Positions 1 through 45,733 of a stretch of DNA of 45,733 nt are shown here, piece after piece. Position numbers and translations under genes: made by a program. Positions within the stretch are counted from its first letter, which is position 1, and every line of letters starts with the position of its first letter. Below the pieces are notes generated by a model. The model did no database searches. It worked only from the letters and a program-made list of their open reading frames with translations, and was not told where the DNA came from. The DNA is from Flavobacteriaceae bacterium (lineage in GTDB: Bacteria; Bacteroidota; Bacteroidia; Flavobacteriales; Flavobacteriaceae), in contig QXZR01000085.1 of NCBI GenBank assembly GCA_009886265.1, forward strand, positions 1-45,733, in the 5' to 3' direction.

Positions 1-366
1 ATTATTAATGTCATGGTTTTGTATATCGCTGGTCATATAGGGGCTTAAGACGGGCTTATCTAAAGCCTCCATCCAATTGTTTTGTTCAGCGGCTTTGGCA
101 AACACACGGTATATAGACATGGGATGCTGAAAGTTGCCGTTGGCTGTGTCAGCATAATAAGGAATGGAGAAATCCATTAATTCTTGGGCATGAGAAACCG
201 CTGTGAACCGCTTTAAAACAACAGGGTTGTAAATGCCAGTAGCTACACTAGAGCTTGATTTTTTTTCTGCATTAAAAACAACAAATGACTTCCCCTCATG
301 CTTCAAAACCTCTGTCAGCGCCCAACCAGCGAGACCAAAGCCTACAATAAGTACGTCATGTTGCAT
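1..366 (-). CDS. FAD-dependent oxidoreductase, partial (N-terminal 122 residues)
   Basis: The gene runs off the left edge, so only the N-terminus is visible. It begins MQHDVLIVGFGLAGWALTEV, a beta strand followed by a GxGxxG dinucleotide-binding loop, which marks an FAD/NAD(P)-binding Rossmann fold of the DadA/glycine oxidase type. Substrate cannot be told from this part. The segment TGIYNPVVLKRF resembles the second conserved block of such oxidoreductases. It lies downstream of gldN in the same direction, separated by 31 bases that hold an intrinsic terminator whose T-run touches the ATG at 366-364. A flavin oxidoreductase after the gldKLMN block is, from memory, common in flavobacteria. It is probably cytoplasmic, since no signal peptide is present. 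Confidence 0.8.
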   Translation of the reverse strand, partial: MQHDVLIVGFGLAGWALTEVLKHEGKSFVVFNAEKKSSSSVATGIYNPVVLKRFTAVSHAQELMDFSIPYYADTANGNFQHPMSIYRVFAKAAEQNNWMEALDKPVLSPYMTSDIQNHDINN

Positions 367-391
367 AAAAAAACCCACAGGCGTGGGTTTT
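367..391 (-). terminator. Intrinsic terminator after gldN, abutting the next start codon
   Basis: On the minus strand a perfect 9-bp stem (AAAACCCAC / GTGGGTTTT, loop GCCT) is followed by a T-run, and the ATG of the FAD oxidoreductase starts directly after the last T. It should end the topA-gldN transcript, or act as a read-through gate for the next gene. Confidence 0.8.
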
Positions 392-397
392 GATTAA

Positions 398-1228
398 TTA
401 GTTAGACCAAAGGTCTTGCTCAAAGTCTCGAATTACGTTTTTAAGACGCTCTGACTCTATCAACTGCATAAATGGGTCGTTAACATATTGATCAACCGGT
501 CTGTCATTAAAGACATTGTCAAGGGCATATATGCGCGCAGTAAATCTTCTTGAAGTTAGTAGTTGGTCAAAAGTAACACGACTTGCATTATTTCTATCAT
601 CAAAAACGAGTTGAGCATGAAGGACAGGGCGTAAATCCTTGTACCACAACCAAAATAAATCAACGGGCTCATCATTAGCCAAATTGTTCATGTCTTTACC
701 GCGTGGCATAATGCCTAATAATCGATAACGCATTTCGCCTATACGCTTATCAACATACCAGATACCTTTAATTTTATATGAAGTAATATCCATAGACTTT
801 AAGGGCACAACTTCTGGTCCATCACGATTTTCAAGACGCTTTAAGTATGTTTCCTTATCAAAAAGCTCCGTAAAATTGGGGTTTGCATCATTATAAATGT
901 CATGAATTCTTCCATCGAGGATTGCCTCCCTTATGGTACGCCAAAGAGATTTACGCTCGCTCGTGTAAAGACCATCTTTAGGAAAAAACAAAGGGTGATT
1001 GAATTTTTCAGATAAGTCTATTTCTTCATAGACAACCTTACTCCACATGATATCTTTATCATCTACATAAGGATATTGTAAATACTTCTTCTCTGATAAT
1101 TCTAACTTTTGCTCATCTGACAACACACCTATTTCACTTGGCTGGTCAGCGTTGAGCACATTGACTTGCGCTTGCAAGAACATGCTGCAGCACATAAACA
1201 AGAAAACAGGATTTAGATACTTTTTCAT
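398..1228 (-). CDS. gldN: Type IX secretion / gliding motility protein GldN (PorN)
   Basis: 276 residues with an N-terminal signal peptide (hydrophobic residues 7-20, ending near QAQ), so periplasmic. The family forms, with the lipoprotein GldK, the ring under the outer membrane of the type IX secretion system and contacts the GldL-GldM motor. Recognisable parts are VDDKDIMWSKVVYEEIDLSEKFN near residue 55 (strongly family-like), the central YRLLGIMPRG block and the WLWYKDLRP stretch. The ATG shares one base with the gldM stop codon (TAATG), implying translational coupling. It is the last gene of the gldKLMN block and is followed by a terminator. Length is near the usual family length. Confidence 0.93.
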   Translation of the reverse strand: MKKYLNPVFLFMCCSMFLQAQVNVLNADQPSEIGVLSDEQKLELSEKKYLQYPYVDDKDIMWSKVVYEEIDLSEKFNHPLFFPKDGLYTSERKSLWRTIREAILDGRIHDIYNDANPNFTELFDKETYLKRLENRDGPEVVPLKSMDITSYKIKGIWYVDKRIGEMRYRLLGIMPRGKDMNNLANDEPVDLFWLWYKDLRPVLHAQLVFDDRNNASRVTFDQLLTSRRFTARIYALDNVFNDRPVDQYVNDPFMQLIESERLKNVIRDFEQDLWSN

Positions 1229-2931
1229 TACTTAATGGTTAAGGCAAAGTCTGTTACTTTAATATCGTCTATAACTTGGGTTTCCGTTTTTACCTGAGCT
1301 TCAATGTTATAAACAAAAATAATATCTCCCCGTGATGCATTATCCAAATAAGAACGAATAACGCGAGAGTCTTTAATTCTATTAGAATTAATTGGAATAG
1401 CCGCTCTACTACCTACTTTGATATTAAAGCGCTTTACGGTTACATTCAGGTTGTAATCAAAGTCATCAGGAAATTTAGCAGCAATGGTACCAGACGGAAC
1501 ATATTCTCTGATGATTTCACCACTGTTGAATTTACCAAGACGCTCACCCAAATCAATAGAACCTAGGGCAGGAGGCAATGGTTTAATTCTAAAGTCTTGC
1601 CCAGGTGCGTTAATGGTCGATCCATTAATTTCTCCAGAAACAAAAATACGCATGCTCTCACCTACTTTATCTCCATCTGGAATAGCCTCAAATTTTAATC
1701 CATTACGGCGTACTTTACCGTTGGTGGCACGAACGCTTAATTTATTGTTTGGAATACCAGGGATTGAAATAGACAAATCGTTAGGCAATCCGCGATACAC
1801 AACCTTCATTTGATCAGCAGAAATAACAGCGTCATTAGGCTTGTCAATTACAGATATTACTTGCGCTACATCTACAGATTGTTCTTTATTGTTACGTTCG
1901 AAAAAGAGCTTTCCGGTCAACTTATAAGAGCCCGGAGTACTAAAGCGTTTCTTAAGCTGGACACCACCCGCAGCAATTTCGAAGTCTCTACCTTGACGCA
2001 TTGGTCGGTCGTTAAGCGAAAGCTCAACTCTGTTGGGTTTAAAGTTCGAATCTTTTTTACCCATTACAATAGAAGCATCAACCAATTCACTTGTATAGTA
2101 AGACGATTTAGACGTTTCTAAAAGTGTTTGGTATTTGTTAAGTCCACCCTCGTGCGCATTGATGGTACTCAACATATTCTCCAAAATTTTATTCTCAACA
2201 AATCGAATATCAGATTGGATTTTGGTGAGTTTAGATAATGAAGCAATTAATGGGAAACCTTTATAGTTGTACTCTAGAAAAGGTTGTTGCTTACCTTCTC
2301 TATTTAAAACCATTTCGGAATAGGCAAAGCGCGTGAATAAATCATTTAAAAAAGAAAAGTCAAAGTCAGCGTACTCTCCTTCGGGAGCGTCTTCTGTAGG
2401 CGTGTCTTTTTCTGCGTCAGCTGCTAAAAAAGCATCCAGCACTTGCTGGATTTTAGCAGGGAAATTTGAAAATTGATCAACAAACTCCTGACCAGCTTCG
2501 GAATATTGATCACCAGCAAAAAACATTTCGTCTAAATACTGAGATTTGTCCATTACTTGATAATCTACAATGGAATCAATCACTCCAGTGGCTCTGTCCT
2601 CACGACTAATACGATAACCGTTTTTACCTGTGTTTATCAAGCGATTTTTCAGCGTATCAATATAATTGTAGTATGCATCAGCTATGGATTTTATTTGAGG
2701 GGTGCTTTGGGCAGCAACTTTGTAATATTCATTATTACTGTTGTTGCTGAACAAATCGTATTTCTCATCACTATCCATAACCAAATCTTGGGTTGCAGCA
2801 GCGATATCATCGTTAATTACACCCAGTGTAGCCAATACTTCCTTACTTATATTCAACGCCAACATAGCGATGAATACCAAGTACATCATATTGATCATTT
2901 TCTGCCGAGTATCCTGTTTAGCTCCAGCCAT
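1228..2931 (-). CDS. gldM: Gliding motility / T9SS motor protein GldM
   Basis: 567 residues. The N-terminus MAGAKQDTRQKMINMMYLVF followed by a single hydrophobic helix (about residues 12-35) is diagnostic of GldM, the inner-membrane-anchored shaft of the proton-driven GldLM motor. The rest is a long periplasmic part made of a helical bundle and Ig-like domains that reach the GldK/GldN ring. The protein is somewhat longer than F. johnsoniae GldM (about 513 residues from memory). Part of the excess is an acidic, low-complexity insert around residues 170-190 (EKDTPTEDAPEGEY). It starts 2 bases after the gldL stop and overlaps gldN by one base, so the four gld genes are almost certainly one transcript. 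Confidence 0.95.
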   Translation of the reverse strand: MAGAKQDTRQKMINMMYLVFIAMLALNISKEVLATLGVINDDIAAATQDLVMDSDEKYDLFSNNSNNEYYKVAAQSTPQIKSIADAYYNYIDTLKNRLINTGKNGYRISREDRATGVIDSIVDYQVMDKSQYLDEMFFAGDQYSEAGQEFVDQFSNFPAKIQQVLDAFLAADAEKDTPTEDAPEGEYADFDFSFLNDLFTRFAYSEMVLNREGKQQPFLEYNYKGFPLIASLSKLTKIQSDIRFVENKILENMLSTINAHEGGLNKYQTLLETSKSSYYTSELVDASIVMGKKDSNFKPNRVELSLNDRPMRQGRDFEIAAGGVQLKKRFSTPGSYKLTGKLFFERNNKEQSVDVAQVISVIDKPNDAVISADQMKVVYRGLPNDLSISIPGIPNNKLSVRATNGKVRRNGLKFEAIPDGDKVGESMRIFVSGEINGSTINAPGQDFRIKPLPPALGSIDLGERLGKFNSGEIIREYVPSGTIAAKFPDDFDYNLNVTVKRFNIKVGSRAAIPINSNRIKDSRVIRSYLDNASRGDIIFVYNIEAQVKTETQVIDDIKVTDFALTIK

Positions 2932-2933
2932 AT

Positions 2934-3545
2934 TTAGTTTTTCATTGCGCCTAAAATGTCGGCGTATTTGGCATTAAGGTCTGAAACCATATTTTTCATT
3001 GTCGCCAATTCAGCGTGCAATGCATTCATATTGGCAACTACCTCGCTATGTGCTTTTGGTTCCGTTGCAACAGCTTCTGTTGTGGCATTGTAAGCTGCAG
3101 ATAACTGCTCTAATGCTTGATTCGTTTGTGCAACATTGCTATTCAAGCTTGTCATGTTTTCAGGCAAATCAGCAGGGACTTCCAGTGACCCTGTTGCGCT
3201 TACCGCACTGCTAAGGCTTGTGCCTAATGTCTCTAATTGTGATGTCGCATTTTGATAGGCTGTCTTCAATGCTGCTGCCTCAACAGCAATATCAGATAAG
3301 TCTGTTGCATCTTCAGAACCTGCAGCAGGTGCGTCTTCACTTAACAAAACATAACCTCTAAAACCAGCAATAAGAAAGATAAAAGCCTCTGTTACCAAAC
3401 CGATAGTAAGCATGGTATTTCCTGATATAAAATCAGAATTGAAGTGCGTGATTTTCATCAATGCACCAATAATAACTACAGATGCACCCGCTCCAAATAG
3501 AAGCTCAATTATATTTTCAGGTATTGGAAATTTCTTTTTATTCAT
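2934..3545 (-). CDS. gldL: Gliding motility / T9SS motor protein GldL
   Basis: 203 residues. Two closely spaced transmembrane helices (about 17-33 and 42-62) are followed by a cytoplasmic, coiled-coil-like tail rich in Ala, Thr, Leu and Asn. In the family the helices form a pentamer around the GldM dimer and convert proton flow to rotation. The key charged residues are present: Lys31 in helix 1 (ALMKITHF) and Glu53 in helix 2 (GLVTEAFIF), matching Lys27 and Glu49 of the F. johnsoniae protein by a constant offset of four. It lies 6 bases after gldK and 2 bases before gldM. The tail (residues 70-203) is less conserved and carries many potential heptads. Confidence 0.94.
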   Translation of the reverse strand: MNKKKFPIPENIIELLFGAGASVVIIGALMKITHFNSDFISGNTMLTIGLVTEAFIFLIAGFRGYVLLSEDAPAAGSEDATDLSDIAVEAAALKTAYQNATSQLETLGTSLSSAVSATGSLEVPADLPENMTSLNSNVAQTNQALEQLSAAYNATTEAVATEPKAHSEVVANMNALHAELATMKNMVSDLNAKYADILGAMKN

Positions 3546-3551
3546 AATAAT

Positions 3552-5006
3552 TTATTGTTGTTGTGAGTCGTTAGCGCCTAAATAGTCTCTTACTAAACGG
3601 AAGCCCAAATAACTTCGGGCACTATCGGCATATTCGTAATCTCTTGTCGCAACCCGTAAATAGTAGGCAACATCTTTCCACGAGCCCCCTCGGATTACTT
3701 TTTGTTCATCAGTAATGTTAGAATAGTTAGGGTTTACGGATGAAACAAAATCGTAAGTATCTTTGGAGTACGTTGAATTTGTCCACTCTGAAACGTTACC
3801 AGACATATTATAGAGTCCGTAATCGTTAGGCTCATATGAATCTACCTCTACAGTGTATAAAGACATGTCAGCAGCATAATCACCACGTCTGGGTTTGAAA
3901 TTAGCCATAAAACAGCCACGGTCATCGGTAAGGTAAGGACCTCCCCAAGGATAGATGGCAGATTCCAGTCCGCCTCGAGCTGCAAATTCCCATTCAGATT
4001 CGGTAGGTAATCTAAACTTTCCTGTTGTAGACTTACGCTTTTTTCTACTGCGCAAATAGTCATTTCTAGTTTTTGTTCGCCAGTTTGCAAAGGCTCTAGC
4101 CTGATTCCATGTTATACCAACAACTGGGAAAGTAGCATAGGCTTGATGCCAAAAGTAGTCGTTGTGCATGGGCTCATTGTAGCTGTATTTGAAGTCTTTA
4201 ATCCAAACTGTGGTATCTGGATAAATTTCATATACTTCATGTCGAGCAAAACTTGATCGAGCGCTATCAGGATTTTTAATAGCGTTGCTTAAATCAACAC
4301 TTGTAAAACGATACTTAAGAAGCTTGGTGTCTATAGCAGGTTCCCCGTTAAACCACTCTTTTTCTGGTAAATATATTATCTCTTCAAAAACACGCGCATA
4401 ATCAACATCTGGGTAATCCTCGCGATCTTTAATGATATCTACGTCTTTATTAAGTGGAAGGTGATAATGAAATTCGTTGTCTGGAGCATCTTCTGTTTCA
4501 TAATAGTTTGAAACGACGTCCGAAAAGTTTTCTTCTAAAAATTGTTGATACCCACTTTTTTCATCCTCATTGTCGTTTTCAAGCGCATCCATATCATAAC
4601 CAGGAAGATATTCAAGTATGGGGTTGGTTTCAAATTCTTCATCAGAAGTAGGGAATTCTGAAACAGAGAAATAACCACCATTGAGCAATGCTGCTTTAGC
4701 TAGCTCTGTTCTGATGATGGAATCTTTAACCCACTCTACAAACTGCATGTATTCAGCATTGGTGATTTCGGTTTCATCCATCCAAAAGGAACGCAAGGTC
4801 ACCGTTTGCGTTGGATTGTCATTGGAAGCAATAATATCTTCATCTGAAGACCCCATGATATATGAGCCGCCAGGAATTAAAGCCATTCCATGAGGCTTCT
4901 GGGGGTAAAACTTCTTTTGCTTCACACCGACTAGCTCACCTTGGTTGGATTTACCACAACCAATTAGGGTCAATGCGGCAAGAAAAAATAGCGGTACCTT
5001 TTTCAT
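3552..5006 (-). CDS. gldK: T9SS ring lipoprotein GldK
   Basis: 484 residues. The N-terminus is a lipoprotein signal (hydrophobic 5-16, lipobox LIGC, Cys17). The body has the formylglycine-generating-enzyme (FGE-sulfatase) fold: GGSYIMGSSDED near residue 47, WMDETEITNAEY, then GITWNQARAFANWR, FRLPTESEWEFAARGG, NVSEWTNSTY and GGSWKDVAYYLR in order. GldK is structural, not an enzyme: it forms the outer-membrane-side ring with GldN. A 56-base gap separates it from the upstream arginase-like gene and could hold a promoter, although no clear TAnnTTTG box was found there. The start is fixed by the signal peptide. Confidence 0.95.
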   Translation of the reverse strand: MKKVPLFFLAALTLIGCGKSNQGELVGVKQKKFYPQKPHGMALIPGGSYIMGSSDEDIIASNDNPTQTVTLRSFWMDETEITNAEYMQFVEWVKDSIIRTELAKAALLNGGYFSVSEFPTSDEEFETNPILEYLPGYDMDALENDNEDEKSGYQQFLEENFSDVVSNYYETEDAPDNEFHYHLPLNKDVDIIKDREDYPDVDYARVFEEIIYLPEKEWFNGEPAIDTKLLKYRFTSVDLSNAIKNPDSARSSFARHEVYEIYPDTTVWIKDFKYSYNEPMHNDYFWHQAYATFPVVGITWNQARAFANWRTKTRNDYLRSRKKRKSTTGKFRLPTESEWEFAARGGLESAIYPWGGPYLTDDRGCFMANFKPRRGDYAADMSLYTVEVDSYEPNDYGLYNMSGNVSEWTNSTYSKDTYDFVSSVNPNYSNITDEQKVIRGGSWKDVAYYLRVATRDYEYADSARSYLGFRLVRDYLGANDSQQQ

Positions 5007-5062
5007 TAAATTTTAAATATTGTTAACCTTATACCAAAAGCATTGCACCAAAAATATGGAAT

Positions 5063-6199
5063 TTAATGCATACTTCGCTTAACTGATTTCCACCAACGGC
5101 TAGGAATTTCTCCTTTTTGGGCCAATCGGTAGTCTTTTTCAGCACATGGTAATAACGTAACTTGGTCATTATTATTATGTTTACCTTCTTTTGGGACCTC
5201 AATCCACCAACGTTGACTTTTCTCACTTCTATAAAAAATCAATTCTGCTTGTTCTTGTGGAACAACGAATTTTGTACAAACTTCGTGTGTTGAAAACGGA
5301 TATTCGTTCACACGATGACAATATCCCTCAAGCACATACCATATCATTTGTGCGAGCAACTGGTCTGTTCTTAGGCTGTCTGAAATATTAAAAACACCCA
5401 AAACGCTTAGTCTATCACTCAAGCCCGCGTAGCGCATGAGCTTACAAATTTGCGCGCCATCAAAGCCATTGGGCAATCCTTTGGGATGGTCTAATTCGCT
5501 TGCTTTTACCGAACTCAAATCGACAGAAAGAATATCTGTATCTCTTAAAATCGGTTCAGACTCGTGTATATCAGCCGATAAATCCCCTAGGCGATAGGCA
5601 TCAAAAAAGAGCTTTTGCATGAGGTCCAACTCTTCCTGAGAAACGTAATATGATTGGTAACCAAGATTGGTAAACTGCTTTAAGTTATTTGGTTTCTCGG
5701 TAATAATTTTTGACATATAACTATCATCTGAAACCAAAACGCCAGGCTCTCCAAAATCAAGGCGTGCATCAATTGAAGTTAAGTTCACATAAGTGTTCAT
5801 ACCACTGAGCCCCCTAAACATGCCAAGTGTATTTTCCTGCTCTCCCCCAACAACAATTGTAAGAATATTGCGCTGATGCAGTTCTTTCACCAATGTTTTT
5901 AGTGCAAATAAGGTGTCTTTGGGATGGTCGCCACTGTGCAACACACCAAGGTCAGCACATGCAAAATCCCAATTTCCAGCGAAAAGTTGATAGAATTGTT
6001 GTCGAAAACGCAAATGCAATGGTTCTCCTTTGACCAACCGTGGCTCTAGCGACACCATAGCAACACGTATTTCTGTCAATTCTGGAATTCCGTCTTTTTG
6101 GGTGTGAATAAGAAGGTTGCGCCCTATAACTTGCTCTGGCAGCATTAGGTTGTGCGCCAAGAGTCGGTCATCAATAGGATTTAAAAAGTCAAAATCCAC
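5063..6199 (-). CDS. Arginase-fold (formimidoylglutamase-like) protein with lost metal ligands
   Basis: 378 residues, reading from a GTG codon 2 bases after the topA stop. The overall pattern is that of the ureohydrolase (arginase/agmatinase/formimidoylglutamase) superfamily: a beta strand ending in VVGGEQE (residues 116-122), NLTSIDARLD (139-148) and ILSVDLSSVK (223-232), matching the family motifs GGDHS, DAHxD and SxDxDxxDP. The metal ligands are largely gone: His of GGDHS is Gln121, His of DAHxD is Arg146, and the second Asp of SxDxD is Ser229. A dimanganese site is therefore unlikely and the protein is probably not a hydrolase, although databases often label such proteins formimidoylglutamase. 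I recall similarly degenerate relatives in other flavobacteria. It sits between topA and gldK on the same strand, suggesting a structural or regulatory role; function unknown. Confidence 0.75.
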   Translation of the reverse strand: MDFDFLNPIDDRLLAHNLMLPEQVIGRNLLIHTQKDGIPELTEIRVAMVSLEPRLVKGEPLHLRFRQQFYQLFAGNWDFACADLGVLHSGDHPKDTLFALKTLVKELHQRNILTIVVGGEQENTLGMFRGLSGMNTYVNLTSIDARLDFGEPGVLVSDDSYMSKIITEKPNNLKQFTNLGYQSYYVSQEELDLMQKLFFDAYRLGDLSADIHESEPILRDTDILSVDLSSVKASELDHPKGLPNGFDGAQICKLMRYAGLSDRLSVLGVFNISDSLRTDQLLAQMIWYVLEGYCHRVNEYPFSTHEVCTKFVVPQEQAELIFYRSEKSQRWWIEVPKEGKHNNNDQVTLLPCAEKDYRLAQKGEIPSRWWKSVKRSMH

Positions 6200-6201
6200 C
6201 T

Positions 6202-8679
6202 TTATTTCTTTTTGGTACGCTTTTTCTTCTTGGGTTTTTGTTTCTCAAGGTAAGACATCGCCTGAGTTAGCGTCATTTCCGACACATCAATCGTTTTTTG
6301 AAGTTCGACTTTTTGCTTGCCTTTAATGATATTGTGTCTGCCCCAACGTGCTTTTTCAACTCTTACGCCTTCATCTTCCCAATTGTGAACAACGCGTTCT
6401 GCTTCTTTTTTCTTCTTGTCCTCAATTAATTGGGCAATATCTGCATCTGTCAAATTATCGTAATCGTATTTTTTTGAAACATTGACAAACCAGCCATTCC
6501 ATTTGATAAAAGGACCAAATCGTCCAACACCCTTAGTAACCGGGAGTTCTTCGTAAGTAGCAATGGGTGCATCGGCAATGCGCTTTTCCTTAATGTATTC
6601 AATGGCTTCTTCAAGCGTAGTGGTCAACGGGTTTTTTCCTTTTGGTAGTGAGATAAATGTTTTGCCGTGACGCACATAAGGACCGTAACGCCCATTGTTA
6701 ACCTCTACAGCTTCGGAATCAAATTCACCCAAATGCAAGGGGAGTTTAAACAAGTCTAACGCCTCCTCAAAAGTGATTTTTGTCAGTTGTTGATCGGGGT
6801 GCAAACTAGCAAACAAGGGTTTTTCTTCCTCTTCAGCAGTTCCTATTTGAGCCATGGCACCAAACTTCCCTAAACGAACACTAAGCTGGCGTCCCGTTTT
6901 TGGGTCAACGCCTAATATACGTTCGCCTATTTCACGCTGTGCATTTTCCTTAACATCTTCAACAACAGGATGGAAATCTTTGTAAAATGATTTCATCATG
7001 CTTTTCCAATCTTCATTTCCTAATGCTATCGAATCAAAGCTTTGCTCTACTTCAGCGGTAAAATTATAATCTACAACACGCGGGAAATTCTTTACTAAAA
7101 AATCATTGACCAGCATCCCTACGTCAGTAGGAACCAATTTGCCTTTTTCAGAACCAACACGTTCGCTGAGTATTTCTTTTTTAATGTCATTTTGCATCAA
7201 AACCAGTTGGGTGTATTTTCTTTCATCGCCCTCAACAGTTCCTTTTTCAATGTATTTACGATTGATAATCGTTGTAATTGTCGGTGCATAAGTTGAAGGG
7301 CGTCCAATACCCAGCTCTTCCAAACGCTTTACAAGAGAAGCCTCTGTGTAGCGGGCCCGAGGTCTGGTAAATCTTTCCGTCGCTGTTATCGTTTTGGCGT
7401 CTAATTGCTCGCCTTGGTTAACTTTTGGCAACAAGCCCTCTTGCGCATCTTCCTCTTCGTCTTTTCCTTCAAAATACACCTTAAGAAATCCTTCAAAAGT
7501 AACCACCTCACCACGAGCAGTAAATTTCTTATCGTGCTTGTCGTTGCTAATCTGAATAACGGTTCGCTCCAATTTGGCATCGCTCATTTGAGAGGCTACG
7601 GTCCTTTTCCAAATCAATTCATACAGTCGCTGCTCGTCGGGTGCAGCATCAACGCGCATCCTAGCTAGTAGTTTGGTTGGGCGTATGGCCTCGTGGGCCT
7701 CTTGTGCGCCCTTATTTTTTGTTTTAAACACACGTGTTTGTGCGTAATCGGGCCCATATGAATTGGTGATGACCTCACGTGCTTCGTTAAGGGCCTGCTT
7801 AGAAAGGTTAACACTGTCGGTTCGCATATAGGTAATGTGCCCTGCCTCATACAAACGCTGGGCATTTGACATGGTTCTACTAACCGAAAAACCAAGTTTT
7901 CGAGAAGCTTCCTGTTGCAAGGTCGAGGTGGTAAAAGGTGCCGTTGGCGATTTGCTCGCTGGCTTTTTTTCCAAATTTGACACTGCGAAAGCAGCACCGA
8001 TGTTTTGTGATAAAAAGGCATTTGCCTCCTCCGCAGTTTCGTAAGTAGCAGCAGAAGATGCTTTAATGGCTTTTCCTGAACCCGTCAGAAAAATAGCATG
8101 AATTTTATACGATGCTTTAGGAGTGAAGGCTTCAATTTCACGTTCGCGCTCCACAATGATACGAACCGAAACCGATTGTACACGACCAGCAGAAAGACCC
8201 CCTTTTACCTTGCGCCACAGTATGGGCGAAAGTTCATAACCCACCAATCGATCTAAGACACGACGTGCTTGTTGTGCGTCTACCAAATGTTGATTGATTG
8301 ATCTTGGGTGTTGGATGGCATTCTGAATGGCATCCTTTGTGATTTCGTGAAAAACAATGCGTTTGGTACTCTGTTGATTTAGGTCGAGTTGTTGTGCTAG
8401 GTGCCAGGCAATGGCTTCTCCCTCTCGGTCTTCATCACTAGCCAGCCAAATGGTTTCTGCTTTTTTAGCCAATGTGCGTAGTTCCCGTACCACCTTTTTC
8501 TTGTCGTCGTTTACAATATAGTTTGGACTAAAATCGCCCGCTACATCAACACCCAATTCCTTGGCGGGAAGATCGGAGATGTGCCCATAGCTAGACACTA
8601 CTTTGAATTTATCACCCAAAAACTTTTCAATTGTTTTGGCTTTTGCGGGTGATTCAACGATGACTAAATTCTTGGACAT
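6202..8679 (-). CDS. topA: DNA topoisomerase I
   Basis: 825 residues, type IA topoisomerase that relaxes negative supercoils. The Toprim domain comes first (residues 1-115: LVIVESPAKAKT with Glu9, and SDEDREGEAIAW with Asp82/Asp84), then the central type IA domains with the catalytic tyrosine in HITYMRTDS (Tyr284) and SLVKRLEELGIGRPSTYAPT. The C-terminus has no four-Cys zinc fingers. It carries glycine-containing repeats (RYGPYVRHGKTFISLPKG, RFGPFIKWNGWFV) and a Lys-rich tail (KPKKKKRTKKK), the usual Bacteroidota arrangement. It is divergent from miaB and heads the minus-strand run that continues through the arginase-like gene into gldK-N. Confidence 0.97.
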   Translation of the reverse strand: MSKNLVIVESPAKAKTIEKFLGDKFKVVSSYGHISDLPAKELGVDVAGDFSPNYIVNDDKKKVVRELRTLAKKAETIWLASDEDREGEAIAWHLAQQLDLNQQSTKRIVFHEITKDAIQNAIQHPRSINQHLVDAQQARRVLDRLVGYELSPILWRKVKGGLSAGRVQSVSVRIIVEREREIEAFTPKASYKIHAIFLTGSGKAIKASSAATYETAEEANAFLSQNIGAAFAVSNLEKKPASKSPTAPFTTSTLQQEASRKLGFSVSRTMSNAQRLYEAGHITYMRTDSVNLSKQALNEAREVITNSYGPDYAQTRVFKTKNKGAQEAHEAIRPTKLLARMRVDAAPDEQRLYELIWKRTVASQMSDAKLERTVIQISNDKHDKKFTARGEVVTFEGFLKVYFEGKDEEEDAQEGLLPKVNQGEQLDAKTITATERFTRPRARYTEASLVKRLEELGIGRPSTYAPTITTIINRKYIEKGTVEGDERKYTQLVLMQNDIKKEILSERVGSEKGKLVPTDVGMLVNDFLVKNFPRVVDYNFTAEVEQSFDSIALGNEDWKSMMKSFYKDFHPVVEDVKENAQREIGERILGVDPKTGRQLSVRLGKFGAMAQIGTAEEEEKPLFASLHPDQQLTKITFEEALDLFKLPLHLGEFDSEAVEVNNGRYGPYVRHGKTFISLPKGKNPLTTTLEEAIEYIKEKRIADAPIATYEELPVTKGVGRFGPFIKWNGWFVNVSKKYDYDNLTDADIAQLIEDKKKKEAERVVHNWEDEGVRVEKARWGRHNIIKGKQKVELQKTIDVSEMTLTQAMSYLEKQKPKKKKRTKKK

Positions 8680-8697
8680 TGATAGAAATTAAAGCAA

Positions 8698-8705
8698 CAA
8701 AAGTA
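8698..8705 (-). promoter_or_regulatory. Promoter -7 box for topA
   Basis: On the minus strand the sequence TACTTTTG matches the Bacteroidota -7 box TAnnTTTG, 18 bases before the topA ATG. A clear -33 TTG at the standard spacing is not visible, so the call rests on the -7 box and its position. Confidence 0.55.
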
Positions 8706-8912
8706 GGCGAATTTATGTTTTGTAAAAATTGTAAAGCCGTATTTACTGATAAAAAAGCTTCAGAGCAGCATGTTTTTTCATCAAAAGACGTGGTTTTAAA
8801 GCATGGCCCTTAACTGCTACAACATCAGATATAATTTTGGTTTTATCTCGCTAATTTTAATGGAAAATATCTCCTGTTTTAAAAAACTTGCGGTATTGCA
8901 TTGACAAACACC

Positions 8913-8925
8913 TGACAAAATGTCA
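8913..8925. promoter_or_regulatory. Palindromic operator candidate TGACA-N3-TGTCA before miaB
   Basis: TGACAAAATGTCA is a perfect inverted repeat of TGACA with a 3-base spacer. Its right half falls where the -33 element of the miaB promoter should be (about 8921-8923). A related TGTCA-N3-TGTCA lies upstream of groES at 13170-13182. It is a likely protein-binding site, possibly of the sigma-54 activator encoded in this operon; the identity of the binder is inference. Confidence 0.5.
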
Positions 8926-8942
8926 ATTTCGATGATATTTTG

Positions 8943-8950
8943 TACTTTTG
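8943..8950 (+). promoter_or_regulatory. Promoter -7 box for the miaB operon
   Basis: TACTTTTG fits TAnnTTTG and is identical to the boxes before topA and purH. The predicted start of transcription is about 8956, giving a leader of about 16 bases to the ATG at 8972. No good -33 TTG is present; that position is occupied by the TGACA palindrome. Confidence 0.65.
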
Positions 8951-8971
8951 TATGCTCGAAAAAATAAACAC

Positions 8972-10459
8972 ATGCCGAATACGCCAGTTGTTGATACTAA
9001 AAACCCAAATGCCTACAATGGCGAGGTACTGACCGTTTCTAAAGGTTCAAACAACAAGGGCGCAAAAAAGATGTTTATCGAATCCTACGGCTGTCAAATG
9101 AATTTTTCGGATAGTGAGATTGTTGCATCCATATTGGGAAAGGCCGGTTATCAAACAACCAACGAACTTAATGAAGCTGACCTAATTCTGGTCAATACTT
9201 GTTCTATTAGAGACAAGGCAGAGCAGACTGTTCGCAAACGTCTTACCACTTTTCAAAAAGCAAAAAAATCCAACCCCAATCTAAAAGTTGGCGTTTTGGG
9301 ATGTATGGCTGAACGATTGAAAAGTGCTTTTTTGGAAGAAGAAAAAATTGTGGATTTGGTAGTTGGACCCGATGCCTACAAAGACCTTCCAAATCTTGTG
9401 GCAGAAGTTGAATCAGGCAGAGACGCTGTTAATGTTATTCTTTCAAAAGAAGAAACATACGGCGATGTGCAGCCTGTACGCTTGCAATCCAATGGGGTAA
9501 CAGCCTTTGTTTCCATCACACGTGGTTGTGACAATATGTGTACGTTCTGCGTAGTACCTTTTACGCGTGGACGTGAGCGTAGCCGAGACCCAAAAAGTAT
9601 TTTAGCCGAAGTGAGCAATCTCGCCGAAAATGGCTTTAAAGAAGTTACCCTTCTGGGGCAAAACGTCGATAGTTACCTTTGGTATGGTGGTGGTCCTAAA
9701 AAAGACTTTCAAAAAGCTAGCCCACTGCAACAAAAAACTGCCGTTCACTTTCATCATTTATTGGACTTGGTAGCACAGGCACATCCAGGAATTCGCATTC
9801 GTTTTTCTACGTCTAATCCACAAGACATGACGCGAGACGTGCTTCACATCATGGCCAAGCACCCTAACATTTGCAACTACATCCATCTCCCCGTTCAATC
9901 TGGGAGTAATGACGTGCTTAAAGCAATGAACCGCCAACACACACGTGAGGAATACATGGCATTAATTGACGACATAAAGCGTCTATTGCCTGATTGTGGT
10001 ATTTCCCAAGACATGATTGCTGGTTTTCCCAACGAAACAGAACAAGACCATAAAGACACCCTAAGTCTTATGGAATATGTAACCTATGATTTTGGGTTTA
10101 TGTTTATGTACTCCGAGCGACCCGGCACCCCTGCTGCAAAAAAACTAGAAGACAATATTCCAGATGATATCAAAAAGAGAAGGCTTCAGGAAATTGTGGA
10201 TATGCAACAGAAACACGGGCGCATCCGAAATGAGCAACAACTAGGAAAAACAGTAGAGGTACTTATCGAAAAAACATCTAAACGATCTGAACAGCAATGG
10301 AGCGGAAGGGCACAACAAAACACCGTTGTCGTTTTCCCAAAAGACGATTATAAAATAGGTGATTTTGTATCTGTTATTGTTGACTCCTGCACATCTGCAA
10401 CACTTATTGGCACTGCTGTAGGTTATGGCCCAACTCAAAAACATCATCATCATGGATAA
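8972..10459 (+). CDS. miaB: tRNA-2-methylthio-N6-dimethylallyladenosine synthase MiaB
   Basis: 495 residues from ATG 8972. Radical-SAM methylthiotransferase that adds the 2-methylthio group to i6A37 of tRNAs reading UNN codons. The N-terminal domain has the three auxiliary-cluster cysteines (Cys41 in YGCQMNFSDSE, Cys77 in NTCSIRDKAE, Cys111 in LGCMAERL). The radical-SAM cluster is GCDNMCTFC (Cys186, 190, 193). A TRAM domain ends the protein (LIEKTSKR...VFPKDDYKIGDFVSVIV). The N-terminal extension of about 33 residues has no recognised domain. An upstream TTG at 8948 in frame overlaps the -7 promoter box, so ATG 8972 is preferred. First gene of an operon with the sigma-54 activator, lptE and secG; it overlaps the next gene by 8 bases. 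Confidence 0.96.
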   Translation: MPNTPVVDTKNPNAYNGEVLTVSKGSNNKGAKKMFIESYGCQMNFSDSEIVASILGKAGYQTTNELNEADLILVNTCSIRDKAEQTVRKRLTTFQKAKKSNPNLKVGVLGCMAERLKSAFLEEEKIVDLVVGPDAYKDLPNLVAEVESGRDAVNVILSKEETYGDVQPVRLQSNGVTAFVSITRGCDNMCTFCVVPFTRGRERSRDPKSILAEVSNLAENGFKEVTLLGQNVDSYLWYGGGPKKDFQKASPLQQKTAVHFHHLLDLVAQAHPGIRIRFSTSNPQDMTRDVLHIMAKHPNICNYIHLPVQSGSNDVLKAMNRQHTREEYMALIDDIKRLLPDCGISQDMIAGFPNETEQDHKDTLSLMEYVTYDFGFMFMYSERPGTPAAKKLEDNIPDDIKKRRLQEIVDMQQKHGRIRNEQQLGKTVEVLIEKTSKRSEQQWSGRAQQNTVVVFPKDDYKIGDFVSVIVDSCTSATLIGTAVGYGPTQKHHHHG

Positions 10460-11696
10460 TGTTCAAAATATAAAACAACGTTTTGGCATCATTGGCAATG
10501 ATCCCCAACTCAATTTTGCCATTGGGAAGGGTCTACGTGTGGCGCCCACTGAAATTTCAGTTTTGGTAACGGGAGAGTCTGGTGTAGGTAAAGAAATTTT
10601 TCCACGCATCATTCATCAATTGTCGAACCGTAAACACGGTAAGTATATTGCGGTTAACTGTGGTGCTATTCCAGAAGGAACCATAGATTCTGAATTGTTT
10701 GGGCACGAAAAAGGGGCCTTTACGGGAGCCACCCAAACGCGCAGTGGTTACTTTGAAGTAGCCAATGGTGGCACTATATTTTTGGATGAAGTTGGAGAGC
10801 TACCGCTATCTACCCAAGTAAGGCTGCTTCGGGTTTTGGAAAACGGTGAGTTTTTAAAAGTGGGGTCTTCTAAAGTGCAAAAAACGGATGTACGCGTGGT
10901 AGCAGCAACCAATGTACATATGCTAGAAGCTATTCACAAAGGAAAATTTAGAGAAGATTTATACTACAGGCTAAGTACGGTTGAAATTAACCTGCCGCCG
11001 CTCAGAGACAGAAAAGGTGATATTCACTTATTGTTTCGAAAGTTTGCTGCCGACTTTGCACAAAAATACCGCATGCCTACCGTTCGCTTAGACGACAAGG
11101 CACAGGCATTACTTGAGCAACAACCATGGGCTGGAAATATCCGGCAGCTGCGCAACATTGCCGAGCAGCTATCTGTTTTGGAGCAAGAAAGAAATATTAA
11201 TGTGCAAATTTTAAGGCTATACCTGCCTGCGACAAAAGCGAACTTGCCTGCGGTTATTGACCAAAAAGAATCCGGTGGTGATTTTTCTTCAGAACGCGAA
11301 ATTCTATACAAGGTGCTTTTTGACATGAAAGCTGACCTCAACGATCTTAAAAAACTAACGCACGAGCTCATGAATACCTCGAGCATGGACCAAGCGAAAA
11401 CCCAACATGAGGGATTAATTGAAAAAATATACGGAGACAAACCTGCTGAAGAAGAACCCTACCAGCTGCAAACCACTAATGCTGCCAAGCCAGTGCCACA
11501 AGATTTTAATGACCGATATGAGTATGCGGAAGAAATTGAAGAAGCAGAAACCCTATCTTTACAAGACAAAGAGCTAGAACTAATCGTTAAAGCATTGGAA
11601 CGTAACAAGGGCAGAAGAAAGGCTGCAGCAGCAGAATTAGGTATTTCGGAGCGCACACTCTACCGAAAGATTAAACAATTTGATTTAGACAAATAA
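10452..11696 (+). CDS. Sigma-54-dependent transcriptional activator (no receiver domain)
   Basis: 414 residues from ATG 10452, the start that gives the family-like N-terminus MDNVQNIKQRFGIIGNDPQL. It is an AAA+ enhancer-binding protein that remodels RNA polymerase with sigma-54: Walker A GESGVGKE (41-48), the sigma-54-contacting loop GAFTGA (88-93) and Walker B IFLDE (109-113). A Fis-type helix-turn-helix closes the protein (AAAELGISERTLYRKIKQF). No receiver, GAF or PAS domain precedes the AAA+ module, so activity must be set by expression level, by the acidic linker (about 270-375) or by a partner. The start overlaps miaB by 8 bases and lptE follows 1 base after the stop. Its location before an envelope operon and groESL suggests stress or envelope control. 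Confidence 0.93.
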   Translation: MDNVQNIKQRFGIIGNDPQLNFAIGKGLRVAPTEISVLVTGESGVGKEIFPRIIHQLSNRKHGKYIAVNCGAIPEGTIDSELFGHEKGAFTGATQTRSGYFEVANGGTIFLDEVGELPLSTQVRLLRVLENGEFLKVGSSKVQKTDVRVVAATNVHMLEAIHKGKFREDLYYRLSTVEINLPPLRDRKGDIHLLFRKFAADFAQKYRMPTVRLDDKAQALLEQQPWAGNIRQLRNIAEQLSVLEQERNINVQILRLYLPATKANLPAVIDQKESGGDFSSEREILYKVLFDMKADLNDLKKLTHELMNTSSMDQAKTQHEGLIEKIYGDKPAEEEPYQLQTTNAAKPVPQDFNDRYEYAEEIEEAETLSLQDKELELIVKALERNKGRRKAAAAELGISERTLYRKIKQFDLDK

Positions 11697-11697
11697 T

Positions 11698-12204
11698 ATG
11701 AAAAAAGGCATTGTTTTGATTTTTGTATTGCTCGTGGGGTGCAAGTATTATTCCTTCACGGGGGCTTCTATTCCAGAGGGTGCAGAAACAGTGCAAGTCA
11801 ACTTTTTTGTAAATAATGCTGCCAATGAGGTGGGTTCCGTTTTTGAACCAGGTCTTGACCGTGATTTTACAAATGCTGTCGAAGAAATGTTACTCAATCA
11901 AACCAACTTAGATCTGACAAATGTCAATGGGAACTTGATTTATGAAGGGGAAATTGTAACTTATCGGGTAACTCCGATGACTGCAACGGCTCAAGAAACT
12001 GCAGCGCAAAACAGACTTACCATGGGCGTTAACGTGCGTTATTTCAACACCCTCAACGACGAAGACGACTTTGAAAAGAAGTTTAGTTTCTTCTATGATT
12101 TTGATGCTGCCACTCAAGTTCAAACAATACAATCTGAAGCACACGAAATACTGTTCGAGCGCATTACCCAAGATATTTTTAATGAATCGTTGGCAAAATG
12201 GTAA
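11698..12204 (+). CDS. lptE: LPS-assembly lipoprotein LptE
   Basis: 168 residues with a lipoprotein signal (hydrophobic 4-13, LLVGC, Cys15) followed by YYSFTGASIPEGAETVQVNFF, typical of Bacteroidota LptE. The protein plugs the LptD outer-membrane barrel and helps insert lipopolysaccharide. Features include the NEVGSVFEPGLDRDFTNAVEE block, a strand-rich core (GEIVTYRVTPM) and the C-terminal helix HEILFERITQDIFNESLAKW. It is tightly packed between the sigma-54 activator (1-base gap) and the TPR-like gene (7-base overlap), so one mRNA is expected. Overall sequence conservation of LptE is low, so the call rests on the N-terminal motif, length and synteny. Confidence 0.88.
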   Translation: MKKGIVLIFVLLVGCKYYSFTGASIPEGAETVQVNFFVNNAANEVGSVFEPGLDRDFTNAVEEMLLNQTNLDLTNVNGNLIYEGEIVTYRVTPMTATAQETAAQNRLTMGVNVRYFNTLNDEDDFEKKFSFFYDFDAATQVQTIQSEAHEILFERITQDIFNESLAKW

Positions 12205-12809
12205 ACAGCGAACATACATATTTGACAAAATTACGTGAGCAGGGACACGATGACCCAGAAGCAACGCTAAGCCGTGTAGAAACACTCATACAGCAGTACC
12301 CCTATTTTCAAGCCCTACACCACTTGGGTTGGCAAATTGCCGAAAAGCATATCCAAAAGCAGGCACCTTCTTTTTTAGCATCTTGTGCGGTACATACCAA
12401 AAACAGACTACACCTAATCAAATCGCCTGCAGGTGAAGCAGAACGTATTACACTTGCGAAACAAAGTCGTGCAGCAGACGAGGTCATGTCGTTTGTGGAT
12501 TGGCTACACCAAGTAGATGATTCCCTGCCAAAGGAAACAAATCAAGAGCGGCTCATTGACAAATTCATTACCGATACCCCTAAAATTGGTTTGGTAAAAG
12601 ACAAAAAGAAAACTGTAGACCTAACGCAAAAACAGCAATTTGATGACAAATCGCTGATGACGGAGACCTTGGCAAAGATCTATGTCAAGCAAGGGAAATT
12701 TAAAAACGCAATAAACGCCTATGAGATATTGGCATTGAAATATCCAGAAAAAAGTAGTTTATTTGCAGACCAAATTAAAGAAATTAAGAAAGCACAAAAC
12801 CAAAGTTAA
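12198..12809 (+). CDS. Conserved hypothetical protein with a C-terminal TPR-like helix pair
   Basis: 203 residues, no signal peptide or membrane helix, probably cytoplasmic. The N-terminus reads as short amphipathic helices (LIQQYPYFQALHHLGWQIAEK). The middle (about 105-150) is charged and includes IDKFITDTPKIG. The end (about 152-198) looks like a single tetratricopeptide repeat, TLAKIYVKQGKFKNAINAYE. This composition matches, from memory, a family sitting between lptE and secG in flavobacteria, but no biochemical function is known to me. Overlap of 7 bases with lptE and a 1-base gap to secG indicate co-translation with envelope genes, so a role in protein export or LPS assembly is possible but unproven. 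Confidence 0.8.
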   Translation: MVNSEHTYLTKLREQGHDDPEATLSRVETLIQQYPYFQALHHLGWQIAEKHIQKQAPSFLASCAVHTKNRLHLIKSPAGEAERITLAKQSRAADEVMSFVDWLHQVDDSLPKETNQERLIDKFITDTPKIGLVKDKKKTVDLTQKQQFDDKSLMTETLAKIYVKQGKFKNAINAYEILALKYPEKSSLFADQIKEIKKAQNQS

Positions 12810-12810
12810 T

Positions 12811-13167
12811 ATGAGTACATTTTCCATTTTTCTAGTACTAACCATCATCGTTTGCTTTTTGCTAATCCTAGTGGTAATGGTTCAAAACCCCAAAGGCGGT
12901 GGTCTTTCATCTGCATTTGGTGGTAGCTCTCAACAACTTGGAGGCGTTCAAAAAACGACCGACTTTCTAGACAAAAGTACTTGGGTGCTTGCTACATTAT
13001 TATTGGTTCTAATTCTGATATCCAATTCCATGATTAGCATGCCGACAAATACGAGTGAGTCTACCCTTATTGATGAAACAGCAATTGAGGAAAGCATTCC
13101 GGAAGCTATTCCAGAAGAAATTCCAGAGGAACTTCCCGAGTTACCACTAACAGACGGCGAGGATTAA
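12811..13167 (+). CDS. secG: Preprotein translocase subunit SecG
   Basis: 118 residues from ATG 12811. SecG is the small membrane partner of SecYE. Two membrane helices (about 2-24 and 50-71) flank the conserved cytosolic loop VMVQNPKGGGLSSAFGGSS, and the loop continues as GGVQKTTDFLDK. The C-terminal tail is acidic and Pro/Glu-rich (IPEEIPEELPELP), longer than in E. coli but common in Bacteroidota. An upstream in-frame codon would add 16 residues copied from the end of the previous gene, so ATG 12811 is the true start. It is the last gene of the miaB operon. No hairpin terminator is seen before the groES control region. Confidence 0.94.
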   Translation: MSTFSIFLVLTIIVCFLLILVVMVQNPKGGGLSSAFGGSSQQLGGVQKTTDFLDKSTWVLATLLLVLILISNSMISMPTNTSESTLIDETAIEESIPEAIPEEIPEELPELPLTDGED

Positions 13168-13169
13168 AA

Positions 13170-13182
13170 TGTCAAGCTGTCA
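13170..13182 (+). promoter_or_regulatory. TGTCA-N3-TGTCA element upstream of groES
   Basis: TGTCAAGCTGTCA holds two direct copies of TGTCA with 3 bases between; a further TTGAC half-site follows at 13188-13192. It shares the half-site and spacing of the palindrome before miaB (8913-8925). Its centre lies about 66 bases before the start point predicted from the -24/-12 box at 13216, a position where an activator could act. Confidence 0.5.
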
Positions 13183-13215
13183 GTTTTTTGACTCCTTTTT
13201 TCTTGTTTTTTGCTA

Positions 13216-13231
13216 TGGCACAATTGATGCT
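13216..13231 (+). promoter_or_regulatory. Candidate sigma-54 (-24/-12) promoter of groESL
   Basis: TGGCACAATTGATGCT has the -24 element TGGCAC and, exactly ten bases after the GG, a GC pair, matching the consensus TGGCAC-N5-TTGCW with one mismatch. Transcription would start near 13242, leaving a leader of about 16 bases to the groES ATG. No convincing TTG-N19-TAnnTTTG promoter is present in the same gap. Confidence 0.55.
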
Positions 13232-13257
13232 GAATAATTAAAAATTAAATTTTAGAC

Positions 13258-13539
13258 ATGAGTACAATCAATATCAAACCCTTGGCTGATCGCGTCGTAA
13301 TTGCACCATTGGCTGCAGAGACGACTACCGCATCAGGAATTATCATTCCAGATACAGCTAAAGAAAAACCACAAAAAGGAACTGTAGTAGCTACAGGACC
13401 AGGAACTAAAGACGATGCCATCACTGTTCAGGTGGGCGATACCGTATTGTATGGCAAATATGCCGGTACAGAACTAAAATTAGACGGTGGCGATTATATC
13501 ATCATGCGCGAAAGCGACATTCTAGGAACCATTTCATAA
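13258..13539 (+). CDS. groES: Co-chaperonin GroES
   Basis: 93 residues, the usual length for GroES/Cpn10. The heptameric lid caps the GroEL folding chamber. Visible features are the N-terminal [19 protein letters not shown], the mobile loop [18 protein letters not shown] that binds GroEL, and the core [10 protein letters not shown] and [20 protein letters not shown]. It is followed after 9 bases by groEL. The 90-base upstream gap holds the TGTCA repeat and the -24/-12 box described separately, so groESL can be transcribed apart from the secG operon. Confidence 0.98.
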
Positions 13540-15186
<1,647 letters not shown>

Positions 15187-15201
15187 ACAATCCATTATAT
15201 G

Positions 15202-15227
15202 CTGCCCCTTTATGGGGCAGTTTTTTT
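15202..15227 (+). terminator. Intrinsic terminator after groEL, fused to next start codon
   Basis: A perfect 7-bp GC-rich stem (CTGCCCC / GGGGCAG, loop TTTAT) is followed by seven T residues, and the ATG of the GAF-domain gene begins at the next base (15228). It should end groESL transcription efficiently. Confidence 0.9.
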
Positions 15228-15698
15228 ATGTACAAATCCCTTCTTGAACATATTGCCCAGCGTTTAAACCAAAATCCAGACCCACAAGAGGCGTTGGGAT
15301 GGGTTTGTGCTGAAATACAGCAAAAACTCCCTGCCTACGATTGGGTAGGCTTCTATTTTCACAAGCCCGAAAAAAAAGAACTCCACCTAAAAGCATTTGC
15401 TGGAAAACCAACAGACCATGTCGTAATCCCGTTTGGAAAAGGAATCTGCGGTCAGGTTGCTTTGAGTAACCAAAACTTTGTGGTAGACGACGTGTCTGAG
15501 CAAGACAACTATATTGCATGTAGCATAGACGTGAAGTCTGAAATTGTGGTGCCGCTTTTTATGAAAGGAAAAAACGTGGGGCAAATTGATGTAGATTCCA
15601 ACACAGCCCTTGCTTTTGACAAAAAAGACGAGGTATTTTTAGTGGAAGCAAACCGTCTGATTGCTGCTTATTTATTGCGCTCAAAAATGAACTTTTAG
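15228..15698 (+). CDS. GAF-domain protein of the free methionine-R-sulfoxide reductase (fRMsr) family
   Basis: 156 residues, a single GAF domain and probably cytoplasmic. The motifs IPFGKGICGQVA (Cys74) and NYIACSIDVKSEIVVPLF (Cys98) match the fRMsr family, which reduces free methionine-(R)-sulfoxide using thioredoxin. The 24-residue spacing equals that of Cys94 and Cys118 in the E. coli enzyme. The third cysteine (Cys84 in E. coli) should be ten residues before Cys74, but the residue there is His64, so the usual disulfide relay is incomplete. It may be a reductase with a changed mechanism or a ligand-binding GAF protein. The ATG directly follows the T-run of the groEL terminator and its promoter is unclear; another in-frame start would remove the first helix. 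Confidence 0.8.
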   Translation: MYKSLLEHIAQRLNQNPDPQEALGWVCAEIQQKLPAYDWVGFYFHKPEKKELHLKAFAGKPTDHVVIPFGKGICGQVALSNQNFVVDDVSEQDNYIACSIDVKSEIVVPLFMKGKNVGQIDVDSNTALAFDKKDEVFLVEANRLIAAYLLRSKMNF

Positions 15699-15712
15699 TG
15701 GGATAAAATTCC

Positions 15713-15720
15713 TACTTTTG
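15713..15720 (+). promoter_or_regulatory. Promoter -7 box for purH
   Basis: TACTTTTG fits TAnnTTTG and lies 19 bases before the purH ATG, overlapping nothing else. The same 8-mer serves topA and miaB. The -33 position (about 15691-15693) has no clear TTG. Confidence 0.6.
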
Positions 15721-15739
15721 TGCTTTCAATTTTTATTTC

Positions 15740-17266
15740 ATGCAAGACGCTATTCAAGCCAAATCCGCCCTTATTTCTGTATTCAACAAAGAGGGGCTTG
15801 CGCCCATCGTTACCAAGATGCACGAATTGGGCATTACACTCTACTCAACAGGTGGAACTGCAGCCTTTATTGAAGCGCAGGGTGTTCCCGTACTTCAAGT
15901 CGAGGATTTGACTTCATACCCCTCTATTTTAGGCGGTCGTGTTAAGACTTTGCACCCAAAAGTGTTTGGCGGCATTCTCAACCGTAGATCAAATGAAAAT
16001 GATCAAGAAGAATTGGCGCAATACAGCATACCACATTTAGACATTGTGTTGGTGGACTTATATCCATTTGAAGATACCGTCAAATCTGGAGCATCTGAAG
16101 CAGACATTATTGAAAAAATAGACATTGGTGGGATTTCACTTATTCGTGCTGCTGCCAAAAACTACAAAGATGTATTATGCGTATCATCGGTGGATGATTA
16201 CGATGCATTTCTAGCGCTGCTAGAAAGCAAAAATGGAAAAACGGAATTGACCGACCGCAAACAATTTGCCGCAAATGCATTCCGCGTGTCTTCACACTAC
16301 GACACACATATTTTCAACTTTTTTGAAGAAGACAACGATGCGCTAAAACTAAGCTACAACGATGGCAAGGTGTTGCGTTATGGCGAAAACCCACATCAAA
16401 AAGGAACTTTCTTCGGAGATTTTGACGAAGTATTTTTCAAGCATCACGGTAAGGCGCTTTCCTACAACAACCTCCTAGACGTTGATGCTGCAGTACAGTT
16501 GATGGCAGAATTTAAAGATGATGCACCAACTTTTGCTATCTTAAAACACAACAATGCTTGTGGTTTGGCTACACGTGATAACATATCACAGGCCTATACA
16601 GACGCACTTGCTGGCGATCCTGTGTCTGCCTTTGGCGGGGTACTAATTGCCAACACCACCATAGACCCACCCACTGCTGAAAAGATCAACACGCTTTTCT
16701 GTGAGGTCGTTATTGCACCTGCTTTTGAGGCCAATGCTTTGAAAGTACTAAAACAAAAAAAGAATAGAATTTTGCTGGATTTAAAAAGCTATCCGCAACC
16801 CAGTACTTTGGTTCGCTCTTGCCTCAATGGACATTTGGTGCAAGAACGCGACGGAATAACAGACGACAAGTCTATGCTAGATGAAGTCACGGAACGAAAA
16901 GCCACTGCGCAGGAAATTGACGATTTGTTGTTTGCTTCTAAAATTGCAAAACACACCAAATCCAACACGATTGTTTTGGCTAAAAACGGACAGTTATTTG
17001 CAGCTGGAACAGGTCAAACTTCAAGAGTGGATGCGCTAAATCAGTCCATTGAAAAAGCTAAGCATTTTGGTTTTGATTTGACTGGAGCAGTTATGGCTAG
17101 TGATGCCTTCTTCCCTTTTCCTGATTGTGTTGAAATTGCAAATAAAGCAGGTATTGTAGCCGTAATTCAACCTGGAGGGTCTATCAAAGACCAATTGAGT
17201 ATTGACTATTGCAATGGAAATAATTTAGCAATGGTCATGACTGGGGTAAGGCATTTTAAACATTAA
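15740..17266 (+). CDS. purH: Bifunctional AICAR formyltransferase / IMP cyclohydrolase PurH
   Basis: 508 residues, catalysing the last two steps of IMP synthesis: formylation of AICAR with 10-formyl-THF, then ring closure. The N-terminal MGS-like cyclohydrolase domain is seen in ALISVFNKEGLAPIVTKM, LYSTGGTAAFIEAQG and GGRVKTLHPKVFGGIL. The C-terminal transformylase has LRYGENPHQKGTFF and the catalytic Lys-His of ILKHNNACGLA, and ends with AGIVAVIQPGGSIKDQ and MTGVRHFKH. The start is supported by the -7 box 19 bases upstream. mreB follows after 30 bases. Confidence 0.98.
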   Translation: MQDAIQAKSALISVFNKEGLAPIVTKMHELGITLYSTGGTAAFIEAQGVPVLQVEDLTSYPSILGGRVKTLHPKVFGGILNRRSNENDQEELAQYSIPHLDIVLVDLYPFEDTVKSGASEADIIEKIDIGGISLIRAAAKNYKDVLCVSSVDDYDAFLALLESKNGKTELTDRKQFAANAFRVSSHYDTHIFNFFEEDNDALKLSYNDGKVLRYGENPHQKGTFFGDFDEVFFKHHGKALSYNNLLDVDAAVQLMAEFKDDAPTFAILKHNNACGLATRDNISQAYTDALAGDPVSAFGGVLIANTTIDPPTAEKINTLFCEVVIAPAFEANALKVLKQKKNRILLDLKSYPQPSTLVRSCLNGHLVQERDGITDDKSMLDEVTERKATAQEIDDLLFASKIAKHTKSNTIVLAKNGQLFAAGTGQTSRVDALNQSIEKAKHFGFDLTGAVMASDAFFPFPDCVEIANKAGIVAVIQPGGSIKDQLSIDYCNGNNLAMVMTGVRHFKH

Positions 17267-17296
17267 TTCGTATTATTACATACCAATACCAATTAC

Positions 17297-18325
17297 ATGG
17301 GATTTTTTGACTTTTTGACTGAAGAAATAGCTATCGACTTAGGTACGGCTAACACGCTTATTATTCACAATGATAAGGTAGTAGTAGACAGTCCATCTAT
17401 AGTAGCTATAGACAGAAGGAATGACAAAATTATTGCTGTGGGTCAAGAAGCCAACCAAATGCAAGGCAAAACCCACGAAAACATCAAAACGATACGTCCA
17501 CTAAAAGACGGCGTTATTGCTGATTTTAATGCTTCTGAGCAAATGATCAGCTTGTTTATTAAGAATATCCCTTCGCTCAAAAAACGTTTTTTCACGCCAT
17601 CGCTTCGCATGGTAATTTGTATACCATCTGGTATTACAGAAGTGGAGATGCGCGCCGTTCGAGAATCTGCAGAGCGTGTTAATGGAAAAGAAGTCTATTT
17701 GATTCACGAGCCTATGGCAGCAGCCATTGGTATTGGCGTTGACATCATGCAGCCAAAAGGAAACATGATTGTAGACATAGGTGGTGGAACTACTGAAATT
17801 GCGGTTATTGCCCTTTCTGGAATTGTGTGTGATAAATCGGTTAAGATTGCGGGAGATGTATTTACTAACGACATCATCTACTACATGCGTACCCAACACA
17901 ACCTATTTATTGGTGAGCGCACGGCAGAACGCGTCAAAATAAGCATTGGGTCTGCTACTGAAGAATTGGAAAACCCTCCAGAAGACATGTCTGTTCAAGG
18001 ACGTGATTTGTTAACGGGTAAGCCCAAAGAAATTCTTATTTCTTATCGAGAAATTCACAAAGCACTTGACAAGTCCATTATCAGAATAGAAGATTCTGTT
18101 ATGGAAACACTTGCACAAACGCCTCCTGAACTGGCGGCGGATATTTACAACACTGGCGTGTACCTTGCTGGTGGTGGTTCTATGCTGCGAGGTCTAGACA
18201 AAAGACTTTCTCAAAAAACGGAACTCCCCATTTTTATTGCAGAAGATCCACTTCGAGCTGTAGTTCGAGGAACTGGCACTGTGCTTAAAAACATTGAACG
18301 ATATAAGTCTGTTTTGATAAAGTAG
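17297..18325 (+). CDS. mreB: Rod-shape-determining protein MreB
   Basis: 342 residues, a bacterial actin that forms membrane-attached filaments guiding side-wall synthesis. The actin-fold motifs are present in order: phosphate 1 IDLGTANTLI (residues 13-22), phosphate 2 MIVDIGGGTTEIAVIALSG and adenosine GVYLAGGGSMLRGLDKRL. An N-terminal amphipathic stretch (MGFFDFLTEE) may bind the membrane. It is the first of five cell-shape genes in one tight run (mreB, mreC, mreD, mrdA, rodA). The gap from purH is 30 bases with no evident terminator. Confidence 0.97.
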   Translation: MGFFDFLTEEIAIDLGTANTLIIHNDKVVVDSPSIVAIDRRNDKIIAVGQEANQMQGKTHENIKTIRPLKDGVIADFNASEQMISLFIKNIPSLKKRFFTPSLRMVICIPSGITEVEMRAVRESAERVNGKEVYLIHEPMAAAIGIGVDIMQPKGNMIVDIGGGTTEIAVIALSGIVCDKSVKIAGDVFTNDIIYYMRTQHNLFIGERTAERVKISIGSATEELENPPEDMSVQGRDLLTGKPKEILISYREIHKALDKSIIRIEDSVMETLAQTPPELAADIYNTGVYLAGGGSMLRGLDKRLSQKTELPIFIAEDPLRAVVRGTGTVLKNIERYKSVLIK

Positions 18326-18333
18326 TGTAACAC

Positions 18334-19134
18334 ATGCAAAAATTACTGAACAGCATACTGCGAAACAGAACGCTACTGCTGTTTATTTTGTTGCTAGCCT
18401 TATCTCTACGCTTTATTGCACGTAATCAAAACTACCAACGCAGTAATTTTTTAGCAATAAATAATGCTACTCTAGCGCCCTTTTTTGAAGCTCGCCATCA
18501 GTTTTTCTCTTACTTTAGACGCGATCAGCACAACCAGCAGCTACTTGAAGACAATCAATACCTTTTAGAAAAGCTTATCAATGAGCAAAGTAAAGCGCTT
18601 CTTTTGGACAGCATTCCATTTGAAGTAATTCCCGCACAAGTAATTCGAAATAGCATTCAGCTCAACTACAACCACATCACACTTAACGCAGGAAACAAAA
18701 GCGGTATACACAAGGAAATGGGTGTTATTTCTGCAAAAGGAGTCGTTGGGATTGTTCATAACACCAACGATGAAACCAGCAGTGTTATTTCCTTGCTAAA
18801 TAAGTCGTTGCGCATAAACGCAAAACTCAAGAAAAGTAATCATTTTGGTAGCCTCTATTGGAATGGAGATTCGCCAAAAGACATGATACTGTCAGACGTT
18901 CCCTTGGCTGCCACTGTACAAGTGGGAGATACCATTGTTACTGGAGGTATGTCGGCTGTTTTTCCAAAACATATTGACCTTGGTGTCATCAATGAAATTA
19001 TTGTCCCGACAAACGACAACTATTACCAGCTTCACATATCCCTTTTTCAAGACATGACCAATCTGGATTATGTCTATGGCGTTGTGATACCTAAAGCTGA
19101 AACAATCAAAGAAATGATTATCGATAATGAATAA
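18334..19134 (+). CDS. mreC: Rod-shape-determining protein MreC
   Basis: 266 residues. One N-terminal membrane helix (about 12-27) is followed by a coiled coil (about 50-90) and the periplasmic beta-rich MreC core (SIQLNYNHITLNAGNKSGI, MGVISAKGVVGIVHN, GDTIVTGGMSAVFPKHIDLG). It is the bitopic scaffold that links MreB filaments to PBP2 and RodA. The gap to mreB is 8 bases and it overlaps mreD by 8 bases, so the genes are co-translated. Confidence 0.94.
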   Translation: MQKLLNSILRNRTLLLFILLLALSLRFIARNQNYQRSNFLAINNATLAPFFEARHQFFSYFRRDQHNQQLLEDNQYLLEKLINEQSKALLLDSIPFEVIPAQVIRNSIQLNYNHITLNAGNKSGIHKEMGVISAKGVVGIVHNTNDETSSVISLLNKSLRINAKLKKSNHFGSLYWNGDSPKDMILSDVPLAATVQVGDTIVTGGMSAVFPKHIDLGVINEIIVPTNDNYYQLHISLFQDMTNLDYVYGVVIPKAETIKEMIIDNE

Positions 19135-19627
19135 ACCAATAGGCTTACTGGTTTGGTTTTTGGCACTTGTCTTTGCACAGGTTTTCATCCTTGACCCTAT
19201 CATGCTTGGCATTCCTTATTCGCCGTTAATCTATGTGCTTTTATTTGTGTTTTTGCCTCACCAATGGGAAGCTTGGGTCGTGCTGTTGGTCGGATTTTTT
19301 ATTGGGGTTGTGGTTGACTTGCTTTTCTTGTCTGGTGGCGTACACACTGTCGCAAGTCTGATTGCTTGCTTTACAAGACCACTACTTATGCGCACTGCAT
19401 ACCGAGACACCATATCCTTAAGAGATCTGAAAATTGAAAACGAATCTTTCGGAAGTCTTTGCCTCTACACTTTACTGATTATATTGGTTCATCACTTTTT
19501 TCTTTTTGCTGCCATGATAGGAAGCTGGTCTAAGTTTGGCTGGTTGCTAAGTGCATGGGGAGCCAACAGTATTTTAACCATAATGGCCTGTTTCTTATTG
19601 CTTGTTTTAACCCAAAAAAGAAAGTAA
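19127..19627 (+). CDS. mreD: Rod-shape-determining protein MreD
   Basis: 166 residues, almost entirely hydrophobic, with five or so membrane helices (for example 6-24, 29-45, 50-74, 105-128, 137-160). There are few fixed motifs in this family, so the call rests on length, topology and position between mreC and mrdA. MreD is a membrane partner of MreC in elongasome assembly. The stop TAA shares its last A with the mrdA ATG. Confidence 0.88.
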   Translation: MNKPIGLLVWFLALVFAQVFILDPIMLGIPYSPLIYVLLFVFLPHQWEAWVVLLVGFFIGVVVDLLFLSGGVHTVASLIACFTRPLLMRTAYRDTISLRDLKIENESFGSLCLYTLLIILVHHFFLFAAMIGSWSKFGWLLSAWGANSILTIMACFLLLVLTQKRK

Positions 19628-21489
19628 TGAGAACCCGCTTTTTTACCACAACGATTGCAATTGTAGGCATCGTACTGTTTGTGAGGTTGTTTTTCCTTCA
19701 GATAATCTCAGATCAATACGGCGATCTTTCCTTAAAAAACTCGGTATTAAAGCAGTACGTATATCCAGAGCGAGGGTATGTTTTTGATAGGAATGGCACT
19801 CTATTGGTTTCTAATCAGCCCATGTATGACTTGATGGTGATTCCAAAAAACCTCAAAGCCTTCGACACCTTGGACCTATGCAAGATGCTGCGTTTGCCTA
19901 AATCAGAATTGGTTGAAAGTATAAACAAAGCGCGTCGCTATTCGCTGCGTGCCCCATCGGTGCTTTTAAACCAAATTTCTAAACAAGACTATGCCATTTT
20001 ACAGGAGAAAATGTGGAAATTTCCAGGCATGTACATCCAGCGAAAATCTGTAAGAGATTACCAAACGGAAGTAGCAGCCAATCTCTTGGGTTATATAAGC
20101 GAGGTTAACAATTTCGATATACGAAACAACCCCTACTATGTTAAAGGGGAACTCATAGGACGTCAAGGCATTGAAAAGACCTATGAAAAAGTACTGCGAG
20201 GGACTAAAGGCGTTTCCTATATGCAAAGGGATAAGTTTAACAGAATCATTGGCCCCTATAAAGATGGTACGCAGGACACTTTGCCAGTACCAGCGCAAGA
20301 CATAACACTATCAATTGACATTGCGCTTCAAGAATACGGCACTAAGCTATTGGCAAATAAACGTGGCGGTATTTTGGCCATTGAGCCCAACACAGGTGAA
20401 ATTCTGATGAGTGTGAGTACGCCAACCTTTGATCCCAATGCACTGGTAGGTAGAGATCGGTCTTCCCTTTTTGAAGAATTAAAGCAAGACACCCTTAACA
20501 GGTATTTATTTGACCGTTCACTTCAAGGGCAATACGCCCCGGGATCTCCTTTTAAAGTGCTAAATGCGCTTGTGGCACTAGAGGAAGGTGTGGTGGACTC
20601 CAAAACAAAATTCACTTGTTACAGCGGGCACTACTATGCCAGAAATCAATTTATGGCATGTATGTGTCCATCGGGAACAAAAAATAATCTAAACAGAGGT
20701 ATTTACAAATCTTGTAACACCTATTTCTCCAATGTTTACCGTCGTATTATCGATAAAGACAACAAAGTTGAAGAGAACATCAATAACTGGCACAAGCACC
20801 TGAACAGCTTTGGTTTAGGGAATTATTTGGGGTATGACCATCCTGTAGGCCAACCAGGTTATGTACCCAATGCTAACTTCTACAATCTTTGGTATCCCAA
20901 TCAACGGTGGCGCGGGTCAACCATAGTATCCAATGCCATTGGGCAAGGCGAAATACTTATGACGCCAATCCAATTGGCTAATGTAGCGGCAACCATTGCA
21001 AACCGGGGGTTTTTCTACACGCCCCATTTTGTAAAAGATGTGCAAGGTGATTTTATTGATCCTAAATACAAAACAAAACGCGCGACTACAATTTCAAAAG
21101 AACATTTTACAAATGTCATTGAGGGGATGGCTGATGTAGTTAGCAAAGGAACAGCCCGAGTAGCTGCTATAAGAGGAATTGAGGTCTGTGGCAAAACGGG
21201 TACCATTGAAAACTTTACAAAAATTGATGGGGTGAGAACACAACTAACAGACCATTCTGTTTTTATTGCTTTTGCACCAAAAGACGACCCTAAAATTGCA
21301 CTTGCTGTTATCGTTGAAAACGGATATTGGGGTGCGCGTTGGGCTGCGCCCATTGCCAGTTTGGTCATTGAAAAATATCTCAAAGGTGAAGTCAAGCGAA
21401 GATGGTTGGAAAACCGCATGCTCAACGGAAGTCTTGAAGAAGAATATGCCAAGGTAACAAGTAACAAACCTTTTACCATAAATGAATAA
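19627..21489 (+). CDS. mrdA: Penicillin-binding protein 2 (elongation-specific transpeptidase)
   Basis: 620 residues from ATG 19627; an upstream in-frame ATG inside mreD would add 24 residues and is rejected because the TAATG junction and the signal-anchor helix (residues 6-25) fit better. It cross-links peptidoglycan during side-wall growth together with RodA. The pedestal domain contains YPERGYVFDRNG. The transpeptidase has the Ser307-Pro-Phe-Lys310 active site (APGSPFKV), the SCN motif (362-364) and KTG (523-525, CGKTGT). Length is normal for the family. It overlaps rodA by 8 bases. Confidence 0.96.
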   Translation: MRTRFFTTTIAIVGIVLFVRLFFLQIISDQYGDLSLKNSVLKQYVYPERGYVFDRNGTLLVSNQPMYDLMVIPKNLKAFDTLDLCKMLRLPKSELVESINKARRYSLRAPSVLLNQISKQDYAILQEKMWKFPGMYIQRKSVRDYQTEVAANLLGYISEVNNFDIRNNPYYVKGELIGRQGIEKTYEKVLRGTKGVSYMQRDKFNRIIGPYKDGTQDTLPVPAQDITLSIDIALQEYGTKLLANKRGGILAIEPNTGEILMSVSTPTFDPNALVGRDRSSLFEELKQDTLNRYLFDRSLQGQYAPGSPFKVLNALVALEEGVVDSKTKFTCYSGHYYARNQFMACMCPSGTKNNLNRGIYKSCNTYFSNVYRRIIDKDNKVEENINNWHKHLNSFGLGNYLGYDHPVGQPGYVPNANFYNLWYPNQRWRGSTIVSNAIGQGEILMTPIQLANVAATIANRGFFYTPHFVKDVQGDFIDPKYKTKRATTISKEHFTNVIEGMADVVSKGTARVAAIRGIEVCGKTGTIENFTKIDGVRTQLTDHSVFIAFAPKDDPKIALAVIVENGYWGARWAAPIASLVIEKYLKGEVKRRWLENRMLNGSLEEEYAKVTSNKPFTINE

Positions 21490-22723
21490 GTTTTCGCAAT
21501 TTGACTGGTATGCGTTAACCCTCTATCTGATGTTGGTGGGCGTAGGTTTGGTCAATATATATTCTGCTGTATACGATGCCGACAACACGGCTATTGCTGC
21601 TGGATTTATGCAAAAACAACTTATTGCTTTAGGGATAGGTTTAGTGTTGATTTCCTTATTCCAATTCATTGATATCAAGTTTTTTGAGCGTTATGCTAGT
21701 ATCTTATTTCTGTTGTCAATCCTAAGTTTATTGGGACTTTGGGTGTTTGGGACAGAGGTGTCTGGTGCAAGGTCTTGGTATGCTATTGGCGGATTTAGCT
21801 TGCAGCCTTCAGAGTTTGCAAAAGTTGCCGTTGCACTCGCACTTGCCAAGCACTTAGGTGGTTTTAATACACGTATAGATAGCGTAAAAGATTATACAGG
21901 TGCCTTTGTCATCATAGCCATTCCCGCGATGTTAACGATACTCCAACCCGACCCCGGAACAGCCATAGTACTTTTAAGCTTTTTCCTTGTACTCCATGCC
22001 GAAGGACTTCCAGCTAACTTTCTTTATGTCATACTAAGTCTGTTTGGGTTATTTATACTCACGCTGCTGATTGGCGCCAATACTACCTTATGGACTATTG
22101 GCGTTTTATCGCTGTTTGCCTATACCTACAGACGTTGGCGTAAGGCAAAAAAAGTACTCAGACCCATACTGTTAATAGGTGTCGTGGGTGCTGCTTTTAC
22201 GCTTTCTGTGTCCTATATTTTTGACAATGTGTTTGAACAACGACACAGAGATCGCTTTAATATTTTATTAGGAAAAGAAGTTGATGTTAGAGGTGTCGGT
22301 TATAATATAAATCAGTCTCAAATAGCCATTGGCTCAGGCGGTAAATTGGGCAAAGGCTACCTCCAAGGAACACAAACTAAAGGAGGGTTTGTACCAGAAC
22401 AGCAAACCGATTACATCTTCACAACTGTGGGCGAAGAATGGGGCTTTTTAGGCACGGCCATGGTTTTGGGTCTTTTTATGATGCTCATGATGCAAATTGT
22501 CAAAACAGCCTACAAACAAAAAACCACTTTTAGCAGGGTGTTTTGCCTTGGATTTGCATGTATATTACTCATACACGTAGGCATTAACCTAGGCATGGTG
22601 GTTGGCTTGGTGCCTACCATTGGTATTCCACTCCCCCTGATGAGTTACGGCGGATCTAGCCTGTTGGCTTTTAGTATATTTATGGGAATTTACTTGCGCA
22701 TATATTATCAGAGAATACAATAA
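21482..22723 (+). CDS. rodA: Peptidoglycan polymerase RodA (SEDS family)
   Basis: 413 residues with about ten membrane helices. SEDS-family glycosyltransferase that polymerises lipid II with PBP2. The family signatures are visible: SGARSWYAIGGFSLQPSEFAKV (central), PDPGTAIVLLSFF, the Asp-containing PEQQTDYIFTTVGEEWGF and the C-terminal VGLVPTIGIPLPLMSYGGSS. It ends the mre-mrdA-rodA run and converges on the prc-like gene with a gap of only 14 bases and no terminator hairpin visible. Confidence 0.96.
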   Translation: MNKFSQFDWYALTLYLMLVGVGLVNIYSAVYDADNTAIAAGFMQKQLIALGIGLVLISLFQFIDIKFFERYASILFLLSILSLLGLWVFGTEVSGARSWYAIGGFSLQPSEFAKVAVALALAKHLGGFNTRIDSVKDYTGAFVIIAIPAMLTILQPDPGTAIVLLSFFLVLHAEGLPANFLYVILSLFGLFILTLLIGANTTLWTIGVLSLFAYTYRRWRKAKKVLRPILLIGVVGAAFTLSVSYIFDNVFEQRHRDRFNILLGKEVDVRGVGYNINQSQIAIGSGGKLGKGYLQGTQTKGGFVPEQQTDYIFTTVGEEWGFLGTAMVLGLFMMLMMQIVKTAYKQKTTFSRVFCLGFACILLIHVGINLGMVVGLVPTIGIPLPLMSYGGSSLLAFSIFMGIYLRIYYQRIQ

Positions 22724-22737
22724 ACTCTTTTAATAGA

Positions 22738-24879
22738 TTAGCGTTGCAGGGCAAGCGGTTTTTTGCCAATAAAGTTTAAATCCAACGCTTCTAAAATCGA
22801 AACAGCCTCGTTAACATACATATCCTTATTTAAAGACTTTTGCCAACGCTTGCGCTTTTCAGCAAGCAGGGTGTCTGTCTTCATTTTTGTCAACTCATAA
22901 GGAAGCGATTTAAATTTCAATGAATTGGTGTATTCGTTCAGTATTTCAAATTGGTCTGCAAATGATTCGTCTTTAGCTATTTCATTCGAAAACAGTTTGT
23001 AGTTCAATGAAAAATCGTTTTTGTCTTGTTGTTGGCGAACCCATTTGGCATTTTTATCAATAAGCTGAAACAAAGTGTCATTAGCCACACGAGCAGCGCT
23101 GTTTTCAATAACCTGTTGATAGTTTTGATAGCCATTCCATTTGCTAAATTGAGCCGAAGCAATCTGATCCCATACCAAGGGATTTTCTTCGTCTTTTTCT
23201 CCAATATCAACATAGGCATATTGGTCTGGTGCTACCACATCGCTATAAACTCCTTCTAGCTGGGTTGACTTACCCGTAATGCGATAGAACTTTTCAGTGG
23301 TAAATTTCAACGCACCCAAATCGCCATAAGTACTCTTAGAAACAAAGCGATTGAGCTCTATAATATTCTGAACGGTTCCCTTGCCAAAAGTTTGCTTGCT
23401 CCCCAAAACAACCGCTCTTTCATAATCTTGCATGGCAGCTGCTAGAATTTCAGAAGCCGACGCCGAAAGTTCATTGACCATAATTACTAGAGGGCCGTCC
23501 CAAAGTGTTTTACCATCTCTATCTTTTAAAACCTTACTCCCCGCATCACTTGTCTTGACCTGCACAACGGGTCCTTCATCAATAAAGAAACCGGCCATAT
23601 CCACTACCGTTTGTAACGAACCTCCACCATTATTTCGCAAATCAATAACCAAACCTTGAACATCTTTTTGCTTGAGACGGATAATTTCTTGCTCCATGTC
23701 CTTGGCAGCATTGCGTTCTTTGTAATCCTTAAAATCAACATAAAATTTAGGCAGGTGTATCAGTCCAAACGTTCTACCTCCTTTTTGGATTAGTGATGAC
23801 TTCAAATAAGATTCTTCTAATTCTACCGTGTCGCGTTTTATGGCTACCTCCTCAATAGTACCGTCAACGCGTTTTATGGTTAGGAAAACCGTGGTGTCAG
23901 CCGGCCCCTTGATAAGTTTGATGGCATCATCTAAACGCATGGACTGTACATCAACAGGGTCGCCCTCTTCTTGACGTACCATCATGATTTGGTCACCAAC
24001 TTCAATAGATTGGTCGCGCCATATGGGCCCACCTGATATGACATCAACAATCTTAATGACTTGGTTTCGCTTGGTAAGTCGAGCACCAATGCCTTCATAC
24101 TTTCCAGACATGGATGCATCAAAACGATCTTTGTCCACTGGGGCGAAATAAACCGAATGCGGGTCAAACTGGGTTACAAAAGCGTTGAGATAACTTCCAA
24201 ACCAATCCTCTTCGCGCACATCTTCCATCAAAGAAAAATAGTTTTCCATGTTTTCTTTGGTAATCTCTCGTGCTTCTTTTTCCAAAACCTCAAAAGTCTT
24301 GGGCACATAGCTTTCGTCTTTTGCCCCCAACTTTTCTTCCTCTTCTAATTTGTTGTGCAAAATATTAAGGGTAGAAAGTTTAAGTTGCTTGCGCCACTTT
24401 TCTACTTTTAGCCGCAACGTACCTGGGTATTGCTGATTTTCATAATCAACATTTATATCCTCCTTTTTATTAAAATCAAAAGGCTTCTCCAAAATCTCGA
24501 GATAGAATGACTTGGTTTCATTTCTGCGTTCCAAATAACGCGTATAAACCAAATCGAAAAAATTAGTTTGTAAAGCCCTAAACTCGTCGTCTAATGCATA
24601 TTTGTATCGATCAAATTGAGCAATATCCTTTTTTAGAAAATAGCGTTTTTGACCATCCAGCATTTCCAAAAAGGTATCGTACAAGTCTTCGGAAAAGTCG
24701 TTGCTTATGTCCTTAGGATCGAAGTGTCCGCGTTGCATAAAATATGCAATTAGCTCCATCAGGAGTTTATCTTTTGAGGTGTCTTCAGAAAATTCATGCG
24801 TTGTTGGAACATTAAAGCGCGTCCACGCAACAAGCATCAAGGCAGCAAATAACAGGGGGATAAATAACTTTTTTTTCAT
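22738..24879 (-). CDS. prc: Carboxy-terminal processing protease (Prc/Tsp, S41 family)
   Basis: 713 residues from ATG 24879; a TTG six codons upstream is less likely. The N-terminal signal sequence (about 4-18) places it in the periplasm. Domain order: helical N-domain (30-235), PDZ around 260-350 (KYEGIGARLTKRNQ), S41 protease core (365-540) and a C-terminal DUF3340-like part. The catalytic Ser474 (SASASE) and Lys500 (TFGKGTVQ) of the Ser/Lys dyad are present. The NGGGSLQTVVDMAGFF and LVIMVNELSASASEI segments are typical. Prc degrades tagged or misfolded periplasmic proteins and trims penicillin-binding proteins, which suits its place beside the cell-wall cluster. A TTTGGCACGGTT box lies upstream. 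Confidence 0.93.
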   Translation of the reverse strand: MKKKLFIPLLFAALMLVAWTRFNVPTTHEFSEDTSKDKLLMELIAYFMQRGHFDPKDISNDFSEDLYDTFLEMLDGQKRYFLKKDIAQFDRYKYALDDEFRALQTNFFDLVYTRYLERRNETKSFYLEILEKPFDFNKKEDINVDYENQQYPGTLRLKVEKWRKQLKLSTLNILHNKLEEEEKLGAKDESYVPKTFEVLEKEAREITKENMENYFSLMEDVREEDWFGSYLNAFVTQFDPHSVYFAPVDKDRFDASMSGKYEGIGARLTKRNQVIKIVDVISGGPIWRDQSIEVGDQIMMVRQEEGDPVDVQSMRLDDAIKLIKGPADTTVFLTIKRVDGTIEEVAIKRDTVELEESYLKSSLIQKGGRTFGLIHLPKFYVDFKDYKERNAAKDMEQEIIRLKQKDVQGLVIDLRNNGGGSLQTVVDMAGFFIDEGPVVQVKTSDAGSKVLKDRDGKTLWDGPLVIMVNELSASASEILAAAMQDYERAVVLGSKQTFGKGTVQNIIELNRFVSKSTYGDLGALKFTTEKFYRITGKSTQLEGVYSDVVAPDQYAYVDIGEKDEENPLVWDQIASAQFSKWNGYQNYQQVIENSAARVANDTLFQLIDKNAKWVRQQQDKNDFSLNYKLFSNEIAKDESFADQFEILNEYTNSLKFKSLPYELTKMKTDTLLAEKRKRWQKSLNKDMYVNEAVSILEALDLNFIGKKPLALQR

Positions 24880-24938
24880 AATTCTCTTTGGAAGCAAGGT
24901 TAAAAATACAGCTTTTTCGTAACTTTTTTAACAACTAT

Positions 24939-24956
24939 TCCATAACCGTGCCAAAA
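24939..24956 (-). promoter_or_regulatory. Sigma-54-like -24 box upstream of prc
   Basis: On the minus strand TTTGGCACGGTTATGGAA contains the full -24 core TTGGCACG, with G but not C at the expected -12 GC position (GA instead). Transcription would begin near 24927, about 48 bases before the ATG. The 12-mer TTTGGCACGGTT recurs at 35081-35092. Tentative. Confidence 0.35.
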
Positions 24957-25007
24957 AAAGCAAATATGAAGCCGTCATTGCGTATTTTTATATTTCAAAA
25001 CTAATGT

Positions 25008-25775
25008 ATGAAAAAGCCTTTAATTCTTGTAACAAACGATGACGGAATTAGCGCTCCAGGGCTACGAAATCTGATTCATGTGATGAACAGCATTGGTGAC
25101 GTAGTGGTAGTGGCGCCCGACAGCCCACAATCTGGCATGGGTCATGCCATTACCTTAAATAATACGCTTCGATGCAGTAAGGTCACCATAGATGATGGAC
25201 CTCAGACAGAATACGCTTGCTCTGGCACACCCGCTGACTGTGTCAAAATGGGCGTGCATGAAATTCTAAAACGCAAGCCAGACCTCTGTGTTTCTGGCAT
25301 CAATCACGGCTCCAATTCGTCAATTAATGTTATCTATTCAGGAACCATGAGTGCTGCTGTTGAAGCGGGCATAGAAGGGATTCCTGCCATTGGGTTTTCA
25401 CTTTTAGACTATGCGTGGGATGCTGATTTTGAACAAATAAACACATTTGTAAAACGTATTGCCCTGTCTGCCCTGTCAAATGGAATTCCAGAAGGCGTGG
25501 TGCTAAACGTTAACCTGCCTAAATTAAAAGAGAAGGACATTAAAGGAATACGCATATGCAGACAAGCAATGGCATATTGGGTTGAAGAATTTGACAAAAG
25601 AGAAGACCCAACTGGTAAAGAATACTACTGGCTAACAGGAAAATTTATCAATGAGGACAAGGGCGAAGACACCGACGAGTGGGCACTCGAAAACGGCTAT
25701 GTAAGCGTTGTGCCAGTTCACTTTGACATGACAGCACATCACAGCATACAGAAATTAAATACATGGGATTTTTAA
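25008..25775 (+). CDS. surE: 5'/3'-nucleotidase SurE
   Basis: 255 residues, metal-dependent nucleoside monophosphate phosphatase of the SurE family. The diagnostic N-terminal ILVTNDDGISAPGL (Asp11, Asp12) supplies the metal site; VVAPDSPQSGMGHAIT, CSGTPADCVKMG and SGINHGSNSSINVIYSGTM are also present. It is cytoplasmic and linked in bacteria to stationary-phase and stress survival. It starts a plus-strand run with the small membrane gene (13-base overlap) and lpxB. Confidence 0.96.
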   Translation: MKKPLILVTNDDGISAPGLRNLIHVMNSIGDVVVVAPDSPQSGMGHAITLNNTLRCSKVTIDDGPQTEYACSGTPADCVKMGVHEILKRKPDLCVSGINHGSNSSINVIYSGTMSAAVEAGIEGIPAIGFSLLDYAWDADFEQINTFVKRIALSALSNGIPEGVVLNVNLPKLKEKDIKGIRICRQAMAYWVEEFDKREDPTGKEYYWLTGKFINEDKGEDTDEWALENGYVSVVPVHFDMTAHHSIQKLNTWDF

Positions 25776-26029
25776 CAAAACAACTGCGTAGGGGTCTGCT
25801 GCTGGGGTTAGGATTGCCTTTATTTATACTTGGCATTGCACTACTCAATCTAGATTTTAAAATTACGGAATTCGATAAATTTGCTGGTATCGCAACAATT
25901 TGTGCAATCCCCAATCTGCTATTATTTTTTGGCTCCCTCCGAAAAAATAACGAGCCATTTGCCTATGGAGTCCTTGCCAGCTCCATCTTGTGGGCATTGT
26001 TTACCTTTGGATTAAAGCTTTTTGGATGA
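25763..26029 (+). CDS. Small conserved membrane protein between surE and lpxB
   Basis: 88 residues with three likely membrane helices (about 11-29, 40-57, 66-86) joined by short loops; basic residues at the start (KQLRR) suggest an N-in orientation. I recall similar short membrane ORFs between surE and lpxB in flavobacteria, but no function is known to me. It overlaps surE by 13 bases and shares an ATGA junction with lpxB, so the three genes are translationally coupled. A role in lipid A or envelope metabolism is only guessed from context. Confidence 0.75.
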   Translation: MGFLTKQLRRGLLLGLGLPLFILGIALLNLDFKITEFDKFAGIATICAIPNLLLFFGSLRKNNEPFAYGVLASSILWALFTFGLKLFG

Positions 26030-27132
26030 AGTACTACATCATTGCCGGGGAAGCATCTGGTGATTTACATGCTGCTAACCTTATAAAATCGCTTAAGCAC
26101 GAAGATGCAAATACAAGCATTCGTGCTTGGGGAGGCGACCGCATGAAGGCGCAAGGGGCAACCATCGTAAAGCACTACCGTGACTTGGCTTTTATGGGTT
26201 TTTGGGAAGTCGCCAAAAACATCCGAACCATTTTCAAAAACATACGCTTTTGTAAAGAAGATATGTTAGCATTTCAACCCGATGCCATTATCCTTGTTGA
26301 CTATCCCGGCTTTAACCTCCGCATCGCCAAATGGGCAAAAGCTCAAAAAATTCCTGTGCACTATTACATAAGTCCACAAGTTTGGGCGTGGAAAGAAAAC
26401 AGGGTAACACTTATGAAAAAGGTAATTGACTATCTGTATGTCATCCTCCCTTTTGAAAAGACCTTTTTTGAAGACAAACACCAGCTGGCTGTTGATTTTG
26501 TGGGGCATCCATTGTTAGATGAAATTGCACAATTTGACGCTGGAAGCGCTGATGCCTTTAGGACAACACACAAACTTCCAAAAGACAAACCCATAGTGGC
26601 TTTACTTCCTGGGAGCAGAGCGCAAGAGGTAAGTAAAATGGTTCGTATTATGTCGGATACCGCCAAAGACTTCCCCGATTATTGTTTTGTGATTGGAGCA
26701 GCACCGCACCTAGACGAAGTGCTCTTCGAAAACCTAGGCCTACACATTGTCAAAAATGACACCTATAAATTATTGTCGCATGCCCATGCTGCTTTGGTTA
26801 CCAGCGGAACAGCGACCTTAGAAACGGCATTGTTTGAGGTGCCACAAATTGTTTGTTATAAAACCAGTGCTTTGAGCTACACCATTGGAAAGCAAGTTGT
26901 AAAACTACCATACATCTCACTTGTCAATTTAATTTTAGACCAGATGGCCGTGCCAGAACGCTTGCAGCGCAATTGCAATGCAAAGCAATTATCTAAAGAC
27001 CTATCCGAAATTTTGAATGGACCAGCACGAACAGCCCAGCTTGAGGCCTACAAGGTGCTTAAAATAAAACTAGGCGGAAGTGGCGCTAGTGATCAAGCGG
27101 CCAGACTAATTTCACAACGAACACATGCGTAA
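26026..27132 (+). CDS. lpxB: Lipid-A-disaccharide synthase LpxB
   Basis: 368 residues from ATG 26026, the start that puts MKYYIIAGEASGDLHAANLI at the N-terminus as in the family. GT19 glycosyltransferase joining UDP-diacylglucosamine and lipid X in the Raetz pathway, peripheral on the inner membrane. Conserved blocks: GGDRMKAQGA, DYPGFNLRIAKWAK, HYYISPQVWAWKENR, FVGHPLLDE, LLPGSRAQEV and TSGTATLETALF. The upstream in-frame ATG at 25990 lies inside the small membrane gene and is rejected. It overlaps the NlpC/P60 gene by 8 bases. Confidence 0.96.
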   Translation: MKYYIIAGEASGDLHAANLIKSLKHEDANTSIRAWGGDRMKAQGATIVKHYRDLAFMGFWEVAKNIRTIFKNIRFCKEDMLAFQPDAIILVDYPGFNLRIAKWAKAQKIPVHYYISPQVWAWKENRVTLMKKVIDYLYVILPFEKTFFEDKHQLAVDFVGHPLLDEIAQFDAGSADAFRTTHKLPKDKPIVALLPGSRAQEVSKMVRIMSDTAKDFPDYCFVIGAAPHLDEVLFENLGLHIVKNDTYKLLSHAHAALVTSGTATLETALFEVPQIVCYKTSALSYTIGKQVVKLPYISLVNLILDQMAVPERLQRNCNAKQLSKDLSEILNGPARTAQLEAYKVLKIKLGGSGASDQAARLISQRTHA

Positions 27133-27586
27133 GCTATTTGTCTTGCTATTGGCACTAAGTATAGTTTCGTGTGGAAGCTTCCGAAAAGGCAGCAAAATGA
27201 AACCCAGAGATGGGGTTGTTTACTACGCCAAAGGATACTTAGGCACTCCTTATGCTTTGGGTGGAAATACTAAAGGTGGGATTGATTGCTCGGGACTTAT
27301 TTACAATGCCTACCGACAACAAGGCGTTAGAATACCCAGAACAGTTGATGCCTTGCGAAAAAAAGGCAAGCGCATTTCTGTCGACAGAGCCAAAAAAGGA
27401 GATCTAATTTTTTTTAGGACTTCAAGGAAACGTAGGCTTACACATGCCGGTATTGTGGTAGGCACAAAACGTGGGGTTCCCCAATTCATTCACGCCTCTT
27501 CTTCACGTGGGGTAATCATCTCAACGCTCGATAATACGTATTGGAAAAAAGCCTACGCTCAAACCCGAAGGTTGCTTAAAAAATAA
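27125..27586 (+). CDS. NlpC/P60 family cell-wall hydrolase lipoprotein
   Basis: 153 residues. Lipoprotein signal (hydrophobic 4-14, IVSC, Cys16), so anchored in the envelope. A single NlpC/P60 cysteine peptidase domain follows, cutting peptide stems in peptidoglycan. The catalytic residues are Cys55 (GGIDCSGL), His107 (LTHAGIVV) and a third polar residue at His123 (FIHASSS). The compact size, like E. coli MepS/Spr, suggests an endopeptidase that opens the wall for growth. It overlaps lpxB by 8 bases. Arg/Lys-rich surface segments (SRKRR, TKRG) would favour contact with acidic polymer. Confidence 0.92.
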   Translation: MRKLFVLLLALSIVSCGSFRKGSKMKPRDGVVYYAKGYLGTPYALGGNTKGGIDCSGLIYNAYRQQGVRIPRTVDALRKKGKRISVDRAKKGDLIFFRTSRKRRLTHAGIVVGTKRGVPQFIHASSSRGVIISTLDNTYWKKAYAQTRRLLKK

Positions 27587-27606
27587 ACTATTGCGTACTT
27601 TGTAGT

Positions 27607-29526
27607 ATGCCCCATTCTAGTACACCCATTGCCATCATCGGATTTGCCTTTAGCTTAGGGATACTTTTGCAAGAATATGTTCAAGCTGACTTCGGCTATT
27701 TATATCTTATTGGATTTGGCGCAGCACTTGTTGTTTGCCATATAAAACGCTGGCATTTTCTTTACTCAATAAGTATGTTTTGTTGCTTTTTGGTATTGGG
27801 CAGCATAAGATTAAACCCAATAACACCAAAATCGGCTTCAATAGAAACGATACATGAACTTGTTATAACGAAAGCAGCAAACACCAATACATTTGGGCAT
27901 CAATATATTGCAGCAACAACAAAGAAAGAACGTATTCTTCTTCAAACCAATCTTTCACAGCGCCTAACCGTTGGCGATCGCTTGTTGGTACAAGGTAAAC
28001 TAATACCCATCCAAGCGCCCAGGAACCCCATGGATTTTGATTTTAAAACCTATATGCTTCGAAAGGGCGTGGCAAGGAAAATCAGTTTAGACAAGAAACC
28101 ATTTGTTGCCTTGTCGCCAAAAAAAAGCTTGAAACGTTGGGCGTATAAACTGCAACAACAACTGATAGCACAGCTAAAACAAACCCCGCTCAACCAAAAC
28201 AACAAGGCATTGGTAATGGCATTGGTACTTGGGCATAAGGCCGAATTATCGGAGGAACGAGTAGCACAATACCAAAGGGCTGGCGCCATGCATCTTTTGG
28301 CTATTTCTGGACTTCATATTGGTATTGTCCTTATGCTGTTGCGGTTTTTTGTGAGACCGCTAAAAAGCTTGAAATTCGGCAAAGTACTTGCGGCATTGAT
28401 ACCAGTGCTATTGCTTTGGTGTTTTGTGCTTATCACAGGCGGAGCCGCATCTGTAACAAGAGCGGTAACCATGTTTACTTTTTTGCAACTAGGTCTTGCG
28501 CTGGCCCGTAAAAATGCCGGTATTCAAGGGGTTTGGGTAAGTTTTGTCATACTGCTTTTAGTAAATCCGCGGTTTATTTTTGATGTGGGGTTTCAATTGA
28601 GCTATGCGGCCGTTTTTGGAATTGTTTGGATGATGCCACACTGGCAACGCCTATTTATAAAGCAACACAGAGCTGTTCGTTACCTCGCTGACCTTTTTGG
28701 AGTAGGTATTATTGCCCAACTCGCCATTTTGCCCTTAAGCCTTTACTACTTCAACCAATTTCCACTCCTTTTTTGGGTTAGCAATTTGGTGCTTGTGCCC
28801 CTACTGGGCTTTATCATCACGCTGGCAATTGCAGCAGTTGGCTTTAGTTTCTTTCCATCGGTATATCCAGCATATGATTTCGCTAACCGCATTTTTGATG
28901 CGTATCAAAATACCGTCGAATGGATTGCGCAATGGGAACACTTTTTTATTGAAAGCATTCCTTTCAGACCTCTTGATGCAACACTTTTGGGAATGGCTGT
29001 TGTTAGCCTGTTTGTCTTGCTGTCTCGCCCTACCCACAAAAAGATGTTGTTATTGGGTGTGGTGTCTATACTGTTTCATTTTAACCTGTTGATGCAGTGG
29101 AAACCTCCACCCAAAGCACTTATTGGGCATGTATACAAAAACAGCTTGCTGCTTACGGCCGAAAATCGAATAGGCATGGCACATTACGACAAAAAAACTG
29201 AAAAAATAACGCAATTGGCGGCGCGGTTTCAATTAGACAATCGCCTTGACAGCATGCATTATCAACAGCTACATAACAGCTATGGAGCTTTACTTGTGGT
29301 CGACAGCTTAGGTATTTATCAAGGAGTTCAGCCTCATAAAATAATCCTCTTACGGGAAAATCCTAAAATTCATTTGGGTGATTTGATTGACAATATAAAA
29401 CCTGCCATTATCATTGCTGACGGAAGCAATTATCCTTCATTTGTGGCGCGCTGGAAAGCAACTTGCGAAGCAAATAACACAGCGTTTCACAGCACTGCTA
29501 CAGAGGGCAGTTATCCCTTAAACTGA
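27607..29526 (+). CDS. comEC: ComEC/Rec2-type competence channel, without C-terminal beta-lactamase domain
   Basis: 639 residues. The N-terminal hydrophobic/OB part (1-160) is followed by the multi-helix Competence domain (about 185-470), recognised by NKALVMALVLGHKAELSEE, AGAMHLLAISGLHIGIVLML and FDVGFQLSYAAVFGIV. ComEC carries single-stranded DNA across the inner membrane during natural transformation. The last 150 residues do not show the HxHxDH metallo-beta-lactamase signature and look like a short degenerate remnant, as in many Bacteroidota. Its 3' end overlaps the convergent thioredoxin-like gene by 16 bases. Confidence 0.9.
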   Translation: MPHSSTPIAIIGFAFSLGILLQEYVQADFGYLYLIGFGAALVVCHIKRWHFLYSISMFCCFLVLGSIRLNPITPKSASIETIHELVITKAANTNTFGHQYIAATTKKERILLQTNLSQRLTVGDRLLVQGKLIPIQAPRNPMDFDFKTYMLRKGVARKISLDKKPFVALSPKKSLKRWAYKLQQQLIAQLKQTPLNQNNKALVMALVLGHKAELSEERVAQYQRAGAMHLLAISGLHIGIVLMLLRFFVRPLKSLKFGKVLAALIPVLLLWCFVLITGGAASVTRAVTMFTFLQLGLALARKNAGIQGVWVSFVILLLVNPRFIFDVGFQLSYAAVFGIVWMMPHWQRLFIKQHRAVRYLADLFGVGIIAQLAILPLSLYYFNQFPLLFWVSNLVLVPLLGFIITLAIAAVGFSFFPSVYPAYDFANRIFDAYQNTVEWIAQWEHFFIESIPFRPLDATLLGMAVVSLFVLLSRPTHKKMLLLGVVSILFHFNLLMQWKPPPKALIGHVYKNSLLLTAENRIGMAHYDKKTEKITQLAARFQLDNRLDSMHYQQLHNSYGALLVVDSLGIYQGVQPHKIILLRENPKIHLGDLIDNIKPAIIIADGSNYPSFVARWKATCEANNTAFHSTATEGSYPLN

Positions 29527-30059
29527 CCCTTAAAATTTTTTATATAAGCTGTAAAGTCATCCTGAGACTTGATAGACTCATACTCTTTGAGATGAACTAA
29601 TTTTAAGTAAATTTCTATTTGGGCTGGATTTAAATATCCAACTACGGGGGTGATATAATTTCCCATATCGTCAAAAAATACTAGGGTTGGATAGCCAGAT
29701 ACGCCTAAGTATCGCGTGAGGCTATGTGCGCTGTTACGACTCTTCGCACGCTGAGGATCATAATTTGGATTATCATAGGCTTTGCCTTCAAAACGCACCA
29801 CTTCGTTGCCTTCAGCATTAAATTTTACAGGGTAAAAGTTGGCGTTTAGGTAGTCACTAACGTCTTTATTGCCAAAGGTGTTTTTGTCTAATAACTTACA
29901 AGGGCCACACCAAACGGTGTAGGCATCCACCATAATGGGTTTTGGGTCTACTTTTTGTGCTTCAAAAGCTTCTTCAAAAGTGTACCAGTTGACCTGAGCG
30001 CTTAGGCCAAGGGAAAGGGTTAGTAAAAATAGGGCGGTTATACTTTTAATCAATTCCAT
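29511..30059 (-). CDS. Periplasmic thioredoxin-fold protein
   Basis: 182 residues with a signal peptide (about 1-22, ending LSAQ) and a thioredoxin fold with the redox pair in VWCGPCKLLD (Cys51, Cys54). The segment GVSGYPTLVFFDDMGNYI supplies the cis-proline loop. Such DsbD-gamma/thioredoxin_7-like proteins keep periplasmic disulfides reduced or serve cytochrome maturation; the partner is not known here. Its start overlaps the POT transporter gene by 14 bases, and its end overlaps comEC on the other strand by 16 bases. Confidence 0.88.
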   Translation of the reverse strand: MELIKSITALFLLTLSLGLSAQVNWYTFEEAFEAQKVDPKPIMVDAYTVWCGPCKLLDKNTFGNKDVSDYLNANFYPVKFNAEGNEVVRFEGKAYDNPNYDPQRAKSRNSAHSLTRYLGVSGYPTLVFFDDMGNYITPVVGYLNPAQIEIYLKLVHLKEYESIKSQDDFTAYIKNFKGQFKG

Positions 30060-31602
30060 GCATTTTTTTAATAAGAATAGGTTTCAATACAATCATCAAG
30101 ATTCCTGCCAAAACGGGTATTACAAAGAAAATCAAGAAAAAGTTTGACAAACCATAGGCTTCTGAAATTTTGTCGATATAACTTCCTGTTTTTCCTCCTA
30201 AATAATTTGCAATAGCGCTACAAACAAACCAAAAGCCAAACATAAGGCCAACTAGCTTTATTGGAGCCAACTTACTCACATAAGACAAACCTACGGGTGA
30301 AACGCACAGTTCTCCCATGGTGTGGAACAAATACGCCAAGATGAGCCAAACAATGCTAACGCTAGCCTGTTCTGCACCCAACGGAATACCCCAAGCACCA
30401 AAAGCCAAGAATGCAAAGCCTATTCCCAAAAGGATAAGTCCAATGGCAAATTTTATGGGTCCGCTAGGATTAAGCTTAGAGGCCCATATTTTGGAAAACA
30501 GCGGCGCCAGTAAAATAATATAAAGCGAATTTAAAACTGAAAACCAAGATGCGGGGATTTCAGTTGCTGTTTCTGAAAACTCACGCACAATCATCCAAAT
30601 AACGATGCCCCAAATAATGGCAAAGCTTGCGCCTAAGAATAGATTAGACAGCATGAAATTGCTGAGCATTTTACTAAACAAGCCATAGAGCACTATGGTC
30701 AAAACAACCATTGGAACGAGGGTGATGATGGTATTTGCTACCTTAAAGATACTGGAAGCATCCCCAACCAATGTTCGTTGGGTAAAATCTTTTGCGAATA
30801 TGGTCATGGAGCCGCCTGCTTGTTCAAATGCCCACCAAAAGAAAATCGTGAATATGGAAAAAATAACAATGACAATCAAGCGGTCTATTTCAACCTTAGA
30901 AAATCCTTTCTTTATTTTTTGGTCTTTGTTAGCTGGCTGTACTTCTGCAAGCTTTTTGGGGGTTATTCCAATATTTCCAAATATTTTTTGAGCATACCAA
31001 AACTGCAACATTCCAAAGAACATAAAAATACCAGCCAACCCAAAACCGAGGTGCCAGCCTACTTTTTCGCCTATATAACCACAGAGTAAGATTCCCAAGA
31101 AAGCACCGGCATTAATGCCCATATAGAAAATGGTATAACCGCCATCTTTGCGCTTGTCTCCATCTTTATACAATTGCCCTACAATGGAAGAAATATTGGG
31201 TTTAAAAAAACCATTACCAATGATTAACAATACCAAGCCAAGGTAGAAAAAGGAATCTGTAAAGGTTTCCAATGCCATGGAAGCATGTCCTAAAGTCATG
31301 ATCAAAGCACCCAAAACAGTTGCATTGCGGTAGCCTAAAAATTTGTCAGCGAGAAATCCACCAAGGATGGGTGTAAGGTATACCAAGCCTGTGTATAGTC
31401 CATACAACTGCAAGGCATCTTCGTTGGACCATGCCCAACCGTCGTTCATGATGGATGATGTGAGGAACAACACCAAGATGGCGCGCATGCCGTAGTAGCT
31501 AAAGCGCTCCCACATCTCGGTGAAAAATAAAACAAATAACCCAATAGGGTGGTTTAAAATGGTCTTTTGGTTAAGGGCGGAACCGCCAAATTGTGCTTCC
31601 AT
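30046..31602 (-). CDS. POT/PTR family proton-dependent di-/tripeptide transporter
   Basis: 518 residues with about 14 hydrophobic helices, an MFS transporter of the POT family. The signature ExxER lies in FFTEMWERFSYYGMRAIL (helix 1) and couples proton binding to peptide uptake; FKPNISSIVGQLY and the C-terminal GELCVSPVGLSYVSKLAP match the PTR2 signatures. It probably brings di- and tripeptides into the cytoplasm, which suits a proteolytic flavobacterium. It shares an operon with the thioredoxin-like gene. The divergent 76-base gap to the HMG-CoA reductase gene must hold both promoters. Confidence 0.94.
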   Translation of the reverse strand: MEAQFGGSALNQKTILNHPIGLFVLFFTEMWERFSYYGMRAILVLFLTSSIMNDGWAWSNEDALQLYGLYTGLVYLTPILGGFLADKFLGYRNATVLGALIMTLGHASMALETFTDSFFYLGLVLLIIGNGFFKPNISSIVGQLYKDGDKRKDGGYTIFYMGINAGAFLGILLCGYIGEKVGWHLGFGLAGIFMFFGMLQFWYAQKIFGNIGITPKKLAEVQPANKDQKIKKGFSKVEIDRLIVIVIFSIFTIFFWWAFEQAGGSMTIFAKDFTQRTLVGDASSIFKVANTIITLVPMVVLTIVLYGLFSKMLSNFMLSNLFLGASFAIIWGIVIWMIVREFSETATEIPASWFSVLNSLYIILLAPLFSKIWASKLNPSGPIKFAIGLILLGIGFAFLAFGAWGIPLGAEQASVSIVWLILAYLFHTMGELCVSPVGLSYVSKLAPIKLVGLMFGFWFVCSAIANYLGGKTGSYIDKISEAYGLSNFFLIFFVIPVLAGILMIVLKPILIKKMHGID

Positions 31603-31666
31603 AAAATAAGTTGATAGATAGCTAATATAGGATTTTTATATAAAGTTACACTTTCCCCAACAGTCG

Positions 31667-31674
31667 TATCTTTG
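31667..31674 (+). promoter_or_regulatory. Promoter -7 box for HMG-CoA reductase
   Basis: TATCTTTG fits TAnnTTTG and ends only 4 bases before the ATG at 31679, so the mRNA should be leaderless or nearly so. The -33 position shows only a weak match (GTT). Confidence 0.6.
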
Positions 31675-31678
31675 CAAT

Positions 31679-33010
31679 ATGATAAAAGGCAAAGGGCAAG
31701 GTGCATTCGTTTCGGGGTTTTCCAAAAAAACCAAGGTTGAAAAACTAGATTGGATCAGCCAACAGTTTCACAATCCGGTCCAAGCACTAGAAGTGCTACA
31801 AAACTACAACCACAGCGACAAGGAACTGCAAACCCTTCATGATGAGTTTATAGAAAACGCCTTAACCAATTTTTATATGCCGCTTGGTGTGGCGCCCAAT
31901 TTTAACATCAATGGCACCGTTCTGACCATCCCCATGGCAATTGAAGAAAGCTCCGTGGTTGCGGCAGCATCCAACGCCGCCAAATTTTGGAGCACCAAAG
32001 GCGGATTTACAGCAACCATACTGGGCACCGAAAAGGTTGGACAGGTCCATTTTATGTATCACGGTGACTCCCAAAAACTACACCAATTTTTTGAACAACA
32101 CAATGCTGCTCTTTTAGCATCAACAGATGAAATTACGCATAATATGCGCAGGCGTGGTGGGGGTATTACGGCACTTAGCTTGGTAGACAAAAGCGATGCA
32201 ATAGCAGATTATTACCAACTGGATGTGCGCTTTGAAACCCAAGATGCGATGGGCGCAAACTTTATCAATTCCTGTTTAGAACAACTGGCCACCCAACTGA
32301 AAGCATTGGCTGCAAAACACCCTGATTTTTCTGAGGAAGAAAAAGCCATTGAGGTAGTCATGAGCATCTTGTCAAACTATGTGCCCAACTGCATGGTTGA
32401 GGCGGCTGTTAGTTGTCCAGTAAATGAACTTTTACCAACTGTTGAGGATAGCAAACTCTTTGCCGAGAAGTTTGTGCAAGCCGTAAGGATTGCAGAAGTA
32501 GAACCCTTCCGAGCAGTGACCCACAACAAAGGCATCATGAATGGTATAGATGCTGTCGTAATGGCTAGTGGAAATGACTTTAGGGCAGTGGCCGCAGGCA
32601 TACATGCCCATGCAGCGGCTAGTGGGCAATACCGCAGTCTTTCTAAGGCGGAAATCAAAGATGGTATTTTTAGATTTTCACTTAGTGTGCCATTGGCAGT
32701 AGGTACTGTTGGTGGATTGATCAAGCTTCACCCTTTGGTGCGTTGGTGTCATGAACTCATGGGAACACCCAATGCGCAAGAGCTGATGCAGATTGTTGCG
32801 GTAGCGGGATTGGCACAGAATTTTGCAGCAGTAAAAAGTCTAGTTACCACTGGAATCCAACAAGGGCATATGAAAATGCACCTCTTAAATATCCTAAATC
32901 AGCACCAAGCAACGGAATCAGAAAAAAAAGCGGCAATAGCACACTTTAAAGACAATACCGTTTCCCATCATAGGGTTGCTAACTTGCTGGCAAAACTCCG
33001 CAACGCATGA
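31679..33010 (+). CDS. mvaA: Class II hydroxymethylglutaryl-CoA reductase
   Basis: 443 residues, converting HMG-CoA to mevalonate (isoprenoid synthesis through the mevalonate pathway, which flavobacteria use). The class II pattern is clear: GFSKKTKVEKLDWI near the start, the catalytic Glu in AIEESSVVAAASNAA, FETQDAMGANFINSCLE, the catalytic Lys in THNKGIMNGIDAV, Asp in ASGNDFRAV and His in GHMKMHLLNIL. Databases often name this type degradative, but with a GHMP kinase next to it biosynthesis is more likely. The only credible start is ATG 31679, giving an N-terminal extension of about ten residues before the usual beginning. It overlaps the next gene by ATGA. Confidence 0.95.
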   Translation: MIKGKGQGAFVSGFSKKTKVEKLDWISQQFHNPVQALEVLQNYNHSDKELQTLHDEFIENALTNFYMPLGVAPNFNINGTVLTIPMAIEESSVVAAASNAAKFWSTKGGFTATILGTEKVGQVHFMYHGDSQKLHQFFEQHNAALLASTDEITHNMRRRGGGITALSLVDKSDAIADYYQLDVRFETQDAMGANFINSCLEQLATQLKALAAKHPDFSEEEKAIEVVMSILSNYVPNCMVEAAVSCPVNELLPTVEDSKLFAEKFVQAVRIAEVEPFRAVTHNKGIMNGIDAVVMASGNDFRAVAAGIHAHAAASGQYRSLSKAEIKDGIFRFSLSVPLAVGTVGGLIKLHPLVRWCHELMGTPNAQELMQIVAVAGLAQNFAAVKSLVTTGIQQGHMKMHLLNILNQHQATESEKKAAIAHFKDNTVSHHRVANLLAKLRNA

Positions 33011-33909
33011 AGTTTTACGCCAAAGGAAAATTATTGCTGACAGCCGAATATGCCGTTTTGGGTGGGGCCAAGGCACTTGCACTTCCAACCAAATTAGGGC
33101 AATCACTCGAAATTACCGAAACTACATCTGGGATAATTACATGGAAAAGCGTTGATGTCAATGGACAGCTGTGGTATGAAAATAGCTTTGACATAAAAAC
33201 TTTTGCGCCACAACAACAAAACGATGCTATTGGGCAGCGTTTACAGCAACACTTTCTAGCAATCAACGAAGTAAATCCAACGCTTTTGGTAGACACCGAT
33301 GGGCTGTTGTTTGTGAGTGCGCTCGAGTTTGATCGCAATTGGGGGTTGGGAAGTTCTTCAACCTTGGTTTCGTTATTGGCCCAGTGGTCTGAAGTGAATC
33401 CTTATGTACTACTTCAAAAGGTATTTGGTGGAAGTGGCTATGACATCGCTTGTGCAACGGCTGAAGGTGCCCTTTTGTATGAACGCACAAATGCGATTCA
33501 TCCAACCGTTACTGCAGTTGATTTTAATCCCTCGTTTAAAGACCAGTTGTTTTTTGTGTATCTCAATCAAAAGCAAGACAGCCAGCAGGCAGTTGCCGCC
33601 TTTGACAGCGGTATGCTCACGCCACAAAAAATGAACATAATAAATGGGCTAACGCAATCTTTTTTAGTGAATCTAACATTAGTGGATTTTCAAGACTTGA
33701 TGACGCAACACGAAGCAATTATTGCTAGTTTGATTAATACTACGCCCATTCAAAAACGTTTATTCAATGATTATCCTGGAATCATCAAGAGCTTAGGTGC
33801 GTGGGGTGGTGATTTTATTTTGGCTTGTGGAGCTGTGGACACACCAAATTATTTTGCTCAAAAAGGGTACAACACTTGTTTAACATACCAAACGCTGATA
33901 GACAACTAA
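33007..33909 (+). CDS. GYDIA-family GHMP kinase (mevalonate pathway)
   Basis: 300 residues with the GHMP small-molecule kinase fold. Motif 1 is KLLLTAEYAVLGGAKALALP, the phosphate loop is WGLGSSSTLVSLL, the family-naming motif is GGSGYDIACATAEGALLYE, and motif 3 is KSLGAWGGDFILACG. It probably phosphorylates mevalonate or phosphomevalonate; the motifs do not decide which. The 4-base ATGA overlap with HMG-CoA reductase means coupled translation of successive pathway steps. Its stop overlaps the histidine kinase on the other strand by 4 bases, with no terminator here. Confidence 0.9.
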   Translation: MKFYAKGKLLLTAEYAVLGGAKALALPTKLGQSLEITETTSGIITWKSVDVNGQLWYENSFDIKTFAPQQQNDAIGQRLQQHFLAINEVNPTLLVDTDGLLFVSALEFDRNWGLGSSSTLVSLLAQWSEVNPYVLLQKVFGGSGYDIACATAEGALLYERTNAIHPTVTAVDFNPSFKDQLFFVYLNQKQDSQQAVAAFDSGMLTPQKMNIINGLTQSFLVNLTLVDFQDLMTQHEAIIASLINTTPIQKRLFNDYPGIIKSLGAWGGDFILACGAVDTPNYFAQKGYNTCLTYQTLIDN

Positions 33910-35123
33910 TTACGTGTTTTCAACTCAAGTGGTACATACAATATAACTTTTGTTCCACTTGCATTGCCATCGTCATCAAATAAATCTTTCATTTCAAAAG
34001 CGATCTTTCGTTCGTTATAGTAATTGAAAATATTAATCCTATCTCGCATAATTTGTGTAGCATGCGATTTGTATTTGGCGTATCCTTCTTTTTGTTTAGC
34101 AGCTGCTTTGCGACCAATACCATTATCCGTTACAATAATGCGCAGCATCTCATTATCAAGATCTAATTTAATTTTTATTTCACCTGTGTCCTGTTTTGGT
34201 ATAATACCATGCACAATGGCGTTTTCGACAATAGGCTGTAGCATCATACAAGGTAAATACACGGCGTCTTGAGCAATTTTTGGATCGACATTTATTTCCA
34301 AAATAATTTTTTCGTCGAGTCTATGATCCTGTAATTTTACATAATTTCTGATGTATTTTAATTCATCAGTTACTGTAATCTTATCCTCGCTACTCATATC
34401 AATGGTGTTGCGAATAAGCTTAGAAAAAGAAGATATGTAGGCATTAAACTCTTTTTCTCCGCCCAATACCATAGCACTTTGCATGCCATTCAATGCGTTA
34501 AAAATAAAATGTGGATTCATTTGAGCGCGATAAGCTTTACCCTCCAAATTTGATACCTCAAGATTTCTATCTCGACGCTCTTCTAAAAGCTTACTTTCAA
34601 GCGATAAAAAAGCATAAAACATCACCAAGGCCAAAATGATAAAAATAGAAATACACCACCAAGTAAGATAAAAAGGGGTCTTAATAAAGATATCATATTG
34701 CAAAACATTACTAGAAAATTGACCATCTCGTTCACCGCGAATGTGAAGCTCATGGTCGCCCCTACTTAAACCAACTAAATGAATTTCTGAACCTGTATTT
34801 TTCCATTGGCTCAAGGATGATTCACCTGTAACCCTATAAGCGTATTGAATACTGGGATCGTCATCAAGAGCGACAAAAATATGATTGTAATTTCTAGATA
34901 AGTTTAAAATCGAGTTAGAGCTGTTTGCATTTATGTATGTGTGCTCTTTTGTATTAACATCTATATATTCTATTTGCTTTAACTTAATTTCGAAATTATC
35001 AGGTGTTTGGGCAATTACTTTACCGCTATTTAGGGAGATAATTAAAGAAAATAAAACACAAAAAAAGAAGTAAGCGCGAGTTTGGCACGGTTCGTGAGTA
35101 GGTAAAATGTAATGTCGTAACAT
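33906..35123 (-). CDS. LytS/YehU-type sensor histidine kinase with short Y_Y_Y sensor domain
   Basis: 405 residues. An N-terminal signal or helix (about 18-38) precedes a periplasmic Y_Y_Y-like beta-sandwich (about 45-148: YNHIFVALDDDPSIQYAYRV, GLSRGDHELHIRG), then one membrane helix (153-173) and a cytoplasmic His_kinase domain. The phospho-accepting His205 lies in QMNPHFIFNALNGMQ, and the ATP-binding part shows MMLQPIVENAIVHGI and VTDNGIGRK. Normally the Y_Y_Y domain follows beta-propellers; these are absent, so the sensor is a cut-down form. No LytTR response regulator is next to it; its partner must be elsewhere. A TTTGGCACGGTT box and an orphan terminator lie on the opposite strand at its 5' end. 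Confidence 0.9.
   Translation of the reverse strand: MLRHYILPTHEPCQTRAYFFFCVLFSLIISLNSGKVIAQTPDNFEIKLKQIEYIDVNTKEHTYINANSSNSILNLSRNYNHIFVALDDDPSIQYAYRVTGESSLSQWKNTGSEIHLVGLSRGDHELHIRGERDGQFSSNVLQYDIFIKTPFYLTWWCISIFIILALVMFYAFLSLESKLLEERRDRNLEVSNLEGKAYRAQMNPHFIFNALNGMQSAMVLGGEKEFNAYISSFSKLIRNTIDMSSEDKITVTDELKYIRNYVKLQDHRLDEKIILEINVDPKIAQDAVYLPCMMLQPIVENAIVHGIIPKQDTGEIKIKLDLDNEMLRIIVTDNGIGRKAAAKQKEGYAKYKSHATQIMRDRINIFNYYNERKIAFEMKDLFDDDGNASGTKVILYVPLELKTRN
35081..35097 (+). promoter_or_regulatory. Sigma-54-like -24 box antisense to the kinase start
   Basis: TTTGGCACGGTTCGTGA has the same 12-mer as the box upstream of prc and G at the -12 G position (GA rather than GC). It lies within the kinase coding region on the opposite strand, 51 bases before the orphan terminator at 35148. 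If active it would make a short antisense RNA of about 65-70 bases starting near 35108. Speculative. Confidence 0.3.
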
Positions 35124-35147
35124 TTTTTATTGGTTATTGTTTTGACG

Positions 35148-35177
35148 CCCGCACTTTTCTAAGTGCGGGTTTTTTTT
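35148..35177 (+). terminator. Orphan intrinsic terminator between divergent genes
   Basis: A perfect 9-bp stem (CCCGCACTT / AAGTGCGGG, loop TTCT) is followed by eight T residues on the plus strand; the minus strand has no T-run after the stem. No plus-strand gene ends nearby: it sits between the start of the minus-strand kinase and the start of mscS. Confidence 0.9.
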
Positions 35178-35228
35178 AGGGTGTCTAAATATAACATTTG
35201 TTTACGAATTTATCTATAATTTAGCCAA

Positions 35229-36458
35229 ATGCATCCACTTTACGACTTTCTTATCCATAACAACTGGTCCAAAACATGGGCTTGGTGGGCTGATTTTACA
35301 GCCATTACCATAATACTCCTTTTCATTTCTTGGATTTTACGCATTATTGCTCGTTTTATTATAGTCAATGCCTCTCATAAAATATCAGGCGCAACAAAAA
35401 CCACTATTGACGATGCGTTAATCGAACACAAGCTACCCAAAAACGTTTCCCGTTTTGTGCCTTACTTCTTTCTCCATGCGGTAATTCCGTTCTGGAGCAA
35501 CGGCAATGACAAAATTGATTCATGGATTACAGCAATAGTAGACGTTTATGCGGTATTGGTTGCCATACTTATCACAAGAAGTCTTTTAAGGACTTTTAGA
35601 CAACAATTACAAAAGCAGAAACAATTTAAAGACAAGCCCATTGATAGCTATATCCAGGTCGTCATGATTTTTTTGTGGGGTATCGGGATACTGCTTGCAC
35701 TTTCCATACTGTCGGGCAAAGAACTCGTGTATTTCTTTACAGGTTTGGGGGCTATTTCAGCAGTTATCCTGTTGGTGTTCAAGGATACCATTTTGGGCTT
35801 TGTTGCCAGTATTCAGATCAGTGCAAATGATCTGGTTCGTATAGGCGATTGGATTACCATGGCGTCTTATGGGGCAGATGGAGACGTTATTGAAATCAAC
35901 CTTTCTACCATTAAAGTGCGGAATTTTGACAACACCATAACCACGGTTCCTACCTATAAACTATTATCAAGTTCCATCAAAAACTGGCGAGGGATGAGTG
36001 AATCAGATGGGCGTCGCATCAAACGCCCCTTGTTTATAAGAGCTTCCTCTGTTCGCTTCTTAAACGAAAAAGAGTTAGAAAGCGTTTCTGAACTAGACCG
36101 ATTTAAAACCTTTGTTGAAAACAAAAAAAATGAGATTGAAGCCTACAACAAAGCGACAAAAACAAATACTTCAATTCCACTAAACGGAAGAAACCTGACC
36201 AATTTGGGCTTATTCAGGTCCTATATTCAAACGTATTTATCTCAGCACCCCAACATCAATCAAAAGCTCACGGTGATGTGTCGCCAGTTGGCGCCTACCC
36301 CTCATGGAATACCACTTGAAGTCTATGCCTTTACATCTGATAAAGTATGGAAAAACCACGAGGAAATATCGGCTGATATTTTTGACCATATTCTGGCATC
36401 AGCCTCCTTTTTTCAGCTTAAGTTATTTGAGTTTGAACAGCAAGCAGCTGTTTTGTAG
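35229..36458 (+). CDS. MscS-family mechanosensitive channel, YbdG type
   Basis: 409 residues. Hydrophobic helices occupy about 20-45, 75-95, 100-115, 140-160 and the pore region 165-190 (YFFTGLGAISAVILLVFKDT), followed by the MscS beta domain (DLVRIGDWITM, GDVIEINLSTIKVRNFDNTI). The C-terminal RNLTNLGLFRSYIQTYLSQH and GIPLEVYAFTSDKVW closely match E. coli YbdG. These inner-membrane channels release solutes on osmotic downshock. The gene is divergent from the histidine kinase. Its promoter is not clear; the AT-rich 50 bases upstream contain only a weak TAATTTAG. Confidence 0.92.
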   Translation: MHPLYDFLIHNNWSKTWAWWADFTAITIILLFISWILRIIARFIIVNASHKISGATKTTIDDALIEHKLPKNVSRFVPYFFLHAVIPFWSNGNDKIDSWITAIVDVYAVLVAILITRSLLRTFRQQLQKQKQFKDKPIDSYIQVVMIFLWGIGILLALSILSGKELVYFFTGLGAISAVILLVFKDTILGFVASIQISANDLVRIGDWITMASYGADGDVIEINLSTIKVRNFDNTITTVPTYKLLSSSIKNWRGMSESDGRRIKRPLFIRASSVRFLNEKELESVSELDRFKTFVENKKNEIEAYNKATKTNTSIPLNGRNLTNLGLFRSYIQTYLSQHPNINQKLTVMCRQLAPTPHGIPLEVYAFTSDKVWKNHEEISADIFDHILASASFFQLKLFEFEQQAAVL

Positions 36459-36474
36459 CTTTCTCAAGACCGTC

Positions 36475-36510
36475 TAAAAAACAAAAAAGCCCTCCAATAC
36501 AGGAAAGCTT
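36475..36510 (-). terminator. Intrinsic terminator for the tRNA-Asp transcript
   Basis: On the minus strand a 9-bp stem with two G-U pairs (AAGCTTTCC / GGAGGGCTT, loop TGTATT) is followed by TTTTTTGTTTTTT. It lies 86 bases beyond the tRNA 3' end and directly before the mscS stop on the other strand. Confidence 0.75.
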
Positions 36511-36533
36511 CTCATGGGTTCTCCTACGAACCT

Positions 36534-36555
36534 CTTGCAAACAACTGTTTGCAAG
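36534..36555. repeat. Perfect 10-bp inverted repeat in the tRNA-Asp trailer
   Basis: CTTGCAAACA and TGTTTGCAAG are exact inverted copies separated by 2 bases, giving a strong hairpin on either strand. There is no T-run beside it, so it is not a terminator. A second, shorter pairing GGTTC / GAACC (36517-36532) and AAAGCTT-AA-AAGCTTT (about 36579-36594) lie on each side, so the trailer is highly structured. Confidence 0.7.
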
Positions 36556-36595
36556 CAACACAACGCGTTTAAATATTTAAAGCTTTTAAGCTTTG

Positions 36596-36669
36596 CGGTC
36601 TGGACGGGACTCGAACCCGCGACCCCATGCGTGACAGGCATGTATTCTAACCAGCTGAACTACCAGACC
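36596..36669 (-). tRNA. tRNA-Asp (anticodon GTC)
   Basis: The minus strand folds into a complete cloverleaf of 74 bases: acceptor GGTCTGG / CCAGACC with discriminator G, D-arm AGTTCAGCTGGTTAGAAT, anticodon stem-loop CATGC-CTGTCAC-GCATG with anticodon GTC, and T-arm GCGGG-TTCGAGT-CCCGT. CCA is not encoded. A promoter of the form TTTTG-N18-TATATTTG lies about 20 bases upstream and a terminator about 86 bases downstream. Confidence 0.97.
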
Positions 36670-36687
36670 TTTTGCGTTAGGTGCGTG

Positions 36688-36718
36688 CAAATATACACGC
36701 ATTTTCGGATACACAAAA
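36688..36718 (-). promoter_or_regulatory. Promoter of tRNA-Asp
   Basis: On the minus strand TTTTG, 18 bases, then TATATTTG, close to the Bacteroidota TTTG-N19-TAnnTTTG pattern. The -7 box ends 18 bases before the tRNA 5' end. Confidence 0.7.
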
Positions 36719-36734
36719 GCAAAAATAATATTGA

Positions 36735-37052
36735 CTATAACTGTTGGTCAATTGCAGTGGCATAAACAGCCTTTGGAGATACACCAACCTTGCGGTCAAC
36801 GAGCTCACCATTTTTAAATAAAAGTACCGTTGGAATGTTCCGCACCCCAAATTTGGCAGCAAACTCTTGGTTGTTGTCAACGTCTACTTTTCCAACAACG
36901 GCTTTGCCCTCATACTCTTTGCTGAGCTCATCAATAATGGGGCCTACCATGCGGCAAGGTCCACACCACTCTGCCCAGAAATCAACCAATACAGGTTGAC
37001 TGGATTTTAAAACAACTTCTTCAAAGGTTGCATCTGTAATTTCTAGTGCCAT
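36735..37052 (-). CDS. trxA: Thioredoxin
   Basis: 105 residues, the standard length of a cytoplasmic thioredoxin. The active site WAEWCGPCRMVGP (Cys30, Cys33) and the cis-proline segment VRNIPTVLLFKNGE are intact, along with GKVDVDNNQEFAAKFG. It reduces protein disulfides with electrons from thioredoxin reductase. A TACATTTG -7 box lies 22 bases upstream. No hairpin is seen between its stop and the tRNA-Asp promoter. Confidence 0.97.
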   Translation of the reverse strand: MALEITDATFEEVVLKSSQPVLVDFWAEWCGPCRMVGPIIDELSKEYEGKAVVGKVDVDNNQEFAAKFGVRNIPTVLLFKNGELVDRKVGVSPKAVYATAIDQQL

Positions 37053-37074
37053 AACATAATTATTTTTGGATATT

Positions 37075-37082
37075 CAAATGTA
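37075..37082 (-). promoter_or_regulatory. Promoter -7 box for trxA
   Basis: TACATTTG on the minus strand fits TAnnTTTG, 22 bases before the ATG. No TTG is found at the standard -33 spacing. Confidence 0.55.
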
Positions 37083-37152
37083 CATTGTTTTTTTACAAAT
37101 CAGCACAATAATGCATCAGTAGTCACTATTGAGATATTTGTATAATCAATAG

Positions 37153-40100
37153 TTAATTCAATTTATAAGCAACGGGGTATGCGTCCAAAGCTTCTAACAA
37201 TTCACCGCCAACATGCACTTTGAGTTTACGGCTCATGGTATGTAGCTTAATTTCTTCTTCTGTTTCATAGAATGTCATGTCTACTTTGTGATCTCCCTTA
37301 TGTTTTTTAAAGAGCTCATCTAAAAAGGAAGCCAACTTTTCATCTGCGTGGGCTATATCCAGTTTAAGCGTTATTTTGTGTGTACTGGTGGTTAAGGTGT
37401 CTTGAAGCAACTGAAAAGCATTGAACTGCATTCTGGCAGCGCCTCTTTTCCCCGTTTCACGGTTCAACCATCCTTCTCTTACAGAAGCCTTGACGTGGAT
37501 AAAGTTATCCTCCACCAAAAAATGTCGATACTTGAGGTACTCCTCTCCAAATATTTTAAATTGATAAGACTCCTCAAAATCTTCTAAAATAAACATGGCC
37601 CAACCTTTTCCATTCTTGGACACGCGATGGTCTACTTCTCCAACCATGCCGCCAAAGCTTAGCTCTTTGTTGACCAAAGCATCCATGTCATTGAATACCC
37701 CAAGTCTGGCATTACAAAAATGTTTCATGGCAGGAGCAAAATCATCAAGTGGGTGGGCTGATATATATATGCCTACTACTTCTTTTTCTTGCTTTAACTC
37801 CTTTAGGGCGGTCCAAGGCTCACAAATAGGGAGTTCTGGAGTGGCGATGGTCACTGCGGCATCGGCACCAAATAAACTCACCTGTGAAGATTGCTCGTTT
37901 TCTTGGTGTTGAGCGCCATACTTAAGTGCCTTTTCAACAAAAGCTACCCCGTCTCCGTTGTGGTGAAAATATTGCGATCGGTGTGCGTCAGACAAGGAGT
38001 CTAGCCCACCTGCAAGTATCAAACTTTCAAACGATTTTTTATTGGCTGCTCGAAGATCTATGCGCTGTGTCAAATCAAAAATAGATTCGTAGGGCTTCTC
38101 TTGACGATGCGCCACTATGGTCTCAACTGCGGCTCGGCCAACGCCCTTAACAGCACCCATACCAAAGCGAATGGCTCCTTTGTCGTTTACCGTAAACTTG
38201 TAGAATGATTCATTGACATCGGGTCCAAGAACCAGTATACCCATCCTGCGACACTCTTCCATAAAGAAGCTGACCTGCTTAATATCGTTCATGTTGTTGG
38301 ACAGTACCGCCGCCATATATTCTGCTGGATAGTTTGCCTTTAGGTAAGCCGTTTGATAGGCGATCCAAGCGTAACAAGTGGAGTGTGATTTGTTAAAGGC
38401 ATAGGAAGCAAACGCTTCCCAGTCTTTCCAAATCTTTTCAAGTACTTCTCTTGGGTGACCCCGTTCTTCTCCACCATTTAGAAACTTGGGTTTTAACTGC
38501 TCCAGTAAAGCAAAAATCTTTTTACCCATTGCCTTACGCAACACGTCGGCTTCACCTTTGGTGAACCCTGCCAATGCTTGAGACAATTGCATCACTTGCT
38601 CTTGATACACGGTAATGCCATAGGTTTGTTTGAGGTACTGCTCCATGGCTGGCAAATCGTAAGCGATTTCCTCCTGACCATTCTTTCTACGAACAAAACT
38701 AGGGATGTATTCTAGTGGCCCTGGGCGGTATAGCGCATTCATGGCAATTAGATCTTCAAATACATTCGGCTTTAAATCGCGAAGGTATTTTTGCATTCCC
38801 GCACTTTCATACTGAAAAACCCCAACGGTTTCACCGCGTTGAAACAACGCATAAGTGGGTGCGTCATCAAGTGGGAATTCATCTGGATTAAGCTCAATAT
38901 TGCGTTGATATTTGACAATTTTTACTGTGTCTTTTATAAGCGTAAGTGTCTTCAGCCCTAAAAAGTCCATTTTCAGTAGCCCTGCATCCTCCACAACTGA
39001 GTTGTCAAACTGGGTAACATATAAGTCAGAGTCCTTTGCGGTAGCAATAGGAACAAACTCTGTAATATCATCGGGTGTAATGATCACACCACATGCGTGT
39101 GTTCCAGTGTTGCGCAAAGAACCCTCGAGAATCTGGGCCTGCTTAAGCGTCTCAGCCTCTAAATCACTTCCCTCAGCTATGGATTTCAATTGAGCAACAC
39201 GAGCAAACTCATCCGAGCGCAAGGCTTCTTTTAGTGCCTTGTCTTCAAGATTAAAAATTTTCTTCAACTTCATGTTTGGAACTAGCTTGGCCACCCGATC
39301 TGCATCGCCCAACGACAAGTCCAACACCCGTGCGGTATCCCGAATAGACGATTTGGCTGCCATGGTACCATAGGTGATGATTTGCGCCACTTGGTTTGAC
39401 CCGTACTTTTCAATTACATAATCAATGACTTTTGATCTTCCTTCGTCGTCAAAATCAATATCAATATCAGGCAAGCTTACACGGTCGGGATTTAGGAAAC
39501 GCTCAAAAAGCAAGTCGTACTCAATGGGGTCTATATTCGTAATCTTTAGGCAGTAGGCCACCACAGAGCCTGCGGCAGATCCACGTCCTGGTCCAACCGA
39601 TACATCCATTTCTCTTGCAGCAGCAATAAAATCTTGTACAATTAAAAAGTAGCCGGGATATCCCGTGTTTTCAATAACGCTCAATTCAAAATCAATACGT
39701 TCTGTAAGTTCATCGTTTAAGGCTTCATACCGGGTCTTAGCACCTTCATAGGTAATGTGGCGCAGGTAGGCATTTTCGCCCCGCTTCCCCCCGTCGGTAT
39801 CGTCTTCAGCAGATTGAAATGCACCAGGAATATCAAATTTTGGAAGCAATACTTCTCGAGCCAAATCAAAGGCGGTTATTTTATCCAGTATTTCGGCAAT
39901 GCTTTCCAATGCTTGTGGCACATCGGCAAACAATTCTTGCATTTGTGCTGGCGTCTTGAAATAATATTCTTGGTTTGGAAGACCATATCTATAACCACGG
40001 CCACGGCCAATAGGCGTCGCCTGTTTTTCTCCGTCCTTAACACACAACAATATATCATGTGCATTGGCTTCTTCTTGCTTTAGATAAAACACAGAGTTAG

Positions 40101-41484
40101 TAGCGACAAGTTTTACATTATGCCTTTGTGAAAACTGAATAAGCACAGGGTTGATGCGGTTTTCATCCTCCTGTTGGTGCCGCATGATTTCAATGTAGAG
40201 ATCGTCATGAAACTGTTCTTTCCACCACAACAGCGCCTCCTCTGCCTGCTTTTCGCCTACGTTGAGTAATTTAGAAGGCACTTCGCCGTAAACATTCCCG
40301 GTCAGCACAATGAGGTTGTCTTTGTATTGCTGTATTAATTTTCTATCAACTCGAGGCACATAATAGAAGCCTTTGGTGTACGCCAGGGAAGATAGCTTGG
40401 ATAGGTTTTGGTAACCTGCTTTGTTTTTGGCAAGAAAAACCATCTGATAACCATTATCCCTTCGACTGCGGTCTAAGTGGTCTTCACACACGTTGAGTGT
40501 GATACCTACTATGGGTTTAAGCGGCGGCCTATCGTCATCTTCAGCGCGCTTGGCATTGACTTGTTTGACAGATTTTACAAAATGGAATGCGCCCATCAAA
40601 TTACCCAAGTCTGTTAATGCCACGGCTGGCATCCCCATTTGGTCTGCTGTTTCCGCTAGTTCTTTTACCCTTATGGTAGACTGCAAGACCGTAAATTGCG
40701 AAAGGGTGTGCAAGTGTGCAAAAGGAGTGCTTAGCGCTGTTTTGGCTAAGACAGCTGGCGTAGAAACAGGCGCTTGCTTCTCTTGAATTAGTTTTGCTGA
40801 TGCTGCCTTAAGATCGGTGTGTGACAAACCTATTAACGGCACGGCTTCTTCAAAAGTTTCATTTAGCCGTGACACAAGTAGTTCACCATCTGTGATTTGG
40901 TTTGCAGGAAATTTATTTCGACGCAGCAACTCGAAAAACGCACGGGCTGTAGCCTCTACATCTGCAGTGGCATTGTGCGCTTGGTCAAAGCTGTCATCAA
41001 ATAACTGTTTGTAGAGTTCTGAAAGGGTTGGCAGTTTAAATCTTCCTCCTCTGCCACCAGGTATTTGACATAGCGTAGCAGTGTGCTCTGTACAAGTGTC
41101 TAAAATGGGGGTTGTGGTAACAGAAGTATCCAAACCAAGGCGGTCTAGCTCTGCGCCAATGATATTGACGTCAAACTTTACATTATGACCAATGATGTAT
41201 TTTGATTTGGCCAATGCAGTGTTAAAGTCAGCTAAAATTGCATTTATAGCACTGCCTTCTTTAGTCGATAGCGCTGTGCTAATTCCATGTATTTGTTCTG
41301 ACTCAAAAGGAATATCAAAACCTTCAGGGGAAACAATAAAATCCTTGTGTTCTACACAGTTGCCAAAGTCATCGTGAAGTTGCCATGCAATCTGAACACA
41401 TCGTGGCCAATTTTCATGATCTGAAATAGGCGCATCCCAGCGTTTTGGCAAGCCAGTGGTTTCGGTATCAAAAACTAAAAACAT
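37153..41484 (-). CDS. dnaE: DNA polymerase III alpha subunit with N-terminal proofreading exonuclease
   Basis: 1443 residues. An N-terminal DEDDh exonuclease of the DnaQ type (about 1-190) has all catalytic residues: Asp6 and Glu8 (FDTETTG), Asp105 (HNVKFD), His170 and Asp175 (HNATADVEA). A PHP domain starts near 255 but its metal motif is degraded (HLHTLSQF in place of HxHxHSxYS). The C-family polymerase core follows with PDIDIDFDDEGR supplying the catalytic aspartates, GRGSAAGSVVAYCL and GGEERGHPREVLE, then helix-hairpin-helix and OB-fold parts. It is the chromosomal replicase. The exonuclease-polymerase fusion is, from memory, typical for flavobacteria. Divergent from rpsP. Confidence 0.97.
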   Translation of the reverse strand: MFLVFDTETTGLPKRWDAPISDHENWPRCVQIAWQLHDDFGNCVEHKDFIVSPEGFDIPFESEQIHGISTALSTKEGSAINAILADFNTALAKSKYIIGHNVKFDVNIIGAELDRLGLDTSVTTTPILDTCTEHTATLCQIPGGRGGRFKLPTLSELYKQLFDDSFDQAHNATADVEATARAFFELLRRNKFPANQITDGELLVSRLNETFEEAVPLIGLSHTDLKAASAKLIQEKQAPVSTPAVLAKTALSTPFAHLHTLSQFTVLQSTIRVKELAETADQMGMPAVALTDLGNLMGAFHFVKSVKQVNAKRAEDDDRPPLKPIVGITLNVCEDHLDRSRRDNGYQMVFLAKNKAGYQNLSKLSSLAYTKGFYYVPRVDRKLIQQYKDNLIVLTGNVYGEVPSKLLNVGEKQAEEALLWWKEQFHDDLYIEIMRHQQEDENRINPVLIQFSQRHNVKLVATNSVFYLKQEEANAHDILLCVKDGEKQATPIGRGRGYRYGLPNQEYYFKTPAQMQELFADVPQALESIAEILDKITAFDLAREVLLPKFDIPGAFQSAEDDTDGGKRGENAYLRHITYEGAKTRYEALNDELTERIDFELSVIENTGYPGYFLIVQDFIAAAREMDVSVGPGRGSAAGSVVAYCLKITNIDPIEYDLLFERFLNPDRVSLPDIDIDFDDEGRSKVIDYVIEKYGSNQVAQIITYGTMAAKSSIRDTARVLDLSLGDADRVAKLVPNMKLKKIFNLEDKALKEALRSDEFARVAQLKSIAEGSDLEAETLKQAQILEGSLRNTGTHACGVIITPDDITEFVPIATAKDSDLYVTQFDNSVVEDAGLLKMDFLGLKTLTLIKDTVKIVKYQRNIELNPDEFPLDDAPTYALFQRGETVGVFQYESAGMQKYLRDLKPNVFEDLIAMNALYRPGPLEYIPSFVRRKNGQEEIAYDLPAMEQYLKQTYGITVYQEQVMQLSQALAGFTKGEADVLRKAMGKKIFALLEQLKPKFLNGGEERGHPREVLEKIWKDWEAFASYAFNKSHSTCYAWIAYQTAYLKANYPAEYMAAVLSNNMNDIKQVSFFMEECRRMGILVLGPDVNESFYKFTVNDKGAIRFGMGAVKGVGRAAVETIVAHRQEKPYESIFDLTQRIDLRAANKKSFESLILAGGLDSLSDAHRSQYFHHNGDGVAFVEKALKYGAQHQENEQSSQVSLFGADAAVTIATPELPICEPWTALKELKQEKEVVGIYISAHPLDDFAPAMKHFCNARLGVFNDMDALVNKELSFGGMVGEVDHRVSKNGKGWAMFILEDFEESYQFKIFGEEYLKYRHFLVEDNFIHVKASVREGWLNRETGKRGAARMQFNAFQLLQDTLTTSTHKITLKLDIAHADEKLASFLDELFKKHKGDHKVDMTFYETEEEIKLHTMSRKLKVHVGGELLEALDAYPVAYKLN

Positions 41485-41558
41485 GGTAACGGATTAGCCA
41501 ACTAATTTAGTGAAGTTAGTATGTAAAATATACGCAAGTGAATATGAAGTTATTAACG

Positions 41559-41589
41559 TTTGGTAAAATCAAAAAATAGTGTAGATTTG
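41559..41589 (+). promoter_or_regulatory. Promoter of the rpsP-rimM operon
   Basis: TTTG, then exactly 19 bases, then TAGATTTG: a full match to the Bacteroidota TTTG-N19-TAnnTTTG promoter, the best in the window. Transcription should start near 41595, giving a leader of about 40 bases before rpsP. Confidence 0.85.
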
Positions 41590-41635
41590 CCACGCATTAA
41601 TAACCAGGGTTTTGCACCCAAAAATTTAATTTGAT

Positions 41636-42325
41636 ATGTCAGTAAAAATTCGTCTTCAAAGACACGGTAAAAAAGGAAAGCCCTTCTATTGGGTAGTTGC
41701 AGCAGATGCACGTTCTAAAAGAGATGGTCGCTACCTAGAAAAAATAGGTACTTACAATCCCAATACCAACCCAGCAACATTAAAAATCGACGTTGACAGC
41801 GCTGTTAATTGGCTTCAAAACGGAGCACAACCAACGGACACAGCTCGTAACTTACTATCTGAAGTAGGTGCTATGTTGAAAAATCACCTAGTTAATGGTG
41901 TTCACAAAGGTGCGCTTAAAGAAGAAGACGTTGAAACAAAATTTGAAGCGTGGTTGGCTGATAAAGCATCACGCAACACTGTTAATATTGAAAAACTTTC
42001 CAAAGCTAAAGCCGACGAAAAAGCTAAAATTTTAGCTGCTGAAAAAGAAGTTAGCGAAAAACGAAAGGCTGATGCCGAAACTGCAATAGCAGAGGAAGAA
42101 GCTGCGGCTGCAGCATCTGAAGCTGAAGCTGCTGCTGAGAAAGCTGCATCAGAGGCTCCGGTTGAGGAAGCTGCACCAGAGGCTGACGCTGAAGAAGCTG
42201 CACCTGAAGCTGCTGCTGAAGAAGCTGCACCAGAGGCTGCCGCTGAAGAAGCTGCACCAGAGGCTGCCACTGAAGAAGCTGCCGCTGAAGAAGCTGCACC
42301 AGAGGCTGACGAGAAGGCTGAATAA
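41636..42325 (+). CDS. rpsP: 30S ribosomal protein S16 with long acidic C-terminal repeat tail
   Basis: 229 residues. The first 80 or so form the normal S16 domain ([56 protein letters not shown]), which binds 16S rRNA during 30S assembly. A helical Bacteroidota-type extension (80-140) and a charged, coiled-coil-like segment ([20 protein letters not shown]) follow. The last 55 residues are five copies of the nine-residue unit EEAAPEAxx with one shortened unit, strongly acidic. E. coli S16 is only 82 residues long. rimM starts 9 bases after the stop. Confidence 0.96.
42164..42313 (+). repeat. In-frame 27-base tandem repeat in rpsP
   Basis: Five copies of a 27-base unit beginning GAAGAAGCTGCACCAGAGGC, encoding EEAAPEAxx, plus a 15-base partial copy between the fourth and fifth. 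Copies differ mostly at wobble bases and at the last two codons. Such arrays can change in copy number by slippage without breaking the frame. Confidence 0.85.
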
Positions 42326-42334
42326 CACCAACAC

Positions 42335-42868
42335 ATGCGTTTCGAAGACTGTTTTTTTCTTGGAACAGTGGTCGGTAAATACAGTTTTAAAGGCGAAGTA
42401 CTCCTTAAGCTAGATACTGACGAGCCAGAAATATATCAATCCCTTGATAGTCTCTTTCTAGCACAAAACAATGCGCTTATCCCTTTTTTTGTTGAGAAGT
42501 GTGCCATGCACAAACCTGGATTATTACGTCTTCGCTTAGAGGATGTCGATAATGAGGAAGATGCCAATCTGATACTTAAGTTAAAAGCATATTTGCCATT
42601 GACGAAGCTTCCAAAACTGGCTGGAAATAAATTTTATTACCACGAAATCATCGGTTTTGATGTTGTTGACAAAAACTTGGGCGAGATTGGTTCCGTTGTA
42701 GCAATTAATGAACATACCGCACAGGCAACCATTGAAGTTTCCATTGGTCAAAAAATAGCTTTAATCCCAATAGTTGATGAGATCATTTTGGAGGTTAAAA
42801 GAGATACAAAATCCATTTACGTTGACACGCCACCAGGCCTGATTGACCTTTACACCAACGATGCGTAG
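42335..42868 (+). CDS. rimM: Ribosome maturation factor RimM
   Basis: 177 residues. The N-terminal RimM domain (CFFLGTVVGKYSFKGEVLLK) is followed by a PRC-barrel (KFYYHEIIGFDVVDKNLGEIG, ALIPIVDEIILEVKRDTKSI, ending DTPPGLIDLY). It binds S19 and helps mature the 30S head, and it normally sits next to rpsP, as here (9-base gap). Its last codons overlap the start of the TonB-dependent receptor by 8 bases, so that receptor is coupled to a ribosomal operon. Confidence 0.96.
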   Translation: MRFEDCFFLGTVVGKYSFKGEVLLKLDTDEPEIYQSLDSLFLAQNNALIPFFVEKCAMHKPGLLRLRLEDVDNEEDANLILKLKAYLPLTKLPKLAGNKFYYHEIIGFDVVDKNLGEIGSVVAINEHTAQATIEVSIGQKIALIPIVDEIILEVKRDTKSIYVDTPPGLIDLYTNDA

Positions 42869-44780
42869 GGCTTTATACTTTATGTTGCTATTTTCCGCAA
42901 TTTGCCATGCGCAAGTGCAACAGTTAGAAGAAGTAGTTTTACGTGCACAGCGAATACAAAGCAGTATTCAACCCATAAGTCAAACGGATATTGCCCAAGA
43001 CAGCCTACTGCTAAAGCAAGACATTGGAGAATTATTACAAGGCGTACCCAGCTTATTTGTCAGCAGCCAGCAAAATTTCAGTCAAGACACACGCATTTCC
43101 ATTCGTGGGTTTGGAACACGTGCCACTTTTGGCATTCGCGGTATTAAGGTTTTGTGGGATGGCATCCCCGTTACTACACCCGATGGACAGACACAATTGG
43201 ACCACATTCCATTATCCTCCATGGGAACTATTGAAGTTATTCGAGGCGTTTCTAGTGGGCTGTATGGCAATGCATCGGGAGGCGTCATATTGCTCAAAAG
43301 CACCCCAATTAAAAATGAACAAACACTTACCGCAACATTCGGAGACTTTGGCACCCAACACTTGGTTGGCAGCTACGGTTCTAAGAATGAAAAAAATCTG
43401 TTTCGCGCCGTCGTAGAACACAAAAAATACAATGGTTACCGACATTGGAGTGGCTATGAAAACAGCCTCATAAACCTATCCAATACCTTTATTATTACCA
43501 ACGGAAATAAACTTTCTGTTGATTACAGTTATTTCAACAGTCCAATGGCATTGGATGCTGGCGGGCTCACATTAGCTGAAGTAACACAAAACCGCAGTCA
43601 AGCAAGACAGCGAAACCTAGATTATAAAGCAGGTGAAAAGGTGCAACAGCATCAATTCACGGCGCGTTGGCAAAGTAAAAAATGGACCGCTTATGGGTTT
43701 TTTACAAAACGTAATCTAGATGCGAAACTGCCTTTTGAATTTGGTGGTCAAATTGATTTGGGGCGTAGTTACTATGGTCTTGGCATGCAGAAAGACGGAC
43801 GTAAAAAGCAGTGGCTATGGCAATATGGCGTTGAGGCAGCAGCCCAAAGAGACGGAAGAAACAGGTTTAAAAACATCTTGGGAGAAAAAGGAACCGCTAC
43901 GCTAGACCAAAGCGAACGCTTTTACACACTTGGCGCCTATGGCATTGTTGAATTAGCCCTCAGCGATTGGCGATTCCGTGCGACGCTTCGTGCCGACACC
44001 CACCGCATACAACTCGTTGATTTTATGGGCACTAATTCGGACAAAAAAAACCTGTCTGCCTTCTCTCCTGCTATCGCGGCATTTTATAGCTTTTCGCCCA
44101 GCCTAAGCAGTTATATCCGTTGGGGAACAGGCTTTGAAACACCATCACTCAATGAACTATCTGCCAATCCAACAGGAAAAACTGGCTTTAATAATATACT
44201 AACGCCCCAACAATCAGAAGAAGTAGAAGTTGGCTTGTATCTAAAAACAAAGATTTTTCACGCTTCGCTTACACTGTTTACAACAACAACCCAAGACGAG
44301 ATTTTATCCTACGAGCTTAACGCTTTTCCAGGGCAAGATTTTTTTAGGAATATTGGCCGTGTAGACAGAAAAGGTATTGAGGCTACAGCCAACTTTCGCA
44401 TGGCAAAAACTGCCACCCTAAAACTCAATTATAGCCAGGGAACATTTAAAACCCAAGACAGCAATGACTTGCCTAACGTACCTAGAAGTCAGTTTAGCGC
44501 AGGCCTAAATCATCTTTTTGGAAAAACTGCTGTATCGCTGAACATACGCCATATAGGCAAGCGTTATGCCGATTCTAAAAACCTTGTTGAAGTATCAGAA
44601 TTTTGGACATTTGACCTGTATGCGCAACGCAAATGGGACATAACAACTTGGACAATGGGCATTAGTAATATTGCCAATGCAAACTACTATGACAATATCC
44701 GTATCAATGCCTTTGGTGGGCGATACTTTGAGCCTGCTGCCATGCGCCAAGCCTTTGCGCGTGTTCAAGTGCAGTTATAG
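42861..44780 (+). CDS. pqqU: TonB-dependent outer-membrane receptor resembling PqqU (YncD)
   Basis: 639 residues from ATG 42861 (an upstream ATG would add six residues). Signal peptide about 1-17 (SAICHA), then LEEVVLRAQR, a plug domain (about 35-145) and a 22-strand barrel to the C-terminus. Stretches closely follow E. coli PqqU/YncD as I remember it: SIRGFGTRATFGIRGIKV, DGIPVTTPDGQTQ, GLYGNASGGV, DAGGLTLAEVTQN, TGFETPSLNELS and GGRYFEPA. In E. coli this protein imports the redox cofactor pyrroloquinoline quinone. There is no SusC-type N-terminal carboxypeptidase-like domain. The next gene is a PQQ-dependent sugar dehydrogenase, which supports the assignment. The symbol is tentative: a different small substrate cannot be excluded without alignment. 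Confidence 0.75.
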   Translation: MRRALYFMLLFSAICHAQVQQLEEVVLRAQRIQSSIQPISQTDIAQDSLLLKQDIGELLQGVPSLFVSSQQNFSQDTRISIRGFGTRATFGIRGIKVLWDGIPVTTPDGQTQLDHIPLSSMGTIEVIRGVSSGLYGNASGGVILLKSTPIKNEQTLTATFGDFGTQHLVGSYGSKNEKNLFRAVVEHKKYNGYRHWSGYENSLINLSNTFIITNGNKLSVDYSYFNSPMALDAGGLTLAEVTQNRSQARQRNLDYKAGEKVQQHQFTARWQSKKWTAYGFFTKRNLDAKLPFEFGGQIDLGRSYYGLGMQKDGRKKQWLWQYGVEAAAQRDGRNRFKNILGEKGTATLDQSERFYTLGAYGIVELALSDWRFRATLRADTHRIQLVDFMGTNSDKKNLSAFSPAIAAFYSFSPSLSSYIRWGTGFETPSLNELSANPTGKTGFNNILTPQQSEEVEVGLYLKTKIFHASLTLFTTTTQDEILSYELNAFPGQDFFRNIGRVDRKGIEATANFRMAKTATLKLNYSQGTFKTQDSNDLPNVPRSQFSAGLNHLFGKTAVSLNIRHIGKRYADSKNLVEVSEFWTFDLYAQRKWDITTWTMGISNIANANYYDNIRINAFGGRYFEPAAMRQAFARVQVQL

Positions 44781-44794
44781 ATTTGGTATATTTG
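44754..44794 (+). promoter_or_regulatory. Promoter of the PQQ sugar dehydrogenase gene
   Basis: TTTG, 20 bases, then TAGATTTG (44778-44785) is close to the standard pattern; a second -7 box TATATTTG (44787-44794) overlaps just downstream. The ATG follows at 44816. The promoter lies over the receptor stop, so the dehydrogenase can be expressed on its own. Confidence 0.6.
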
Positions 44795-44815
44795 TGATAA
44801 TGCTAAATTAACCCC

Positions 44816-45733
44816 ATGAAAAGAAACATCACCATACTGGCTTGTGTAACTTTTATATTAAGCCAAACATCTTGTGCCCAAAAAGAAAACACACCTCCTC
44901 TTAAAACACCAACAAGTGTATCGTATACTACAGCGCTTGTTGTTTCTGATGTAGAAGTACCGTGGGGAATGGTCTTTCTGCCCAATGGGAGTTTATTGTA
45001 CACGGAAAAAGAAGGGAAGTTAATACGCTTTCAATACGGCAAAAAAAATGAGATTTCTGGTTTGCCTACCCCCTATGTTCGTGGTCAGGGCGGCTTGATG
45101 GGCATTGCCCTCCACCCCGATTTTGAACAAAATAACCGGATCTATTTTACCATGGCAACCGCCAATGAAGATGCCTCTGGAGGAAATACAGGCTTGTATA
45201 CTGCTACACTAAGAGGAAACGCACTCTCAGACGTAAAACTACTATACAAGGCTGTGCCTGACACAAAAAAAGGAGTGCACTTTGGATCACGTATCGTATT
45301 TGATTCAGATGGGTATCTTTATTTCTCTGTGGGTGATAGAGGTGAACGAGATATAAACCCACAAGACATTACACGGGATAATGGTAAAATATACCGCTTA
45401 AACGATGACGGAAGTGTTCCAATTGATAACCCTTTTGTAGGAGTAAATGGCGCTAAAGAAGCCATTTATTCTTATGGTCACCGTAATCCACAAGGGCTTA
45501 CAATACATCCTGAAACAGGTGAGATATGGGCACACGAGCACGGGCCAAGAGGCGGCGATGAAATTAACATCATCGAAGCAGGAAAAAACTATGGTTGGCC
45601 CAAAATCACCTACGGCAAGAATTATACAGGAACAACCATTACTAAAAACCGTTCGCTACCGGGAATGGAGCAGCCTTTCTACTATTGGGTACCTTCAATA
45701 GCAGCCTCAGGAATGGCATTTGTTACGGGTAAT
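44816..45733 (+). CDS. PQQ-dependent aldose sugar dehydrogenase, partial (first 306 residues)
   Basis: The gene runs off the right edge with an open frame of 306 codons. An N-terminal signal peptide (about 1-21, ending SCA) exports it to the periplasm. A six-bladed beta-propeller of the soluble glucose/aldose dehydrogenase (GDH-B/Asd) family is evident from VPWGMVFLPNGSLLYTEKEG, GLMGIALHPDF, GVHFGSRIVFDSDGYLY, SYGHRNPQGL and EHGPRGGDEIN. His155 and Arg223 match the catalytic and PQQ-binding His and Arg of the Acinetobacter enzyme. It would oxidise sugars and pass electrons to the respiratory chain, using PQQ and calcium. The preceding receptor is PqqU-like. The C-terminal blades are outside the window. 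Confidence 0.9.
   Translation, partial: MKRNITILACVTFILSQTSCAQKENTPPLKTPTSVSYTTALVVSDVEVPWGMVFLPNGSLLYTEKEGKLIRFQYGKKNEISGLPTPYVRGQGGLMGIALHPDFEQNNRIYFTMATANEDASGGNTGLYTATLRGNALSDVKLLYKAVPDTKKGVHFGSRIVFDSDGYLYFSVGDRGERDINPQDITRDNGKIYRLNDDGSVPIDNPFVGVNGAKEAIYSYGHRNPQGLTIHPETGEIWAHEHGPRGGDEINIIEAGKNYGWPKITYGKNYTGTTITKNRSLPGMEQPFYYWVPSIAASGMAFVTGN

Follow-up and report, generated by a model that had tools for sequence, protein, structure and literature searches.

A PqqU-family receptor gene adjoins a PQQ aldose dehydrogenase gene in a genus of flavobacteria that probably scavenges the cofactor

A 2025 survey charted the PQQ receptor PqqU across bacteria; it found a predicted PQQ-dependent dehydrogenase in 67% of the carriers and reported no PQQ biosynthesis genes in 206 Bacteroidota carriers (PMC12124388). 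Its authors recognise the receptor by a signature comprising an aromatic residue (Y, F or W) at position 99, Arg 304 and Arg 365; K274 and R536 are less conserved and were not used by them as a filter (PMC12124388). Its methods list three Pfam families of PQQ repeats plus one other profile, and PF07995 is not named there (PMC12124388). The original prediction for the locus described below proposed a pair of genes for PQQ scavenging and use, and knew of no such linkage in flavobacteria. Its novelty is smaller than it supposed because PQQ scavenging by Bacteroidota had already been published (PMC12124388); the association with PF07995 stands apart from that account, as PF07995, YliI and aldose are absent from its main text.

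The window, by which we mean the whole stretch of 45,733 nucleotides analysed, ends with the following features.
41636..42325, + strand: rpsP, which opens an rpsP-rimM-pqqU-gsdh run and has a tail rich in Ala and Glu
42335..42868, + strand: rimM, directly upstream of pqqU and overlapping it
42861..44780, + strand: pqqU, PqqU-family TonB-dependent receptor of 639 aa carrying Pfam Plug and TonB barrel
44781..44815, + strand: gap of 35 bases between pqqU and gsdh
44816..45733, + strand: gsdh/asd, N-terminal 306 aa of a predicted PQQ-dependent aldose sugar dehydrogenase (PF07995)

Receptor and dehydrogenase genes both lie where they had originally been placed. The pqqU frame runs from an ATG at 42861 to a stop at 44780, overlapping the rimM stop by 8 bases, and no terminator-like site was found on the + strand between 41400 and 45733. 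The spacing suggests that rimM and pqqU are cotranscribed. Judged by eye, the PqqU N-terminus resembles a signal peptide. The gsdh frame lacks a stop codon, the contig ending at 45733. We consider it very probable that the receptor is a PqqU importing PQQ for the adjacent Asd-type dehydrogenase and that the cell scavenges this cofactor.

Among proteins in the PDB, the nearest solved relative of the receptor is E. coli PqqU, which scored 188 bits in phmmer against 37 for the next other receptor. E values were 2.2e-54 and 3.1e-53 for YncD/PqqU and 9e-9 for the next receptor, and because of this gap the likeness to PqqU, as read from the alignment, is beyond chance. All four receptor motifs that the original prediction named are real, and each aligns with E. 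coli PqqU (GFGTRATFGIRG with GFGSRSTYGIRG, DAGGLTLAEV with DDPGGLTKAEW, GFETPSLNELS with GFETPTINELS, and GGRYFEPA with NGRYYEPS). No better match to another TonB receptor clade emerged. Identity to the E. coli PqqU copies is about 28%. The NCBIfam PqqU equivalog NF041535 was the best of 17 models for the receptor, at 218 bits against a cut-off of 1200 bits; as this cut-off was reached in none of 395 phylum genomes (best candidates per genome scored), it may be too narrow for the phylum. Given such identity and a score below the cut-off, membership of the PqqU family rests on pocket residues and tree rather than on overall identity. A SusC/SusD polysaccharide-utilisation reading was rejected, the SusC model being absent among the receptor's matches and the genus neighbours being rimM and the dehydrogenase gene. 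Structure prediction on four receptor sequences gave a pLDDT of 26.9 and a pTM of 0.17, from which no inference was drawn.

In E. coli numbering, the receptor has Phe in place of Y99 and keeps both R304 and R365. Alignment across the genus found these signature residues retained in 16 of 16 sequences, as are Q84, Q121 and N477. Differences from E. coli PqqU occur at Q308, Q310 and Y481 (Ala in the receptor), and at two pocket positions outside the signature, where K274 is replaced by Glu and R536 by Gln. The changes at R536 and at several polar residues of the pocket would suit a receptor importing something other than PQQ, for instance a siderophore or a molecule derived from a substrate, with the adjacent dehydrogenase belonging to another shared pathway; TonB receptors of similar fold carry many ligands, and related receptor clades lack the signature. 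We judge this improbable, since all 16 genus sequences keep both arginines and the aromatic residue by which PqqU is defined, PqqU outscores the other receptor families by a wide margin, and the neighbouring gene comes from a PQQ-using enzyme family.

The Glu at position 274, present in all 16 genus sequences, bears on a variant compatible with PQQ import. K274E impaired E. coli PqqU, and Glu occupies this position in a sizeable share of the natural homologues that were modelled (PMC12124388). PQQ might be imported together with Ca2+ or a lanthanide by way of the K274-to-Glu change, and models in the PqqU paper place a metal at this site when it carries Glu, although its modelled metals were generally of low confidence (PMC12124388); we regard metal co-import as doubtful.

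In a FastTree of 134 rows, the 59 signature rows, E. coli and Rahnella PqqU included, formed one clade with a support of 98, and outside it lay 69 rows scored as lacking the signature and 6 unscored rows. This tree omits 6 of the 16 genus rows and includes Cc_PqqU (L213) as a wrong 1007-aa reading frame on a very long branch. In the more careful tree, a 47-row subset that excludes Cc_PqqU, the position of E. coli PqqU was not settled.

The gene 35 bases after the receptor is, on sequence grounds, that of an Asd/YliI-type PQQ aldose dehydrogenase, its product matching PF07995 with an E value of 3e-106 (355.9 bits against a cut-off of 25). His155, Arg223, Asn224 and Gly243-Pro244 are present. 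The first two, which we take to be the catalytic residues, had been correctly numbered and called intact in the original prediction, and all 36 dehydrogenases in the alignment share them. By eye, the N-terminus is lipoprotein-like with Cys20, pointing to lipoprotein anchoring by homology. Four genus relatives carry C-terminal GSLKK and RVRDV, and the window copy ends before them; by analogy with soluble glucose dehydrogenase, a C-terminal Lys and Arg-x-Arg presumably contact PQQ. In the dehydrogenase tree, the outgroup did not form one side of any branch, the bootstrap was unsettled and long branches joined one another.

Next, we examined how far the pair is conserved. The receptor was found in 16 of 17 incomplete genus genomes (64-89% complete), and the same 16 each hold exactly one PF07995 match. 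In all 16 carriers the two genes are adjacent on the same strand, and they remain so where receptor identity across the genus drops to 54%. Their spacing is 31-52 bases at the 14 of 16 loci measured (L033 and L036 left out; an upstream Met taken in L028, L030 and L017). A second receptor copy in G306 (L024/L040), cut by the contig end, was excluded from the pair count. The searches scored the 2 to 4 top candidates in each genome, which makes the receptor counts lower bounds. A PF13360 quinoprotein match, barely above the cut-off, occurs once in G304, with none in the other 16 genus genomes. Three close relatives of the window, found with the window protein, are Flavobacteriaceae bacterium MAGs, and Flavobacteriaceae or Bacteroidota labels for the other compared genomes are inferred ones.

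A single arrangement is common to all genus members, and the adjacency may thus reflect one ancestral event. It could even be ancestry only, PqqU and Asd genes having landed once behind rimM and stayed there uncoupled in function, an account with which the location elsewhere of most other signature-bearing receptors agrees. We give it little credence: receptor and PF07995 gene are both unseen in G300, a genome 80% complete; the genes after the pair vary between many genus members while the pair persists; and other gene orders or other dehydrogenases are paired in G074, G374 and Rahnella, the order being reversed in G074 and G374, with dehydrogenase preceding receptor.

A phylum-wide linkage between receptor and PF07995 gene was tested over the fetched loci, with flanks of about 5 kb (some up to 10 kb, shorter at contig ends), and was not found. 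Two of ten other receptors carrying both the signature and Q84 adjoin a PF07995 gene, the remaining eight having none within the fetched flanks; for receptors with the signature alone, a PF07995 gene lies about 1.3 kb away in 2 of 35 and is missing from the flanks of 33. The expected co-occurrence with PQQ enzymes in relatives was borne out in 16 of 17 genus genomes, as a PF07995 gene, and linkage outside the genus is patchy. In the phylum draw, among the matches listed, PF07995 occurs in 36 of 42 genomes with a signature receptor versus 211 of 353 others (Fisher p 0.0005, uncorrected for relatedness). The Rahnella membrane dehydrogenase, used as a phmmer query, matched nothing in the fetched loci.

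A second flavobacterial receptor clade, lacking the signature, lies near a PF07995 gene at 15 of 19 loci (11 adjacent, 4 one gene away), all 19 being from genomes of the window's family. Its pocket has lost R365 and mostly has Lys at the R304 position. We tentatively suggest, with somewhat less than even confidence, that flavobacteria pair PF07995 enzymes with two PqqU-family receptors, the signature-less clade being a second PQQ importer. If so, the published residue filter would miss it, and the clade offers further candidate PQQ receptors.

The search for PQQ synthesis covered two of the pqqABCDE genes, pqqD and pqqC. There was no pqqD match in the window's own genome (the control was positive in 3 of 14 genomes) and no pqqC match in the 17 genus genomes, where the control was positive nowhere. 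By homology, absence of synthesis is likely, and this group of small-genome flavobacteria probably gathers PQQ from its surroundings rather than making its own. PqqU would bind dissolved environmental PQQ tightly and pass it into the periplasm with energy supplied through TonB, a transport role predicted from its homologues. There the Asd-type dehydrogenase, probably a lipoprotein, would be loaded with PQQ and Ca2+; its PQQ dependence, sugar substrate and electron acceptor are those expected from homology, such that the loaded enzyme would oxidise aldose sugars and electrons would enter the respiratory chain. The cell, probably without PQQ synthesis of its own, would be supplied by neighbours. 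Cumulatively, the scavenging-and-use reading is supported, none of the refutation tests tried having gone against it. The linkage to a single PF07995 enzyme directly suggests a use for the imported cofactor, and the genus offers a clean test case: a small genome with a single importer, a single likely user and no detected synthesis. PqqU carriers merit a new survey with PF07995 included.

Compared with known systems, the receptor shares Plug and barrel with E. coli PqqU (YncD; NP_415968.1; PDB 9c4o, 6v81), to which it aligns over nearly its full length, with residues 99, 304 and 365 of the signature and Q84, Q121 and N477 in common. The surroundings differ: E. coli pqqU adjoins mcbR and yncE, and lies far from the Asd gene yliI, whereas the window receptor gene adjoins its aldose dehydrogenase gene. 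That dehydrogenase has domain-wide matches to E. coli YliI (Asd, PDB 2g8s; 3e-67) and to the PDB 7cdy/7cgz enzyme (1e-67), sharing the His, Arg-Asn and Gly-Pro positions with both but differing in its lipoprotein-like N-terminus. Munder et al. 2025 (PMC12124388) recognise PqqU homologues in Bacteroidota by the same signature that the window receptor carries; the window receptor differs from these homologues, as described in that paper's main text, in its physical linkage to a PF07995 dehydrogenase. On a Rahnella plasmid (NZ_CP089920.1), pqqU is directly followed by a PQQ enzyme gene on the same strand, as in the window; by contrast, the enzyme there is a membrane-bound PQQ glucose/quinate dehydrogenase of another class, and the host is a proteobacterium.

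The original prediction joined a PqqU-like receptor to an adjacent PQQ sugar dehydrogenase as a pair for PQQ scavenging and use. We found this pair to be real: the receptor possesses the PqqU signature residues and has PqqU as its nearest relative in the PDB, and the neighbouring enzyme matches PF07995. That the receptor is a PqqU beside its likely client enzyme is well supported. The genes involved lie at the right end of the window.

41636-42325, + strand, presumably rpsP (our naming, from sequence)
42335-42868, + strand, presumably rimM (our naming, from sequence)
42861-44780, + strand, TonB-dependent receptor
44816-45733, + strand, dehydrogenase, cut by the contig end

The window is the whole of contig G000:C99, from a genome of 1.45 Mb that is 82% complete. 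The start of the receptor (ATG) and the end of rimM (its stop) share 8 bases, 35 bases separate receptor and dehydrogenase, and a search of the + strand across the run from rpsP to the dehydrogenase revealed no terminator-like site. The Ala/Glu-rich tail of rpsP is encoded by 27-base tandem repeats (window 42097-42297). On the - strand, at 37153-41484, an epsilon-like exonuclease domain is fused N-terminally to DNA polymerase III alpha. Relatives with 85-92% receptor identity are Flavobacteriaceae MAGs; any wider taxon name is one we infer.

Among PDB sequences, E. coli YncD/PqqU was the top match of the receptor (188 and 184 bits); no other receptor scored above 37 bits. The best NCBIfam model was the PqqU equivalog, with 218 bits versus 138 for a siderophore subfamily; this score is far below the cut-off of 1200 bits, which was reached in none of 395 phylum genomes. 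A search of 72,556 plasmid records gave 31 matches, each below 60% identity; several among the 30 listed are annotated as PqqU, and copies in E. coli plasmid records are about 28% identical to the window receptor. Pocket residues were read from an alignment of 128 receptors and again from one of 136. The window receptor has Q84, F99, Q121, E274, R304, R365, N477, A481 and Q536, and all but position 481 are common to the 16 genus sequences. Relative to E. coli PqqU, E274 and Q536 replace K274 and R536, and F99, R304 and R365 fit the published signature. In Munder et al. 2025 (PMC12124388), the PqqU signature is Y/F/W99, R304 and R365, Glu at 274 is a variant tied to possible metal co-transport, and R536 is termed semiconserved.

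A FastTree tree of 134 receptor rows placed all 59 signature-bearing rows in a single clade (support 98), which includes E. coli PqqU, a PqqU-annotated Rahnella protein and receptors from Ideonella and Alteromonas that carry the signature. The 69 rows in which the signature was scored absent fell outside it, as did 6 rows that were not scored. A more careful 47-row IQ-TREE grouped the window with other signature-bearing phylum receptors (99/97) but did not fix the position of the E. coli group.

The closest solved structures to the dehydrogenase are PDB 7cdy (1e-67) and E. coli YliI, 2g8s (3e-67). His155, Arg223 and Asn224 are invariant in 36 of 36 aligned dehydrogenases, in which Gly243 is kept in 24 and Pro244 in 23. 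The C-terminus absent from the window copy contains GSLKK and RVRDV in four genus relatives. We assume for all these residues the roles they have in soluble glucose dehydrogenase. Genes, residues and linkage are what we observed; judging from the families, PQQ would be captured at the cell surface and carried inward by TonB energy, and the periplasmic dehydrogenase, loaded with PQQ and Ca2+, would oxidize aldoses in the periplasm and pass electrons to the respiratory chain.

Within the genus, 16 of 17 genomes carry the receptor, each with one PF07995 match, and the two genes adjoin on the same strand in all 16 loci, even though receptor identity to the window's falls as low as 54%. The remaining genome (G300, 80% complete) shows neither gene, and another, G306, has an additional receptor copy truncated where its contig ends. 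RimM is immediately upstream of the receptor in 15 of 16 loci, the exception (L012) running out some 200 bases before the receptor begins; rpsP was recognised ahead of rimM in 10, the contig or fetched stretch ending first in most others. Sequence downstream of the dehydrogenase varies among many members. PF13360 gave a single match, barely above cut-off, in one genus genome (G304) and none in the other 16.

Biosynthesis genes were sought as pqqC and pqqD. No pqqD was found in the window's own genome, with the control detected in 3 of 14 genomes, and no pqqC in the 17 genus genomes, an absence that is weak because no control was detected. Among 206 PqqU carriers in Bacteroidota, Munder et al. 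(PMC12124388) found no genes for PQQ biosynthesis.

Beyond the genus, window-like receptors are rare, occurring in 2 of 296 order genomes at 1e-40 and 7 of 395 class genomes at 1e-50 (own genome counted in both), and 111 of 395 phylum genomes have an NF041535 match at 1e-45 or better. We surveyed 110 NF041535 loci besides the window's, plus G074, G982, G935 and G722. Receptors with signature and Q84 had an adjacent PF07995 gene in 2 of 10 phylum loci (G074 and G374), both ordered dehydrogenase then receptor on one strand, with gaps of 19 and 8 bases. For signature-only receptors, PF07995 lay about 1.3 kb off in 2 of 35 loci (genomes G636 and G554). There (L123 6908-8220, L127 6857-8074), two small reading frames, of 195 and 112 or 108 aa and with no Pfam match, separate receptor and enzyme. 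From these residue-sorted counts, the linkage is stable within the genus, and other signature-bearing receptors show it sporadically. Co-occurrence in a genome is commoner than physical linkage: PF07995 is present in 36 of 42 signature-carrier genomes and in 211 of the 353 other genomes (Fisher p 0.0005, uncorrected for relatedness). As a window-like receptor occurs in 1 of 88 genomes of G074's family at 1e-50, horizontal gain is suggested for G074. Its locus (L041 4307-9589) is a same-strand run of histidine kinase, LytTR response regulator, PF07995 enzyme and PqqU-type receptor, and expression of this cluster is perhaps regulated.

Of 71 receptors lacking the signature, 15 had PF07995 nearby, all within one 19-locus clade; the other 52 had none in the fetched flanks. 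Every member of this second clade comes from the window's family, 14 from a single genus (g2).

With PF07995: L153, L157, L162, L163, L166-L171, L173, L176, L178, L185, L192
Without PF07995: L179, L184, L188, L189

The enzyme gene is adjacent on the same strand in 11 loci and convergent in 4, the latter with an intervening reading frame of 147-148 aa. That of L163, the only one tested, encodes a cytochrome c, and L192 has a cytochrome c gene after its dehydrogenase. These receptors retain an aromatic residue at 99 and lack R365; position 304 is basic in 18 of the 19 (15 Lys, 3 Arg). PqqU was the nearest solved relative of both tested. Their dehydrogenases are of two kinds, one of which clusters with that of the genus (87/81), in a tree that carried warnings. 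This clade may also import PQQ, or it may take up a different ligand.

A finding of this kind is already known; the tight PF07995 linkage and the second clade are new. Searches of open-access main texts showed no report of PqqU-PF07995 linkage, and PF07995, YliI, aldose, soluble glucose and adjacent do not occur in the main text of PMC12124388. A proteobacterial parallel is a Rahnella plasmid (L215 3764-8498), in which pqqU is directly followed on the same strand by a membrane-bound PQQ glucose/quinate dehydrogenase. By contrast, E. coli is a counter-example, its pqqU lying far from yliI.
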